Source of the DNA: Acidobacteriota bacterium
GTDB taxonomy: Bacteria; Acidobacteriota; Vicinamibacteria; Vicinamibacterales; UBA8438
DNA length: 64,000 bases
Direction of reading: 5' to 3'
Assembly: GCA_009861545.1 (NCBI GenBank)
Contig: VXME01000067.1
Coordinates: forward strand, 62,001 to 126,000
In this document: positions 1 through 64,000 of the stretch, one piece after another
Numbering within the stretch: position 1 is the first letter of the stretch
Layout: every line of letters begins with the position of its first letter
Program-made: the position numbers and the translations under genes
The notes under the pieces: model-generated
Told to the model about the DNA's origin: nothing
Seen by the model: only the letters and a program-made list of their open reading frames with translations
The model's database searches: none

Positions 1-1330
1 GGCGGTCGCGTATCCGCTGGAAGCTGATGCGCGCCTGGTTCACCGCGCTGCCGAACGTGCTGTCGAGCTGGCCGACCGTCGAGTTGGTCGCGCTCTCGAA
101 CAGGTAGAAGTTGTCGGTGAAGCGGTAGCGGAAGTTCGACTGCGACCCGACGTCGGCGGCGCCGTTCACGTAGTTGTGGCGCAGCGAGAGGCGCTGCCCC
201 GGCGCCAGGTTGACGTCGGTGCGGACGAAGAGCTTGTCGTTGGGGTTCCCGCGGATGATCTCTCCGAACCCGCCGGGGACGTCGTAGCCGTAGCGGCTGT
301 TGGCGATCTGCACGATGCGCTGCGCGGCGGCCAGGCGGCCGAAGTCGACGCCCGACGATCCGTCGAGCGAGTAGCCCACCGGGGTCTCGCGCCGCTGGCT
401 CTCGAAATTGGCGAAGAAGAAGGCGCGGTTGCGGGCCAGCGGGCCACCGACGCTGGCGCCCTGCTGGCGGTCGAAGAAGGTGGCGATGGGCACGTCGTCG
501 ACGCCGCTGCCGACCAGGCCCTCGTTGCGGCTGTAGAAGTAGCCGGTCCCGCTGAAGGCGTTCGAGCCGCTGCGCGTGATGACGTTGATGCCGCCGCCGG
601 AGAAGCCGCTCTGCCGCACGTCGTAGGGCGCCACCACGAGCTGCAGCTCGCTGACCGCGTCGAGGCTGATCGGCTGCGTGTTCGCCTGCCCGCCCGGCGT
701 CCCCTGCCGCGCGAGGCCGAACAGGTCGTTGTTCACCGCGCCGTCGATCTGAATGTTGTTGTAGCGGCCGCTCCGGCCCGCGACGCTGAGGAAGCTCTCG
801 GAGTCGGCGTTGCGGCTCGTCTTCACGAAGAACGGGTTCACGCGCGCGAAGTCCTGCAGGCTGCGCTCGAGGGTCGGCAGGGTCTCGATGACCCCGGTGG
901 CGACCCCCGCGGTCGTCCCCGAGCGCGACGGCGAGAACACCTCGCTCGCCGCCGCGACCACCTCCACCGTCTCGGTCAGCGTGGCGAGCTGCAGCGTGAC
1001 CGGCACCTCCGTGGCCTCGCCGAGGGCCACGACGACGCCGGAGAGCGACCGCGTCCCGAAGCCGCTCATCGCGACCTCGAGGTCGTAGGGCCCGACCTGC
1101 ACGTTGAGCAGGTCGAAGCGTCCGTCGGCCCGCGTGAAGGCCTCGTATCTCGTGCCGGTCGGGGCGTGCACCGCGACCACCCCGGCCCCCGGCAGCACGC
1201 CCTGCTGCGCGTCGCGCACGACGCCCCCGATCATGCCGGTCGTGGCGTTCTGCGCCCCGCCGACGGCTGCCGACCCGAGCAGGGCCGCGACCAGAGTTGT
1301 TCCTGCAATCCACTGCGTACGACGATTCAT
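1..1330 (-). CDS. TonB-dependent receptor, Oar-like (N-terminal part, runs off window)
   Basis: This is the first ~443 residues of an outer-membrane receptor whose C-terminus lies beyond position 1. The ATG at 1330 opens a signal peptide (MNRRTQWIAG, hydrophobic core, then VGGAQ). A CarboxypepD-type regulatory domain follows at about residues 30-110, with the pattern MIGGVVRDAQQGVLPGAGV. Next comes a plug domain with IQIDGAVNNDLFGLARQG, ISLDAVSELQLVVAPYDV and GGGINVITRSGSN. The early barrel contains FFDRQQGASVGGPLARNR. These are the signatures of Oar-type TonB-dependent receptors that import large solutes. The substrate cannot be read from the sequence, and no SusD-like partner is visible on this side. 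Confidence 0.88.
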   Translation of the reverse strand, partial: MNRRTQWIAGTTLVAALLGSAAVGGAQNATTGMIGGVVRDAQQGVLPGAGVVAVHAPTGTRYEAFTRADGRFDLLNVQVGPYDLEVAMSGFGTRSLSGVVVALGEATEVPVTLQLATLTETVEVVAAASEVFSPSRSGTTAGVATGVIETLPTLERSLQDFARVNPFFVKTSRNADSESFLSVAGRSGRYNNIQIDGAVNNDLFGLARQGTPGGQANTQPISLDAVSELQLVVAPYDVRQSGFSGGGINVITRSGSNAFSGTGYFYSRNEGLVGSGVDDVPIATFFDRQQGASVGGPLARNRAFFFANFESQRRETPVGYSLDGSSGVDFGRLAAAQRIVQIANSRYGYDVPGGFGEIIRGNPNDKLFVRTDVNLAPGQRLSLRHNYVNGAADVGSQSNFRYRFTDNFYLFESATNSTVGQLDSTFGSAVNQARISFQRIRDR

Positions 1331-1595
1331 CTCAGGTAGACCTCCATGGATTTGCAGTGTACGGGGTCGCTGTGTCCGCCGCGCAACGGCATCGTACCGG
1401 GCCGCGAAAATCGGCAGGAGCGCCGAAACCTGCAATGCACCCGGCGCAGCGCCACGCGCGCCTGCCCGCAAGCCTTGGAGCGCCCAGCCGTCAGCGACCG
1501 TGCCGACTGCTAGACTCAGACACTGAGCGGCCCCACGGCACGGCCGTCGGAGTTGTGCGCCGCACGAGAATCGCACCCCGGAACGGAAGGACGAA

Positions 1596-2111
1596 ATGGC
1601 CATCAGCGACAGTCTGCTGCCGGAATTCGATCAGGAGATCGCGGGCGCCCGCAGGACGCTCGAGCGCGTGCCCGCAGACAAGTTCGACTGGCGGCCGCAC
1701 CCCAAGTCGGGCACGATGGTCTGGCTGGCCGGCCACCTCGCCAACCTCCCCTCGTGGGCGCCGCTGACCATCAACCAGGACGAGCTGGATCTGGCGCCCG
1801 GAGGCAAGCAGATGGACCCGCCGCCGCCGCCCGCCGACACCGCGGAGCTCGTAGCGACGTTCGACCGGCATGCGGCCGAGGCTCGGGCCGCGATCGCCGC
1901 CGCCGGCGACGCGGACCTGATGAAGCCGTGGACACTGCTGAGCAACGGCCAGACGCTGATGACCCTGCCGAAGGTGGCGGTGCTGCGCAGCTTCGTCATG
2001 AACCACCTGATCCACCACCGCGCGCAACTCGGGGTGTACCTGCGGCTCAACGACATCCCCGTGCCGTCGATCTACGGGCCGTCGGCCGACGAGGCGCCGC
2101 CTGGTTTCTGA
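1596..2111 (+). CDS. DinB-family four-helix protein
   Basis: A 171-residue cytoplasmic protein. It starts at ATG 1596, 7 nt after a purine-rich GGAAGGA stretch. The conserved His of the putative metal triad appear in WLAGHLANLPSW near residue 49 and in MNHLIHHRAQLGVYLRL near residues 132-137. This spacing is typical of the DinB/YfiT metalloenzyme fold, which includes thiol transferases and DNA-damage-inducible proteins of unknown reaction. The length matches the family. It stands alone between two genes of opposite orientation, so context gives no substrate. Family assignment is firm; function is not. Confidence 0.8.
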   Translation: MAISDSLLPEFDQEIAGARRTLERVPADKFDWRPHPKSGTMVWLAGHLANLPSWAPLTINQDELDLAPGGKQMDPPPPPADTAELVATFDRHAAEARAAIAAAGDADLMKPWTLLSNGQTLMTLPKVAVLRSFVMNHLIHHRAQLGVYLRLNDIPVPSIYGPSADEAPPGF

Positions 2112-2187
2112 CCGACGGGCGACGAAGGGTGACAGCGAGGCTTCCGACACCGCGCGCCCGGCGGTAGGCGCCAGCCGGTGTCGCGCG

Positions 2188-4887
2188 CTAGTCGGCCCGC
2201 AGCGTCGCGAGCGGATCGGCCTTCGCGGCCCGCCGTGACGGCACGAAACAGGCCAACAGCGCCACGCCCGCCAGTAGACCGCCCGTGAAGGCATACACGA
2301 CGGGGTCGGTCGGACTGACGTCGACGAGAAAACCGGCGGTGAGTCGCGCGGCGCCGGCAGCGGCGGCAGCGCCGAGCGCCAGCCCGAGCGTCGTGAGCGC
2401 GACGCCTCGACCGAGCGCGAGCCCGACGATGGCTGCAGAGGTGGCCCCCAGGGCGGTGCGGATGCCGAACTCCTGCTTCCGCTGGACCACCGCGTGCGAC
2501 ACGACGCCGTAGAGTCCTACCGTCGCGAGAAGCAGGCCGAGCATACCGAAAGCCCCGATGACCGCGGCCCCGACGCGCACGCTGACCAGCATCGCCATCG
2601 AGCGCACCACGCCGTCCATGGCGCCGGCATCGAGGATCGCCAGGGTCGGATCGTGCCGGCGAACCGTCTCGGAGACCATCGAGATTGCGGCGCTGACCGG
2701 TCCGTCCGTGTGCACGTGCAGCGTGGCCGCCCCCATCAGCCGGGGCCCGAACGGATAGAGGACGAACGGCGGCCGGTCGAACGGCGACTGCGACATGTGC
2801 GCGTCACGCGCCACCCCTATCACCTCGAATGGCGCGTCCCCCGTGTCGGCGTTGACGATCCGGCGGCCGACCGCGTCCTGTCCGGGCCAGAACCGCCGCG
2901 CCGCGCTCTCGCTGACGACAGCCACCCGCCGGTCGCTCTCGCCGTCTTCCTCACGAAACCCGCGTCCGCGGAGCACCGGAATGCCGACGGTGGCGAAGAA
3001 GCCCGGGTCGACGCTGTTCACGGCGACGATGGCCGCGTCGGGCTCGGCCGCGGTGCCGCCGTCCAGGGTGAACACGCTCCCCGAGCTCCGGCCCGGCGAC
3101 ACCGGCGCCCTGCGCGCCCAGCTCGCCGACCTGACGCCGGGCAGGGCGGCGACGTCGTCGACGATCTCCCGGTAGAGCGCACGGGCCTGCTCCGGGTCGT
3201 ATCCCTGGGCGAGCGGATCGACCGACAGCACCAGGAGATCGTCGGTTCGAAAACCGAAGTCGATCGCACGGGCGTTCCGGCTGCTCTGCACGAAGAGCCC
3301 GGCGCAGACCAGGAGCACCATGGAGACGGCGACCTGGACCACGACGAGCCCGTTCGTAAGGCGCCGGCCCGGGGCGGCCCCGCCGGAACCGCGGCCACCC
3401 GAGCCGATGGCGCGCGCGAGATCCATCCGCGTCGCGCGCAACGCCGGCGCGAGGCCGGCGAGCAGTCCGGCGGCGATCGCGATCGTCGCCGTGAATCCGA
3501 AGACCCGCCAATCCAGGGACGCTTCGAAGCGCAATTGCTCGATGCCGGCGCCCATCGCGGCGCCGGCCATGACCAGATCGGCGGTCCATAGCGCGGCGAC
3601 TCCACCGCCGACTCCGCCTGCCAGCGCCAGCAGTACGCTCTCGGTGACCAACTGCCGCACGAGCCGCCGCCGGGTCGCACCCAGGCCCGCGCGCAGGGCC
3701 ATCTCCTGCCGCCGCGCGACGCCGCGCCCCACCAGAAGGGTGCCGACGTTGGCGATGGCGATGAGCAGTACGAGCGAGGCGAGGGCCATCACGACGGCCA
3801 TGAGGGGCGCCGTGTGGCGCGACGCGCCGGGGATCGGTCTCGCGTCGCGCTCGGACACGACGTAGAGCTCGCTGTAGCGGCTCGCGTCCGGGTACTCGGC
3901 GGCCAGCGCGCCGGCGAGCACGTCGAGCTGGGCGGCTGCTTCGGCGACCGTGACGCCGGACCGCAGGCGTCCGGTCAGGATGAACGACTCCGGAAGCCGG
4001 TTGGTCAGCAGCTCCGACCATCCCGGCTCGACCAGCGCGCCCTCGGTGGCAGGGACGAACAGCTCGGTGGGCACCAGGCCGTTGGTCCCGATGAAGTCCT
4101 CCGGCGCGATCCCGATGACGGTCATGTTCGCGGGCCCGAGGCGCACAACCTGTCCGATGACCGCGGGGTCCCCGCCGAACCGCGACTGCCACGCGTGATG
4201 GGCCAACACGACGAACGGCGCGTCGCCGGGACGGCGTCCTTCTCCGGGAAGGAACGTGCGGCCGCGCACGGCGCTCAACCCCAGAACGTCGAAGTAGTTG
4301 TCGCTGACGTATTCGATCCAGATCTGCTCCGCCGCGCGGCCGTCTGTCGACAGCAGCTCTTCGGCCAGGGTGTGGGCCGCCAGACCCTCGAAGACGTCGT
4401 TGCGCTCCCGGTAGTCGAGGTATTCGGGATACGACAGTGCGTGCGGGAACTCCGAGGTGTGCTCGTCGAGCTGCGCCACGACCACGAGCTCGTCGGGGTC
4501 GGGCACCGGCAGGGGCTGGAAGAGCAAGGCTCTCGTGACGGTGGCGACCGCGGCGGTGGCGCCGATGCCGATCGACAACGTCAGCGCCGCCGCCGCCGTG
4601 AACCCGGCGCGGCGCAACAGACCGCGCACCCCTGTTCTCACATCGGTCCGCAGGTCGTCGAGCCACGGCCAGCCCCGCTGGTCGCGCAGCGCCTCCATCG
4701 CCTGGGGAAGGCCGCCCAGGCGCACCCGCGCCATCCGTGCAGCCTCTGCATGGGAGTAGCCCTTCGCGCGAAGCTCCTCCGCCGCCTGTTCGAGATGGAA
4801 GCGCAGCTCGCGCTCGAGATCGTGATCGGCCGGGTTGCGCCGGAGAGCGCCCCACAGACGACGCAGGCACTCACGAAGGACGGTCAT
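2188..4887 (-). CDS. ADOP-family duplicated permease (FtsX/MacB-like)
   Basis: An 899-residue inner-membrane protein. An N-terminal cytosolic helical prefix (DHDLERELRFHLEQAAEELR, then the AARMARVRLGG region) precedes a first MacB periplasmic core and FtsX unit at about residues 75-460. A second, similar unit follows at about 490-895 and ends FVPSRRAAKADPLATLRAD. The repeated ending of each half (ARRQEMALRAGLGATRRRL and QRKQEFGIRTALGATSAAI) shows the internal duplication. This is the architecture called acidobacterial duplicated orphan permease. Family members often sit beside PadR regulators, but none is present here and no ABC ATPase is adjacent. Its substrate is unknown; it is probably an export or mechanotransmission permease. 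Confidence 0.9.
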   Translation of the reverse strand: MTVLRECLRRLWGALRRNPADHDLERELRFHLEQAAEELRAKGYSHAEAARMARVRLGGLPQAMEALRDQRGWPWLDDLRTDVRTGVRGLLRRAGFTAAAALTLSIGIGATAAVATVTRALLFQPLPVPDPDELVVVAQLDEHTSEFPHALSYPEYLDYRERNDVFEGLAAHTLAEELLSTDGRAAEQIWIEYVSDNYFDVLGLSAVRGRTFLPGEGRRPGDAPFVVLAHHAWQSRFGGDPAVIGQVVRLGPANMTVIGIAPEDFIGTNGLVPTELFVPATEGALVEPGWSELLTNRLPESFILTGRLRSGVTVAEAAAQLDVLAGALAAEYPDASRYSELYVVSERDARPIPGASRHTAPLMAVVMALASLVLLIAIANVGTLLVGRGVARRQEMALRAGLGATRRRLVRQLVTESVLLALAGGVGGGVAALWTADLVMAGAAMGAGIEQLRFEASLDWRVFGFTATIAIAAGLLAGLAPALRATRMDLARAIGSGGRGSGGAAPGRRLTNGLVVVQVAVSMVLLVCAGLFVQSSRNARAIDFGFRTDDLLVLSVDPLAQGYDPEQARALYREIVDDVAALPGVRSASWARRAPVSPGRSSGSVFTLDGGTAAEPDAAIVAVNSVDPGFFATVGIPVLRGRGFREEDGESDRRVAVVSESAARRFWPGQDAVGRRIVNADTGDAPFEVIGVARDAHMSQSPFDRPPFVLYPFGPRLMGAATLHVHTDGPVSAAISMVSETVRRHDPTLAILDAGAMDGVVRSMAMLVSVRVGAAVIGAFGMLGLLLATVGLYGVVSHAVVQRKQEFGIRTALGATSAAIVGLALGRGVALTTLGLALGAAAAAGAARLTAGFLVDVSPTDPVVYAFTGGLLAGVALLACFVPSRRAAKADPLATLRAD

Positions 4888-5111
4888 CGTGAAGCCACCT
4901 GGTTGAGGGTGCCGTGAAGGACCTCCGCCCGCAACGACTCTCTATTAGGCATCCCAATGAAAGTATCGCACGTTCCGTTAGAATGTCAAATAGAATGCCG
5001 GGCCGATCCCCGAGATCGTCCGCACTTCCGTACGGGAACGAACGCGGCCACCGGGACGGGGGAGACGGCAGTCGGCGTTCCGTGCCGGGATCGTGCTACG
5101 GTTGCCCCACC
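4888..5111. promoter_or_regulatory. Divergent intergenic region between the ADOP permease and the PQQ dehydrogenase
   Basis: These 224 bases separate two divergent genes and should carry both promoters. The stretch around 4940-4995 is clearly less GC-rich than its surroundings and holds several -10-like hexamers, such as TAGAAT near 4978. No clear dyad operator or strong -35/-10 pair stands out, so only the region is reported. Confidence 0.3.
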
Positions 5112-6911
5112 ATGCCGAACGCCACACCGATCCGCTCGACAATCGCCCGCCGGCCGCTCGTCCCGACGATGCTTCTGGCCGTCGCCGCCGCCCTCCTCGC
5201 GCCGACAACGGTGGCCGCCCAGGCCGATGCCGCGGACGAGTTCGTGCCGGTGACCGACGCGATGCTCCAGGACCCGGCCGCCGGCGACTGGCTGACCTGG
5301 CGCCGGACGCTGGACGGCTGGGCCTACAGCCCGCTGGACCGGATCGACCGCGAGAACGTCGGCGATCTGCGCATGGTCTGGACGCGCGCGCTCGCGCCGG
5401 GGCGCCAGGAGGGCACGCCGCTGGCGTATGACGGCGTCCTCTACATGCCGCAGGCGAGCGACGTCATCGAGGCGATCGACGCGGCGACCGGTGACCTGAT
5501 CTGGGCGCACCGCCGCGACCTGCCCGAGGACGTGTACCAGTACGTCGGCGGCAACTCGCGCAACAACCGCAACATCGCGATCTACGATCGGTTCATCATC
5601 AACACCAGCGACGACAGCTATGCGTTCGGACTCGACGCCGCGACCGGCGAGATCGCCTGGGAAACGCAGATCTTCGACTACCGGGAGACCCCTGCCGGGC
5701 ACAGCTCGGGGCCGATCATCGCCGACGGCAAGGTGATCTCCGGGCGGAGCTGCCGCCCCGCCGGGGGCCCGGAATCGTGCGTGATCGTCGCGCACGACGC
5801 GCTCACCGGCGAGGAGCTGTGGCGCCGCCGGACCGTGCCGGCGCCCGGCGAGCCGGGCGACGAGACCTGGGGCGGCGTGCCCTACGAGCAACGGGTCCAT
5901 GTCGGCACCTGGATGCCGGCCAGCTACGACCCCGAGCTGCGCCTCATCTACCAGGGCACGTCGGTCACCTCGCCGGCCCCCAAGTTCATGCTCGGCGGCG
6001 TCGAGAACACGCACCTGTACCACAACTCCACGCTGGCCCTCGACGTCGACACGGGCGAGATCCGCTGGTACTACCAGCACATGAACGACCATTGGGACCT
6101 CGACCACCCCTTCGAGCGCATCCTGCTCGACACCGCGGTCGCGCCCGACCCGGACGCAGTGAGCTGGATCAACCCGCGCATCCGGCCGGGCGAGGTCCGC
6201 AAGGTGATGACCGGCATCCCCGGCAAGACCGGCCTGGTCTACACCCTCGACCGCGAGACGGGCGAGTTCCTCTGGGCCACCCCGACGATCGCCCAGAACG
6301 TGATCAGCCACATCGACGGCGCGACCGGGGCGGTGACCGAGAACGCCGAGGTGATCTTCACCGCCGAGGGACAGCAGGTCCTCGCCTGCCCCAACATGCA
6401 CGGCGGCAAGGACTGGGAGGCGGGCGCCTACAGCCCGCTGACCAACACCATGTACATGCCGCTGCGCAACATGTGCCAGCGGCTCCTGGCAACGACCTCG
6501 CCCGACGCCTCGCACCGCATCTACGCCCTGGCCGTCCGCCACGAGCTGGCGCCCGGCACCGAGCAGCTCGGCACCGTCTACGCCATCTCCGCGGAGACCG
6601 GCGAAACGAAGTGGCTGCACCAGCAGCGGGCCGCGACCCTGTCGCTCGTCGCCACCGGCGGCGGCCTCGTCTTCGGCGGGGACGCGAACGGCCGCTTCCG
6701 CGCCTTCGATCAGGAGACCGGCGAGGTACTGTGGGAGATCAACCTCGGGTCTCCCGTCTCCGGCTTCCCGATCAGCTATGCCGTCGACGGCCGGCAGTAC
6801 ATCGCGGTGGGCACGGGACCGGCCGCGACCACGGCGAGCTTCCTGCAGTTGACGCCCGAGCTGCGCCCGAGCAACGGCAACAACCTGTTCGTCTTCGCGC
6901 TACAGAACTGA
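5112..6911 (+). CDS. Secreted PQQ-dependent alcohol dehydrogenase-like propeller protein
   Basis: A 599-residue periplasmic quinoprotein starting at ATG 5112 with a signal peptide (MPNATPIRSTIARRPLVPTM, cleavage near TVAAQA). The open frame continues upstream, but without a signal-like or ribosome-site context. Repeated propeller blades carry TG-E-W motifs (AATGDLIWAHR, AATGEIAWETQ, TGEELWRRR, TGEVLWEINLG). Cys residues in RSCRPAGGPESC and the block ACPNMHGGKDWEAGAYSP match the family. The active-site region reads HWDLDH, with D329 as the presumed base and D331 two residues later. There is no CXXCH, so electrons must leave through a separate cytochrome. The exact alcohol or sugar substrate is unknown. 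Confidence 0.88.
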   Translation: MPNATPIRSTIARRPLVPTMLLAVAAALLAPTTVAAQADAADEFVPVTDAMLQDPAAGDWLTWRRTLDGWAYSPLDRIDRENVGDLRMVWTRALAPGRQEGTPLAYDGVLYMPQASDVIEAIDAATGDLIWAHRRDLPEDVYQYVGGNSRNNRNIAIYDRFIINTSDDSYAFGLDAATGEIAWETQIFDYRETPAGHSSGPIIADGKVISGRSCRPAGGPESCVIVAHDALTGEELWRRRTVPAPGEPGDETWGGVPYEQRVHVGTWMPASYDPELRLIYQGTSVTSPAPKFMLGGVENTHLYHNSTLALDVDTGEIRWYYQHMNDHWDLDHPFERILLDTAVAPDPDAVSWINPRIRPGEVRKVMTGIPGKTGLVYTLDRETGEFLWATPTIAQNVISHIDGATGAVTENAEVIFTAEGQQVLACPNMHGGKDWEAGAYSPLTNTMYMPLRNMCQRLLATTSPDASHRIYALAVRHELAPGTEQLGTVYAISAETGETKWLHQQRAATLSLVATGGGLVFGGDANGRFRAFDQETGEVLWEINLGSPVSGFPISYAVDGRQYIAVGTGPAATTASFLQLTPELRPSNGNNLFVFALQN

Positions 6912-6912
6912 T

Positions 6913-6959
6913 ATTTCTGTAACCTGTTTATTTACAAACCAGTTACTGAAATACAGAAA
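6913..6959 (+). terminator. AT-rich overlapping inverted repeats just after the PQQ dehydrogenase
   Basis: The hairpin begins two bases after the stop codon. A 17-base arm at 6913-6929 pairs with 6936-6952 at 14 of 17 positions around a 6-base loop. A second, exact pairing links TTTCTGTA (6914-6921) with TACAGAAA (6952-6959). The stretch is strikingly AT-rich for this genome. A transcription terminator for the upstream gene is the simplest reading, although there is no long T run. Confidence 0.45.
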
Positions 6960-7304
6960 CGACATTTGCCACGTACGTTACCACGATGTCAGGACCACCG
7001 AGCTGAGGTCCCACGTCAGGTTCCGGTGTTCCGGGTTCCGGCCGTTCCGGCTTGCGGCAACCGGTCTGTGAGGGTAATGGCCAAGCACCATGAGCTGTGT
7101 CTTGACGAGCTGCGGGAAGAACTGACCGAGGTCAGGCGAGGCGGGGATAACTTCTGGCGCGATCGCCTTTCTGGAGAGGTGGATCGCCTCAGAGTGAGGC
7201 TCGGCGTCGGGGCCGTCAGTGTCGTTCGCGGCGAGGACGATGCCAGATGCTGTTCCGACCTGCCTGGATACAGCCGGGCCGCTGACCAAGCGTCTCAAGA
7301 CTCA
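6960..7304. other. Gene-poor stretch, no supported gene
   Basis: About 345 bases between the hairpin and the lipoprotein gene. Both strands hold open frames of roughly 100-145 codons here, but neither shows a recognisable motif, a ribosome site or a family resemblance. I see nothing that can be called. Confidence 0.4.
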
Positions 7305-7778
7305 TCATTCCTTCGTCAGCGTCGCGTTGAGGCGGAACTGCCCACACTCGGCGGTCTCTACCACCTGGCCGAACGTTGCCGTCCCGTCCGAGAACACGAG
7401 TGACATGGTGACGCCGTGCTCGCCGCAGTCGGGGTCATTCGCCGCCTCGCTGACAAAGCTGTCGCCGGGGAACATGAACTCTCCGGCCTCGTTGATCGTT
7501 CCGGTGACCGTCCCGATCTCCTCAGTCTCGCCGAACAACGACATCGAGCCGCTCACCGTCACCTGCGAACCGGACTGGGTGACATCGATCCGCATGGTGC
7601 CGTTGATCGGCTCCTGACCAAGCTCGTCCACCACGAGCACTACGGTCCCCGAGTAGGCACCGGCGACATCGGGGTACGGTGACGGCGCTGCGGGACTGGA
7701 ACCGTCGCACGCTGCGACGACAATCGCGAGCCCGAGAAGCAAGCGCGGCATGTCCTGAGTGAGCAAGTTGGGTCGCAT
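7305..7778 (-). CDS. Small predicted lipoprotein, unknown function
   Basis: A 157-residue exported protein with a lipobox (LAIVVAAC followed by DGSSPAAPS), so it is likely lipid-anchored. ATG 7778, preceded by CAGGAA, gives a 24-residue signal; ATG 7751 is the alternative. The mature part is rich in beta-prone segments (YSGTVVLVVDELG, GTMRIDVTQSGSQVTVSGSM, ATFGQVVETAECGQFRLNA) and has Cys near its middle and end. That suggests a small beta-barrel or lipocalin-like fold similar to other short acidobacterial lipoproteins. No function can be assigned. It lies next to an IS630 remnant. Confidence 0.6.
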   Translation of the reverse strand: MRPNLLTQDMPRLLLGLAIVVAACDGSSPAAPSPYPDVAGAYSGTVVLVVDELGQEPINGTMRIDVTQSGSQVTVSGSMSLFGETEEIGTVTGTINEAGEFMFPGDSFVSEAANDPDCGEHGVTMSLVFSDGTATFGQVVETAECGQFRLNATLTKE

Positions 7779-7865
7779 GTTCCTGATTCTATAGTGATCA
7801 ACTGCCACCGCCAGGTTCACCCGCTCCGCGCACGCGATGGCGGCCGCACGCGCCAGCTCGTTCTG

Positions 7866-8430
7866 TCAACAACGCTTCCTCTTCGTGTGCCCCGCCAATT
7901 CCTGCACGCTGCAGAGAACATCGCGGCGAAGGCGTTGCTGCGTCAGCTTGCTGAACCAGTTCTCGACGAGGTTGAGCCACGAACCGCTGGTGGGCGTGAA
8001 GTGCAGTTTGAAGCGCGGGCGAGCGGCCAGCCACTTGCGAAACTTCTTGTGCTTCTCGTCCACGCACAGCGCCACGGCCTTGTTCGGCGGGTTCAGGTAG
8101 AGCCCGACGACGTCGGTCAGCTTCTCGACGAAGGCCGGGTCTTTCGACAACTTGAACGTCGTGATGCGGTGCGCCTGCAGGCTGTGCGCGTCCCAGATGC
8201 GCTGGACGGTCGAGCGGCTCACCCCGGCTGCCTTGGCCATCGAGCGAAAACTCCAATGCGTGGCGCCCGGCGGCGTCTCGTGCAAGGTGGCATGCACGAT
8301 GGCAGGACCTGGTGGGCTGTGATCTCGGGCTTGCGTCCGCGGCCAGAACGTACCTCCCCAACCGAATCGAGTCCATCGGTGAGAAGCGCGCGCGCCAGTT
8401 CAACACCGTCGGCCGGCTGATGTCGAGCGT
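7866..8430 (-). pseudogene. Degraded IS630-family transposase
   Basis: Three pieces of one IS630-type transposase lie in different frames. The helix-turn-helix part LDISRPTVLNWRARF is at about 8427-8377. GRGRKPEITAHQV is in a second frame near 8340. A longer piece runs from about 8297 to 7866, with GATHWSFRSMAKAAGVSRST, IWDAHSLQAHRITTFKLS, VALCVDEK and PRFKLHFTPTSGSWLNLVE. After VDEK the text jumps directly to HKKFRKWLA. In the family about 80 residues with the central catalytic Asp separate these motifs, so they are deleted. The 3' end stops after SVQELAG. Terminal inverted repeats were not found. The copy cannot be active. Confidence 0.85.
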
Positions 8431-8538
8431 GCGAGATGCGACTGTTCGCCGCGCCGTCCGCCGGCCATCCGGCTTTCGCGTGCGTGAGGTCGGAACATCC
8501 GTCATCCTGGAACGGGCTGCGGCAGACCACCCAGCCGT

Positions 8539-11500
8539 CTATTCGCTGGCTCCCTCGGCAATCATCACGAGCGCGGGCAGGACGAGGAGAGTGAAGGCTC
8601 CCGACAGGATCAGGCCGCCGATCATGCTCACGACGAACGGGACGACGAATATGAGGTCGTCGCTGCGTTCGTAGAGCAGGGGAGACAGCCCCAGGACGGT
8701 GGTCGCGGTCGTCAGGAGCACGGCCCGGAAGCGGATGCGCGCCGCCGCGGACGCCGCCGCGATGGCCGGGAGCATCGCGTTCTCCAGGCGAATCGTGTTG
8801 TAGCGATCCAGCAGCACCAGGGCATCGTTGACAACGACCCCGAAGACGGCGATCAGCCCGAGGAACGACATGGCGCCGAGATCCCACCCGAGCACCCAGT
8901 GCGCGAGGACGGCGCCGGCGAACGACATCGGGAAACCGGCGACGGCAACCAGCGGCTTCCAGTAGCTCCGGAGAAACGCCGCCATCAGCGCGTACATCGC
9001 GATGAGCACGACGGGGACCAGCAATCCCAACGTCTCCACCATGGCGCGCTCGTCACGCTCCCCGCCTTCCGGCCCCACGGTCAGGCCGGGGTACTTCGCG
9101 CGCAACTCCGGGACGATCTCCTGCACTACCCTGCGACGCGCCTGGTCGGGGGTGATCACGGCCGCGTCCGTTCGCGCTTCCACCGTTGCGGTCCGGATGC
9201 CGTTGATGCGCATCAACGCCGCGAGCTCGCGACTCTCGGTCAGATTCGCCGCCATGGACAGTGGCATCTCGCCGCCGCCCGCCCGGCGGACGCGCTCGTC
9301 GGCCAGCTCCCGCAGACTGCGGCGCCGCTCGTGCGGGTACCGCACCATGACCCGCAGTTCTTCATGGCCGCGCTGAATCCGCTGGACCTCCATGCCGTGG
9401 AAGTTGGCGCGCAACTGCATGCCTATCGCGGCCGGCGTCAGTCCCGCCGCCTCGCCGGCCGGGGTGAGCTCGATCTCGATGTGGCGCTTGCCGAGCGACA
9501 GGCTGTCCGCGATCTCGTAGACGCCCGGAATCGTCGCCAGAAAGGCCTGCAACTCGGCGGCGGCCTTCCCCAGCGTCTCCGCGTCGTCGTGCTGGAGCGC
9601 ATACGCGACGGTGGGCCTGGGACGAACGCCCGTGGTCCGGATCTCCATCCTCTCCACCTGCGGGAGCGCACCCATGTTCCGGCGCCACGCCCGTTCCATC
9701 TGCGCGGGCGACGCCTGACGGACCGGCCGCTCGTTGAGCTTGACCTGCACGCTCGCAAGGTGGCTGCCGTTGGGATCCTCCGGGTCCGTCACCGTCGACG
9801 TTCCCGACGACACGACGTTGCCGACGAGCATGCCGAGCGAATCGAACGACACTCCCGGAAGCTGCTCGTTCATCGCGTACGCGGCATCCACGACCTGCTC
9901 GGCCGCAGCGCGGGTCGTCCCGAACGGCGTGCCGACCGGCAGACGCAGGTCCACCTGCACGTTCTCGGTGGGGTTCGTCTCCGCATCGAAGACGATCACG
10001 CGAACCGTCTCGCTGCCGAGCAGCAGCAGGGCGAACAGCACCAGCGCGGCCCCGCCGGCGAGCGTCGACGAGACGTGGCGCACGGACCAAGACACGGCCG
10101 GCGCCACGGTACGATCGCGCATCGCGTCTATCCCGGCGCATACACGGTCCTGAAGCGTACGCAACGGCTCCAGACTCCAGCGCTCGTCGTGCGAAAGATG
10201 GGCCGGCAGGATGAAGAACGCCTCGATGAGAGACACGGAGAGCACGATGAACGCGACATACGTGAATACGTAGACCAACTGGATCACGGGCGTGGTCACG
10301 AACAGAAACGGTACGAACGCGAGGAGCGTGGTGCATACGCCGATGGTTATCGGACCCATTACCGCCCTGGCGCCCGCGGCGGCCGCCGCCGCCCCACGCC
10401 TGCCCTTGTCGCGTTCGGTGATGATGCTCTCGCCTACCACCACGGCGTCGTCCACGACGAGGCCGACCATCAGGAAGAAGCCAATCAGCGTCCCGAGGTT
10501 CAGGGTCAGGCCGGCCGGACCGAAGAACAGCAGGGAGCCGATGAAGGAGAACGGGATGCCGACCGCAATCCAGGTTGCGGCGCGCAGGTCGAACACGAGC
10601 AGGAGCAGGACGAAGACCAGGATCGCGCCGGCCAACGCGTTTCTCGCAACCGCCGACATCCGGTCGACGGCCGGCTGCGCCCGGTCGTCCCAGACGCTGA
10701 GTGCGACATCGGGCGGCGGCTCGTAGCCTGCGAGCCAGCCCCGGATGTCGTCGGCGATGTCGATGATCGACTGCCGGTCGGTCGCGTCGACGCGCACGAA
10801 CACGGCCGGCGCGCCATTCACCTCGGAGACGATGTCGTCGTCGACGAACCCGTCGCGGATCCGGGCCACGTCGCCCACCGTCACGATGGTCCCGTCGAGC
10901 CGCGTGATGAGCGGAATGTCCTCGAACTCCTCGCCGATGCTGCGCTTGGCGACGGTGTGCAGCACCACGCCCCCGGACTCGGTGCGCAGCTCCCCGAACG
11001 TCAGGTTGAGGGATGCGCGTTGCACCGCGGCGGACACCTGGGCGGTCGACAGGTCGTTGCGCCGCAGCTCTTCCTCGCTGAGCTCGATTGCTATCTCCCG
11101 GTCACGCGTGCCACGGAGCGTCACCAGCGAGATGGACGGCAGCTCCAGCAGTTCGCTGCGTACGTCTTCGGCCGCCAGTCGCAACTCGTTCTCGCTCACG
11201 ATCGACGACGAGACGGCGAGCGTCATCGCCTCGACGGACAGCCGCGCCAGCTCTATCTGCGGCCGTTCCGCGTTCTGCGGCGGGAAGTTCTCGATGGCGT
11301 CCACCGCATTCCGCACCGTGTGCAGTACGCTGTCCGCATCGGCGAAGGTCGCGATCTCGATCCTGGCGAAGCCCACGCCTTCGGTGGCGGTGGCCACGAC
11401 CCGCTCTACACCGGCCAGACCGACCACGCTCTCTTCCACGCGGCGAACGATGTCCTCCTCCACCTCCCGCGGCGATGAGCCCGGCGACGGTACGGTGACG

Positions 11501-11688
11501 GTGACGGTCCGCAGATCCATGGCGGGGAAGTTCTGAACCGGGAGCAGGAGCCCCGATGCAAGCCCCCCCGCGATGAAGACCAGCATCATCAGATTGGCGG
11601 CGACGGGATTCTCAGCGAAGTAGCCGATCGGACCGGTCTTCGCGGCAGCCTCCGGCTGAGGCGTCGGTTCGGTGCGTGTAGTGCTCAT
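8539..11688 (-). CDS. RND efflux permease (HAE/AcrB-like), first of a divergent pair
   Basis: A 1049-residue inner-membrane proton-driven exporter, started at ATG 11688. The N-terminus FAENPVAANLMMLVFIAGG is the typical first transmembrane segment. The two periplasmic porter halves follow in the usual order. TM4 carries the proton-relay pair in GLVVDDAVVVGES (D413, D414). The C-terminal half repeats the layout, with FGVVVNDALVLLDRYN. The length equals that of AcrB-type permeases. No periplasmic adaptor or outer-membrane channel gene is adjacent. Instead a second RND permease is divergent across 173 bases, suggesting a MdtB/MdtC-like pairing whose partners lie elsewhere. Drug, lipid or metabolite substrate is unknown. 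Confidence 0.92.
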   Translation of the reverse strand: MSTTRTEPTPQPEAAAKTGPIGYFAENPVAANLMMLVFIAGGLASGLLLPVQNFPAMDLRTVTVTVPSPGSSPREVEEDIVRRVEESVVGLAGVERVVATATEGVGFARIEIATFADADSVLHTVRNAVDAIENFPPQNAERPQIELARLSVEAMTLAVSSSIVSENELRLAAEDVRSELLELPSISLVTLRGTRDREIAIELSEEELRRNDLSTAQVSAAVQRASLNLTFGELRTESGGVVLHTVAKRSIGEEFEDIPLITRLDGTIVTVGDVARIRDGFVDDDIVSEVNGAPAVFVRVDATDRQSIIDIADDIRGWLAGYEPPPDVALSVWDDRAQPAVDRMSAVARNALAGAILVFVLLLLVFDLRAATWIAVGIPFSFIGSLLFFGPAGLTLNLGTLIGFFLMVGLVVDDAVVVGESIITERDKGRRGAAAAAAGARAVMGPITIGVCTTLLAFVPFLFVTTPVIQLVYVFTYVAFIVLSVSLIEAFFILPAHLSHDERWSLEPLRTLQDRVCAGIDAMRDRTVAPAVSWSVRHVSSTLAGGAALVLFALLLLGSETVRVIVFDAETNPTENVQVDLRLPVGTPFGTTRAAAEQVVDAAYAMNEQLPGVSFDSLGMLVGNVVSSGTSTVTDPEDPNGSHLASVQVKLNERPVRQASPAQMERAWRRNMGALPQVERMEIRTTGVRPRPTVAYALQHDDAETLGKAAAELQAFLATIPGVYEIADSLSLGKRHIEIELTPAGEAAGLTPAAIGMQLRANFHGMEVQRIQRGHEELRVMVRYPHERRRSLRELADERVRRAGGGEMPLSMAANLTESRELAALMRINGIRTATVEARTDAAVITPDQARRRVVQEIVPELRAKYPGLTVGPEGGERDERAMVETLGLLVPVVLIAMYALMAAFLRSYWKPLVAVAGFPMSFAGAVLAHWVLGWDLGAMSFLGLIAVFGVVVNDALVLLDRYNTIRLENAMLPAIAAASAAARIRFRAVLLTTATTVLGLSPLLYERSDDLIFVVPFVVSMIGGLILSGAFTLLVLPALVMIAEGASE

Positions 11689-11861
11689 GGCCGCCTGCGG
11701 TGACGAGTTCAGGTTTTTCCTGCCGAGCGAATAGCATAGACGCACGTGAGCGTCAACGTGACCGACTCTCCATGCCGGCCGGGAATCGACTCGGGAACGT
11801 GCCCGCGCAGGCGGAACGAACCGGTCATGGTGGCGAGCAGCCGCGGTCGGCGAGAGGCGTC
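11689..11861. promoter_or_regulatory. Shared promoter region of the two RND genes, with a small dyad
   Basis: 173 bases between divergent starts. At 11739-11754 the motif GACGC-ACGTGA-GCGTC has perfect 5-base arms around a CACGTG core, a plausible site for a dimeric regulator serving both genes. No regulator gene is adjacent. AATAGCATA near 11730 could contribute a -10 element. Confidence 0.3.
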
Positions 11862-14800
11862 ATGAATCGCGCGATCGGCTGGCTGGCCCGCAACCCGGTT
11901 GCCGCGAACCTCTTGATGATGCTGATCGTCGTGAGCGGCTTCACCGGCGCCGCGGCGGTCACCGAAGAGGTGATGCCGGAGATCGATCTCCGGCGCATCG
12001 GAATCCGGGTGCCCTATCTCGGGGCGGCGCCGGAGGAAGTCGAGTCCGGGGTCGTCGTTCGCATCGAGGAAGCCGTCCAGAACATCGACGGCGTGCGGCA
12101 GATCGTGTCGACCGCGTCCGAGGGCGGCGCGTCGGTGATCGTGGAGCTCGAGTCCGGCGCCGACTCGCAGCGCGTGCTCGACGAGGTGACGAACAACGTC
12201 CAAGCCATTACGACATTTCCTGTCGAGACGGAGAAGCCGATCATCCGCGAGCTGATCTCCCGCAACCAGGTGACGGACATCGCCATCGCCGGCGCCACCG
12301 ACGTCGCCACGCTGAAGTCGATTGCCGAGCGCGTGCGTGACGGGTTGTTCGCCCTGCCCGAGGTCGGTCAGGTCGAGATCGTGAGCGTTCCACCGTACGA
12401 GATCTCCATCGAGGTCTCGGAGGTGGCGCTGCGCCGGCACCGGATCACGTTCGACCAGGTGGCGGACGCGGTGCGACGCTCCTCGCTGGATCTGCCCGGC
12501 GGCTCGGTACGCAGCGCACGCGGCGAGATCCTGCTGCGCACCGTCGGGCAGGCCTACCGCGGCGAAGACTACGAGAGCCTGGTGCTCTGGACCCGTCCGG
12601 ACGGCAGCCGCCTGCTGCTGGGCGACGTGGCCACCGTGGTCGACGGCTTCGCGGAGACCGATCAGCGCTCCCGCTTCGACGACGTCCCCGCCGTCACGGT
12701 GTCGGTCTACCGCTCGGGCGAGCAGAGCGCGCTCGACGTCGCGGCCGGGGTGCGCAGCTACGTCCGGCGGGCGGATGCCTGGTTGCCCGCAGGGATAACG
12801 CTGACGATCTGGCAGGACCAGTCCGAGGTGCTGACCGACCGTCTGGCGATCATGCTGGGCAACGGCGCCGCCGGTTTCGTCCTCGTGTTCGTCGTCCTGA
12901 CGCTGTTTCTGGACATTCGCCTCGCCTTCTGGGTCAGCCTCGGGATCCCGATCTGCTTTCTCGGCGCCCTCGCCCTGATGCCGAACCTGGGCGTGAGCCT
13001 CAACATGGTCTCGTGCTTCGCCTTCATCCTGGTCATCGGGATCGTGGTCGACGACGCCATCATCGTCGGCGAGAACATCCACCGCCACCAGCAGCGGCAT
13101 GCAGACAGCCTGCGCGGCGCCATCGAGGGAGCACGCGAGATCGGCAAGCCGGTGGTCTACGCCGTCCTGACGACGGCGGCGGCGTTCCTGCCGCTGTTGT
13201 TCGTACCGGGCGTTTTCGGGGCGCTGTTCCAGGTCGTTCCGCTGGTCGTTCTTCCCTGCCTGCTCTTCTCCCTGCTCGAGTCGCTCGGCATCCTGCCGGC
13301 CCACCTGGCGCACGGCCGGCGCCGCGACCGGGCCGGCCCGTGGCGCCGGTTTCAGCAGCACATCGCCGGCGTACTCGGGTGGATCGTCCGCAGGGGCTAC
13401 GAACCGGCCCTGGACGCCGCGCTCCGCTGGCGCTACGTCACGGCGGCCATCGGGTTGTCCACGCTGATCCTCAGCGGCGGCGTCGCGCTCGGCGGCTGGA
13501 CCAGCTTCCAGTTCGCCCCGTCGGTCGAGAACGAATTCATGACCGCCTCGATCACGATGCCGCTGGGCACGCCGGCCGCGGCCACCTCGGCGGCGGTCGC
13601 GAGATTCGAGGCGGGAGCCGCACGGCTCCGCGCGAGGTTGGAAGCGGAGACCGGCGTCGACTACTTCCGGCACGTGGCGACGACCATCGGCGACCAGCCG
13701 GTGCAGGCGAGCGGCGGTGGTGGCCTGGGACGGATAGACGCCGACCTCGTGGCCGCCTCCCACGTCGGCGAGATCACCATCGAGCTGGCCCCCACGGAGA
13801 CACGCTCGCACACCAGCGAGCAGCTCGGCATCCTGTGGCGCGAGGAGACCGGCAGGGTCGCGGAAGCGGTCGCGGTCGATTTCCACACGTCGCTGCTGAG
13901 CTCCGGGGAGGACGTCGACGTGGAACTGTCCGGGCGGGACCTCGAACGTTTGCGGGAGGCCGCCGACGCGCTCAAGGGGCGGTTGGCCGAGTATGCGGGC
14001 GTCTATGCGATCGCCGATTCGATGCGCACCGGCAAGGCGGAGATGCGGCTGGCTATCCGTCCCGCCGCCGAGACGCTCGGGTTGACGCTGCAGGACCTGG
14101 GACGCCAGGTCCGGCAGGCGTTCTACGGCGAGGAAGCGCAGCGCATTCAGCGCGGGCGGGACGACGTCCGCGTCATGGTGCGCTACCCCCGCGAGCAGCG
14201 GCGCTCGCTCGGCAACCTGGAGAACATGCGCGTCCGCACGCCGGAGGGTGGCGAGGTCCCCTTCAGCCAGGTGGCGCTGGTAGAGCCGGGGCGCGGCATT
14301 GCCTCGATCCGGCGCATCGACCGCAGCCGCGCCGTGAACGTGACCGCGTCGGTCGACCCGCAGGTCGCGTCGACCTCGGACCTCATCGCCGATCTTCGGG
14401 AGCGTATCCTCCCCGAGGTGCTCGCCGAATTCCCCGCCGTGTTCTACACGTTCAGGGGCAATCAGGAAGCGCAGGAGGAAGTCGTGAGCGGCCTGCAGGT
14501 GGGGTTCGTGCTGGCGCTGATCCTGATCTTCGGGCTGCTCGCGATCCCGTTGCGGTCGTACGCGCAGCCGCTCATCATCATGGGCGCCATCCCGTTCGGC
14601 CTCGTCGGCGCGCTGTGGGGCCATCTGGTGATGGGGCTCGACGTCACGGTCACGTCGGTGCTCGGCTTCGTCGCCCTGACCGGCGTCGTGGTCAACGACA
14701 GTCTGATCATGGTCGACTTCATCAACCGGGAGCGGAACCTCCCCGCCGGAACCGGTGCCCCGGAAAGCCGCCCGCCCTCTGCGCCGCAATCCGCCCCGGC

Positions 14801-15098
14801 CGGTCTCGAGCACGCCATCCGGCAAGCCGGCGGCCAGCGGTTCCGTCCCATCGTCCTCACGTCCCTGACCACCTTCGCCGGCCTGGCGCCGATGATGGCC
14901 GACCGCAGCATGCAGGCGGCGTTCCTGATCCCGATGGCGGTCTCGCTGGCCTTCGGCGTACTGTTCGCCACCGTCATTACGCTGTTTCTGGTGCCGATCG
15001 CGTACGCGATCCTCGACGACCTGCAGCGCCTGCCGCGGTTGGTGTCGGCATCGCTCGGAGCCGCGCCACGCATGTCCCGTCCTGCTTCCGACGCCTGA
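11862..15098 (+). CDS. RND efflux permease (HAE/AcrB-like), second of a divergent pair
   Basis: A 1078-residue inner-membrane exporter, started at ATG 11862 (MNRAIGWLARNPVAANLLMM), which places the first membrane helix correctly. TM4 carries GIVVDDAIIVGEN with the proton-relay pair D397/D398. The second half carries LTGVVVNDSLIMVDFINRE. A Pro/Ser-rich cytosolic insert at about residues 965-985 distinguishes it from its neighbour. It is clearly related to the permease at 8539-11688 but not a recent copy, because the two diverge throughout the porter domains. Together they may form a hetero-oligomeric pump. The partner adaptor is not in this window. Confidence 0.92.
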   Translation: MNRAIGWLARNPVAANLLMMLIVVSGFTGAAAVTEEVMPEIDLRRIGIRVPYLGAAPEEVESGVVVRIEEAVQNIDGVRQIVSTASEGGASVIVELESGADSQRVLDEVTNNVQAITTFPVETEKPIIRELISRNQVTDIAIAGATDVATLKSIAERVRDGLFALPEVGQVEIVSVPPYEISIEVSEVALRRHRITFDQVADAVRRSSLDLPGGSVRSARGEILLRTVGQAYRGEDYESLVLWTRPDGSRLLLGDVATVVDGFAETDQRSRFDDVPAVTVSVYRSGEQSALDVAAGVRSYVRRADAWLPAGITLTIWQDQSEVLTDRLAIMLGNGAAGFVLVFVVLTLFLDIRLAFWVSLGIPICFLGALALMPNLGVSLNMVSCFAFILVIGIVVDDAIIVGENIHRHQQRHADSLRGAIEGAREIGKPVVYAVLTTAAAFLPLLFVPGVFGALFQVVPLVVLPCLLFSLLESLGILPAHLAHGRRRDRAGPWRRFQQHIAGVLGWIVRRGYEPALDAALRWRYVTAAIGLSTLILSGGVALGGWTSFQFAPSVENEFMTASITMPLGTPAAATSAAVARFEAGAARLRARLEAETGVDYFRHVATTIGDQPVQASGGGGLGRIDADLVAASHVGEITIELAPTETRSHTSEQLGILWREETGRVAEAVAVDFHTSLLSSGEDVDVELSGRDLERLREAADALKGRLAEYAGVYAIADSMRTGKAEMRLAIRPAAETLGLTLQDLGRQVRQAFYGEEAQRIQRGRDDVRVMVRYPREQRRSLGNLENMRVRTPEGGEVPFSQVALVEPGRGIASIRRIDRSRAVNVTASVDPQVASTSDLIADLRERILPEVLAEFPAVFYTFRGNQEAQEEVVSGLQVGFVLALILIFGLLAIPLRSYAQPLIIMGAIPFGLVGALWGHLVMGLDVTVTSVLGFVALTGVVVNDSLIMVDFINRERNLPAGTGAPESRPPSAPQSAPAGLEHAIRQAGGQRFRPIVLTSLTTFAGLAPMMADRSMQAAFLIPMAVSLAFGVLFATVITLFLVPIAYAILDDLQRLPRLVSASLGAAPRMSRPASDA

Positions 15099-15127
15099 CG
15101 CGGCGCGCCCGGCGACGGCGTGCGAGC

Positions 15128-17479
15128 TCAGAGGCCGCCCGATTCGGGCATGCGGTAGCCGACCCCGCGCTCGTTGCGAATATAAGCGGGGCTGGCCGCG
15201 CTGTCGCCCAGCTTGCGGCGGAGCCGTTTCACGACCGCGCGCACGAGCTTCGGGTCGCTGGCCCCTCGACCCCGCTTGCCCCATGCCTGGCGCAGCAACG
15301 CGTCGTATGTCAGTACCCGCCCCGCGTTGACCGAGAGCACGCGGAGCAGCTCGAACTCGGTGGCCGTCAGCTCCACCGGCCGATTGGCCACGGCGACCCG
15401 GCGTTCGTCGTAGTGGATGGTCAGTTCCCCAAGCACGAACGGCTCGGGTTCGGCCCGTCGGCGAAGGGCGGCCCGCACCCGCGCGGTCAACTCCGACGGG
15501 GAGAACGGCTTGACGATATAGTCGGCGGCGCCCGCATCGAGCGCCCTGACAATCGTCTCGTCCCTACCGTAGGCCGAGATGAAGATCACCGGCAGGTCGC
15601 CCACCTCGGGGACGCGCTCCAGCAGCTCGATGCCGTCCGTTTCGGGGAGCAGCAAGTCCAGCAGCAGCAGCGCGGGTCTGTGCGTCCTGATCAGGTCGGC
15701 CAGCTCCGCCGAGTCGCCGGTTACGACCGGGGAGTACCCCGCCCTGGTCAGCGCCTCCCGAACGTAGCGCAGCATTTGCGGGTCGTCGTCGAGCACCAGG
15801 ATGCACTTCGGCTCCTGCCCCTGCCGCGGGGATCGCAACCGGGGCCGCGCCGGGCCGGCAGCCGCGGCGTCTGCCTCCTCGGCCACCGGCACCGTGAAGG
15901 TGAACTGCGTGCCACGCCCCAGGCCGCCGCTCGCGGCCCAGATGCGGCCCCCGTGCGCCTCGACCAGCCCCTTGCAGATGGCCAGGCCCAGACCGGCCCC
16001 GCGCGCCCACTCGCCGGGCGCCGCAGCGTGCTTGCGGAACAGGCGCGGCAACTCCTCGGCCGGGACGCCGCGGCCCTTGTCCGCCACCGAGATCGCCACA
16101 TGCACGCCGTCGCGCTCGGCAGCGACCCGGATGGGCAACGACTCGGGGGAGTGCCTCGCCGCGTTCGACAGGAGATTGTTGAGAACCTGGACGATCCGCG
16201 TCCGGTCGGCCATTACCCGCGGCAGGTCCTCCGGCAGGTCGATGCTCACGACCCGCGTGGCGGCGCCGCTCAGGAAGGCATTGCGCGCCTGGTCCACCAG
16301 CGCGGCGACCTCGGCCGGCTCGGGCGACACCGACAGCGTGCCCGTCACGACGCGTCCATGGTCGAGCAGGTCGCCTATGAGGCCGCGCATCCGATCCGCC
16401 TGCTCGTTGATGACCCGAAAGAACTGCAGCATCTCGGCCGGCTCGGGTGGCGGCGAGGCGTCCAGCACGGTGGTCGCCGAGCCCTTGATCGATATCAGCG
16501 GCGTCCGCAGCTCGTGGCTCACGATGCTCAGGAACTCGGCGCGCACCCGCTCCAACTCCTCCAGCGGCGCCAGGTCCTGCAAGGTGACCACCATCGATTC
16601 CACCGCCCCGTCCGCCGTACGGATCGGCGTGGCGTTGACCAGGGTGGTGACGCTGCGGCCGTCGGGAAGCGAGAGCGTCATCTCCTCGGCGCGCACCGTC
16701 TCGGCGCTGTTCAACTGCTGCGCCATCGGAAACGCCGCCAGGGAGACCTCGCGCCCGTCGGCTCGCCGGCAGGTGACCAGCTCCAGCAGCTCTTCGGGAG
16801 GGCGCCCCGGCATGTTCAAGCCCTCGACGATCCGCCGCGCCTCGCGGTTGAACGACACCGGCTCGCCAGCCCCGCCGAAGACCACGACGCCCACCGGCGA
16901 GGTCTCGATCAGGGTCTCCAGGTCGGCCCGCACCCGCCGCTCGTCGCGGTGTGCGCGAGCGTTGGCGATGGCGGTCGCAGCCTGGGAGGCGAACAGCATC
17001 AGGACCTCCTCGTCGGCGTCGGTGAACTCTCGCGCGCCCTCCTTCTCGGCGAGAAAGAAGATGCCGACGTGGTCGTCGCGATGCCGCATCGGCGTGCCCA
17101 GCATCGTCTTCGACCGCATCAGATCGGAGGAAAAGCCGAGCGCGCGGACATAGACGGGCAGGTCCGACAGCCGCAACGGGGCCTTGAGGTCGCAAAAGTG
17201 CTTGAGCAGCCGCGGCCCTTCGGACCAGTCGACCATCTGCTGCTTCTCGGCCGGGGTGAAGCCGGAGGTGACGAACTCCTGGACGTTCCCTGCGTCGTCA
17301 ACGGTCGTGATAACCCCGTAACGGGCGCCGGCCAGGGCGCAGGCGCTGTCGACGACCTCCTGCAGAACGGTGTCGAGGTCGAGGCTCGAACTGATGCGCA
17401 GGACGGCGGCGCTCAGCCGGGAGACGCGTTCCTCGAGCGACTGTATCTGTCGCCGCAGTGCGGCGGAACTGTCCTTCAC
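15128..17479 (-). CDS. Hybrid histidine kinase fused to an OmpR-type response regulator
   Basis: A 783-residue cytoplasmic signalling protein with no membrane segment. It starts at GTG 17479, supported by GAGGTGA 6 nt upstream. Order: coiled coil 1-30; GAF about 30-175; PAS-like about 185-305; HisKA with IVSHELRTPL (H322); HATPase with NNLLSNAARHS (N box), ADKGRGVP (G1) and GAGLGLAICKGLVEAHGG (G2); REC with LVLDDDP, phospho-acceptor D608 in LLLLDLLLP and K657 in IVKPF; then a winged helix 680-783 with LTATEFELLRVLS and VKRLRRKLGD plus NERGVGYRM. Sensor, kinase and DNA-binding output are thus one chain. The signal is probably a soluble ligand or redox cue bound by the GAF domain. Targets are unknown. 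Confidence 0.93.
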   Translation of the reverse strand: MKDSSAALRRQIQSLEERVSRLSAAVLRISSSLDLDTVLQEVVDSACALAGARYGVITTVDDAGNVQEFVTSGFTPAEKQQMVDWSEGPRLLKHFCDLKAPLRLSDLPVYVRALGFSSDLMRSKTMLGTPMRHRDDHVGIFFLAEKEGAREFTDADEEVLMLFASQAATAIANARAHRDERRVRADLETLIETSPVGVVVFGGAGEPVSFNREARRIVEGLNMPGRPPEELLELVTCRRADGREVSLAAFPMAQQLNSAETVRAEEMTLSLPDGRSVTTLVNATPIRTADGAVESMVVTLQDLAPLEELERVRAEFLSIVSHELRTPLISIKGSATTVLDASPPPEPAEMLQFFRVINEQADRMRGLIGDLLDHGRVVTGTLSVSPEPAEVAALVDQARNAFLSGAATRVVSIDLPEDLPRVMADRTRIVQVLNNLLSNAARHSPESLPIRVAAERDGVHVAISVADKGRGVPAEELPRLFRKHAAAPGEWARGAGLGLAICKGLVEAHGGRIWAASGGLGRGTQFTFTVPVAEEADAAAAGPARPRLRSPRQGQEPKCILVLDDDPQMLRYVREALTRAGYSPVVTGDSAELADLIRTHRPALLLLDLLLPETDGIELLERVPEVGDLPVIFISAYGRDETIVRALDAGAADYIVKPFSPSELTARVRAALRRRAEPEPFVLGELTIHYDERRVAVANRPVELTATEFELLRVLSVNAGRVLTYDALLRQAWGKRGRGASDPKLVRAVVKRLRRKLGDSAASPAYIRNERGVGYRMPESGGL

Positions 17480-17673
17480 TGGTTCACCTCACCGGCCCGA
17501 CTATCGTTGCCTACGGCTCCGTTTCCGCAATTATCTCTTTTCTATCGCGCACTGTATGCACGATATCATGATTACATCACTGAAATCCTGCTACGATCAC
17601 GCTTCCGGTTTCAGCACATGTGGATCGACGGGCGCGAGACGGGACGCGATGACCGTGCCACGGCGGATGCGAC

Positions 17674-17814
17674 GTGCTACCCGTCGCGTTGCGCGCGGCC
17701 GGCGCGGTGCGCGTCGCGGCGGGATTGCAGCCGGAGCGGGTCCGCGGGCAGGTTCACGAGAAGTACCGGACCGTCATGCGGGAGTGCGGCATGACGGTGG
17801 CGGATATCCGGTAG
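17674..17814 (+). CDS. Possible 46-residue ORF, unknown
   Basis: A GTG-initiated frame ends one base before the next small ORF. Its product is an Ala/Arg-rich helix ending in EKYRTVMRECGMTVADIR. The tail looks protein-like rather than random, and the close spacing suggests translational coupling with the following ORF. No ribosome site or family match is evident. The rest of the gap from 17480 holds only an AT-richer stretch around 17520-17600, possibly the promoter of the kinase gene. Confidence 0.22.
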   Translation: MLPVALRAAGAVRVAAGLQPERVRGQVHEKYRTVMRECGMTVADIR

Positions 17815-17815
17815 C

Positions 17816-18052
17816 ATGGAGCACCCTGGCCTGTCGGCCGACTTCCGAACCAGGTACCGGCTGGTGGCCGCGGCTCTGCGCGGCACGGCCGGCGACAGGA
17901 ACGTCGCCGCCCTCCACGCACGCACCCTCGCCGCGGATGCGCTCGAGGAGGCCGCCGGTCTCCTGCGGGAGCGCGGCCGCGACGACCGTGTGCGGGCGCT
18001 CGTGAACCGGGCCATTCGGCGCGCCGGGCTCGCCGCCGACCTCGAGGGCTGA
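17816..18052 (+). CDS. Small helical hypothetical protein (78 aa)
   Basis: An ATG-initiated frame beginning one base after the preceding stop. The sequence (RYRLVAAALRGTAGDRN, LAADALEEAAGLLRERG, VRALVNRAIRRAGLAADL) predicts three amphipathic helices and normal coding bias. It ends 57 bases before the stop of the convergent PQQ enzyme. I do not recognise the family. It could be a small regulatory or adaptor protein, or a non-coding open frame in GC-rich DNA. Confidence 0.38.
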   Translation: MEHPGLSADFRTRYRLVAAALRGTAGDRNVAALHARTLAADALEEAAGLLRERGRDDRVRALVNRAIRRAGLAADLEG

Positions 18053-18109
18053 ACTGCCGGCGCCGCACCGACGCGACGTTCCGGAATCCTCGAACACGCC
18101 TTCCCGCGG

Positions 18110-20173
18110 TCACTGCAACGAGAAGGCGACCAGCTCCGCGATTCTCTCCTCGTCCAGCGCCGCCACGACCAGGTATTGCCGCCCGCCCGCCATGTAGGTG
18201 ATCGGGAATCCGGTGGTCGGTCCACCCGGCAAAGGAATCTCGTGGACGACCGCACCCGTTCGCTTGTCGTAGGCGCGGAGCACCGGCCCCCCGCGTTGTC
18301 CCTCGCCCGCAAACAGCAGGGTGGACGTCGCAAGCAGCCCGGAGCTCTGCGTGAGAATCCCCGTCTGCGGCACGTCCACACCCTGCAGGTCCGGATGCTG
18401 CCGGATGTACTCCGGCGTCTCGCCGTGCGGGATCTGCCACAGCATCTCTCCCGCGGTCAGGTCGATCGCGGTGATCCGGCCGTAGGGAGGCTTCAGCAGA
18501 GGCAGGTCGCGGACGGTCGGCACGCCGCGGGCGAACGAAATGTGGTAGCGCACGCCGGTTCCTTCGGTACCGTCCGTCAACCCGAACACCGTCGGCCGGG
18601 TCTGCGACGGCACGAAAAGCAGACCCGCCTCGACGTCCACCGCACCGCTCGGCCAGTTGACGCCGCCGCCCGCGCCGGGGAGCCCGATGGTCCCGAGATT
18701 GACGCCCGGCTCGATCAGGGACGGCGGGGTGTAGAGGGGCCCGAGCCGGTATTGCTCCACGATCCGCAACGCCTCGGCACGCAGCTCGGGCGTGAAGTCG
18801 ATCAGGTCGGCCTCGGTGACGCCCTGGCGTTCGAACGCGGGCGGCCTGGTGGGAAAAGGCTGGGTAGGAGACGCCCGTTCGCCCGGCATATCCGACGGCG
18901 GCACCGCCCGCTCCTCGATCGGCCACACGGGTTCGCCCGTCTCGCGGTCGAGGACATAGGCGAACCCCTGCTTCGAGAGCTGCACCAACGCCTTGATCGG
19001 GACCCCATCGACCTCGATGTCCGCGAGGATGGGAGCGGCAGGGATGTCGTAGTCCCAGAGCTCGTGATGGGTGAGCTGGAAGTGCCACGCCCGCTCGCCG
19101 GTCTCGGCGTCGAGCGCCAGCACGGAGTTGCCGAAGAGGTTGTCGCCCGGCCGATAGCCGCCGTAGTAGTCGTTCGTGGGCGTCTCGGTGGCCACGTAGA
19201 ACAGGCCGAGCTCGGGGTCCGCCGTCACCGGCGCCCAATGCCCGACGTTGCCCGTGTACTTCCAGGAGGCATCGAGCAGTTCCGGACGCTCCCGCACCCA
19301 ATCGTGGGTGCCGGTGGGCACGTTCCACAGAGACTCGTCCGCCGCCAGCCAGGTCTCGACGCCGAACTCACCTTCCCTGGGGACGGTGTTGAAACGCCAG
19401 AGCGTCCGGCCCGTGCGGGTGTCGTAGGCCACCACGTCGCCGGGCATGTTCATGGGCCAGACCTCGTTGGGAGAGGCCCGGGTGGGAATGCTGCCGGTAT
19501 GCAGCGAGATCGAGGCCACGAGCGCGTTGCCGAGAATCGCGGGCGGCGACGTATTGGCCACGCGGCCCGCCCGCTCCGCGGCCGGGCGCTCGCTCCAGCG
19601 CAGGTCGTCCATCATGTCCACGACGCCGGCCGTGCCGAAATCCGTCACGAGATTCCCCGTCCGGGCGTCGAGGGCCGCCAACTGGAAGCTCGGCGTCACC
19701 ACGAAGATGCGCTCGTCCCCCGCCCCGTCGGTCCAGTAGGACACGCCGCGCCCGGCGCTGCGCGCCACCGGCTCGATGATGTCGCCCCACCGGCGCTCGT
19801 TGTCGCCCGGGTGCCAGTTCCAGATGGGCTCGCCGCTGGCGGCATCGAGGGCAATCACGCTGCGCTGGTTGCCGATGGTCGTATACAGGACCCCGTTGAC
19901 CACGATCGGACTGATCTGCGTCCGGCCGGATGGCGGGGGCGTTCCCTGGTCGCGCGCGCTCCAGCGCCAGGCCACCTCCAGATCGCCGACGTTGCCGGCA
20001 TGAATCTCGTCGAGCGGCGAGTAGCGGGTGGCGCCCGCGTCCGCCCCGAACACACGCCATTCGCCGCTGGCGGCGCCGTCCTGCGCGCTCACGCCAACGG
20101 TTCCCACACACGCGACGGCCGCGATCGCCGCCCAACGGATCACCGCACGCCGACCGGAAAGCGTTTTGGACAT
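18110..20173 (-). CDS. Secreted PQQ-dependent glucose-dehydrogenase-like enzyme
   Basis: A 687-residue periplasmic quinoprotein from ATG 20173 with a signal peptide (MSKTLSGRRAVIRWAAIAAV, cleavage near VSAQD). It resembles the propeller of membrane glucose dehydrogenase (Gcd). Matching elements are TRYSPLDEIHAGNVGDLEVA, HHELWDYDIPAAP with D374 and D376, ALVQLSKQGFAYVLDRETG, PSDMPGERASPTQPFP and GVNWPSGAVDVE. The five-helix membrane anchor of Gcd is missing, so it should be soluble. It lies 68 bases downstream of a TonB receptor on the same strand, probably in one transcript, which suggests that the receptor and dehydrogenase act on related solutes. It has no haem motif, so electron transfer needs another protein or quinone. 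Confidence 0.88.
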   Translation of the reverse strand: MSKTLSGRRAVIRWAAIAAVACVGTVGVSAQDGAASGEWRVFGADAGATRYSPLDEIHAGNVGDLEVAWRWSARDQGTPPPSGRTQISPIVVNGVLYTTIGNQRSVIALDAASGEPIWNWHPGDNERRWGDIIEPVARSAGRGVSYWTDGAGDERIFVVTPSFQLAALDARTGNLVTDFGTAGVVDMMDDLRWSERPAAERAGRVANTSPPAILGNALVASISLHTGSIPTRASPNEVWPMNMPGDVVAYDTRTGRTLWRFNTVPREGEFGVETWLAADESLWNVPTGTHDWVRERPELLDASWKYTGNVGHWAPVTADPELGLFYVATETPTNDYYGGYRPGDNLFGNSVLALDAETGERAWHFQLTHHELWDYDIPAAPILADIEVDGVPIKALVQLSKQGFAYVLDRETGEPVWPIEERAVPPSDMPGERASPTQPFPTRPPAFERQGVTEADLIDFTPELRAEALRIVEQYRLGPLYTPPSLIEPGVNLGTIGLPGAGGGVNWPSGAVDVEAGLLFVPSQTRPTVFGLTDGTEGTGVRYHISFARGVPTVRDLPLLKPPYGRITAIDLTAGEMLWQIPHGETPEYIRQHPDLQGVDVPQTGILTQSSGLLATSTLLFAGEGQRGGPVLRAYDKRTGAVVHEIPLPGGPTTGFPITYMAGGRQYLVVAALDEERIAELVAFSLQ

Positions 20174-20241
20174 GGCGAGAACATGGCACAAATCGTTTCG
20201 GAACGTCAAAACGCCGCCCGCCCATTCTGCGGCGGAAGCTA

Positions 20242-23200
20242 CTAGAACGTGAGCCTCATGCCGACCTGAATCTCGCGGGCCGAGAACGCCGAGTCGATCA
20301 AGCCGAACTCCGTGTCGTTCGGATCGTGGCGATTGGCGACGCCCAGTCCGCCGACACCGGAAATGCTGCCGACGTTGAAGTTGGTGCGATTGAGGACGTT
20401 GAAGAAATCGATGCGCAACTGCGCCCGCGCCGACGGTGAGAACCCGAGAGGAACGTTCTTGCGGAGCCCGACATCCAGCGTCGCGTACCACGGCCCGCTG
20501 ATGGGCGACATCGGCAGCGTCCCGGCCTCGAGCATTTCCGGATTCCGAAAGAGATCGGGATCGAGCCCGCCCCCCTCGGCCAGCAGGCCGGGATCGAACA
20601 GACTCACCCCGCCGTCCTCGAGATGGTAGACGCCGGTCTGACGCTGCAGCTCGTCGACGTCGATGCCGGTGAGATGCACCGTGTTGGTCATCGCTCTGCT
20701 GCCGCCGCGGTTGATGGTGCCCCGTCCGGAGACGATGTTGATCGCCTCGCCCGAATGCATTCGGACGAATCCGCTCAAGTCCCAGCCACCGACGACCGCG
20801 CTCAGCGCGCCGCGGTTGTTCATCCAGCGCCGCCCTTCGCCGACGGGGATCTCCCACACCCAATTGGCGTTCAGGGTGTGCGTGATGTCGTACCAGGGAC
20901 GCATGACCTCCAGCTCGGGCTGGGCGTTGTCGAAGAGCGCGCGGAAATTCGACTGGCTGCCGGCGAAATCCGTCGTTACCTGGCCCCACGTGTAGTTGAA
21001 CTGCGCGGTGAGTCCCGAGCGCCAGGCCCTGCGGACCTCTAGCTGGAGCGCGTCGTACTCGGAAAACGCGTGGTTGCCGACGACGTCGCCGACGAAGGTA
21101 TTCGGATTGGTATAGAAGTAGCCTATCGGCAGCGTTGCGCCGAACCGCTCCCCGCCTTCCCCGTTGAAGAAGAAGATCCGGTTGGGGGCCAGGAAGCCCC
21201 CGATGTACTGTCCGATCTCGCCGTTTCTGATCCAGTTCTGAACGGCCCCCGACTGCAGGAAGCCGCCGAACCCCAGCCGCGGGAAGACCCGCAGCGCTTC
21301 GCCGATCCCGGGGTCGCCGTTCGCGGCGAGGTTCCGCTGCGCCCGCCTGAAGTCCTCCACGAAGGCGTCCGGCAACAGGACCTGGTTCAGGTCGACGGCG
21401 CGGAGCAGGTCGTTGCCGCGGTTTCCGACATAGCGCACCTCGACCGCGGTATCCGGCAGGAGTTGATACTGCAGCCCGACGTTCCATTGCTGGACGGACG
21501 GGGTGCGCAGGTCGGGATCGAACGTAAACAGGGCGGCCGTGGAATCGGCCAGGATTCCATCGCGCGCGGTCCGGGGAATGTTGAACTCGGGCGCCTCGAC
21601 GGGAACCAGCCCCGCGCCGCTCACCGTGCCGCCGACCCCCGGCAGCACGACGGTCTGGCTCAGGCCGGCATTGGCGCCGAGCGCATTCGATACGGTCGTC
21701 ATGTTGTTGTCGAGCACGTAGTTCAGCGAGTACCCGGCCCGCACGACCAGCTTGTCGGTCAGTTGCCGGGCCACGCCTATATTCGGAGCGAAGTTGTTCC
21801 TGTCGCTGTTGAAGAAAGGCCTTCCATTCGCCGATCCGGCGAAGTCGACGACAGCGTTCGGGTCGAGCACCGCCTCGACGCCACCCACCGGCAACAGGGC
21901 CAGGCCTTGCGTCTCCTCCGGGACGGTGTGGAGCTCCCACCTGAGGCCGAAAGTCAGGCTGGTCTCCGGGGTGATTCGCCAAGTGTCTCCCGCATAAAAA
22001 TGCATGAAATTCTGGCTAAGAATGCGTCTCCTCGTTGCTCCGTCCACGTACCCCGAGGTCGTCGAGACGACGTTGAAGGTCCGATCCGCTTCGTCGACGA
22101 CTCCGCCGAGCGTCGCCAGCAACCCCGAGGCCGTGTCCAGCTCGTCGGAAGAGATCCCGCCGGGGAACAACCCGGGCACGAGCGGGTCCGGCCTTCCAGG
22201 GCCGAAGCCGAGCGAGTAGGTCGGCAGCAGTCCCGCGTCGTTGTAGGCGTTGACTTGCGTCCACCGTGCGCCCCCGCCCACCTTGATGGTGTGCGCTCCC
22301 GCGACCCAGGTCAGGTTGTTGCTGAGCTCCAGATTGCGGTCATCGCGACCCTGATCCAGGAAACTCCGGACGGGATTCGAGAGTACCGGGAAGCTCAGGC
22401 GATAGCCGTCGGGAAAGGTCTCGTTGTTGGCGAACCAGACGCTGGAGGCCTTGTAACCGATGAGCGCTTCGTTCACGGCGTTCTGGCCGAGCGCGCTCGT
22501 CAGGCCGAACGAGCCGAGCATCCGCCACGAACCCTGGCCCGCCCCGGGCCGCCCCGGAAACACGGAACCGATGTTGTTGAACACGGAGTTCGGCGTGTCC
22601 AAGCTGTACCGATGAAACGTCCCCTTCAGCGACTGGGTCGGGTTCACCACGTAGTCTCCGCGAAACACCAACAGCCGGCCGTTGGAGCTGTCGGGGCTGT
22701 TGAATCGGTACCCGGCCGTGTTCCGTCCGTCGCCCACGCTGGCGTCGTTGTGCCCCGGCGTCGAAGCGACCAGTGACTGCATGGCCGGATCGGGGGCGAT
22801 GCCCGCCAGGTTGAACAGGTTCACCGAGGCCACCTGGCCGTTATCCTGCCTGACGTAGCTGAAGTCGCCGCGCCGCGCGGGGTCCGTCAGGACCGTGCGT
22901 ACCACGGACGCGGAGCTCGGCACTCGCTGTTCTTCGTAGTTGAGGAAGAAGAACGCCTTGTTCCTCACGATGGGACCGCCGACGTTGAAGCCGAAATCGT
23001 GTACCCGCTGCCGCTCTTTGTCGATGCCGGCGGCCTTGTTGAAGAAGTTGGTGGCGTTGAACGCCTCGTTCCGGTGATAGTAGAAGACCTCGGTGCCGAG
23101 CGAGTTGCTTCCCGAGCGGGTGACGAAATGGGTCTGCGAGGCACCCAGGCCGTCGTCGACATCCGCATTCCCGGTCGTGATGCTGATCTCCTCGATAAAG

Positions 23201-23853
23201 CTCTCCCTGACGGGCAAGTCACCGAACATGGCGTCGGTCCGAATGAACGTGTCCTGATTGTTGACCCCGTCCAGCGTGTAATTGTTGAAGGTCCCTCGCG
23301 TGCCGTTGATGGACGCGGTGCGCGCGCCGGCCGGGCCGGTCACCCCCGCCTGGGTGAGTGCGAGCTGCGTGACGCCCCGGCCGTTCAGGGGCAGGTCCCG
23401 GACCTGCTCCCGGCTGAGGTTGGTGTTCAGCTCCGCGTTGGCCGTGTTCAGCAGCGACTGCGGCCCGGCCGCCGCCACGACCACGGTCTCGGCCACCGCC
23501 CCCACCTCGACGACGATATCGATGGACGTGGGCGCGTTCAGGGCCACCCGGACGTCCTCGACCACGGTCGTCGCGAAGCCCGCGGCGCCCGCCGCCACCC
23601 GAAAGGTCCCCGGGGGCATCCGGGGGAACAGATAGAGTCCGCGCTCGTCCGTGATGGTCTCCCACACGATGCCCGTGTCGACCTGCGTCATGAGCACGAA
23701 CGCCCCTGGAATGACGGACCCGGTTTCGTCCTGTACCGTCCCCTCCACTCTCGACGTGAGAGGCTGCGCGGCCGCCGGAACTACCGCGGCGAGCACGATT
23801 CCCGCTACCAACGCAATTGCCGTCCTGCCGCCGATTCGAGCCGTGTGCCGCAA
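20242..23853 (-). CDS. TonB-dependent receptor, Oar-like
   Basis: A 1203-residue outer-membrane protein. The start is TTG 23853, supported by AGGAGA 7 nt upstream and by the signal peptide that follows (RHTARIGGRTAIALVAGIVL, ending VPAAAQ). A CarboxypepD regulatory domain is at about 30-115 (RVEGTVQDETGSVIPGAFVL). The plug is at about 125-250 (LPLNGRGVTQLALTQAGV, YTLDGVNNQDTFIRTDAMF, SITTGNADVDDGLGASQTHF). The long barrel ends EFGLIDSAFSAREIQVGMRL followed by a final aromatic TF, as expected for BAM recognition. It heads the transcript that continues into the PQQ enzyme at 18110-20173. The substrate is unknown. Confidence 0.93.
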   Translation of the reverse strand: MRHTARIGGRTAIALVAGIVLAAVVPAAAQPLTSRVEGTVQDETGSVIPGAFVLMTQVDTGIVWETITDERGLYLFPRMPPGTFRVAAGAAGFATTVVEDVRVALNAPTSIDIVVEVGAVAETVVVAAAGPQSLLNTANAELNTNLSREQVRDLPLNGRGVTQLALTQAGVTGPAGARTASINGTRGTFNNYTLDGVNNQDTFIRTDAMFGDLPVRESFIEEISITTGNADVDDGLGASQTHFVTRSGSNSLGTEVFYYHRNEAFNATNFFNKAAGIDKERQRVHDFGFNVGGPIVRNKAFFFLNYEEQRVPSSASVVRTVLTDPARRGDFSYVRQDNGQVASVNLFNLAGIAPDPAMQSLVASTPGHNDASVGDGRNTAGYRFNSPDSSNGRLLVFRGDYVVNPTQSLKGTFHRYSLDTPNSVFNNIGSVFPGRPGAGQGSWRMLGSFGLTSALGQNAVNEALIGYKASSVWFANNETFPDGYRLSFPVLSNPVRSFLDQGRDDRNLELSNNLTWVAGAHTIKVGGGARWTQVNAYNDAGLLPTYSLGFGPGRPDPLVPGLFPGGISSDELDTASGLLATLGGVVDEADRTFNVVSTTSGYVDGATRRRILSQNFMHFYAGDTWRITPETSLTFGLRWELHTVPEETQGLALLPVGGVEAVLDPNAVVDFAGSANGRPFFNSDRNNFAPNIGVARQLTDKLVVRAGYSLNYVLDNNMTTVSNALGANAGLSQTVVLPGVGGTVSGAGLVPVEAPEFNIPRTARDGILADSTAALFTFDPDLRTPSVQQWNVGLQYQLLPDTAVEVRYVGNRGNDLLRAVDLNQVLLPDAFVEDFRRAQRNLAANGDPGIGEALRVFPRLGFGGFLQSGAVQNWIRNGEIGQYIGGFLAPNRIFFFNGEGGERFGATLPIGYFYTNPNTFVGDVVGNHAFSEYDALQLEVRRAWRSGLTAQFNYTWGQVTTDFAGSQSNFRALFDNAQPELEVMRPWYDITHTLNANWVWEIPVGEGRRWMNNRGALSAVVGGWDLSGFVRMHSGEAINIVSGRGTINRGGSRAMTNTVHLTGIDVDELQRQTGVYHLEDGGVSLFDPGLLAEGGGLDPDLFRNPEMLEAGTLPMSPISGPWYATLDVGLRKNVPLGFSPSARAQLRIDFFNVLNRTNFNVGSISGVGGLGVANRHDPNDTEFGLIDSAFSAREIQVGMRLTF

Positions 23854-24021
23854 GGGGATTCTCCTGAACGTCGTTGCCTCGACGCCGCTTCGTCGAAAGT
23901 GCTGTCCCGAATTTTGTACGCACGAATTCTACAGCCGGCCAGTCGTGTGACGGAAGCCCGGAAGGCCCGGCGGTCGCGCGGCGCTCGAACCGAGATGCTG
24001 CACGGGTACGGTCAGGCCGTC

Positions 24022-24879
24022 TCAATACACGCGGAGCGGCGCGCCGGAGGCGGCGACGGCGGCCCGCCTGGCGTGGCGGTCGAGGATCTCCAGCGCCGCC
24101 CGACCGGTCTCGCCGAGGTCCGAGGTCCAATCGTTCACGTACAGATCGACGTGCTGGAACATCACCTCGTCGGTCAGCTCCTGGGCGTAGCGGCGCATGG
24201 TGGGAACGGTCTCGGCGCGATGGGCCCGGGCATGCGCGAGTGAATCGCGGATGACGGCGCTCACGGTCCGAATCGTCTCGGGGCCGAGGGCGTGCCGCGC
24301 AAGGATGCCGCCGAGGGGCAGCGGCGCCGCGGTGGCCTCCTCCCAGACCGCGCCGAGGTCCTCGACGCAAGCGAGGCCGTGCGCGCGCCAGGTGAAGCGG
24401 CCCTCGTGGATGCAGACGCCGAAGTCGGCGGCGCCGGCCTCGAGCGCGGGCATGATGTCGGAGAACACCACCTGCTCCACGGCGCCCTCGCCCGTGTGGA
24501 AGAGCTCGTAGAGCAGGGTGGCGGTGGTGTGGGCGCCCGGACACAGCACGCGCGCGGGTCGCGGGTCGCCGCCCGGTCGCGGGACCGGTTCGCGGGGATG
24601 GGTGCCGGGGCGCGCGGCGAGCAGCAGCGGCCCTACGCCGAAACCGAGGGCCGAGCCGACCGGCAGCACGCCCAGCGTGCCGCGCAGAAGGAGGGCCGCG
24701 TGAAAGCTCGCCTTCGCGACGTCGAAGTCGCCGGCGAACAGCCTCCGGTTCAGCTCCTCGACATCGAGCAGCTCGACGCGGAAGTCGAGGCCGCGCGGGT
24801 CCACCCTCCCTGCCAGAATGCCGTGGAAGGCGAACGTGTCGTTCGGGCAGGTCGAGATGCCCAGATGAATCGGAGTCAC
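24022..24879 (-). CDS. mqnD: 1,4-dihydroxy-6-naphthoate synthase
   Basis: A 285-residue enzyme of the futalosine route to menaquinone. It converts cyclic dehypoxanthine futalosine to 1,4-dihydroxy-6-naphthoate. The start is GTG 24879, overlapping the mqnB stop in GTGA, which couples translation of the two. The N-terminal motif IHLGISTCPNDTFAFHGIL is the MqnD signature. The active-site region includes FDVAKASFHAALLL, PGAHTTATLLYELF and ADFGVCIHEGRFTW. The length matches the family. Together with mqnB this indicates menaquinone-based respiration; mqnA, mqnC and mqnE are not in the window. Confidence 0.93.
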   Translation of the reverse strand: MTPIHLGISTCPNDTFAFHGILAGRVDPRGLDFRVELLDVEELNRRLFAGDFDVAKASFHAALLLRGTLGVLPVGSALGFGVGPLLLAARPGTHPREPVPRPGGDPRPARVLCPGAHTTATLLYELFHTGEGAVEQVVFSDIMPALEAGAADFGVCIHEGRFTWRAHGLACVEDLGAVWEEATAAPLPLGGILARHALGPETIRTVSAVIRDSLAHARAHRAETVPTMRRYAQELTDEVMFQHVDLYVNDWTSDLGETGRAALEILDRHARRAAVAASGAPLRVY

Positions 24880-25544
24880 GCCGTGTCGCTCCAGGCGGGC
24901 CGCTGCAGCAGGTCGGCCGCGACGAGCCAGGCGGCGTCGAGCGCTTCCGGAATCTGCCAGCGCTCGAACCGGCGGTCGCCGACCGCGTTCGAGATGCCGC
25001 GGACGATGGCCACGGGCACCTCCGCGAGACGGCAGGCCAGCGCCACCGCGAAGCCCTCCATGTCCTCGGCCGCCGCGCCGGGAAACAGCGCCCGGCGCTC
25101 GCGGGCCTCGGCATCGGTCGCCGAGGCGGTGCACACCGTCAGGAGCGGGCCGGCCGCTGGCGGCACGGGATGGGCGAGCGCGAGCGCCTCCGGCCCGTCC
25201 GCCTCTCCCCCGCCGCTCCGCGGCCAGTGGCGGAACCCGAGGGCCGGGGCCGGCACGAAGGAGGCCACGCCGACGCCGACGCCGTGCATCAGGACCGACG
25301 GGAAGACGGCCGCCGTGCCGACCGGAAGCCCGTCAGGGTCGAACGTGCCGGCGATGCCGACGAGAACGACCCGCTCGGGCTCGTGGGCCGCGATGGCGTC
25401 CCGGGCCCGCGCCGCCGCCGCCACCGGCCCGAAGCCGCACAGCTCGCACGGCGCATCCACGCCGAAACCTCGCTGCCGGGCCAGGTGACGGCGCTCGATC
25501 TCGGTGGGGACCAGCACCAGCGTGTTGGGAGCGGCATCCGGCAT
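24876..25544 (-). CDS. mqnB: Futalosine hydrolase
   Basis: A 222-residue nucleosidase. It releases hypoxanthine (or adenine) from futalosine to give dehypoxanthine futalosine. I chose ATG 25544 (MPDAAPNTLVLVPTEIERRH) because the frame upstream lacks family character. The nucleoside-phosphorylase-like fold shows in RVVLVGIAGTFDPDGLPVGT, AAEDMEGFAVALACRL and VAIVRGISNAVGDRRFERW, the latter two forming the purine and ribose site. It overlaps mqnD by 4 bases. The pair is on the strand opposite most genes to its right, and 193 bases separate it from the DUF5916 gene. Confidence 0.92.
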   Translation of the reverse strand: MPDAAPNTLVLVPTEIERRHLARQRGFGVDAPCELCGFGPVAAAARARDAIAAHEPERVVLVGIAGTFDPDGLPVGTAAVFPSVLMHGVGVGVASFVPAPALGFRHWPRSGGGEADGPEALALAHPVPPAAGPLLTVCTASATDAEARERRALFPGAAAEDMEGFAVALACRLAEVPVAIVRGISNAVGDRRFERWQIPEALDAAWLVAADLLQRPAWSDTA

Positions 25545-25737
25545 GACGCGAAATGATCCTCCGACAACGAACGGCGTGAAATCCACGACGAAGGAATGCC
25601 GACGGATCCACCCCCAAGGGGCAGCCGGACACTGACTTGTCATCGTAGCGTATCCAAGATCTCAAGCTGTTCACCTGGCGTACCGGAGCGAGCGTGGAGG
25701 TCGACGGCGCGACTGGGAGATTCTTCGACTCGTCGGG

Positions 25738-28197
25738 TCAGTACCGGAACAGGTACTGGAACTTCACGAACACCGCCCGGTTCGTCCGCTGGCGCCCGAG
25801 CACCCGCAGCTCGCGGCCGCCGACGTCGTGCCAATCCGACAGGTCGCCGTCGATCAGGTCGGCCTGCTGGTAGTGGTCGTCGTATCCGGCGTAGAGCACC
25901 GTGCCGGCGTTGACACGGTAGGTGAGCAGGAAGTTGAGGTCGAGCGTTCCGACCAGGGTGTTGTACTCGCTGATGTTGCGGAAGAGCAGCCGGTTGCTGA
26001 ACTGATACGTCGTCAGCGCGCGGAAGATCCGGACGTCGAACACCTCCTCGCTGCCGCGGCGCGGGTCGGTGAACCGGTTCGTGGTGACGTTGACGGCGGA
26101 CTGCAGGCGCGGGACGGGCCGCAGGATGACGCGCGCCGTGATGCCCTGCTCGCGGCCCAGGTAGGGGGTCCGCGTGTGGAAGAGAATCTGCTCGCCCCGG
26201 CGGTATTCCAGCGACACGCCGACGCGCCGGCTCGTATCGACCCGGCCGAAGACCCGGGCGCGCGTCTTGACGAAGTCGATTCCACCGAAGCGCTCCAGCT
26301 CGCGCCGTACGTTGCTGGCGGCGAACATGTTCCTGAACAGCGCGAAGTTGATGCCGGCGTCGGCGACCTCGTCCTGCAGCACGCCCGCGAAGTCGTAGTT
26401 GCGCCCGTAGACGAACTCCGGCCCCCAGTTGCGGAGCCAGTTCTCCGGCCACCAGCGGTAGCCGCCGGTCACGGACGTGTAGCGCTGGTCGGTGCGCCGG
26501 ACGAACCCGACGTCGGTCCGGAAGTCGGGCGACAGCGCATACGAGGACAGCGAGTAGCGCAGATTCCGGCCGCGCTTGTTGAATACCGCGTCGACCAGGT
26601 AGCCGCTCGTCTTCGCCCCCTGTTGGTCCTGGTGATCGGTCCCCATCGCGCGGAACGCGACCGAGTGGGTGTCGCCCAGGCGGAAGTTCGAGTCCATGCC
26701 GGCGAGCCGGCTGTGCCCGCCGAGCAGCTCCCGGTTGGTGAAGATCGTGCCGACGTGCGATTCGGCGTACAGGTCGTAGCGCGCCCGGCCGACGAAGGTG
26801 TCGGCCGATGACCCGAACGCGGGATCCGTCGCATCGTCCAGGTTGCCGGGCTCCGCGTCGCTGGCGTACAGCACGCCCACGCTGGTCCGTCCGACCTTGC
26901 CGGTCAGCTTGGCGCCGAACGCGGGATCGACGATGCGCCGGGTGTGGACCGCCGTGATCGGCGCCCGGACGGCGAAGATTTCGGCGCCCTCCAGGAAGAA
27001 CGGCCGCAACTCGGGGTAGAAGAGCGCGAAGCGCTGGTTGACCTCGATCTGCGGCAGGTCCGACTCGACCTGCGAGAAGTCGGGGTTGAACGTGACGTCC
27101 GCGGTGAGGTTGGACGTCACCCCGTACTTCAGGTTCAGGCCGCCCTCGGGGGACGGGTCCCGGTCCCGGAAGCGGCCGGTGGCGCGGTCGAGCGACCCGA
27201 AGCGGATCGTCGTGAAGGTCGGCAGCAGCTCCAGGTTGTGGCTGCGCGACAGGTCCGTCATCCCCTCCAGTACGCCCATCTGCGGCAGGAAGCCCGCGAT
27301 GTCGCGCGAGGTGGGCGACCAGACGTCCGCCTCGTCCCGGCCGCCGATGATGCGTGCGATCTGCAGCCCCCAGCGGTGGGGCGCCCCGGCCTCCCGGCGC
27401 GGATAGCGCAGGCTCTTGAAGGGAATCGCCAGCTCGGCGACGAAGCCGTCGTCGACCAGCTCGGCCGCCGAGTCGAACAGCACGTCCCAGGAGGCGTCGC
27501 CGCGCGGCACGCCGAAGCGGCCGCCCCCGAGCGCGCCCGCCTGCAGGATCGCGTCCCCCTGCACGCCGTAGCCGTTCACCGTGAACACGTACGCCCGCTG
27601 CTGGTCGAGGAACGGGTCGAAGTAGATCAGAAACAGGTCGTCGTCGATCGACTCGTCGCGGTCCCGCCGGTTCGCGCGGATCATGCCGGGATTGGAATAG
27701 TGCGCGTACAGGCCGACGTAGATGTTGGCGCTGTCGTAGGCAAGGTAGATGTCGCTCGGCTCGCTCGCCGGGATCCCGTCGAACGGCCGGCGTTGCACGA
27801 GCTGGGTGATGTGGGCGGCGTCGCGCCACAGCGGTTCGTCGAGGCGGCCGTCGATCACCGGCGGCTCGGCCAGCCGCGGGGGGCGCACGACGGGGCGGCC
27901 GGTCAGCACGCCGGCGTCCACCGCCCTGTCCGCGGTCTGCTGCGTCGCGGGAGTTGACTGGCCGTAGGCGGCGGCCGGAACACCGACGGCGACGATGGCG
28001 ACACTACAGACAGCCAGGAGTCTGCGCCGCAGGACGTAGCGCCGCCGTGGATGACGCCGACCTGGCGCCAATTGGTAGTGCAACGCAGTGTCGAGGCGTT
28101 GCGTCGCCGGGTGAAGGCAGGGCGCCTCTCGCCACGAGCTGCCAGATACCGGCCGCCGGTCCAGGGGGACGTGCGCCACATCAACCGCCCGGCTCAT
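25738..28197 (-). CDS. CBM9-like/DUF5916 outer-membrane protein
   Basis: About 819 residues from ATG 28197. The N-terminal segment is unusually long and basic before a signal core (LLAVCSVAIVAVGVPAAAYG), so a later non-ATG start is possible. Residues about 110-290 form a carbohydrate-binding-module-9-like domain (PPVIDGRLDEPLWRDAAHIT, VGLYAHYSN, FDSAAELVDDGFVAELAIPF). The rest is a DUF5916 beta-barrel-like region (YGVTSNLTADVTFNPDFSQV, FALFYPELRPFFLEGAEIF) ending in aromatic FQYLFRY. The family is common in Bacteroidota and Acidobacteriota and is usually annotated as hypothetical. A role in binding or passage of glycans is inferred, not shown. Confidence 0.82.
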   Translation of the reverse strand: MSRAVDVAHVPLDRRPVSGSSWREAPCLHPATQRLDTALHYQLAPGRRHPRRRYVLRRRLLAVCSVAIVAVGVPAAAYGQSTPATQQTADRAVDAGVLTGRPVVRPPRLAEPPVIDGRLDEPLWRDAAHITQLVQRRPFDGIPASEPSDIYLAYDSANIYVGLYAHYSNPGMIRANRRDRDESIDDDLFLIYFDPFLDQQRAYVFTVNGYGVQGDAILQAGALGGGRFGVPRGDASWDVLFDSAAELVDDGFVAELAIPFKSLRYPRREAGAPHRWGLQIARIIGGRDEADVWSPTSRDIAGFLPQMGVLEGMTDLSRSHNLELLPTFTTIRFGSLDRATGRFRDRDPSPEGGLNLKYGVTSNLTADVTFNPDFSQVESDLPQIEVNQRFALFYPELRPFFLEGAEIFAVRAPITAVHTRRIVDPAFGAKLTGKVGRTSVGVLYASDAEPGNLDDATDPAFGSSADTFVGRARYDLYAESHVGTIFTNRELLGGHSRLAGMDSNFRLGDTHSVAFRAMGTDHQDQQGAKTSGYLVDAVFNKRGRNLRYSLSSYALSPDFRTDVGFVRRTDQRYTSVTGGYRWWPENWLRNWGPEFVYGRNYDFAGVLQDEVADAGINFALFRNMFAASNVRRELERFGGIDFVKTRARVFGRVDTSRRVGVSLEYRRGEQILFHTRTPYLGREQGITARVILRPVPRLQSAVNVTTNRFTDPRRGSEEVFDVRIFRALTTYQFSNRLLFRNISEYNTLVGTLDLNFLLTYRVNAGTVLYAGYDDHYQQADLIDGDLSDWHDVGGRELRVLGRQRTNRAVFVKFQYLFRY

Positions 28198-28293
28198 TGT
28201 GGTCCACCCGGAGTCGTGCATGCCACCGGCGGAGCCCGTTCGTGCCGCCACAAGTCCCTTGACCCCGTTCCCGATGCGGCTCACGATGGCTGA

Positions 28294-28662
28294 ATGGAGA
28301 CCTGGATGTTCGTCGTCGGCGTGGTCGCGATCATTGGTACCCTCGGCGGGCTCATTGGATTGCTCATGCGCCAGAACAGTCAGGCGCACGCATTGATCGG
28401 CGTACGGATTGACGACACCCGCCACGACCTCGGCAAACGCATTGACGCGACCGACAGGCGAGTCGATGACCTCCGCACCGATCTTGCCCAGCGGATGGAC
28501 GCGACCGACAAGCGAATCGATGACCTCCGCACCGATCTTGCCCAGCGGATGGATGCGACCAACCAGCGGCTCGACGACTGCGCGCCATCCTGCAGGTCCT
28601 CGTTCAACCGCCGACCAGCCAGTAAGTGCGGCCGTTGCAAAGGCCACTCCGATCGTCCTTGA
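28294..28662 (+). CDS. Single-TM coiled-coil protein with 18-residue repeats, C-terminus frameshifted
   Basis: ATG 28294 gives a short periplasmic start, one membrane helix (residues 4-24) and a cytoplasmic coiled coil of 18-residue repeats with the pattern R-[IM]-DAT-D-[RK]-R-[VI]-DDLRTDLAQ. After RLDD (residue 95) the reading becomes Cys/Pro-rich and ends at 28662. Adding one base at about 28578 restores LRAILQVLVQPPTSQ and a stop at 28623-28625, which looks like the true ending. A one-base deletion (real or a sequencing error) is therefore likely. Similar short proteins occur beside toxin-antitoxin and phage-derived genes; the role is unknown. Confidence 0.6.
   Translation: METWMFVVGVVAIIGTLGGLIGLLMRQNSQAHALIGVRIDDTRHDLGKRIDATDRRVDDLRTDLAQRMDATDKRIDDLRTDLAQRMDATNQRLDDCAPSCRSSFNRRPASKCGRCKGHSDRP
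28438..28578 (+). repeat. 54-bp tandem repeat within the coiled-coil gene
   Basis: Two full units (28438-28491 and 28492-28545) and a partial third (28546-28578) encode the 18-residue coiled-coil repeat. The DNA copies are nearly identical, so unit number can change by slippage. It is in frame with the gene and is not a CRISPR. Confidence 0.8.
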
Positions 28663-28709
28663 GGCGCCGGGTGCTTGCTACTCGTGCCTGCATCGCCTAC
28701 TGTCAGCGC

Positions 28710-28952
28710 ATGCAATACACGATTCGCGGCGTCCCGGCGGTCGTGGACGACGCCTTGCGCATGCGTGCACGCGAGACCGGCAAGAGCCTGAACGAGGTCG
28801 TCATCGACGCGCTGGCGGAGGGTGCGGGAGTGACCCGGGCGCCGCGCAGGAGGCGGGATCTGACCGACGTGGCCGGTACGTGGGACGCCGACGCGGCGGT
28901 CGAAGCCGCCCTCGCCGCGCAGGACGAACCCGATCCGGATCTCTGGCGATGA
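28710..28952 (+). CDS. VapB/FitA-type antitoxin
   Basis: An 80-residue protein from ATG 28710. The N-terminus YTIRGVPAVVDDALRMRARE followed by TGKSLNEVVIDALAEGAG is a ribbon-helix-helix DNA-binding domain of the FitA/Arc type. The C-terminal tail (DLTDVAGTWDADAAVEAALA) is the usual toxin-binding segment. It overlaps the downstream PIN gene by 4 bases (ATGA). It should neutralise that toxin and repress the shared promoter just upstream. Confidence 0.8.
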   Translation: MQYTIRGVPAVVDDALRMRARETGKSLNEVVIDALAEGAGVTRAPRRRRDLTDVAGTWDADAAVEAALAAQDEPDPDLWR

Positions 28953-29332
28953 GAGTCGCGCTCGACACCAACCGCTACGTCGATCTCAGCAAGGGGCTGA
29001 CGGAAACGGTCGCGCTGCTGGAGGCGGCCGTGGAGATTCTGCTGCCGTTCGTGGTGCTGGGCGAGTTGCGGGCCGGATTCGCGCACGGTAGGCGCACCGC
29101 CGAGAACGAGCGACTCCTCCGGCGCTTTCTCATGAAGGACGGGGTGCGCGTCCTGTACGCGGACGATCAGACGACGCGGCACTACGCCGCCGTCTACTGT
29201 CAGCTCCGGAAACAGGGCACGCCGATTCCCACGAACGACATGTGGCTGGCGGCGCTCGTTGTGCAGCACAACCTGGTACTGCACGCGCGGGACAGGCATT
29301 TCGACCACCTTCCGCAGTTGGCCCTGGTCTGA
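28949..29332 (+). CDS. PIN-domain ribonuclease toxin (VapC-like)
   Basis: A 127-residue putative RNase toxin from ATG 28949. The four acidic metal ligands of PIN domains are present: D6 in VALDTNRYV, E39 in VLGELRAG, D97 in TNDMWLAA and D115 in ARDRHFDHL. The length matches VapC. It is translationally coupled to the preceding ribbon-helix-helix antitoxin, forming a type II toxin-antitoxin unit. The cleaved RNA is not predictable. It ends 83 bases before the start chosen for the propeller fusion gene. Confidence 0.85.
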   Translation: MRVALDTNRYVDLSKGLTETVALLEAAVEILLPFVVLGELRAGFAHGRRTAENERLLRRFLMKDGVRVLYADDQTTRHYAAVYCQLRKQGTPIPTNDMWLAALVVQHNLVLHARDRHFDHLPQLALV

Positions 29333-29415
29333 CGCCGGTGCAACCAGCATCCACATGTGAGAAGATGCCGAACGCGACGGAATCCGCCCCCGCGCAGGGG
29401 CAGGGAGGTGCCACC

Positions 29416-31806
29416 GTGCAACCGTTTCCTGTTCGCCGTCTCTCCGGGATTGGGCTGCTCGCCTGCGGATGCCTCCTCCTCGCGGTCGCCACTGCCTCCG
29501 GCCAAGCCCGGCAGCGCACGACCTCCATCAGCGGCATTCCCGCCCTGGAACCTCCGTCCCAGCCGGTGGTGCTGTACAGCAACGACGTGCCCCGGATCCG
29601 GGTCGTGCCGATCGTGACGGGGCTCTCCCATCCATGGGGCCTCGCGTTCCGCCGCAACGGCGACATTCTCGTCACCGAGCGCAACGCGGGCACCCTGCGG
29701 CTGATCCGCGACGGCGTGCTCGACCCGCGGCCCGTTCCCGGCGTCCCGGAGGTCTACAAGGGGACCCGGCTGGCCGGCCTGATGGATATCGCCCTGCACC
29801 CGGACGACGATCGCATCGTCTATCTGACCTACTCGAGGCCGGCGGAGCAGGACGGCCGGCGCGGCGCGGTGATCGCGCTGGCGCGCGGGCGGCTGGACGC
29901 GGGCGCGCTGACCGAGGTTCGCGACATCTTCGTATCCGAGGGATTCGGCCGCGGGGTCGCGGCGTCGCGCGTCACGTTCGGGCCGGACGGCAAGGTCTAC
30001 ATGACGATCGGCGGCGCCATCCGCTCGCGGACCACCGGGCTGCGCGCCCAGGACCCGGGCGAGCACGTCGGCAAGGTGGTGCGCCTGAACGACGACGGCA
30101 GCGCGCCAGCCGACAATCCCTTCGTCGGCGAGCCCGGCTACCTGCCCGAGATCTACTCGATGGGCCACCGCAATCAACTCGGTCTGACCTTCCACCCCGA
30201 GGATGGAACGCTGTGGGCCAGCGAGAACGCCCCGCAGGGGGGCGACGAGGTCAACGTCATCCTCCCCGGCCGCAACTACGGCTGGCCGCTCGCCTCCGAC
30301 GGCCGGGAGTACACGGGCGTGCGGGTGTCGGACACGCCCTGGCTAGCGGAGTTCGAGCGGCCGGAGATCCTGTGGTGGCCGTCGATCGCGCCCTCGGGCC
30401 TGACCTTCTACGACGGCGAGCACTTCCCTGCTTGGCGCGGCAACCTGTTCGTGGGCTCGATGACCGTCGGCCGGATGCAACGGACCGGCCACCTCGAACG
30501 GATCGTGTTCAACCGGCGGGGCGAGGAGATGGGGCGCGAGTGGCTGCTGGCCGAGCTGAAGCAGCGGATCCGCGACGTCCGGCAGGGACCGGACGGGTAC
30601 CTCTACGTGCTGACGGAGGAGGACAACGCGGCGTTGTTGCGCATCGAGCCGGCCCGGGCCTTCACCGGGCTGCCGGGAAGCGTGCAGCCGCACCGGCGCC
30701 TGCGCGAGCCGCGCATCGCGCCGTTGCCGGCCGCCGGGTGGACGGACGAGCAGCGGGCGCTGGTGGAACGCTACGCGCCGGACGGCGAGCCGGGCAACGC
30801 GTTACGGACGCTGGCGCGCGTGCCGGCGCTGGCCGATCGCATCTTTCCGTTCATGCACTACGTGGCGAACGAATCGACGCTGTCGCCGCGGCACCGCGCG
30901 ATCCTGATCCTGCGCACGGCGTGGCTCGCCCAGAACGCCTACCTGTGGGCCGAGCATGCCGCCCGCGCCGCGGACGCCGGGCTGACGCCGGAGGAAGTAT
31001 TCTCCGTCGCCGAAGGGCCTTCGCAGGAACGCTGGGAGCCCTTCGAGAACGTGCTCGTCGGCCTCCCCGACCAGTTGTTCGGCAACTCGTCGATCAGCGA
31101 CGAGACCTGGGGCCTCCTGCTGGAGGAATACGACCTGCACAACCTCATGGACGCGGTGGCGACCGTGGCGGACACCACCACGGTGTCCATCCTGTTCAAC
31201 GCGCTCGGCGTCCAGACCGACGACGGCGCCCAGGCCGAATTGCCGGTGGACGACGTCGCCTACCGGGTCGTCGTGCCGGCCCGCGAGCCGCCGCTGGCGG
31301 CGCCGCGCGTCGAGCCGGTGGAGGGAGACGGCCTGCGGGTCTCGCGCACCCTCCGCCGCCACGCGGCGCTGGCCGACGCCTGGTACACGAACCCCGGCTA
31401 CGTGATGAACCCGGAGCGGTCCGGTCTGACGCCGCACGACCGGGAGCTGCTGATCCTGCGCACCGGGTGGAACGCGCAGTCCGTCTACGAGTGGGCCAAG
31501 CACGTGGGCAGCGTCGGCCGGGCGCGCGACCACGGCCTCGATCCGCACTGGATCGCGCAGGGCCACGACGCGGCGGGCTGGAACGAGAACGAACGACTGC
31601 TCATCGACGCCGCCAACGAGATGTACCGCGACACGACCGTCTCGGACGAGACCTGGGCAGCGCTGGCCGAGCGCTACACCGAGCACCAGATGATGAGCAT
31701 CGTCGCCACCGCCGCCCGCTACCGGAAGGTGTCGATGGTCCTCAACGCGCTCGGCGTGCAGCCGCTGCCGGACGACGAGCGGTTCCCGGTGCTGGCGGGG
31801 TACTAG
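29416..31806 (+). CDS. PQQ sugar dehydrogenase propeller fused to two CMD-like domains
   Basis: A 796-residue exported protein. GTG 29416 has GGAGGT 6-7 nt upstream and yields a clean signal peptide (VRRLSGIGLLACGCLLLAVA, ending ASGQA); ATG 29365 is an alternative. Residues about 55-420 form a glucose/sorbosone dehydrogenase (GSDH) six-bladed propeller with GLSHPWGLAF, MGHRNQLGLTFHPEDGTLW and LPGRNYGWP. Residues about 445-600 and 645-785 are two related helical domains of the carboxymuconolactone decarboxylase/AhpD fold (HRAILILRTAWLAQNAYLWA and DRELLILRTGWNAQSVYEWA). Both lack the CXXC redox pair of AhpD and have E-x-x-H instead. CMD domains are normally cytoplasmic, so this exported fusion is unusual. 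The substrate is unknown. Confidence 0.88.
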   Translation: MQPFPVRRLSGIGLLACGCLLLAVATASGQARQRTTSISGIPALEPPSQPVVLYSNDVPRIRVVPIVTGLSHPWGLAFRRNGDILVTERNAGTLRLIRDGVLDPRPVPGVPEVYKGTRLAGLMDIALHPDDDRIVYLTYSRPAEQDGRRGAVIALARGRLDAGALTEVRDIFVSEGFGRGVAASRVTFGPDGKVYMTIGGAIRSRTTGLRAQDPGEHVGKVVRLNDDGSAPADNPFVGEPGYLPEIYSMGHRNQLGLTFHPEDGTLWASENAPQGGDEVNVILPGRNYGWPLASDGREYTGVRVSDTPWLAEFERPEILWWPSIAPSGLTFYDGEHFPAWRGNLFVGSMTVGRMQRTGHLERIVFNRRGEEMGREWLLAELKQRIRDVRQGPDGYLYVLTEEDNAALLRIEPARAFTGLPGSVQPHRRLREPRIAPLPAAGWTDEQRALVERYAPDGEPGNALRTLARVPALADRIFPFMHYVANESTLSPRHRAILILRTAWLAQNAYLWAEHAARAADAGLTPEEVFSVAEGPSQERWEPFENVLVGLPDQLFGNSSISDETWGLLLEEYDLHNLMDAVATVADTTTVSILFNALGVQTDDGAQAELPVDDVAYRVVVPAREPPLAAPRVEPVEGDGLRVSRTLRRHAALADAWYTNPGYVMNPERSGLTPHDRELLILRTGWNAQSVYEWAKHVGSVGRARDHGLDPHWIAQGHDAAGWNENERLLIDAANEMYRDTTVSDETWAALAERYTEHQMMSIVATAARYRKVSMVLNALGVQPLPDDERFPVLAGY

Positions 31807-31820
31807 AGGAGTCTGCGCCG

Positions 31821-33008
31821 CTAACGCCAGTCGGCGTCCGGCATGATGCGTCGCATGAACTGGTCGAACAGCGGCACGGTAAAGTCGGTATCGCCGTGGC
31901 CGGGGCTCCAGACCATGCCCTTGGTGATCAACTGGCTTCTCGTCGGGCCGAGCGACGTCACAGGCTTGCCCAGAACGTCTGCGATGTCGCCCGACCGATG
32001 AGGTCCCGTACCCAGTTCGGCCATCGCCCTCAGGTATCGCCGCTCGGAAGGTGTCAATCGGTCGAATCGCACGCGAAAGAAGCTGTCGTCGAGCGCGGCA
32101 GTGGCCGCCTGAGTGGCTCGTTCGACGTCGGCCAGGTCGATGGGCGACGTATCGGCGGCATCCCAGGCATGCTTGCCCCATTCCTGCAGAAAGTACGGAT
32201 AGCCGCGAGTAGTCTCGACGATGTGTCGCAAGGCTGCCTCGTCGACCGTCACACCCTCCGCCTGTGCAGGCTTTTCGATGGCTTCTCGCGCCGCTTCCTG
32301 GCCGAGAGGTCCAACCTCGGGGAAGTCGAACAGCCGCTCCGCGTACGATCTCGCACGTCCCGTGCGGGCGCGCAACTGCGGCAGTCCGGCGCCGACCAGC
32401 ACGACCGGCGATTGACGCTGCGTGACACGGTGCAGGGCAGTGATGAGCGCCGCAAGCTCCCCCTCATCCACGTACTGAAGCTCGTCCATGAAAACCGCAA
32501 GAACCGTGCCTGCTTCCTTCGCGGCCGTTCCGGCCGCCAACAGCAACTCCGACAAGTCCTGCGAGAGATCGCCGTTGTCAGCCAGTCCGGGCTCCGGAGC
32601 CAGATCGAGCCCGACTTCGATGTCCTGGTACTTCACCTTGAGAGCCTTGGCGAAACCGGCCAGCCCCCTCAGCGCCCGCTGAGCCAGATCCCGCGCCTTG
32701 GCATGTCGCGACAGCCTCAGTAGCACCTGCCGGAGCCGGGGCGCCAGAAGCGCGGGTAGCGACCGCCCCTCGGGAGCCTCGACGAACAAGGCGTGAAGGT
32801 CTGTTCCCTCCGCCTCTTCCCGCATGCGGTCGAGCAGAACGGTCTTGCCGACCCCACGCAGGCCCACCATCAAGAGACTCTTGGTCGGACGACCGATTCG
32901 GACCCGCGCCAAGGCGACACGGACCGTTTCGCGCAGCTCATCCCGGCCCGCCAACTCAGGAGGAGGAGTGCCGGCGCCCGGTGCATAGGGATTGCGGATG
33001 GGATCCAT
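31821..33008 (-). CDS. AAA ATPase (ORC1/STAND-like ATP-binding protein)
   Basis: A 395-residue cytoplasmic ATPase from ATG 33008; a TTG at 33032 is possible. Walker A is GLRGVGKT in LLMVGLRGVGKTVLL, and Walker B is VLAVFMDELQYVDEG. A sensor-like VVLVGAGLPQL follows, then a helical lid (ARRYGYP-type region ETTRGYPYFLQEWGKHAW). A C-terminal winged-helix segment reads LTPSERRYLRAMAELG and IADVLGKPVTSLGPTRSQLI. The family resembles archaeal-type ORC1/Cdc6 and STAND ATPases that bind DNA or act as switches. It sits alone behind an AT-rich promoter region. The function is undetermined. Confidence 0.82.
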   Translation of the reverse strand: MDPIRNPYAPGAGTPPPELAGRDELRETVRVALARVRIGRPTKSLLMVGLRGVGKTVLLDRMREEAEGTDLHALFVEAPEGRSLPALLAPRLRQVLLRLSRHAKARDLAQRALRGLAGFAKALKVKYQDIEVGLDLAPEPGLADNGDLSQDLSELLLAAGTAAKEAGTVLAVFMDELQYVDEGELAALITALHRVTQRQSPVVLVGAGLPQLRARTGRARSYAERLFDFPEVGPLGQEAAREAIEKPAQAEGVTVDEAALRHIVETTRGYPYFLQEWGKHAWDAADTSPIDLADVERATQAATAALDDSFFRVRFDRLTPSERRYLRAMAELGTGPHRSGDIADVLGKPVTSLGPTRSQLITKGMVWSPGHGDTDFTVPLFDQFMRRIMPDADWR

Positions 33009-33030
33009 GGGCGAGCTCGCGAGATCACTC

Positions 33031-33092
33031 AATTATATACATATTCTTAGATTTATGCATTTCGAGTAATTAAGATAATATACACCAAAGCT
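33031..33092 (-). promoter_or_regulatory. AT-rich promoter region of the AAA ATPase gene
   Basis: Read on the minus strand, this is the most AT-rich stretch in the window. It has a perfect TATAAT at 33037-33032, which would give a leader of about 15-20 nt before ATG 33008. The -35 position is poor (ATGCAT). Further TATATT and TAATTA motifs lie upstream. Confidence 0.45.
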
Positions 33093-33148
33093 TGATCCCC
33101 CGGTCAGCTCGCGAGCGTCTGTACCTTCGTATGCCGATTGGTTCGCCC

Positions 33149-34666
33149 TTATGGACGCTCCGCGGTCGCGGAATCGAGATAGCGCCGGCCGAGAACGACC
33201 GTAGACCGGGCCACCGCGCGGTAGCGGCCGTCCGGCGTCTCCCTGGCGATCTCCGCCGACCGGGGCTCGGCCGGCAGGTCGGGCCCGTCCCGAAAGGCCT
33301 CGGTCAGCGGCCGTCCGGCCATCGTGGGCGCGGCGCTCAACCCGAGCAGGTAGAGGAACGTCGGAGCGAAGTCGACGTTGGACGTCGGCAGCGTGACCTC
33401 GATCCCCGAACGCAGGGCCGGACCCACCGCGATCAGCGTGTTGTGGATGTCCCAGGGGCTCGTGCTGCCGTGGCCCGCCGTACCGTTCGATGCGCTCGTG
33501 CCGCGGTAGCCGTACTCGTTCTCTTCGTCGGTCCACGCCGCCGAATAGAGGACGTCGGCGGAACGGGCATGGTCCCACCGCGCGGCGTCGAACGCCAACG
33601 TGCCGGGCGCCTGCGCGTCTCTCGTGAAGATGGCTCCCACCCGCTCCGAGCCCTGCAGCGCCTCGACGATTCCGCCCACTGGACCGGCATCCCCGTCCCG
33701 CACGTAGATCGCACCGCTACCCGCCACGATCCGCGGCGATCCGTCCGGCAGGGCGCCGGAGAACGGCGCGAGCAGGGCGTCGAGGTCGGCCGCGCCGGTG
33801 TATGTCGAGAAGCCGTGGTCGGAGGTCACCCAGATGTTCAACGATTCGAGGAGGTCCGCCGCGCGCAGGCCGTCCTGCAGGCGCCGGATCTCCTCGTCCA
33901 CGGCGCGCAGGGACGCCACCGAGGCCGGGTGCCCGATGCCGTTGGCATGGGCCGTCGTGTCGGGATCGGTCAGCCACAGGACGGTAACCGCCGGATCGAC
34001 CTGCTCGAGGCCGACCTCCAGGAGCGCGTCGACGATGTAGCGGTTGCGCTCGTGGCTGGGCGTCGCGAGGGAAGGCGGCGGGCCGAGCCGTTCCCGCACC
34101 GCGTCGCCGAGCGCCTCCGGCAGCGCGTACTCGTAGTGGATGATGCCGCCGCCGGCTACGGTGTGGTTCAGCAGGTACGACGATCCGCTGGAGCCCGCGC
34201 TGGCCACGAGCATCCGCCGCCCGGCGCCCTGCAGGCGCTCGCCCAGAGTCGGCGCGGTCAGCAACCGTCCGCCTTCCGCCTCCTCGATCCGCAGCAGGTT
34301 GTCCCGCTGGCCGGTGTTCAGGAACTGCGTCGGGTCGACCGCCGGAAAGAAGACCGCGTTGCCCATCAGCCCGTGCGTCTCGGGATAGGCGCCGGTCGAG
34401 ATGGAGGCGGCGTTCACGCGCGTCACGGTCGGATACACCGCATGGTGGTCGGTGAAGACGACGCCGCGCTGACCCAGCGCATGCAGGTTCGGCATCACCT
34501 CCGGGGTGACGTAGTCGGGCCGCAACCCGTCGAGGACGACCAGCAGATGCCGCTGATCCGCACGCGCGGGAGGTTCCTGCTCGGGTTGCGCCGCCGATGG
34601 CCCACAGCCGGAGGCGAGGCACAGCAGGATGGCGAGCAACACGGAAACGACGCGGGACTCGGGCAT
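33149..34666 (-). CDS. Type I phosphodiesterase / alkaline phosphatase superfamily lipoprotein
   Basis: A 505-residue exported protein from ATG 34666 with a lipobox (LLCLASGC). The metal-binding pattern of nucleotide pyrophosphatase/phosphodiesterases is complete. It comprises an Asp in [13 protein letters not shown], a Thr nucleophile in [15 protein letters not shown], Asp/His in [16 protein letters not shown], Asp-His in VTSDHGFS and a His in [13 protein letters not shown]. It should hydrolyse phosphodiester or phosphomonoester bonds at the outer face of a membrane. The gene is divergent from the TauD dioxygenase, 113 bases away. The natural substrate is unknown. Confidence 0.88.
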
Positions 34667-34779
34667 GGTGCGGCTGTATCGTAGCGCGCTTCCCGATTCT
34701 CCGTACACGCGGACCGCCCGGCGCCGCGGCTCGAAGCGGCGGTCGGTGCGCGGTTCGTGCCGGCGTCTATAATCAGGTG

Positions 34780-35655
34780 ATGGCGATGCCGACTCCGTCC
34801 CCGTCTTCCGCGCCCTCCGCAGCGTTGCGGGTCGAGCCGCTCACGCCGACCATCGGGGCCGAGATCACGGGCATCGACCTCGCCCGGCCGCTCGACGAGG
34901 CGACGCTGGCCGAGCTGAAGGAAGCCTGGGCGCGGCACCTGGTCCTCTTCTTCCGCGACCAGGAGCTGACGTTCGATCAGCACAAGGCGGTCGGCCGCCG
35001 CTTCGGCGAACTGCACATCCACCCGGCGGCGCCGAAGGATGCCGAGCACCCGGAGATCCTGGTCGTCCACGGCGACGACAAGGTGGAGTTCGTGGCGGGA
35101 AGCCTGTGGCACTCCGACGTCTCGTGCGACGTCGAGCCCCCGATGGCCAGCATGCTCCGGATCGTGCAGATTCCCCCGTCCGGTGGCGGCGACACGCTCT
35201 TCTCCAGCATGTATGCCGCCTACGAGGGACTCTCGGACCGCATGCAGCGGTTCCTCACCGGACTGACCGCCATTCACGACGGCGAGCAGTACTATCGGGG
35301 CCGCTACGGTGCGGGCACCCTCCGGGACGAAGACTACCCCTCGGCCGAGCACCCGGTCATCCGCACCCACCCGGTCACCGGCAAGCCCGCGCTCTACGTG
35401 AACCAGGGATTCACCACGCGCATCAAGGACCTGCCGCTCGCCGAGAGCGACGCCGTGCTGGCGTTCCTGTTCAAGCATTGCGCGCAGCCCGACTATCACG
35501 TCCGGTTCCGGTGGCGGGAGAACTCGGTCGCCTTCTGGGACAACCGCTGCACCCAGCATCTGGCAATCTGGGACTACTACCCCGAGACCCGCCACGGTTA
35601 CCGCGTCACCATCCAGGGCGACGCGCCGTTCTACGACCCCGACCGCGGTCAGTGA
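34780..35655 (+). CDS. TauD/TfdA-family Fe(II)/2-oxoglutarate dioxygenase
   Basis: A 291-residue enzyme from ATG 34780, with AGGTG close upstream. The Fe(II) ligands are H111 and D113 in [10 protein letters not shown] and H260 in [20 protein letters not shown]271 is placed to bind the 2-oxoglutarate carboxylate. The N-terminal [20 protein letters not shown] and the motif [16 protein letters not shown] are family hallmarks. Members hydroxylate sulfonates, aryloxyalkanoates or other small acids with release of succinate and CO2. No sulfonate transport genes are nearby, so taurine should not be assumed. A methyltransferase gene follows 60 bases downstream on the same strand. Confidence 0.88.
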
Positions 35656-35715
35656 CGACCGGGTGCTTCTCCCGGGCGCGACCGGAAACGCCCTCCAACC
35701 GAACGAGTTCACGGG

Positions 35716-36552
35716 ATGAGACCCGATTCCGCGCCGGACACGCGCGAAGAGCCATACCTGCTCGGAACCGACGCCGAGGAAAAGCGGCGGCTGGAGACGC
35801 AGCACCGGCTCTGGGCCGAGTGGGCGCACGACCTCTGGGACCGGGCCGGCTTCGGGCCGGGCGATCGCCTGCTCGATCTGGGCTGCGGTCCGGGATTCGC
35901 CGCTCTGGAGCTGGCGGAGCGCGTGGGCGCTCGGGGCCAGGTGCTCGCCGTGGACGAGTCCGCCCGCTTCGTCGGGTCGCTTGCCGACGAAGCAGACCGA
36001 AGGGGACTCACCCGGCTCGAGGCGCGGGTAGAGCGCGTGGAGGCGCTCAGGCTGCCACCCGATTCCCTGGACGGCGCCTTCGCGCGCTGGCTGTTCTGCT
36101 TTCTCCCCGACCCTCTGCCCATCATCGAACGAGTTGTGTCGGGGCTGCGGCCGGGGGGCCGGCTCGTGGTCTGGGACTACCTGAACTACAGGGCGACCGC
36201 GCTGTATCCCCGGAGCCGGGCGTTCGAACGCGTGCTCGCGGCGGTGGACGAGAGCTGGCGGCGCACCGGGGGCGACCTGAACGTCGGCGAGCGGCTCCCG
36301 GGACTCATCGCGGGCGCCGGCTGCCGCGTTCTGGAGCTCGTCCCGTTGTCTCGGTTCGCCCGGCCCGGCACGGCGCTGTGGCAGTGGCCCACGGGCTTCT
36401 TCTTCGGCTACGTGCCGAAGCTGGTGGAAGCCGGCTTGCTGACGGAAGCCGAGCGCGAGTCGTTCGAGGCGGAATGGCGCGAGCGCGAGCAGGACCCCGG
36501 CGCGTTCCTGTCGGCGCCGCCGATGATCGGGATCGTCGCCGAGAAGCGATAG
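35716..36552 (+). CDS. Class I SAM-dependent methyltransferase
   Basis: A 278-residue enzyme from ATG 35716. Motif I is [17 protein letters not shown], the acidic ribose-binding loop is [11 protein letters not shown], and motif IV/post-IV is [20 protein letters not shown] followed by [15 protein letters not shown]. This is the UbiE/Methyltransf_11-type Rossmann fold. The C-terminal third ([19 protein letters not shown]) would form the substrate lid. Together with the TauD gene it may be a short operon for modifying a small molecule. The substrate cannot be inferred. Confidence 0.87.
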
Positions 36553-36765
36553 CCCGGCGTCCCGCCGCAATGCCATTTCGCCGGGCCGGGGTTGCGACGA
36601 GCCTGTTCGCCCCGGCGCACCCGGCAACGACGGGCGTGGCGACAACCGATTGGCGGCGGCGGCCGACTGTGCAACACTACGGCTCATGATGGTGCGCTCC
36701 GGCGAATCCGGCGCCCTGCACCGGCGCCCACGGATGTCGCCGGGCGCGAATGCAAGGAGAAGACG

Positions 36766-37842
36766 ATGAGCCATCGCAGTCTCGCGGCGTGGGTGATCGT
36801 GATCGCGCTCGGTTGTCTGGCGCCGGCTTCCGCGGCCGGGCAGAGCCAGATCGAGGACGCGGCGGACACGGCTTCGACGTGGACCATGCCGCGCCTGCCC
36901 GACGGCCAGCCGGATCTGCAGGGCTACTGGACGACCCAGACCTTCACGCCCCTCGAACGGCCGGAGTACCTGGGCGAGAAGGAGTTCTTCACCGCAGAGG
37001 AAGTGGCCGAGCTGAACGCGCAGTTGACGGCCGAGGGGGTCGATCCATCGGCGCGCAACGCCGTCGAGATCGAGGATCCGGAGGAACGGGAGCGGCGGCT
37101 GTACCAGGTCAACCGCGATCCCTCCTACGTCCATTACGACAACGAGATCTGGTTGCGCACGCCGGTGCCGAAGGGCCTGTCGACCCAGCGCACCTCGCTG
37201 ATCACGGATCCGCCCAACGGGAGAATGCCGGCCCTGACGCCGGAGGCAGCGGACAAGCTGGCCGCCGAGGCCGCCGCGCGCCGGCTGCCCAACGTCTTCG
37301 ACAGCCACCTGCACCGGCCGCTGCCCGAGCGCTGCATCGTCTGGTCGCACGAGGGCCCGCCCAACCTGCCGCCGGCCTACAACGACATCCACCAGATCTT
37401 CCAGACCCCGGCCTACGTGGTGGTGTTCACGGAGTTGACCACCAATCCGCCGCGCATCATCCCGATCGACGGGCGGCCGTACGTCTCCCGCCGGATCGGG
37501 CAGTGGGCCGGCGATTCGATAGGCCGCTGGGAGGGCGACACCCTGGTCGTCGAGACCCGCAACTTCAACGAGAAGCGGCGCTACCGGGGGGCCACCGAGG
37601 AGATGACCGTCGTGGAGCGCTACACGCGCGTCGCCGACGACCGCATCCACTACGAGTTCACGGTCGAGGATCCGAACACCTGGATGCGCCCGTGGAGCGC
37701 CGAGGTCCCGATGGTGGCGACCGAGGGCCCGCTCTACGAGTACGCCTGCCACGAGGGGAACCACGACATCCGGCACATCCTGGAGATCTACCGGAACCTG
37801 GAGAGGCAGGCGGCGGCCAAGGCAACGGAAGAGCAACAGTAG
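36766..37842 (+). CDS. Secreted conserved acidobacterial protein, unknown function
   Basis: A 358-residue exported protein from ATG 36766, with AAGGAGA 9 nt upstream. The signal peptide is [20 protein letters not shown], with cleavage near ASAAGQ. The mature N-terminus [19 protein letters not shown] is a motif seen in many uncharacterised soil-bacterial secreted proteins. Other conserved blocks are [56 protein letters not shown] and [14 protein letters not shown]. The regular beta-hairpin pattern hints at a small barrel. No enzyme motif is recognisable. It is convergent with katG. Confidence 0.8.
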
Positions 37843-37860
37843 GGGCACCGGTCGCCCGGA

Positions 37861-40619
<2,759 letters not shown>

Positions 40620-40625
40620 TCAAGT

Positions 40626-40657
40626 CAATCACTGATTCTGGACTGAGTCAAGTATTG
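40626..40657 (-). promoter_or_regulatory. Imperfect 32-bp dyad upstream of perR-katG (candidate PerR operator)
   Basis: The sequence fits CAATnnnTGAnTCnG on one side and its mirror CnGAnTCAnnnATTG on the other, with 10 of 16 half-site positions matching. It lies 8-39 bases upstream of the regulator start. On the minus strand it also contains TTGACT, a possible -35. The size and AT content suit a Fur-family operator, but it does not match the classical Per box closely. Confidence 0.4.
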
Positions 40658-40797
40658 GGCTCGGTATCGAATGCTACGGTACCGACTCTCACTTCGTCGA
40701 TCCGCAGGGCTTTGGTCGCGAGCCGCGCCAGGCAAGCGTGCAGGCCGCCGCGCCATCCGCAGCTTCGGCAGGACGGGCCGCGCCCTTGCGCGACCGG

Positions 40798-41505
40798 CTA
40801 CGACGGACTGACCAGCACGATCCGGTCGGAGCGTTCGACGATCTCGATGTCGAGATCGGTCTGCGACTCCAGGTTCCGAATCAACAGGTCCAGCCGTCGC
40901 GTCCGCTCTGCCGACGGGTGGAGTCGCAGGTGAAAGGGATGGTCGGGAGTGCCGGTCGTCCGGTCGACGACGGGCATGCCGAGGTGATTCGACAGGAGCT
41001 CGACCAGGTCGCCGGCATCGGAGAACGGACCGCCGCCGGCACCGGTCCCGGGATCCCTGCGGTCGGTGAATACATGCAACACGCGTTGTCCGTCGCGTTC
41101 GCCGTCCGGCGGCACCGCACCGACCGAGCCCCGCAGGACGAGCGTCCTCGACACCTCGGAGACGCTGCGAAGGCCAACATCGAGGTCGAGCCGTTCCTCG
41201 AGCACGCGAGGCAGCTCGCCGAGGAGCTCCTCACGGGAAGCGCCCTCACGCGTGACGATATCGGCGATGACCCGCGCGTTCCGCGCCCCGCCTTCGAAGC
41301 GAACGGCGCTGCGGCGAACGCCGAGGGTGCCGAGCACGGACTCCAGATCGTCGCACCCGAAGCAGGCACCCCGGAGCCTGGGCCCGTCGTCGGTCCACAC
41401 GATCCAGGTTCCGACCCTCCGGCAGCCGGTAGGTCTCCGCAAAGGGGGCGGTCCAACTCCTCCTCGTCGACAGCTCGGCTCATGCGCGGCCACGCCGGAC
41501 GCCAT
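40798..41505 (-). CDS. Hypothetical protein, TIGR03435-like C-terminal half
   Basis: A frame of up to 235 residues. The part from about residue 70 on looks truly coding: REELLGELPRVLEERLDLDV followed by GLRSVSEVSRTLVLRG, then DLVELLSNHLGMPVVDRTTG. This resembles the order seen in TIGR03435 proteins, where a Leu-rich helix pair precedes a [LM]-G-x-PVxDRTG motif. TIGR03435 is a family expanded in acidobacteria and of unknown function. The N-terminal 60 residues are low complexity and lack a signal peptide, so the true start is uncertain or the gene is truncated. It faces the perR region from the right. Confidence 0.5.
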   Translation of the reverse strand: MASGVAAHEPSCRRGGVGPPPLRRPTGCRRVGTWIVWTDDGPRLRGACFGCDDLESVLGTLGVRRSAVRFEGGARNARVIADIVTREGASREELLGELPRVLEERLDLDVGLRSVSEVSRTLVLRGSVGAVPPDGERDGQRVLHVFTDRRDPGTGAGGGPFSDAGDLVELLSNHLGMPVVDRTTGTPDHPFHLRLHPSAERTRRLDLLIRNLESQTDLDIEIVERSDRIVLVSPS

Positions 41506-41743
41506 CGCCGGGGCTCATGCGGACCGTCCGGTGGATCCGCGTTCACGTCGCGCCGGCCGATGGTCTGCCGACTGGTTGATCGCTCATGCAGACGACCGTA
41601 CCCCCTAGCGACATCCCGGCGGGAAGCGAAGATCCGGCGCAGAACCAAACTTGACCACTACCTAACACAAGGCTGGTGCGCCAGCACGCGCTGACGCGCA
41701 CGCTCGACCAACTACTTGAGACACTGCCGAGTAGAATCTCGAC

Positions 41744-42283
41744 ATGATCGTGTGTCTAGGCTGGGGATCGCTCATCTGGGATCCTCGCGAGCTTCCAGTT
41801 GGGGAATGGCATCGCGAGGGTCCGGCCGTAAACGTGGAGTTCGTGCGTCAATCGAGTGGCGATCGACTCACGCGGGCACTGGACGGCGCCGCCAATGCCG
41901 TGCCCAGTCTGTGGGCACGCATGACCGAGAATCGCTTGGCCGCTGCCGTGCGGGCACTAGCGGCGCGGGAGCGAATTACCGGAAGCGTTGACAAGAACAT
42001 CGGCCGTTGGTCGGCCGGTAAGGCTGATCCGCCTAACATCTCCGACCTCGGATCCTGGGCTGCGAAACAAGGCGTCGACCATGTGATCTGGACAGCACTG
42101 GGAGCGAAGTTTCAAGGCGAGGATGGTCGTGCACCGTCCGCGGAAGAGGCTGTTGCGTATCTCCAGAGGCTCGCTGGCGAAGGCAAGGCTGACAACGCCC
42201 AGGAGTACGTGTGCAAAGCGCCGGTCGACACGGTCTACCGCCGGCGCATCGTCCGTTCTCTCGGGTGGACACCGGTTGACTAG
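41744..42283 (+). CDS. Hypothetical protein with a GGCT/ChaC-like N-terminal motif
   Basis: A 179-residue cytoplasmic protein from ATG 41744. The first residues, MIVCLGWGSLIWDPRELP, resemble the G-[YW]-GSLIW opening of gamma-glutamylcyclotransferase-like and ChaC-like proteins, and FVRQSSGDRLTRAL fits the next strand. The usual catalytic Glu region cannot be located with confidence, and the C-terminal half is helical (SAEEAVAYLQRLAGEG). Base composition is less GC-rich than in the metabolic genes, consistent with an accessory region. The function is unassigned. Confidence 0.65.
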   Translation: MIVCLGWGSLIWDPRELPVGEWHREGPAVNVEFVRQSSGDRLTRALDGAANAVPSLWARMTENRLAAAVRALAARERITGSVDKNIGRWSAGKADPPNISDLGSWAAKQGVDHVIWTALGAKFQGEDGRAPSAEEAVAYLQRLAGEGKADNAQEYVCKAPVDTVYRRRIVRSLGWTPVD

Positions 42284-42409
42284 GCGCGCCTCAACGAGAT
42301 TGGGGGAGCGATCGGGGGCTGTTTGGACGGACGCGGACCAAGAGCTTGATATCCAGATGGTATCCGCCCCGGATGTAGAGCGGCAGCCCACAGGCGAGAT
42401 CCGAAGCCC

Positions 42410-42943
42410 TCACCGGCTGTCGCGGTTTGCGCCCAACCAGTTATCGCGTTCACGCCGTAGGGCGTTCGCGATTACGGAGACGGTTTCTTCGATCTCGCTG
42501 CGTATCCAGTCGACGTGATTTCCGCGCGATGCGACCTGAAGGACATCGCTTACGGCCGCCACGACTACCACACGCTGCACCGGCACCACCAGCAGCGTAT
42601 TGACCGTCGACGCGCACCCGATCACTCGGTCACTGCCGATCAGCTTCGAATCGAGAACGGCCACCGAGACCCGCAACACCGAGGCCCCCGTCTCCGGATC
42701 GTCTGTGACCGCAATCTCGTCCCGACGCAACGCCCGCTCCGCCTCCGCTTCCACCACCAGCCGGTCTATCCGGCACTCGTTGTCGTCCTTCACCCTCACC
42801 CGTACTTCGACCGCGGGCAGCGAGCCTGCGAGAGTCATTCCGTCAGCCAAGATCTCCTGACCCGCAGCTGGAGCCGCATACACGAGGAGCCCGAGCACCA
42901 CGCCCACTAACCGCAACGCCCGCGTCGATTTCCGCTGTCGCAC
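42410..42943 (-). CDS. Small secreted hypothetical protein
   Basis: A 177-residue protein from GTG 42943, with GGAGGAG 6-7 nt upstream, a strong ribosome site. The signal peptide is LRLVGVVLGLLVYAAPAAG, with cleavage before QEILADG. The mature domain alternates strands (AVEVRVRVKDDNECRIDRLV, SVLRVSVAVLDSKLIG, NTLLVVPVQRVVVVAAVSDV) and ends in a helix. I do not recognise the family. It stands alone in the low-density accessory stretch. Confidence 0.65.
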   Translation of the reverse strand: MRQRKSTRALRLVGVVLGLLVYAAPAAGQEILADGMTLAGSLPAVEVRVRVKDDNECRIDRLVVEAEAERALRRDEIAVTDDPETGASVLRVSVAVLDSKLIGSDRVIGCASTVNTLLVVPVQRVVVVAAVSDVLQVASRGNHVDWIRSEIEETVSVIANALRRERDNWLGANRDSR

Positions 42944-43592
42944 CTCAACTCCTCCCCGGCATCGATTCGCCGACGCATGAGCTTACCCCGCCCCCCTTCG
43001 GAAATCGATGATGTTGCGCTCCTTGTCCAGCGCAGGCCGAGGATCACCTCGATGGCCAGCTTCGGTCGTTTCTCCAGGTTGCCCTGCCAACGCGCGCACC
43101 TGCAGAACGCGGTGACCGTTGACACCTCGGAAAGGACCCGGGCCATCACTCAACACACGCTCGACACCGTCAGCCTGCTGCACGGCACCGTCCGCGGCGC
43201 GCGCCGCCGCGAGACCGCCGCGCCAGCCGGCCAAGCTTGCGTTGTTCATCCTGGTCGACCTACACCCTGGATTGACTCCCGCGACTCGCGCCCGTGGGAC
43301 TCGGCGTACCATGGACTACATGATCGCCACCCGGCTCGCCGCGGTCTTCGACGTGCGTGCGACCCGCAGATCCTCAAGACCTGAACCGGCGCTCGGGACC
43401 TCACCGGAGGGTGGCCTGCCGGCCTGCCCTCACCCAGACGCGGGCCGGGCCTTCCCGACGTTGTGGGGTACGCCGTGGGACGCTGCCTCAACGCGTTCCT
43501 GTAAACCTATCGGTATTCAATCACTTACAGCGGAAATCTTGCTGAGCTCCGGAGTGAGCGCCGCTCGCATGAAGCGCTCCTACACAGGTAGA
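42944..43592. other. 650-base stretch without a supported gene
   Basis: Open frames of about 80-135 codons exist on both strands, but none has a ribosome site, a recognisable motif or a consistent coding frame. Short fragments such as EKRPKLAIEVILGLRW on the minus strand may be traces of a decayed gene. No repeats, RNA genes or clear promoter were seen. Confidence 0.4.
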
Positions 43593-43973
43593 ATGGTGTT
43601 GGTAGTCTCGGTGCAAGACTACGGGAGCGTCACATTGCTGGACCAGGAACTTCGCGACAAGGTCGCCAATATTGTCAGGGAGACCCTCGCCGAACGTTTC
43701 GCCGGCGAGTTCGTGTTCGATCCCATCGAGGTCATCCCGGCCGTCGATGAATTCGGCGACGGCGACGGCGAGCCGTACCTTCGCATCATGATCGTCTTCG
43801 ACGGCGACCAGAAGGCACTCGATCCGCGCTGGACGTCGGGGCTGATCAGACGCATTCGCCCGAAGCTGATTGAAGCAGGCGTAGAACAGTTTCCCAGCCC
43901 GTCATTCGTGGGCAAATCCGAGTGGCCACGGCTGGAGCGGAGTCTGCAGCGTGCAAGCGCTCGATCTCATTGA
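43593..43973 (+). CDS. Hypothetical partner protein of a HEPN-like gene
   Basis: A 126-residue cytoplasmic protein from ATG 43593; ATG 43569 is possible. Blocks include LRDKVANIVRETLAERFAGE, FVFDPIEVIPAVDEFGDGDG, PYLRIMIVFDGDQKALDPRW, and FPSPSFVGKSEWPRLERSL. I recall this type as the first gene of a conserved two-gene unit whose second member is a HEPN-like protein. Here the second gene begins at 43951, overlapping by 23 bases, but is truncated. Whether the pair is a toxin-antitoxin system is unproven. The protein itself has no catalytic motif I can name. Confidence 0.65.
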   Translation: MVLVVSVQDYGSVTLLDQELRDKVANIVRETLAERFAGEFVFDPIEVIPAVDEFGDGDGEPYLRIMIVFDGDQKALDPRWTSGLIRRIRPKLIEAGVEQFPSPSFVGKSEWPRLERSLQRASARSH

Positions 43974-44035
43974 AACAGCCCGCCACCTGACGACATCATC
44001 AAGCGGACGTCCTCGCCAGAGCGACCTCTCCAAAC

Positions 44036-45523
<1,488 letters not shown>

Positions 45524-45602
45524 GGGCCAGAGTTTGCCGCACTCGCGGCGAAACGGTCCACCGGAGGGTTACGACCCGGCGGTGCCGACGCGGACGACAG
45601 GG

Positions 45603-46883
45603 TCAAGCGGTGCGGCGGCCGGCGGCGCCGTCGTACGCCCGCCCCACCTCCTCCGCGATGATGTCCAGCCCGCGTTCCGTCCGCTCCCAGTCGTCGGCGT
45701 AGCTGATGCGGATGCACTCCCGCTTGTGCGGCCAGTCGTCGTCCTCGCGCCCCGGAAAGAAGTAGTGGCCGGAGACGACGATGACGTCGCGCTGCTTGAG
45801 CCGCTCGTAGAGCGCCGCGTTGCCTGTCGGGAGCCCCGGCATCCATAGCCACAGGAAGAAGGCCCCCTCCGGCTTGTGAATTCTGATGGGATAGTCGCGC
45901 AGTCCGGCGCGGAGCCGGTCGACCGCGCGGGCCGCGCGATCGGCGTAGTGGGGTCGGATGACGTCGCGCGCGAGTGGCAGCAGCTCCCCGCTCTCGATGA
46001 GCTCGGTGGCGAGCGCGGGGCCGAGCCTGCCCGGCGACAGGCAGTAGATCGCGGTGGCGGCCGACAGCGACTCGATGATCTCCTCGTTCGCGATCACGAT
46101 GCCGGTGCGGAATCCGGGAAGTCCCAGCTTGGACAGGCTCATGCAGACGACCGTGTGCTCGTCCCACACGGGTGTCGACTCGCCGAATACGATGCCGGGA
46201 AACGGCGCGCCGTACGCGGTATCCAGGATGAGGGGCACGCCGCGGGCCCGGGCGACGGCGCCGAGCCGCGCGACCTCCTCGTCTGTGATCACGTTGCCGG
46301 TCGGGTTGGTGGGCCGCGATACGCAGATCGCACCGATGTCCTCCACCTCGTCCAGGCCGTCGAAGTCCACACCGTACTTGAAGAGCTTGTCGTCGAGCTC
46401 GTGGATGGTCGAACGGCGCGCGGTGAACAGGCCGGGCGTGAAGCCGAGGTCCGCATAGCCGATGTACTCGGGCGAGAGCGGCAGCAGGATGCGGCGCGCC
46501 GGCCGGCCGTCGCCCATAGGCCCCGCCAGCAGATTGAACAGCGGGAGGAAGGCGGACTGGCTGCCGTTGGTCAGGGCGATGTTGCGCGCGGTGACCTTCC
46601 AGCCGACCTCGCGCCGAAGTAGTCCGGCCAGGGCCCCGGCGAAATCTCGATCACCCTCCGGTCCGCCGTACAGTCCGATGGCCCGCTCGAACGCCCCTTC
46701 GCGCCGCAACAGCGACTCCATGTGGCGGCGGAACGTCGCTTCCGCGGCTGGTATCAGGCTCGGACTGCCCCCGCCCAGATTCATGATCGCGCCGCCGGCC
46801 GCCGCGATTGCGCCGAGGTCGTCCATCAGCGACCGCGTGCCGGAGTCGCCCAGCAGCCGTCGCCCGTACGCCGAAACATCCAT
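45603..46883 (-). CDS. PLP-dependent class I aminotransferase, valine-pyruvate type
   Basis: A 426-residue enzyme from ATG 46883. Features of fold-type I aminotransferases are MNLGGGSPSLIPAAEATFRR, ALTNGSQSAFLPLFNLLAG, ICVSRPTNPTGNVITDEEVA, LILDTAYGAPFPG and the PLP lysine K252 in CMSLSKLGLPGFRTGIVIA. R residues near RECIRISYADDWE bind the substrate carboxylate. The overall pattern and length agree with AvtA (valine-pyruvate aminotransferase). Lying directly upstream of mmsA, which works in valine breakdown, it may supply or remove valine. The assignment to AvtA is by resemblance only. Confidence 0.85.
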   Translation of the reverse strand: MDVSAYGRRLLGDSGTRSLMDDLGAIAAAGGAIMNLGGGSPSLIPAAEATFRRHMESLLRREGAFERAIGLYGGPEGDRDFAGALAGLLRREVGWKVTARNIALTNGSQSAFLPLFNLLAGPMGDGRPARRILLPLSPEYIGYADLGFTPGLFTARRSTIHELDDKLFKYGVDFDGLDEVEDIGAICVSRPTNPTGNVITDEEVARLGAVARARGVPLILDTAYGAPFPGIVFGESTPVWDEHTVVCMSLSKLGLPGFRTGIVIANEEIIESLSAATAIYCLSPGRLGPALATELIESGELLPLARDVIRPHYADRAARAVDRLRAGLRDYPIRIHKPEGAFFLWLWMPGLPTGNAALYERLKQRDVIVVSGHYFFPGREDDDWPHKRECIRISYADDWERTERGLDIIAEEVGRAYDGAAGRRTA

Positions 46884-47035
46884 CCCTTATAACGATAGAA
46901 CGAACAGGGGCGGCAGTGGTCCGCTACGATCACCGGGGGGCGGCGCGTCCGGCCCCGGAGCACTTGCCACCGGTCGGGCCTGTCGCCCGCGACCGGGAGC
47001 CCGTGGTGACACGCCGCGTGGCTGGAGGAGGACCG

Positions 47036-48424
47036 ATGTTTCGACGCGTCGTCCACGGGATCGCCCTGGTCATGGTCTGCGTGAACGCGCCGGCGGCCGC
47101 GCAGGAAGCGGCCGACGCGCCGCCGGCAGCGTTCGACTTCCGCGTCGTGGCAGCGGACCTGGACTTCCCCTGGGAGGTGACCTGGGGTCCCGACGATCAC
47201 CTGTGGGTGACCGAGCGCGCCGGGAAACGCATCGTCCGCGTGCGCCCGGCCGACGGCGCGCGGACCGTCGCCCTGGAACTCCCCGCCGCCTACCAGGCGG
47301 TGCTGCAGGACGGGGTGCTCGGCATGGCGCTGCATCCCGAGCTGCTCGCGGGGACCGGCAACGATTTCGTCTACGTCGCCTGGAACTACGATTCCGGCGC
47401 CGGCGGCCCGATTGGCGCGCGGACCCGGATTCAGCGCTATACCTACGATTCGGCCAGCGAGACGCTCACCGCCCCGGTCGACCTCATCACGGATCTGCCG
47501 GCGCACGACGATCATCTGGGCGGGCGTTTGATCCTGGGACCGGACCGCAAGCTGTACCTCTCCATCGGCGATCAGGGCGGCAACTGGCAGCGGAACCGCT
47601 GCAACCCCATCCTCTCGCAGGTGCTCCCTTCCACGGAACAGATCGCCGCCGGAGACTGGTCGAGCTACCCGGGCAAGATCCTGCGCCTCGACCTCGACGG
47701 CTCGATCCCGGACGACAACCCCGTGCTCGACGGGGTCCGGAGCCACGTCTACAGCTACGGGCACCGCAACCCGCAGGGACTGGTGTTCGACGCGGAGGGC
47801 CGGCTGTTCGCCGCCGAGCACGGCCCGAGCACCGACGACGAGGTCAACCGGATCGTCGCCGGGGCCAGCTACGGTTGGCCCGAGATCGCCGGCCGGCGCG
47901 ACGACCGGGCGTACGTCTACGCCAACTGGTCGGCGTCGTCGCCGACGCCGTGCCGGAACCTGCCCAACGTCCGCCAACCTCCCCCCTCCGTGCCGAGCCA
48001 GGCGGAAACCGAGTGGAGCCATCCCCGCTTCGAGCCGCCGCTGGCGACGTTCTTCACCGTCGGCAACGACTACGACTTCATCGCCAACGGCGCGGCCACC
48101 GTGGCCGCTTCCGGACTGGATATCTATCTGCACGCGGCGGGCGTGCCCGGCTGGTCGGACTCGCTGCTGCTGGCCAGCCTCACCCGCGGCGCAATCTACC
48201 GGATACCGCTCGGCGCCGACCACACGCGCGCGGCCGGCATGCCGGTGATGGAGTTGAAGTCGACCAACCGCTACCGCGACATCGCGGTACGTCCCGACGG
48301 AAGAGCCATCTATGTCGTCACCGACAACACCGGCCCCACGCGCAACGCGGCCGGAGAGCGGACGCGTGCGCTGGAGCATCCGGGGGCGCTGCTCGAGTTC
48401 ACCTACCGCGGCGACCGACGCTGA
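47036..48424 (+). CDS. PQQ-dependent aldose sugar dehydrogenase (GSDH/Asd-like)
   Basis: A 462-residue exported enzyme from ATG 47036, preceded by GGAGGAGG. The signal peptide is VVHGIALVMVCVNAP, with cleavage after AAAQ. The propeller motifs are DLDFPWEVTWGPDDHLWVTE, DGVLGMALHPE, HDDHLGGRLILG, YSYGHRNPQGLVFDAEG and AGASYGWPEI. These match the soluble glucose/sorbosone dehydrogenase family (YliI-type), which oxidises aldoses with PQQ bound in the propeller. An insertion with RNRCNPILSQVLPSTEQI, typical of one subfamily, follows the third blade. It is divergent from the aminotransferase gene. Unlike the paralogue at 29416-31806 it has no extra domains. Confidence 0.9.
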   Translation: MFRRVVHGIALVMVCVNAPAAAQEAADAPPAAFDFRVVAADLDFPWEVTWGPDDHLWVTERAGKRIVRVRPADGARTVALELPAAYQAVLQDGVLGMALHPELLAGTGNDFVYVAWNYDSGAGGPIGARTRIQRYTYDSASETLTAPVDLITDLPAHDDHLGGRLILGPDRKLYLSIGDQGGNWQRNRCNPILSQVLPSTEQIAAGDWSSYPGKILRLDLDGSIPDDNPVLDGVRSHVYSYGHRNPQGLVFDAEGRLFAAEHGPSTDDEVNRIVAGASYGWPEIAGRRDDRAYVYANWSASSPTPCRNLPNVRQPPPSVPSQAETEWSHPRFEPPLATFFTVGNDYDFIANGAATVAASGLDIYLHAAGVPGWSDSLLLASLTRGAIYRIPLGADHTRAAGMPVMELKSTNRYRDIAVRPDGRAIYVVTDNTGPTRNAAGERTRALEHPGALLEFTYRGDRR

Positions 48425-48445
48425 CGAGGAAACACCCGACCGTCT

Positions 48446-49189
48446 CTATCCGACCAGCGGCAGGAAGTCGCGGTCGGTCATGGGCTCGTGGCCGCCCCAG
48501 TTGCCGGCCAGCTCGATCAGCAGGCGCTGCTTCGACGGCGCCGGCAGCGGATTGACCCGTACCACGTGGGCCACGCAGGTCCCCGGACTCTCCGCCATCG
48601 CCATCAAGAGGTCCTTCACCAGATACCGCGGCGCCCAGCCGATGACGTGATAGTCGAGGGTCTGGAGCTGCACCGCCACCCGGGCGACCGGGTTGGACAA
48701 CTCCAGCGTCACGTGGAGCCGATCGTCAGCCACCACGCGGTCGAGCCGCGCTTGCGCGGTGCGGTTCACGTAGCGCCAGCCATGCAGGAAGAACCGGCAC
48801 CGGAACCCGCCGTCGTCGCCCTTGGTGATCTGCGGAAACACCTCGAAGGCGTCGGTGCCGGAGGCCCCGCCGTCCACCGCCAGAATCTCGATCGGATCCG
48901 CCTGCACCGACAGATCGAGGTTCCTCACGTAGGTGACGAAGTCCGGCCGCCCGAGCGTCGTGATGCGATTCCTGAAGAACGGAAACAGCTCCGGCGACCG
49001 ATAATCCTCCCGCAGCGACGGAAAATCGGCCGCCAGGGGAAAACCCACGTCCCGCTGCGCGCGCTCGGCGCCGCCGGTATAGCGAAACCGAAACTTCGAG
49101 TGCTCCGGGTCCGCGTCGAGCCGGCCCACCGGGAACCACTGCCGGCTCCGATTGTCCTGCCAAGCCAGGAACAACGTTCTCGCACTCAT
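48446..49189 (-). CDS. HIRAN-domain protein
   Basis: A 247-residue cytoplasmic protein from ATG 49189. The N-terminal half (LFLAWQDNRSRQWFPVGRLD, FRFRYTGGAERAQRDVGFPL) resembles the beginning of HipA-like proteins. The segment from about 135 (FLHGWRYVNRTAQARLDRVV, LQTLDYHVIGWAPRYLVKDL) has the HIRAN layout, a small domain thought to recognise DNA ends or stalled forks in larger helicases. No helicase or nuclease domain is attached. It is convergent with the sugar dehydrogenase gene, 21 bases away. A role in DNA damage response or regulation is only a guess. Confidence 0.75.
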   Translation of the reverse strand: MSARTLFLAWQDNRSRQWFPVGRLDADPEHSKFRFRYTGGAERAQRDVGFPLAADFPSLREDYRSPELFPFFRNRITTLGRPDFVTYVRNLDLSVQADPIEILAVDGGASGTDAFEVFPQITKGDDGGFRCRFFLHGWRYVNRTAQARLDRVVADDRLHVTLELSNPVARVAVQLQTLDYHVIGWAPRYLVKDLLMAMAESPGTCVAHVVRVNPLPAPSKQRLLIELAGNWGGHEPMTDRDFLPLVG

Positions 49190-49309
49190 CTGATCTTGCT
49201 CCGGAGCGAGTGCTCGGCCGGCGTCTGCATCCTGTCGTTCGCAAAAACGTCGAGAAGGAGTCCGCCGGTGGCGCCCGACGGCAGGCCCCCGCCTCCGGCG
49301 CGAAGCCCG

Positions 49310-50425
49310 TCAGCGCACGAGCAGCTCCGACGGCCGATGCAGCACGTAGCGCACGAGCCGCCGCCGGCTGACCTCCCCGGCATAGATGTTGCCGTCGAAG
49401 TCGACGCCGAGAAACTCGATGCCCGCGCCGACATCCTCGTCGTGCTGGGGAATGAAGTGCGTCACCCACGCCTGGTCGGTCTTCAGATCGCCGATCCGCA
49501 CGCCCTTGTCCCAGCCGAGGTTGCTGCGCCAGTTGTCGGGAGGTCCCTGGCGCACCATCCCGGACAGGCCGTCGCCGGCGTAGAGGATGTCGTTGTGGTC
49601 GATGAAAAGGCCGCTCGGCTTGCCGTAGTGCGTCCAGATGTACAGGAGGTCGCCCTCGGAATCGAACACCTGGATCCGGCTGTTGCCCCGGTCGGCGACG
49701 TAGACGCGCCCCTGGGAGTCCATCTTGATGTCGTGCGGATCGCTGAAGCCGGCGGCCTCCTTGCTCTCCGAGCCGACCCCGCCGCCCACCGCCAGCAGAA
49801 AGGTGCCGTCACTCGAGAACTTCACGATCCGGTTGTTGCCGCCGCGGTGGCCGTCCGACACCCAGATGTCGCCGTTGGGCGCGACGACGACCCCGGAAGG
49901 GCCGTTGAAGTGATGCTCGTCGTCGCCCCAGACGGCGGCCTCGCCCAGGCGCATCACGACCTCGCCACGCTGGTTCAGCTTCAGCACCTGGTGCCCGATG
50001 CCGATTCGCTCTCCCGGCGTGGCCCGCGAGTCGCCGTGCGACCCGCCCTCGGTCACCCACAGAAATCCCTCGTGGTCGAGAAAGAACCCGTGCGGGAAGC
50101 CGAAGAGCCCGGCGCCGAAGCTGTCGACCAGGTTCCCCTCGAGGTCGAACTTCATGATCGGGTCCAGGTCGGAGCCGGCGCACTGGTTCGCGCCGCAGCG
50201 GTCGAGGATCCAGAGGTGCTCGCCGTCGGGATCGGGAAAGACCCCGCTCACCGTGCCCATCACGCGGCCCTCGGGCATCTTCTCCCACCCGAAGGTCGCC
50301 CGGTACGGGTTGGTCGTCGACGACTGGGCCTGGACGTCCGCGACCGGACCGAGCAGCAGCCCCGCCAGCACGATCAACGCGACAGCGACTCCGAGAACCG
50401 AACCACGTCGACCCGCATTCAGCAT
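49310..50425 (-). CDS. Secreted NHL-repeat six-bladed propeller protein
   Basis: A 371-residue exported protein from ATG 50425. The signal peptide is LGVAVALIVLAGLLLGPVA, with cleavage near DVQAQ. Repeats with the NHL pattern are clear: FPHGFFLDHEGFLWVTEGG, GPSGVVVAPNGDIWVSDG, DPHDIKMDSQGRVYVADRGN and KPSGLFIDHNDILYAGDG. Such proteins include peptidyl-alpha-hydroxyglycine alpha-amidating lyase-like enzymes. Conserved His/Asp in HDIK and Asp in VADR could bind metal, but the reaction is not known for bacterial members. It is divergent from pcaH, 148 bases away, and may share its regulatory region. Confidence 0.82.
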   Translation of the reverse strand: MLNAGRRGSVLGVAVALIVLAGLLLGPVADVQAQSSTTNPYRATFGWEKMPEGRVMGTVSGVFPDPDGEHLWILDRCGANQCAGSDLDPIMKFDLEGNLVDSFGAGLFGFPHGFFLDHEGFLWVTEGGSHGDSRATPGERIGIGHQVLKLNQRGEVVMRLGEAAVWGDDEHHFNGPSGVVVAPNGDIWVSDGHRGGNNRIVKFSSDGTFLLAVGGGVGSESKEAAGFSDPHDIKMDSQGRVYVADRGNSRIQVFDSEGDLLYIWTHYGKPSGLFIDHNDILYAGDGLSGMVRQGPPDNWRSNLGWDKGVRIGDLKTDQAWVTHFIPQHDEDVGAGIEFLGVDFDGNIYAGEVSRRRLVRYVLHRPSELLVR

Positions 50426-50573
50426 TGGCTCTACTCCCTCTCCACTGCGGCCCGGCAAGGACGCGTCCCCCACGTGCTCTGTCGATACGCAATATTAGCG
50501 CCCTCCGCCGGAGCGTGCGCGGAGGCCGGAAACGTGCGGGTCCGGGTGAAGTCCGCTACGATTGTCGGGCGCC

Positions 50574-51281
50574 GTGGCGTCCCAGATTCACCCCTATCGC
50601 CGTCCGCCGGCCGGCCACGATCCACCGAACGACGTGCCGGGGTACCGGTCCACCGCGCTGCGCCATCCCGCGCAACCGCTGGTGGTGATTCCGCAGACGC
50701 TGTCCGAGATCACCGGTCCCGTCCACGGCTACGGACCGGTGGGACCGCTCGACGGCAACCTGACGCGGCAGCACGACGGCGCACCCGTCGGCGAGCGCAT
50801 CGTCATCGCCGGGAGAGTGCTGGACGAGGATGAACGACCGGTCCCCGAAACGCTGGTCGAGATCTGGCAGGCGAACGCCGCCGGCCGCTACGCCCACGCG
50901 GGAGACACCCATGACGCGCCGCTCGATCCGAACTTCAGCGGGGCGGGCCGCATGCTCACCGACGCCGCGGGCCGGTTCCGGTTCACGACCATCAGGCCGG
51001 GGGCGTATCCCTGGGCCAATCACGACAACGCCTGGCGCCCGGCGCACGTGCACTTCTCGGTCTTCGGGCGCAGCTTCCTGACCCGGCTGATGACGCAGAT
51101 GTACTTTCCCGGCGATCCGCTGCTGGCCCTCGATCCGATATTCAACGCGGTGCCCGACGCCGCGGGGCGCGAGCGGCTGGTGGCTGCGTTCGACCTCGAT
51201 GTGACGGAGCCCGGACGGGCGCTCGGATACCGCTTCGACATCGTCCTGCGCGGGCGCGACGCCACCCCGCTGCAAGGCTAG
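50574..51281 (+). CDS. pcaH: Protocatechuate 3,4-dioxygenase beta subunit
   Basis: A 235-residue subunit of the intradiol dioxygenase that opens protocatechuate to 3-carboxy-cis,cis-muconate. GTG 50574 is chosen; TTG 50562 is possible, and no strong ribosome site is visible for either. The four Fe(III) ligands are all here, which identifies the catalytic subunit: Y106 (AAGRYAHAGDT), Y145 (RPGAYPWANHDNAWRP), H158 and H160 (PAHVHFSVFG). The motif LVEIWQANAAGRY is the family signature. It heads the pca operon, nine bases before pcaG. Confidence 0.95.
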   Translation: MASQIHPYRRPPAGHDPPNDVPGYRSTALRHPAQPLVVIPQTLSEITGPVHGYGPVGPLDGNLTRQHDGAPVGERIVIAGRVLDEDERPVPETLVEIWQANAAGRYAHAGDTHDAPLDPNFSGAGRMLTDAAGRFRFTTIRPGAYPWANHDNAWRPAHVHFSVFGRSFLTRLMTQMYFPGDPLLALDPIFNAVPDAAGRERLVAAFDLDVTEPGRALGYRFDIVLRGRDATPLQG

Positions 51282-51290
51282 GCGCCCGCC

Positions 51291-51851
51291 ATGCTGCCGC
51301 TCACACCTGCCCAGACCGTAGGCCCCTTCTTTGCAGTGCTCGTGCCGGAACGGGGCCACCTGGCGCTCGTGACGGACGAGACGCCGGGGGAGCGCATCGT
51401 CATCGAGGGCGTGGTCCGCGACGGCATCGGCCAACCGGTGCCGGATGCCCTCATCGAGATCTGGCAGGCGAACGCCGCCGGACGCTGCAATCACCCCGAG
51501 GACCCGCGCACCAAGGGGCGCGACCACACGTTCGACGGGTTCGGCCGGGTGCATGCCGACGTCAAGGGCCGCTTCCACATCGAAACCATCAAGCCGGGAT
51601 CGGTACCCGGACCCAGGGGCCGGCCCCAGGCGCCGCATCTGATGGTCGGGCTCTTCGCCCGCGGGCTGCTGACGCGGCTCGTCACGCGCATCTACTTCGA
51701 AGACGAGCCCTGGAACGCCCTGGATCCGATCCTGGCCCACGTCGCGCCGGACCGCCGGCACACGCTCGTCGCGGCACACCGAGGCGCCGGACGGTACGGT
51801 CACGCCATCGTGCTCCAGGGGCGGGGCGAAACGGTGTTCTTCGATGTCTGA
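51291..51851 (+). CDS. pcaG: Protocatechuate 3,4-dioxygenase alpha subunit
   Basis: A 186-residue non-catalytic partner of PcaH from ATG 51291. It opens with LTPAQTVGPFFAVLV, typical of the alpha subunit, and shares LIEIWQANAAGR with PcaH. The position of the first Tyr ligand is Cys (GRCNHPED), and only one His of the HVH pair is retained (APHLMVGLFARG). That loss of metal ligands is normal for PcaG. It lies between pcaH and pcaB in one transcript. Confidence 0.94.
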   Translation: MLPLTPAQTVGPFFAVLVPERGHLALVTDETPGERIVIEGVVRDGIGQPVPDALIEIWQANAAGRCNHPEDPRTKGRDHTFDGFGRVHADVKGRFHIETIKPGSVPGPRGRPQAPHLMVGLFARGLLTRLVTRIYFEDEPWNALDPILAHVAPDRRHTLVAAHRGAGRYGHAIVLQGRGETVFFDV

Positions 51852-51866
51852 CGGGTCGGATCGGCG

Positions 51867-53243
51867 ATGACCCACGGCGCGCGCCTGCACGCCCGGGTGC
51901 TGGGCGACGCGGACGTCGCAGCGCACTTTTCCGGCCGGGCGCAGCTTCAGGCGATGCTGGACGTCGAGGCCGCGCTCGCGGCGGCGGAGGCGCAGGTCGG
52001 AGTGATTCCCCCGGGTTGCGTCGCCCCCATCCGGGCCGCCGCGCGGGCCGAGCTGTACGACCGGGTGCGCATCGCCGTCGAGGCGACCGAAACGGGCAAT
52101 CCCGTGATCCCGGTGGTGCGGCATTTGACCGCCCGGGTGGAGGAGTCGGACGCCGAGGCGGCGCGCTTCGTCCACTGGGGCGCGACCAGCCAGGACGTCC
52201 TGGACACCGGTCTGGTGCTGCAACTCCGCACCGCGGTTCCCACCGTGATCGACCACCTGGATCGAGGCGTTCTGGCCGCCGCGGCCCACGCGCGCCGCCA
52301 CGCCGGGGCGACCATGGCCGGCCGCACCTGGTTACAGCAGGCGACACCGGTGACCTTCGGGCTCAAGGCGGCAGGCTGGGCGGACGCGCTGGACCGCGTG
52401 CGGGGCCGGCTGCGGGCCGCGCTCGACGGCGCGCTCGTGCTGCAGCTCGGCGGCGCTTCGGGCACCCTGGCGTCGCTCGGGCCGCAGGGCCCGGCCGTCA
52501 CCGAGGCGCTGGCCGCCCGCCTCGGCCTGCCGGCCCCGGACGTCCCCTGGCACGCGCACCGCGACCGGTTCGCGCAGCTCGCCTGCGCCCTCGGCATCGC
52601 GGCCGGCACGGCCGGCAAGATCGGGCGCGACGTCGCCCTGCTGGCGCAGACCGAGGTCGGCGAAGTCAGCGAGCGGCCGGGGCAGGGACGCGGCGGGTCG
52701 TCGACGATGCCGCAGAAGCAGAATCCGGTCGCGGCGTCCATCGCGCTGGCCGCCGCCGGCCGCGCGCCCGGACTGGTGGCGACGATGCTCGGCGCCCTGG
52801 TGCAGGAGCACGAGCGCGGCCTCGGCGGCTGGCAGGTCGAATGGGATACGCTGCCCGATCTGGTGGTGATTGCGGCGGGCGGGGCGCGGGCGGCAACCGA
52901 CGCGCTGGACGGACTGGCCGTCGACACCGGTCGCATGCGCGCCAACGCCGACGCCTCCGGCGGCATCCTCCTGGCCGAATCCGTCGCCATGGCGCTCGCC
53001 GGGTCGATCGGCAAGCACGAGGCGCACGCCTGCATCGCGGGGGCGTGCAGGCGAGCCGAGGCCGAGCGACGTCCCCTGGCCGACGTGCTGGCCGACGACC
53101 CGCTGGTGGCGCGACATCTCGATTCCGCGGCCATCGCGCGGCTGCTCTCGGCGGACGACTACCTGGGCGCCACCCGCACCTACATCGACCGGGTCCTGGA
53201 GCGGCTGGACGCTCCCGGCGGAGACGATGCACGTCGACGCTGA
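51867..53243 (+). CDS. pcaB: 3-carboxy-cis,cis-muconate cycloisomerase
   Basis: A 458-residue enzyme of the fumarase/aspartase superfamily from ATG 51867. It cyclises 3-carboxymuconate to 4-carboxymuconolactone, the second step of the protocatechuate branch. The superfamily signature is GSSTMPQKQNP in the catalytic loop. Other conserved blocks are VHWGATSQDVLDTGLVLQL, GRTWLQQATPVTFGLKAAGW and LGGASGTLASLG. Its stop overlaps the start of the pcaD remnant by 17 bases, so the operon was once tightly coupled. Confidence 0.95.
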   Translation: MTHGARLHARVLGDADVAAHFSGRAQLQAMLDVEAALAAAEAQVGVIPPGCVAPIRAAARAELYDRVRIAVEATETGNPVIPVVRHLTARVEESDAEAARFVHWGATSQDVLDTGLVLQLRTAVPTVIDHLDRGVLAAAAHARRHAGATMAGRTWLQQATPVTFGLKAAGWADALDRVRGRLRAALDGALVLQLGGASGTLASLGPQGPAVTEALAARLGLPAPDVPWHAHRDRFAQLACALGIAAGTAGKIGRDVALLAQTEVGEVSERPGQGRGGSSTMPQKQNPVAASIALAAAGRAPGLVATMLGALVQEHERGLGGWQVEWDTLPDLVVIAAGGARAATDALDGLAVDTGRMRANADASGGILLAESVAMALAGSIGKHEAHACIAGACRRAEAERRPLADVLADDPLVARHLDSAAIARLLSADDYLGATRTYIDRVLERLDAPGGDDARRR

Positions 53244-53304
53244 CGGCCGCCGGCTCTCGTTCTCGATCACCGGGGCCGGAGCAGGACGGCCGTCGAGCTC
53301 CTGA
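53227..53304 (+). pseudogene. pcaD: pcaD remnant (N-terminus of 3-oxoadipate enol-lactonase)
   Basis: ATG 53227 begins 16 bases before the pcaB stop and reads MHVDADGRRLSFSITGAGAG then RPSSS and a stop. The opening ADGRRLSFSITGAG matches the first strand pair of alpha/beta-hydrolase enol-lactonases, which follow pcaB in many operons. The remaining ~230 residues, including the Ser-Asp-His triad, are absent. pcaC begins 15 bases after the stop. A deletion removed pcaD while keeping its neighbours intact. Confidence 0.65.
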
Positions 53305-53319
53305 CACACCGAGGCTGCA

Positions 53320-53709
53320 ATGGACGACAGCGAACGGCACGCGGCGGGAATGGCGATACGGCGGGAGATTCTGGGCGACGCCTACGTCAACCGGACGGTC
53401 GCCGATACGACCGACGCCACCACGGAGATCCAGGACCTGATCACGCGCTACGCGTGGGGAGAAGTCTGGACGCGGCCGGGCCTCGACCACCGCACGCGCC
53501 GCGTGCTGGTGATCGGCACGCAGATCGCGCTCCGGCAGTGGGACCAGTACCGGATACACGTGCGGGCGGCGCTCGCCGAGGGCGGGTTCTCCATGGACGA
53601 CATCAACGAGATCGTGCTCCAGCAGGCGATCTACTGCGGGGCGCCGGCGGCGCTGACGGCCATCAACGTCGCTCGGCAGGTCCTCGACGAGATCGGGGAC
53701 GGCTCATGA
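53320..53709 (+). CDS. pcaC: 4-carboxymuconolactone decarboxylase
   Basis: A 129-residue enzyme from ATG 53320, with GAGG 6-9 nt upstream. It decarboxylates 4-carboxymuconolactone to 3-oxoadipate enol-lactone. The CMD fold is recognised by AIRREILGDAYVNRTVADTT, ITRYAWGEVWTRPGLDHRTR, QIALRQWDQYRIHVRAALAE and VLQQAIYCGAPAALTAINVA. The length is that of free-standing PcaC. Its product needs PcaD, which is deleted just upstream, so the next step must be supplied elsewhere. It overlaps the transporter start in ATGA. Confidence 0.94.
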   Translation: MDDSERHAAGMAIRREILGDAYVNRTVADTTDATTEIQDLITRYAWGEVWTRPGLDHRTRRVLVIGTQIALRQWDQYRIHVRAALAEGGFSMDDINEIVLQQAIYCGAPAALTAINVARQVLDEIGDGS

Positions 53710-55208
53710 CCGCGGGGGATGCCGGCCCGGCCGCCGGCGCCGCGAGCCCCGCCGCACCGGGGTCGGGCGCCCAGGGCACAAGCGGCTCGAACGTCACCAC
53801 TGCCGGGCTGCTGGGCGCGGCGGCCCTGACCGGCTTCATCCTGATCCTGCCGACGCCGGAAGGGCTCCCGCCGGAGGCGCATCGGCTGGCCGCGCTGTTC
53901 GCCGGCGTGCTGGTGCTGTGGTCCACCGAGGCGCTGCCGATCGCGGTGACCTCCCTGCTGGCCCTGGCCCTGCAGCCGCTCTTCGGCCTCACCTCGCTGG
54001 TCAGCGGGCGGCCGCCCACCCCCGGCGCCATCTTCGGGGCGGCCGCCGCCAACTTCATGAGCAGCGTCTTCTTCTTCGTGCTCGTGATGTTCGCCATCGC
54101 CTACGCGTGGGTGAAGACCGGCCTGGCCCGCCGCTTCGCGCTGTGGCTGATCGCGCGGGCGGGCACCGACGCCACGCGGGCCGTGTACGTGTTCATGATC
54201 GGCACCGGCCTGATCTCGATGGTCGTTTCCGACGTGCCCGCCGCCGCCATCTTCATGGCCATCGCCGTCGGCATCCTCGACAAGCTGGGGCTGCGGCCCG
54301 GCTCCCGCTTCGGCCGGGCGGTGATGATCGGCATCCCGATCGCGGCGCTGATCGGCGGCGTCGGCACGCCGGCGGGCAGCTCGATCAACCTGCTCGGCCT
54401 GGTCATGATCGAGCAGGCCGGCGGCGAGCGCGTCCCGTTCCTGCACTGGATGGCGATCGGCATCCCGATGGTAGCCGTCCTGCTGCCGGTGGCGGCCTGG
54501 GTGCTGGTGAAGTTCTTTCCACCGGAGATCGCCTCCATCGGCGACCTGGAGGAGATTCACGACGAGCGGCGCCGGATCGGGCCGGTCAGCACCGCCGAGT
54601 GGAAGGTGATCGCCATCATGGGGGCGATGCTCACCCTCTGGATCGCCAGCACGTGGCTGCCGGTGTTCGACACCTTCCTGGTCGCCGTCGTCGGCGCTGT
54701 GGCGATGTTCCTGCCCGGCATCGGCCTCTTCACCTGGAAGGAGGTCCAGCAGGTCACCGGCTGGGACACGCTGATGGTGATCGGCGGCGTGACGTCGCTG
54801 GGCCAGGCGTCGTCGCGGACCGGTCTGGCGGCGTGGCTCGCCGAGTCGGCCCTGGGCGGCCTCGCCGACTGGAACGCCGTCGCCCTCATCGCCGCGATCA
54901 GCGCCTTCACGGTGGTCATCCACCTGATGCTGCCGATCGCGCCGGTCATCAACGCCGTGATGATCCCGCCGATCATGGTGCTCGGCGCGGCGGCCGGCGT
55001 GAACCCGGCCCTCTACGCGCTGCCGGTCATCTTCACCGCGTCGTGCGCCTTCCTGCTGCCGCTCGACGCCGTGCCCCTGGTCACCTACAGCCGGGGCTAC
55101 TACCGGATGTTCGACATGCTGCCGCCAGGCCTCGTGATCAGCGCGGTATGGGTCGTGCTGATGACGGCGCTGCTGATCGTGATCGGGCCGCTGGTGGGGT
55201 TGCTGTAG
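53706..55208 (+). CDS. SLC13/DASS-family anion transporter
   Basis: A 500-residue inner-membrane transporter from ATG 53706, coupled to pcaC by a 4-base overlap. It has about 11-12 hydrophobic segments. Two conserved hairpin motifs of divalent-anion:Na+ symporters are visible in GGVGTPAGSSINLLGLVMIE and in VIHLMLPIAPVINAVMIPPI; in this family the S-N-T-like loops bind sodium and carboxylates. Co-transcription with pcaHGBC suggests uptake of protocatechuate or a related aromatic or dicarboxylic acid. That would be an unusual choice, since PcaK-type MFS carriers are the common partner. The substrate is an inference. Confidence 0.88.
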   Translation: MTAGDAGPAAGAASPAAPGSGAQGTSGSNVTTAGLLGAAALTGFILILPTPEGLPPEAHRLAALFAGVLVLWSTEALPIAVTSLLALALQPLFGLTSLVSGRPPTPGAIFGAAAANFMSSVFFFVLVMFAIAYAWVKTGLARRFALWLIARAGTDATRAVYVFMIGTGLISMVVSDVPAAAIFMAIAVGILDKLGLRPGSRFGRAVMIGIPIAALIGGVGTPAGSSINLLGLVMIEQAGGERVPFLHWMAIGIPMVAVLLPVAAWVLVKFFPPEIASIGDLEEIHDERRRIGPVSTAEWKVIAIMGAMLTLWIASTWLPVFDTFLVAVVGAVAMFLPGIGLFTWKEVQQVTGWDTLMVIGGVTSLGQASSRTGLAAWLAESALGGLADWNAVALIAAISAFTVVIHLMLPIAPVINAVMIPPIMVLGAAAGVNPALYALPVIFTASCAFLLPLDAVPLVTYSRGYYRMFDMLPPGLVISAVWVVLMTALLIVIGPLVGLL

Positions 55209-55243
55209 GCCGGACCACGGGTTCCGCCGACACCCGATGCAGG

Positions 55244-55260
55244 GCGTTGTGGTAACGCCG
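55244..55260. terminator. Small hairpin between convergent transporter genes
   Basis: GGCGTT (55244-55249) pairs with AACGCC (55255-55260) around a 5-base loop, in the 52-base gap between two convergent transporter genes. The stem is short and lacks a T run, so terminator function is only plausible. Confidence 0.25.
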
Positions 55261-56946
55261 CTATGCCGCCGGCCGGCCGAGCGTGCTGATCCAGCCGATC
55301 ACGCAGACGGCGGCGACCCCGACCAGGTTGTGCCACATGAACGACACGTCGGTGAGAGTGGCGACCACGGCCACCGACGCCATGCCGCCGATCAGGCCCC
55401 AAAAGGCGCCGGCGGCGGTGGAGCGGGGCATGCCAACCGCGAGGACGAAGACCCCGAGCAGCGAGCCGTAGAAGAATGACCCGAAGCGGTTGACCACCTC
55501 GATCAGCGAGCCGAGGTTGGCGGCGTAGAGCGCGATAATCGCGGCGAAGATGCCCCAGAAGCCGGTGGCCAGCTTCGACACCAGGAGATAGTGCGCGTCG
55601 GACGCGCCCGGCCGGAAGTGGCGGCGGTAGAAGTCGATGGTGCTGGCCGCCGACAACGCGTTGAGCTCGGCCGCGATGCTCGACATGGCCGCCGCGAAGA
55701 TGGCGGCGATCAGCAGCCCGACGAGACCGATGGGAAGCTGGGTGGTGATGAAGGTCGGGAAGACGTAGTTGACGTCGCTGTAGGCGGCGTCCCCCGTCAC
55801 GTCGCGCACCAGGTCTCGCGCACGCGCCCTGACGTCGTTGACCCGTCCGTCGCTCTCCACGAAAGCCGCCGTGGCGGACTGCGCCGCCCCGTCGTCGCCC
55901 GCCTGCCGCGCCGCCACCACCGCCGCCGCGTCGGCGCGCCGGTCGGCATGGGCGGCCCGGAACTCGTCGTCGAGCGCGCGGTACTCGCCCGCCCGGCCGC
56001 TCGCCTCGACCGCCGCCTCGTGCGACGCGTTGAAGAGCATCGGCGGCTCGGTGAACAGGTAGAAGCAGAAGACGAGCACGCCCATCGTCAGGATGAGCAC
56101 CTGCAGCGGAATCTTCGCGAACGCGCTCATCAGCAGCGACTGCCGCCCCGCGTCCACCGACTTCGCGGTCAGGTAGCGCTGTACCTGGCTCTGGTCGCAG
56201 CCGAAGTAGCCCAGCGCCAGGAACAGCCCGCCGATGAGGCCCGACCAGAAGGTGTAGGTCTCGTTCAGGTCGAAGGTGAAGTCGATCGCCTGCAACCGCC
56301 CGGTGGCGCCGGCGACATGGAGCACCGGCTCGAGGCTCACGTCGTCCGGCAGGCCGACGATGAGGGCGGTCACCGCGGCGGTGACGCCGATCATGATCAC
56401 CACCATCTGCTTGACGTCGGCCCAGGTGACGGCCTGCACCCCGCCCAGCATCGTGTACAGGGTCGTCGGAATCCCGATGGCCAGGATCGTGAGCGGCAGG
56501 CTCCACCCGAGCACGATGGAGAGGATGACGGCCGGCGCCGCGATGACCACCCCCGCCCCGAGGCCGCGCGAGAGCAGGAACAGCAGGCTCGTCAGCGCCC
56601 GCGTCCGCGCGTCGAAGCGCCGCTCCAGGTACTCGTAGGCGGTGAACACCCGCGCCCGGTGGAAGAACGGCACCAGGGTCACCGACAGGATGATCATCGC
56701 CAGCGGCAGCCCGAAGTAGAACTGCACGAAGCGGATGCCGTCGTCGTAGCCCTGCCCGGTGGTGCCGACCAGGGTGATCGCGCTCATCTGGGTCGCCATC
56801 ACCGACAGCCCGACCGCCCACCACGGCAGCGAGCGCGACGCCAGGAAGTAGCCGTCGACCGCGCCGGTGCCTCGCGCGCGCTTCACGCCGTCGTAGAGGA
56901 CCCAGGCGAGGTAGGCGACGATGATCGTCCAGTCGAGGAGGTGCAT
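55261..56946 (-). CDS. Sodium:solute symporter (SSS family)
   Basis: A 561-residue inner-membrane transporter from ATG 56946. The start [20 protein letters not shown] and the segment [20 protein letters not shown] are typical of the SSS fold, as is [20 protein letters not shown]. Further signatures are [20 protein letters not shown] and [20 protein letters not shown]. An extra hydrophilic insert of ~90 residues, rich in Ala/Asp/Arg (about residues 310-400), lies between membrane segments. That insert is found in some sialate/glucose-type members. The C-terminal S-[SA]-x-x-A sodium-site region is [19 protein letters not shown]. The solute is unknown. A possible 28-residue membrane protein precedes it. 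Confidence 0.9.
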
Positions 56947-56968
56947 CGGACAGGCTCGGGAGCGGTGT

Positions 56969-57055
56969 TCACGCGGCGAAGTACCGGGAGAGGAGCCACA
57001 GCGCCACGAGCACCAGGACCTCGACGACGACGACCGCGACGTAGATGCGGGTCAC
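56969..57055 (-). CDS. Possible 28-residue single-TM protein upstream of the symporter
   Basis: A GTG-initiated frame encodes [20 protein letters not shown] then LSRYFAA: one continuous membrane helix with a basic end. It ends 22 bases before the SSS start on the same strand. Small membrane subunits often accompany SSS carriers. No ribosome site is clear. A TATACT hexamer only about 11 bases upstream would make the mRNA nearly leaderless. Confidence 0.4.
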
Positions 57056-57127
57056 AGGGCGAGTATAGCCGGGGAACGGCGGCGGCCCACCGCCGTCTCG
57101 TCCTGACCGCTTGACCGCCAATATGGT

Positions 57128-57149
57128 CTAGTCTAGACTAGTGTATATT
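57128..57149 (+). promoter_or_regulatory. Perfect 14-bp palindrome and -10 element of the Phd/PIN operon
   Basis: CTAGTCTAGACTAG at 57128-57141 is an exact palindrome, followed by TATATT at 57144-57149, which fits a -10 box. The antitoxin ATG is at 57183. Phd/YefM antitoxins repress their own promoters by binding such palindromes, so this is the likely autoregulatory operator. It is also much more AT-rich than the flanks. Confidence 0.65.
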
Positions 57150-57182
57150 TATTGCGACGGCATTAGCCACCGGGAGCGCCGA

Positions 57183-57518
57183 ATGGTCACCTCTGAACGC
57201 AAGTCTCCGCGCGCCTGGACCGTCGCCGAGGCGAAGGCCCGACTGTCCGAGGTGCTGCGCCGGGCGGAGGACGAGGGGCCGCAACGAATCGGCACCCGCA
57301 AGGAGTTCGTCGTCGTCCCGGCCAGCGTCTGGGACGAGAGGAACGAACCGGGACCGTCGCTGGGACAGTGGCTGATCGCGCACGCCCCTCGCATCGGAGC
57401 GCTCGAGCTCCCGCCACGCGATGAAGGAGAGGAGCGTCCCGGCGCGTTCGAGGACTGGACGGAGGACGACTGGAAGGCCCTCGAACAGGAGCACCGCGAC
57501 CGGGAGACCGGCGAGTGA
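57183..57518 (+). CDS. Phd/YefM-type antitoxin
   Basis: A 111-residue protein from ATG 57183. The N-terminal domain WTVAEAKARLSEVLRRAEDE followed by GPQRIGTRKEFVVVPASVWD is the Phd/YefM fold, which binds DNA as a dimer. The acidic C-terminal tail (FEDWTEDDWKALEQEHRDRE) is the likely toxin-binding segment. It overlaps the following PIN gene in GTGA. Expression is probably controlled at the palindrome 42 bases upstream of the start. Confidence 0.85.
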   Translation: MVTSERKSPRAWTVAEAKARLSEVLRRAEDEGPQRIGTRKEFVVVPASVWDERNEPGPSLGQWLIAHAPRIGALELPPRDEGEERPGAFEDWTEDDWKALEQEHRDRETGE

Positions 57519-57943
57519 CCGGATTCCTCCTCGACACCAACGTCGTTTCCGAAGCGATCAAACCGGAACCGGACCCCCGCGTGACCGAGTTTCTGCGCGA
57601 CCGGCACGACCGTGTCTGGCTCTCCGTCGTTGTGCTGTACGAGATGGAATACGGGGTCCACTTGCTCCCGCGGGGACGGCGCCGCCTCGCGGTTGCGACC
57701 CTGATCGCCGGGATGGTCACGAACTACGAGAACCGCATCCTGCCGCTGAGTCGCGAGGCTGCCCAACGGGCGGCGATGCTGCGCGCACGGGCACGTCGCG
57801 CCGGAAGGCCCGGACAGACTGCCGACGCGCTGATCGCCGGCACCGCCGCCGCCAACGAACTCGTCGTGGCGACCCGCGACACCGGCGACTTCGCCCCCTT
57901 CGACGTCGAGGTCCTGAACCCGTGGACAGGCGGCGGGGGTTGA
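57515..57943 (+). CDS. PIN-domain ribonuclease toxin (VapC/FitB-like)
   Basis: A 142-residue putative RNase toxin from GTG 57515, translationally coupled to the antitoxin. PIN ligands are D7 in FLLDTNVVSEAIKP, E43 in VVLYEMEYGVHLL, D104 in RPGQTADALIAGTA and D122 in VVATRDTGDFAPF. The NVVSE and TADALIAGTA motifs place it in the FitB/VapC group. Pairing with a Phd-type rather than ribbon-helix-helix antitoxin is a known combination. This is the second type II toxin-antitoxin unit in the window. Confidence 0.88.
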   Translation: MTGFLLDTNVVSEAIKPEPDPRVTEFLRDRHDRVWLSVVVLYEMEYGVHLLPRGRRRLAVATLIAGMVTNYENRILPLSREAAQRAAMLRARARRAGRPGQTADALIAGTAAANELVVATRDTGDFAPFDVEVLNPWTGGGG

Positions 57944-58016
57944 CGTCCCCGGTGGTTGGCGTCAGCTGCGACATCGCGGCGAAGGCCGCGGCGCGGATGC
58001 GATGGTCAGGATCCAT
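57942..58016 (-). pseudogene. Possible N-terminal scrap of an HNH-type endonuclease
   Basis: From ATG 58016 the minus strand reads DPDHRIRAAAFAAMSQLTPT followed by TGDV. This resembles the first helix of HNH restriction-like proteins, where R-x-R-x-AAF is followed by L-x-x-x-x-GDV. The similarity ends where the frame meets the antisense of the PIN toxin. It is too short to be sure. Confidence 0.2.
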
Positions 58017-58088
58017 GGCGGCGAAGCCGGCCGGACGTCCGGGCGTGCGACGACGAGCCCTGCCGGACGCGCTTCAAGCGGTGACGGA

Positions 58089-58814
58089 TCATCTCACAGT
58101 TGCCGCGACAACTGGCATCTGATCCCAGGTCCGGCCGTCCAGCGTGCGGCCTGCGCGCTTCTTGAACACGCCTCCCCACTGTTTGAAGAAGAACGGCACG
58201 TTGCGTCGCACGCACCCGTCCCGGATCGCTCTGACCCACTCGGCCTGCATCGGTCGGGCGCCGGGACCCGATTCGCCCCCGACAATCACCCAGTCGATAC
58301 CGCTCAAATCCAGACCGGGCAGCGGACCCAACAGAGGCTCCAGCGACAGGAATTTCGTTCGGGCGCCGGATCCCACGAGCAGCGCCCGACGACCGAGCCA
58401 TCTCTCCGATTCGATACTCGTACCGAGCCAGATGTTCGGCGTCCAATGCAACCGCTTCTCGAATAGCTTGACGCGGTCCGGCCGCTTGGTCAGCACCTGA
58501 AAGGCGTGCTGACCGGCTCGGTTCATGACGTCGAACACTGCCTCAATGAACGGCGCCGGCACCGAGCTATGGAAGAGATCCGACATCGAGTTGACGAACA
58601 CCAGTCGCGGCCGCCTCCAGCGAAGCGGCTCGGCCAACGCGTTCTCGTGCACCGCGACGTCGAATCCGCGCCGGTACTTGCCGACGCCCATGGCCTGTAG
58701 CCGCCTCGCCATTCGCTCGGCGTAGCAATGCGCGCACCCCGGGCTGATCTTCGAGCACCCGGTAACGGGGTTCCACGTGGTCTCGGTCCACTCAATGCCT
58801 GAGCGCGTGGACAT
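58089..58814 (-). CDS. DUF5131 / phage Gp37-Gp68 family three-Cys protein
   Basis: A 241-residue cytoplasmic protein from ATG 58814, two bases after the tcmP stop. The N-terminal motif [20 protein letters not shown] gives C20, C27 and C30 (C-x6-C-x2-C), the family's three-Cys signature and probably an iron-sulfur or metal site. Later blocks are [45 protein letters not shown] and [14 protein letters not shown], followed by PFFFKQWGG. The pattern is that of a TIM-barrel related to spore photoproduct lyase-type proteins, but the Cys spacing differs from canonical radical-SAM C-x3-C-x2-C. The biochemical role is unknown. Confidence 0.88.
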
Positions 58815-58816
58815 GA

Positions 58817-59641
58817 CTACATGCGATCCAGGATGTGACCTGCGATGCGCGTCGCAGGTCCGATTCCCCGTGGGTTCCCGACACAGAACATGAACTCGAA
58901 CAGCGGCGATCCAGTGGAGGTCTTGAGACGTCTGGAAGTCGACAGGAAACGCTGGCCGAACAGGCGCTCGAGGTTTTTCTTGTAGATGCTCACCAGGCCG
59001 TCGACGCCGCTCTGGCGCTCCGATCCAGAATCTCCAAAGAGATTCCGCTGTGGGCTTTGCGTATACAATTCACGCCAACTCTGATCGCCGAAGACTCGGG
59101 TCAGGCGACTCACCCACCCGGGCGAGATGTCATCCGGTTTCCGCGACCTGGGTAGCATGCGAACAATCGCAGAAACGGGGAACAGGATCCATGTATCCAG
59201 CGCCTGGAAGTCCGCTATCGCCTTGATGGTGGACCATTCGACCTCGGTGGCGAACGGATCGAGAAACAACACGCCTCGCCACGTACGCCAGTCCTTGCGA
59301 AGATCGCAAAGAGAGCTGTTCGCCTCGGAGTTTTCGACCGTGATTCTCCTGCCGGGGTACTCGTCCCGGAGCTTCTCCAGGTGCGCACACCGTGCGGGAT
59401 CCTTCTCGATGAAGACCAACTCGTCGAACGGCTTGTCGCGGATTTGAATGGCGCGTCGGGTCGAGCCGCCACGGAAGCCCACAGCGTCACGATCCTCTTG
59501 CAGGTCGATTAGGCCGGTGCCGGCGAAGGCATCGATGTACACCAGCTTGAACGGCGTGCTCTTCAGCGCCGTCGTGTAGGCATCGAGATAGCGCTCGAGG
59601 ATTCCCAGCTTTTCTTCTGTCCACGCTCCGCCGAATTGCAT
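58817..59641 (-). CDS. tcmP: Three-Cys-motif partner protein TcmP
   Basis: A 274-residue protein from ATG 59641, preceded by GGAGGG; GTG 59656 is the alternative. The opening [20 protein letters not shown] and the motif [14 protein letters not shown] are the TcmP signature. The latter, together with [16 protein letters not shown] and [20 protein letters not shown], resembles motifs I, II and IV of class I SAM methyltransferases. The C-terminal part has [12 protein letters not shown]. It is immediately upstream of the DUF5131 gene on the same strand, the partner after which the family is named. Whether it is an active methyltransferase, and on what, is unknown. Confidence 0.9.
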
Positions 59642-59810
59642 CGTCCCTCCGTGCACGACCGCCGTCCGCAGATGATAGCACGGATGTTCGCATTTTATTC
59701 GCCACCCCTTCCAGCCGTGCTCATGCTGCCACGCAAGGAACGGCCCGCGCCACGCACTACGCGCGCAGCGTCTGTGGCCGAGACTCGCACAGCACCGGGC
59801 TGGAGCGAGG

Positions 59811-60190
59811 TCAGCACTCGATGACGTTGACCGGCACGTGCACCACGTGCACCGCGAGGCCGCCGCGAGAGGTCTCCTTGTACTTCTCCTGCATGTCGCG
59901 GCCGGTGTCGCGCATCGTCCGGATCACCTTGTCCAGCGACACCACGTGCTCGCCGCTGCCGCGCAGCGCCAGGCGCGCCGCGTTGATCGCCTTGACCGCG
60001 GCCATGGCGTTGCGCTCGATGCAGGGGATCTGCACCAGTCCGCCGATCGGGTCGCAGGTGAGGCCGAGATTGTGCTCCATGGCGATCTCGGCCGCGTTCT
60101 CCGCCTGCGCCGGCGTGCCGCCGAAGACCTCGGTGAAGCCGGCCGCGGCCATCGAGCAAGCCGAGCCCACCTCGCCCTGGGGCGCGACAG
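59811..60190 (-). pseudogene. sdaA: Truncated L-serine dehydratase (C-terminal third only)
   Basis: About 125 residues match the end of iron-sulfur L-serine ammonia-lyase: [80 protein letters not shown]. The three Cys ligands of the cluster (SACS, LTCD, IPCI) are kept. Upstream of about 60190 the sequence is unrelated, so the ~330 N-terminal residues and the start are gone. The tail [17 protein letters not shown] carries an extra VHVVHVP compared with the family's GGLAVNVIEC-type ending. It cannot be functional as it stands. Confidence 0.85.
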
Positions 60191-60274
60191 CGCCACCGGG
60201 CAGGCGCCCCGCGCCCGGTCGTCGGGTCGAACCGGGTTCTCACCGACCTGCCGCGGTGGTACGATCCGGCACAG

Positions 60275-61003
60275 ATGAGCAACGAATCCGCAGCCCCGAA
60301 GAGCCTGCCGGTCGCCCGCGTCCTCGTGGGCGTCGTCGCCGTCATCGCCCTGGCCGCGCTCGGCCGGCAGTTCGGCGTCTTTCTCGACCGGTTCGTCGAT
60401 TGGGTCGACGGTCTCGGGGCGCTCGGACCGATCGTCTTCATGCTGGGCTACGTCGCCGCCACGGTGGCGTTCATCCCGGGGTCCGTGCTCACACTGGCCG
60501 CCGGCGCGATCTTCGGGCTCGGGCAGGGGGTCGTCTACGTCATGATCGGCGCCACGACCGGCGCCTCGCTCGCGTTCCTCCTCGCCCGCTTCGTCGCCCG
60601 CGAGGCGATTGCTCAGCGGGTGGCCGGGAACCCGCGGTTCGCCGCGATCGACCGCGCCGTCGGACGCGAGGGGTTCAAGATCGTCCTTCTGCTCCGCCTC
60701 TCGCCGGTCTTCCCGTTCAACATGCTGAACTACGGCCTGGGGCTGACGAACGTGCGTTTCGTCGACTACGTGGCGGCCTCCATCGGGATGCTGCCCGGCT
60801 CGCTCCTCTACACCTACTCCGGCTTCGTGGCCGGCGACATCGTGCGCCTGACCAGCGAGACCGGTCCCGACCGGGGCCCCGGCTACTACGCCGTCGTCGC
60901 TCTGGGCCTGCTCGCAACCATAGCCGTGACGACCATCGTCACGCGCACAGCGCGGCGCGCCATCAGGGAAGCGACCGGCGAGACCGAGCCCGCGGCCGGC
61001 TGA
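60275..61003 (+). CDS. TVP38/TMEM64 (VTT/DedA-like) membrane protein
   Basis: A 242-residue inner-membrane protein from ATG 60275. Five to six hydrophobic segments surround the VTT core. Conserved motifs are [20 protein letters not shown] (re-entrant loop), [37 protein letters not shown] and [19 protein letters not shown]. Related proteins flip or translocate lipids such as undecaprenyl phosphate. The C-terminal tail is basic. It begins 85 bases from the sdaA remnant, on the opposite strand, and probably lies just beyond the deletion point. Confidence 0.9.
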
Positions 61004-61058
61004 GTCTCCCGGTGCCGACCTGGCCCGGCAATCGTCCCCAGCGATTCCGATTGCACAA

Positions 61059-63767
61059 CTACCGGAAGGCGTACCGAAGACGCACGCCCGCCCGCCGCGG
61101 AGCCAGCACGTTGGCGAAATAGCGGCGCGACCGGAAGCCGTCCTCGGTGACGCCAATCAGATCGGGAGTCTGGCGCACGCCCGTGACCGCGTACTCGTCG
61201 AGCAGATTGTCCGCATAGAACGTCAGGGTCCAGGCGTCCCTGGAGATCGATGCCGACAGGTTGTGCAGGTCGTAGGCCGGCAGCGTCTCGCCACCCGCCC
61301 GCATCCCGATCCGCGTGAGGACGTCGCCGACGTAGCTGTAGCCGTACTGCACGTCGAACGCCATGTCGTCGCCGAGCAGCGTGGCGTAGGAGGCGAGCAG
61401 GCTCCCCTGCTGCCGCGGCGCGCCCGAGAGCCGGTCGCCCGCGAAGGCGTCGGCGCCGCCGTCGAGCAGGCCGGGCGAGTCCACGCTCAACTCCGCACGC
61501 GTGTACGACCACGAACCCCGGAGCCGCAGAGCGTCGCTTACGCTCGCGGCCGACGCCACCTCCACCCCGCGGCTGACGGCGCCGCCGCCGTTCAGCGTAA
61601 TCGGCTCGGCGCTGAAGGGGGTGAGGCCGGCCACCTGGATGTCGGTCCAGTCGACGTGGAACAGCGTGCCGCTGAAGGTGACCCGTTCGTCGGCCCACGA
61701 GCGCCGCAGCCCCGCTTCGTAGTTGGTGGTGGTGTCCGGCCGGATCAACGCCTGGTCGGCGTAGATGCAACCCGACTGCGGCGGGTCGTTGGCAGGGTCG
61801 GCGTCCGTCAGCAGCGCCAGCTCCTCGTCGGTGCAGACCCGGAAGTTGTTGCCGCCGCCGATGCGATAGCCCTCGGACCGCGTGAAATAGACGTTCGTCT
61901 CGTCGTCGAGCCGGTAGCTGAGGCTGCCCTTGAACAGGACGCCGCTGTCATCGGACGCGTAGTCGGTGAACGGCGAGTTGTACATCGGCGTGTACGGGAA
62001 CTCGGTGAGGTTGCCGGTCGCGACGCCGTAGCCGAACCAGCGGCCGCCCCCCGTCACCCGCCACCGCTCGCCGAGGTTGCGCGAGATCTCGCCGAACAAC
62101 GCGCGTTCGTCCACCGCCTGCGTGCCGAGGCTGTAGTACTCGACCGGCTCGGCTACGGGGCTGCCGGACAGGATCGGCGTGACGCCGGAGAACGCGGACA
62201 GCCCGGGCGCGTACTCGAAGCTCGTCCCGCTGCTGTCGTACCGATTGAAGAAAACGCCGCCGACCCAGCGCCATGGACCGTCGCCGGTGGAAACCAGGCG
62301 GGTCTCCCAGTTGAGCCGCTCCTCGCGCGAATCCTCCCGCGTGTAGGCGGAGAACGAGCGAAACTGCGACGTCAGGTCCGCGACCGAGATGCCGGGGTCG
62401 AGGGCCTGCGCCCGCGCCAGCGCGGGGAACGTGCCGGGCAGCAGCCCCCCTATGCCGAACGCCTGGATCAGCAGGTCGGTCTGGTCGCGCTGCCCCTGCG
62501 CCGAGAATCGGGAGTAGCCGGCCGCCGAGGTCAGCTCCACCGCCCCCGGCGCCCAGGTCACCTCGAGGCTCAGCAGCTCGTTTTTCCGGTCGTTGGGCTC
62601 CAGGTAACGGTGCGCGGAGACGTAGCGCCCGGTGTCGAAAGACCGCGCGTGGTTGACCTGCCGCGCGCCCACCCGCTGGTCCTGCAGGTGGTAGGCGAAG
62701 AGCGCGGACAGGTCCGCGGTCGCGTTCCATAAGAGGGAGAGCCGCGCTGCGAGCGTGTCCTCGGTGTTGGCGTCCGGCTCCGACCGCAGGTTCGCGGCCA
62801 CCGCCTGCGGATCCGCCAGGTCCGGCTCCGGCTCGGATACGCCGGGCGTGCGGAGCAGGTAGTCGTAGTCGATGAACCCCGGATCGGCGAAGCGGTCGAC
62901 GGAACCGCGCAGCGCCAGCCGGCGCTCGACCAACGGCAGGTTGAACGTGAGGCCGGCGTCCGAGCCGGGCGCCCCGCCGTGGGCCAGTGCGAACAGGTCG
63001 CCGCGGACCTCCAGCGTGCGGCGTTCGGTGTCCGGGCGGCGCGGTAGATAGCGCACCGCACCGGCCAGCGTGCCGGCGCCGTACAGCGTCCCCTGCGGTC
63101 CGAGCAGCACCTCCACCCGCTCGATGTCGTGCAGCCGGAGGTCGACCGCCAGCGGGATGTCGCCGAGGTAGGTGGCGACCCCGTTGTTGTAGTTGTTGCC
63201 CGCCGCCTCCGACCCGTTCAGCGCGTCGGTATGCAGGCCGCGCACGATGACGACGTTGCTGCCCCGCGCACCCTGATCGACGACCGTGAGACCGGGAGTC
63301 CAGCGCGACAGCTCCGTCAGGTTGTCGATCGCCCGCCGCTCGATGTCCGCGCCGGTCACCGCCGAGATGCTCATCGGCACCTGCTGCAGCGGCTCCTCGA
63401 TGCGGGTCGCGGAGACGACCACCGCCTCGTCGAACGCCGCCAGTCGGAGGGTGATGCCCGGCAGCTCCACCGGATCGGCAGCGACCTCGACCCCGTCCAC
63501 CGTCACCTCGCCGAAGCCGCTCAGGAAGACGGTCACCGTGTAGACACCTGGGGAAGGAGCGGCGAACGTGAAGCGGCCCGCGGCATCGGTCACCGTGGAA
63601 CGCGAACCCTCCGGGCCGCCGAGCAGCGTGACGGCCGCACCGGGCAGCACGGCGCCGGTCGCGTCGACGACCGTGCCGGTGAGCTGCCCCTCCTGCGCGG
63701 CGCCGGGCGCCGGCGCGGCGATGACCAGACCGAAGACGACCGCAGAAGTCAATGCGTAGCGAAGCAT
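61059..63767 (-). CDS. TonB-dependent receptor with CarboxypepD regulatory domain
   Basis: A 902-residue outer-membrane receptor from ATG 63767, preceded by GAGGGGGG. The signal peptide is [20 protein letters not shown], with cleavage at GAAQ. A CarboxypepD domain ([20 protein letters not shown]) covers about 28-110, and the plug about 115-240 ([53 protein letters not shown]). The barrel ends GVRLRYAFR with the C-terminal Phe-Arg. The plug resembles siderophore or sugar-type TonB receptors more than the Oar type seen elsewhere in the window. A TonB box is not obvious. The substrate is unknown. The 233 bases upstream hold its promoter region and no other gene. Confidence 0.92.
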
Positions 63768-64000
63768 GGAGCCCCCCTCGGGAACCGGCGTCGAGGTCGG
63801 TGCCGAACGCCCGCCGCGAACCGGGAATCGTGATAACACGAATCTCCGCTGGCACACATTCGTTTTATCACGTGTCCGCGGAAACGGGCGATTCAGCGGG
63901 TCACCGCGGGGCCGCACCGTTGCCCGCGAGTCGCAGGTTGCGCCGGCCGGACCCGCCGACATAGAATTCTGCCGGCGCGGGCGATCCCCGACGTGAGGGG

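Follow-up and report, generated by a model that had tools for sequence, protein, structure and literature searches.

The 25-codon open reading frame (ORF) between pcaB and pcaC in the window, the 64,000-nucleotide stretch of Acidobacteriota DNA analyzed here, is by its sequence a pcaD scar: an internal deletion took out about 690 bp of the gene. The deletion is genuine and lies in an otherwise conserved operon, and pcaD loss proved more widespread than supposed in a preliminary description of this DNA, which had implied that the deletion was unique: six further pcaB-carrying genomes of the family have no pcaD.

The operon genes of the window all lie on the + strand in the order pcaH, pcaG, pcaB, 25-codon ORF, pcaC and the gene of a DASS-type symporter. 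The intact pcaD of the congener G001 (a 280-codon ORF) served as reference for the scar alignments, with 500 shuffles per match. The features of the region are:

50562-51281, + strand: pcaH, protocatechuate 3,4-dioxygenase beta subunit (TIGR02422, 341 bits; cut-off 296.4)
51291-51851, + strand: pcaG, protocatechuate 3,4-dioxygenase alpha subunit (TIGR02423, 207 bits; cut-off 126.25)
51867-53243, + strand: pcaB, 3-carboxy-cis,cis-muconate cycloisomerase (TIGR02426, 383 bits; cut-off 355.75)
53227-53304, + strand: scar ORF of 25 codons, its stop out of frame and 15 nt before the pcaC start (from the reading frames in four genomes)
53227-53285, + strand: 5' remnant of pcaD, corresponding to nt 1-58 of G001 pcaD with a 1-nt insertion
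53287-53306, + strand: 3' remnant of pcaD, corresponding to about nt 752-771 of G001 pcaD, out of frame with the 5' remnant
53320-53709, + strand: pcaC, 4-carboxymuconolactone decarboxylase (TIGR02425, 136.7 bits; cut-off 155.7; Pfam CMD over cut-off)
53706-55208, + strand: DASS-family (SLC13-like) sodium:anion symporter gene (TIGR00785, 232 bits, over cut-off; Pfam PF00939)

The products of pcaH, pcaG and pcaB (3/3) scored above the curated NCBIfam cut-offs. The identity of PcaC is clear from its Pfam family and conserved operon position, though it scored below the TIGR02425 equivalog cut-off. The start of the DASS gene overlaps the end of pcaC by 4 nt.

The mini-ORF at 53227-53304 (MHVDADGRRLSFSITGAGAGRPSSS) overlaps the end of pcaB (stop at 53243) by 17 nt, confirming that pcaD is missing between pcaB and pcaC and that a short ORF overlaps the pcaB stop, as had been described. 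It gave no match to the NCBIfam profiles and lies outside the definition of PcaD, an alpha/beta-hydrolase of about 250 residues scoring above 255.85 bits with TIGR02427. Comparison with the intact pcaD of G001 fixed both remnants, and with them the ends of the deletion. The local alignment of the 5' remnant scored 66, the best of 500 shuffles reaching 32. The 3' remnant scored 28, a value equalled by 0/500 shuffles, the match being short and the best shuffle scoring 26; its counterparts in the related genomes G002 and G005 are longer and clear. Relative to the G001 gene about 690 bp of pcaD are absent from the window, and the catalytic Ser-Asp-His of PcaD is gone, since everything from nt 59 to about nt 751 of the gene was deleted. 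The statement that only the first ~22 codons remain therefore holds for the presence of the 5' end, but a 3' remnant is also there and the in-frame pcaD part of the scar amounts to about 15-16 codons, followed by the 1-nt insertion. The position of the former pcaD stop (53310-53312) reads CGA in the window and TGA in G002 and G005. The scar alignment also bears out that the deletion spared pcaB, pcaC and the transporter.

The distribution of pcaD was determined in 28 genomes of one family of uncultured Acidobacteriota, 19 of them with a close pcaB and nine without. PcaD scored over the cut-off in 12 of the 19 pcaB-carrying genomes, and the remaining seven had none anywhere in the assembly: G000 (the window's genome), G002 and G003, all of the window's genus, and G005, G007, G020 and G024. 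Completeness was 94-99% in three of these seven. Wherever pcaD survives among the relatives examined it follows pcaB, and in the congener G001 it is intact in its operon place. In G002 the scar consists of about 29 nt from the pcaD 5' end and the 3' end of the gene starting near nt 748. In G003 about 41 nt are left of the 5' end and, judged by eye, the final few codons; in G005 only a 3' piece of pcaD, longer than that of the window, is left. Alignment found no significant pcaD remnant in G007, and in G020 and G024 pcaD is entirely gone and the operon pcaC is reduced to 25-28 codons. An assembly error in a metagenome-assembled genome is an extremely improbable source of the gap, since scars with differing ends occur at the same site in four separately assembled genomes, on contigs of up to 886 kb.

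Conservation of the same short ORF in relatives without a full-length pcaD had been named beforehand as a finding that would speak against a deletion. Short ORFs do occur there, but their sequence and length vary among the genomes, and a conserved small gene at the pcaB-pcaC junction was rejected on this ground. Since the short ORF begins with the pcaD 5' end in the window's genus, it is a scar there.

Several other features of the pca loci were observed in the family. In G024 and G020 (loci L018 and L019; also L046 and L047) the truncated pcaC is followed by a convergent gene, labelled OsmC-like from sequence resemblance, and then by the DASS gene. The same convergent gene lies directly after pcaD in G004, G009, G016, G017, G022 and G025, where the operon pcaC is absent and most of the genomes have a pcaC paralog (37-43%) elsewhere. 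The pca genes of G007 (L045), with a DASS gene 86% identical and on the opposite strand, are nearer to those of genera g1/g3 than to those of its own genus g5, which suggests that this operon was acquired by transfer. About 3.2 kb separate pcaG from pcaB in G006 (L050), against less than 150 bp in most other relatives.

The number of losses was analyzed using trees of the operon genes and of genes outside the operon. A tree of six conserved proteins outside the operon groups the pcaD-carrying G001 with G003, which lacks pcaD (support 97/98), and rpoB alone also joins the two (support 99). A single loss common to G000, G002, G003 and G005 but not G001 was rejected (p-AU 0.001), and one common to G000, G002 and G003 alone was weakly rejected (p = 0.038). 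The operon-gene tree leaves the number of losses undecided. Thus a single ancestral loss is compatible with the operon genes alone and is disfavoured by the housekeeping genes; since these place G001 among genomes without pcaD, several losses are likelier than one. The simplest count would be at least two losses in the window's genus, one in G005 and at least one in the line of G020 and G024. The intact gene may have reached G001 by transfer. Re-insertion of pcaD into a scar of G001 was rejected, since the 5' gap is unlike a scar (141/500 shuffles were as good), and the G001 pcaD looks native. About 61 nt at its 3' end (L041 / L011) are locally duplicated in tandem, with a repeat of 37 nt, and this lengthens PcaD by about 20 residues beyond the likely ancestral stop. 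The deletion in the window had been called recent; its scar has since gained a frameshift and a stop-loss, and the loss of pcaD is probably older than was supposed.

The effect of pcaD loss on the remaining genes was assessed from dN/dS ratios. Between genomes without pcaD the ratio for pcaC was 0.126 (G000/G002), 0.086 (G000/G003) and 0.086 (G002/G003), indicating that constraint on pcaC outlasted the loss of pcaD. For the pair G000/G002, in which pcaC is 97% identical, the values for pcaC, pcaH and DASS were 0.08-0.13. For pcaB the ratio was about 0.2, and DASS, pcaH and pcaB are, like pcaC, under purifying selection. These values, and the intactness of all other operon genes in the window, make it quite unlikely that the operon is in general decay with pcaD merely the first gene lost, a reading that draws on the loss of pcaD and most of pcaC in G020 and G024 and on the nine family genomes without a close pcaB.

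The first 17 nt of pcaD are also pcaB coding sequence, and its last 20-50 nt are upstream of the pcaC start, which has a GAGG motif. We infer that the deletion edges fall where continued expression of pcaB and pcaC requires them to. The scar ORFs of G000, G002, G003 and G005 all stop at one shared out-of-frame TGA that lies 15 nt upstream of pcaC, an end expected by chance in 1 of 3 random deletions, the four lineages being related. This shared end is compatible with translational coupling of pcaB to pcaC but is weak evidence for it, and the scar ORF could possibly act as a translational bridge between them.

The genome of the window (6.35 Mb, 174 contigs, 99.3% complete) was searched for a distant pcaD, as the preliminary description had proposed. 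A six-frame TIGR02427 search, which would also catch a fused enol-lactonase domain of the PcaL type, gave nothing over 255.85 bits (best matches 108 and 104 bits), and the best match to G001 PcaD had 31% identity (E 9e-13). The assembled genome therefore has no PcaD ortholog elsewhere. Three candidate substitutes were rejected. L001 carries a Tat-like signal and is probably exported. L002 is a general alpha/beta hydrolase with orthologs in genomes both with and without pcaD; they occur in the pcaD-carrying G001, G013 and G019, and none scored above threshold in G005. The divergently transcribed NHL-repeat protein gene at 49310-50473 looks secreted and has a homolog in G001, which carries pcaD. 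Across the genomes of the family no TIGR02427-like hydrolase co-varies with pcaD loss, and the searches for orthologs and PcaD-like hydrolases identified no replacement for PcaD.

The textbook pathway is taken to require PcaD, and mutation of pcaD abolishes growth of Pseudomonas stutzeri A1501 on 4-hydroxybenzoate (PMC2907835), indicating that spontaneous hydrolysis is insufficient in that organism. This result stands against the view that the lactone hydrolyzes by itself at a rate sufficient for these bacteria, which presumably grow slowly, and that PcaD therefore has no enzymatic replacement. We regard that view as rather unlikely, although pcaD loss recurs with no co-varying PcaD-like hydrolase and although G020 and G024 also lost most of pcaC, which would fit a lesser importance of the late steps. 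According to the older literature 3-oxoadipate enol-lactone is labile; a literature search gave no value for the rate of its uncatalysed hydrolysis, and a search for known cases of pcaD loss found nothing useful.

The rest of the pathway was also examined. PobA and CatC were not detected in any of the 28 family genomes, although 19 carry pcaB, and PcaF was below the equivalog cut-off in 28/28 (510 vs 597 bits in G000). A PcaI/ScoA match in G000 reached 252 bits, over the cut-off; matches in G013 and G025 scored 346-363 bits, and that of G000 is probably generic, like most in the family. These gaps, the generic score of about 250 bits and the overlap of the DASS anion symporter gene with pcaC would fit a pathway that ends at or diverts from the lactone, by way of another product, another substrate or excretion, with PcaD useless and PcaB and PcaC retained. 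On the other hand, PobA, CatC and a PcaF over the cut-off are also missing in relatives with pcaD, indicating that pathway entry and exit are not textbook here irrespective of pcaD, and DASS proteins are usually importers. Such a diversion is in our judgement unlikely.

We consider it fairly probable, taking the explanation as a whole, that pcaD was reduced to a deletion scar in an operon that still works and whose lactone is opened by a route other than PcaD. As read from the genome assembly, the operon would still be functional in the genomes without pcaD, PcaHG, PcaB and PcaC converting protocatechuate to 3-oxoadipate enol-lactone. PcaD would then take no part in opening the lactone; the most likely agent would be a promiscuous hydrolase encoded away from the operon and not orthologous to PcaD, with spontaneous hydrolysis perhaps contributing. 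With the kept edges, the 3' end of pcaB and the ribosome-binding region of pcaC would be saved, and ribosomes would pass from pcaB across the mini-ORF to pcaC. Repeated discard of pcaD while selection maintains pcaC suggests that an enzyme has been missed, that chemistry provides a shortcut or that the product is a different one, and pathway-completeness calls that rely on the presence of pcaD can mislead in Acidobacteriota. The pcaD-carrying G001 provides a matched comparison for the genomes of the window's genus that lack the gene.

The window shares with the canonical pca operon the same enzymes and the pcaB-pcaD-pcaC order, in which the pcaD start overlaps or lies near the pcaB stop; this order is intact in the relatives G001, G013, G019 and G006, whereas in the window a scar is all that is left of pcaD, and the rest of the genome holds no copy. 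The window's PcaC is similar to the decarboxylase half of fused PcaL/PcaDC proteins (NF051488, NF051487) but is free-standing, with 129 aa and no lactonase domain. In a control set of 80 pcaB loci of named genomes, pcaC adjoins pcaB without pcaD, as in the window, in 11, nearly all from Pseudomonas, and in such Pseudomonas and Bordetella clusters pcaC follows 24-66 bp after pcaB. Unlike the window's genome, nine of the ten genomes tested from these 11 carry a pcaD/catD elsewhere over the cut-off. The tenth, the complete genome of Pseudomonas sp. KUIN-1 (L227), has a single high-scoring pcaD-like gene, which is divided between two reading frames; this strain may also have lost PcaD, or the split may be a sequencing error. 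Since nothing like the unlinked PcaD of Pseudomonas is present in the Acidobacteriota without pcaD, opening of the lactone by a non-orthologous enzyme or unaided is suggested. Tentatively, an enzyme unrelated to PcaD might open the lactone, or PcaB and PcaC might lead to another end product, either of which would make pcaD repeatedly dispensable in these bacteria.
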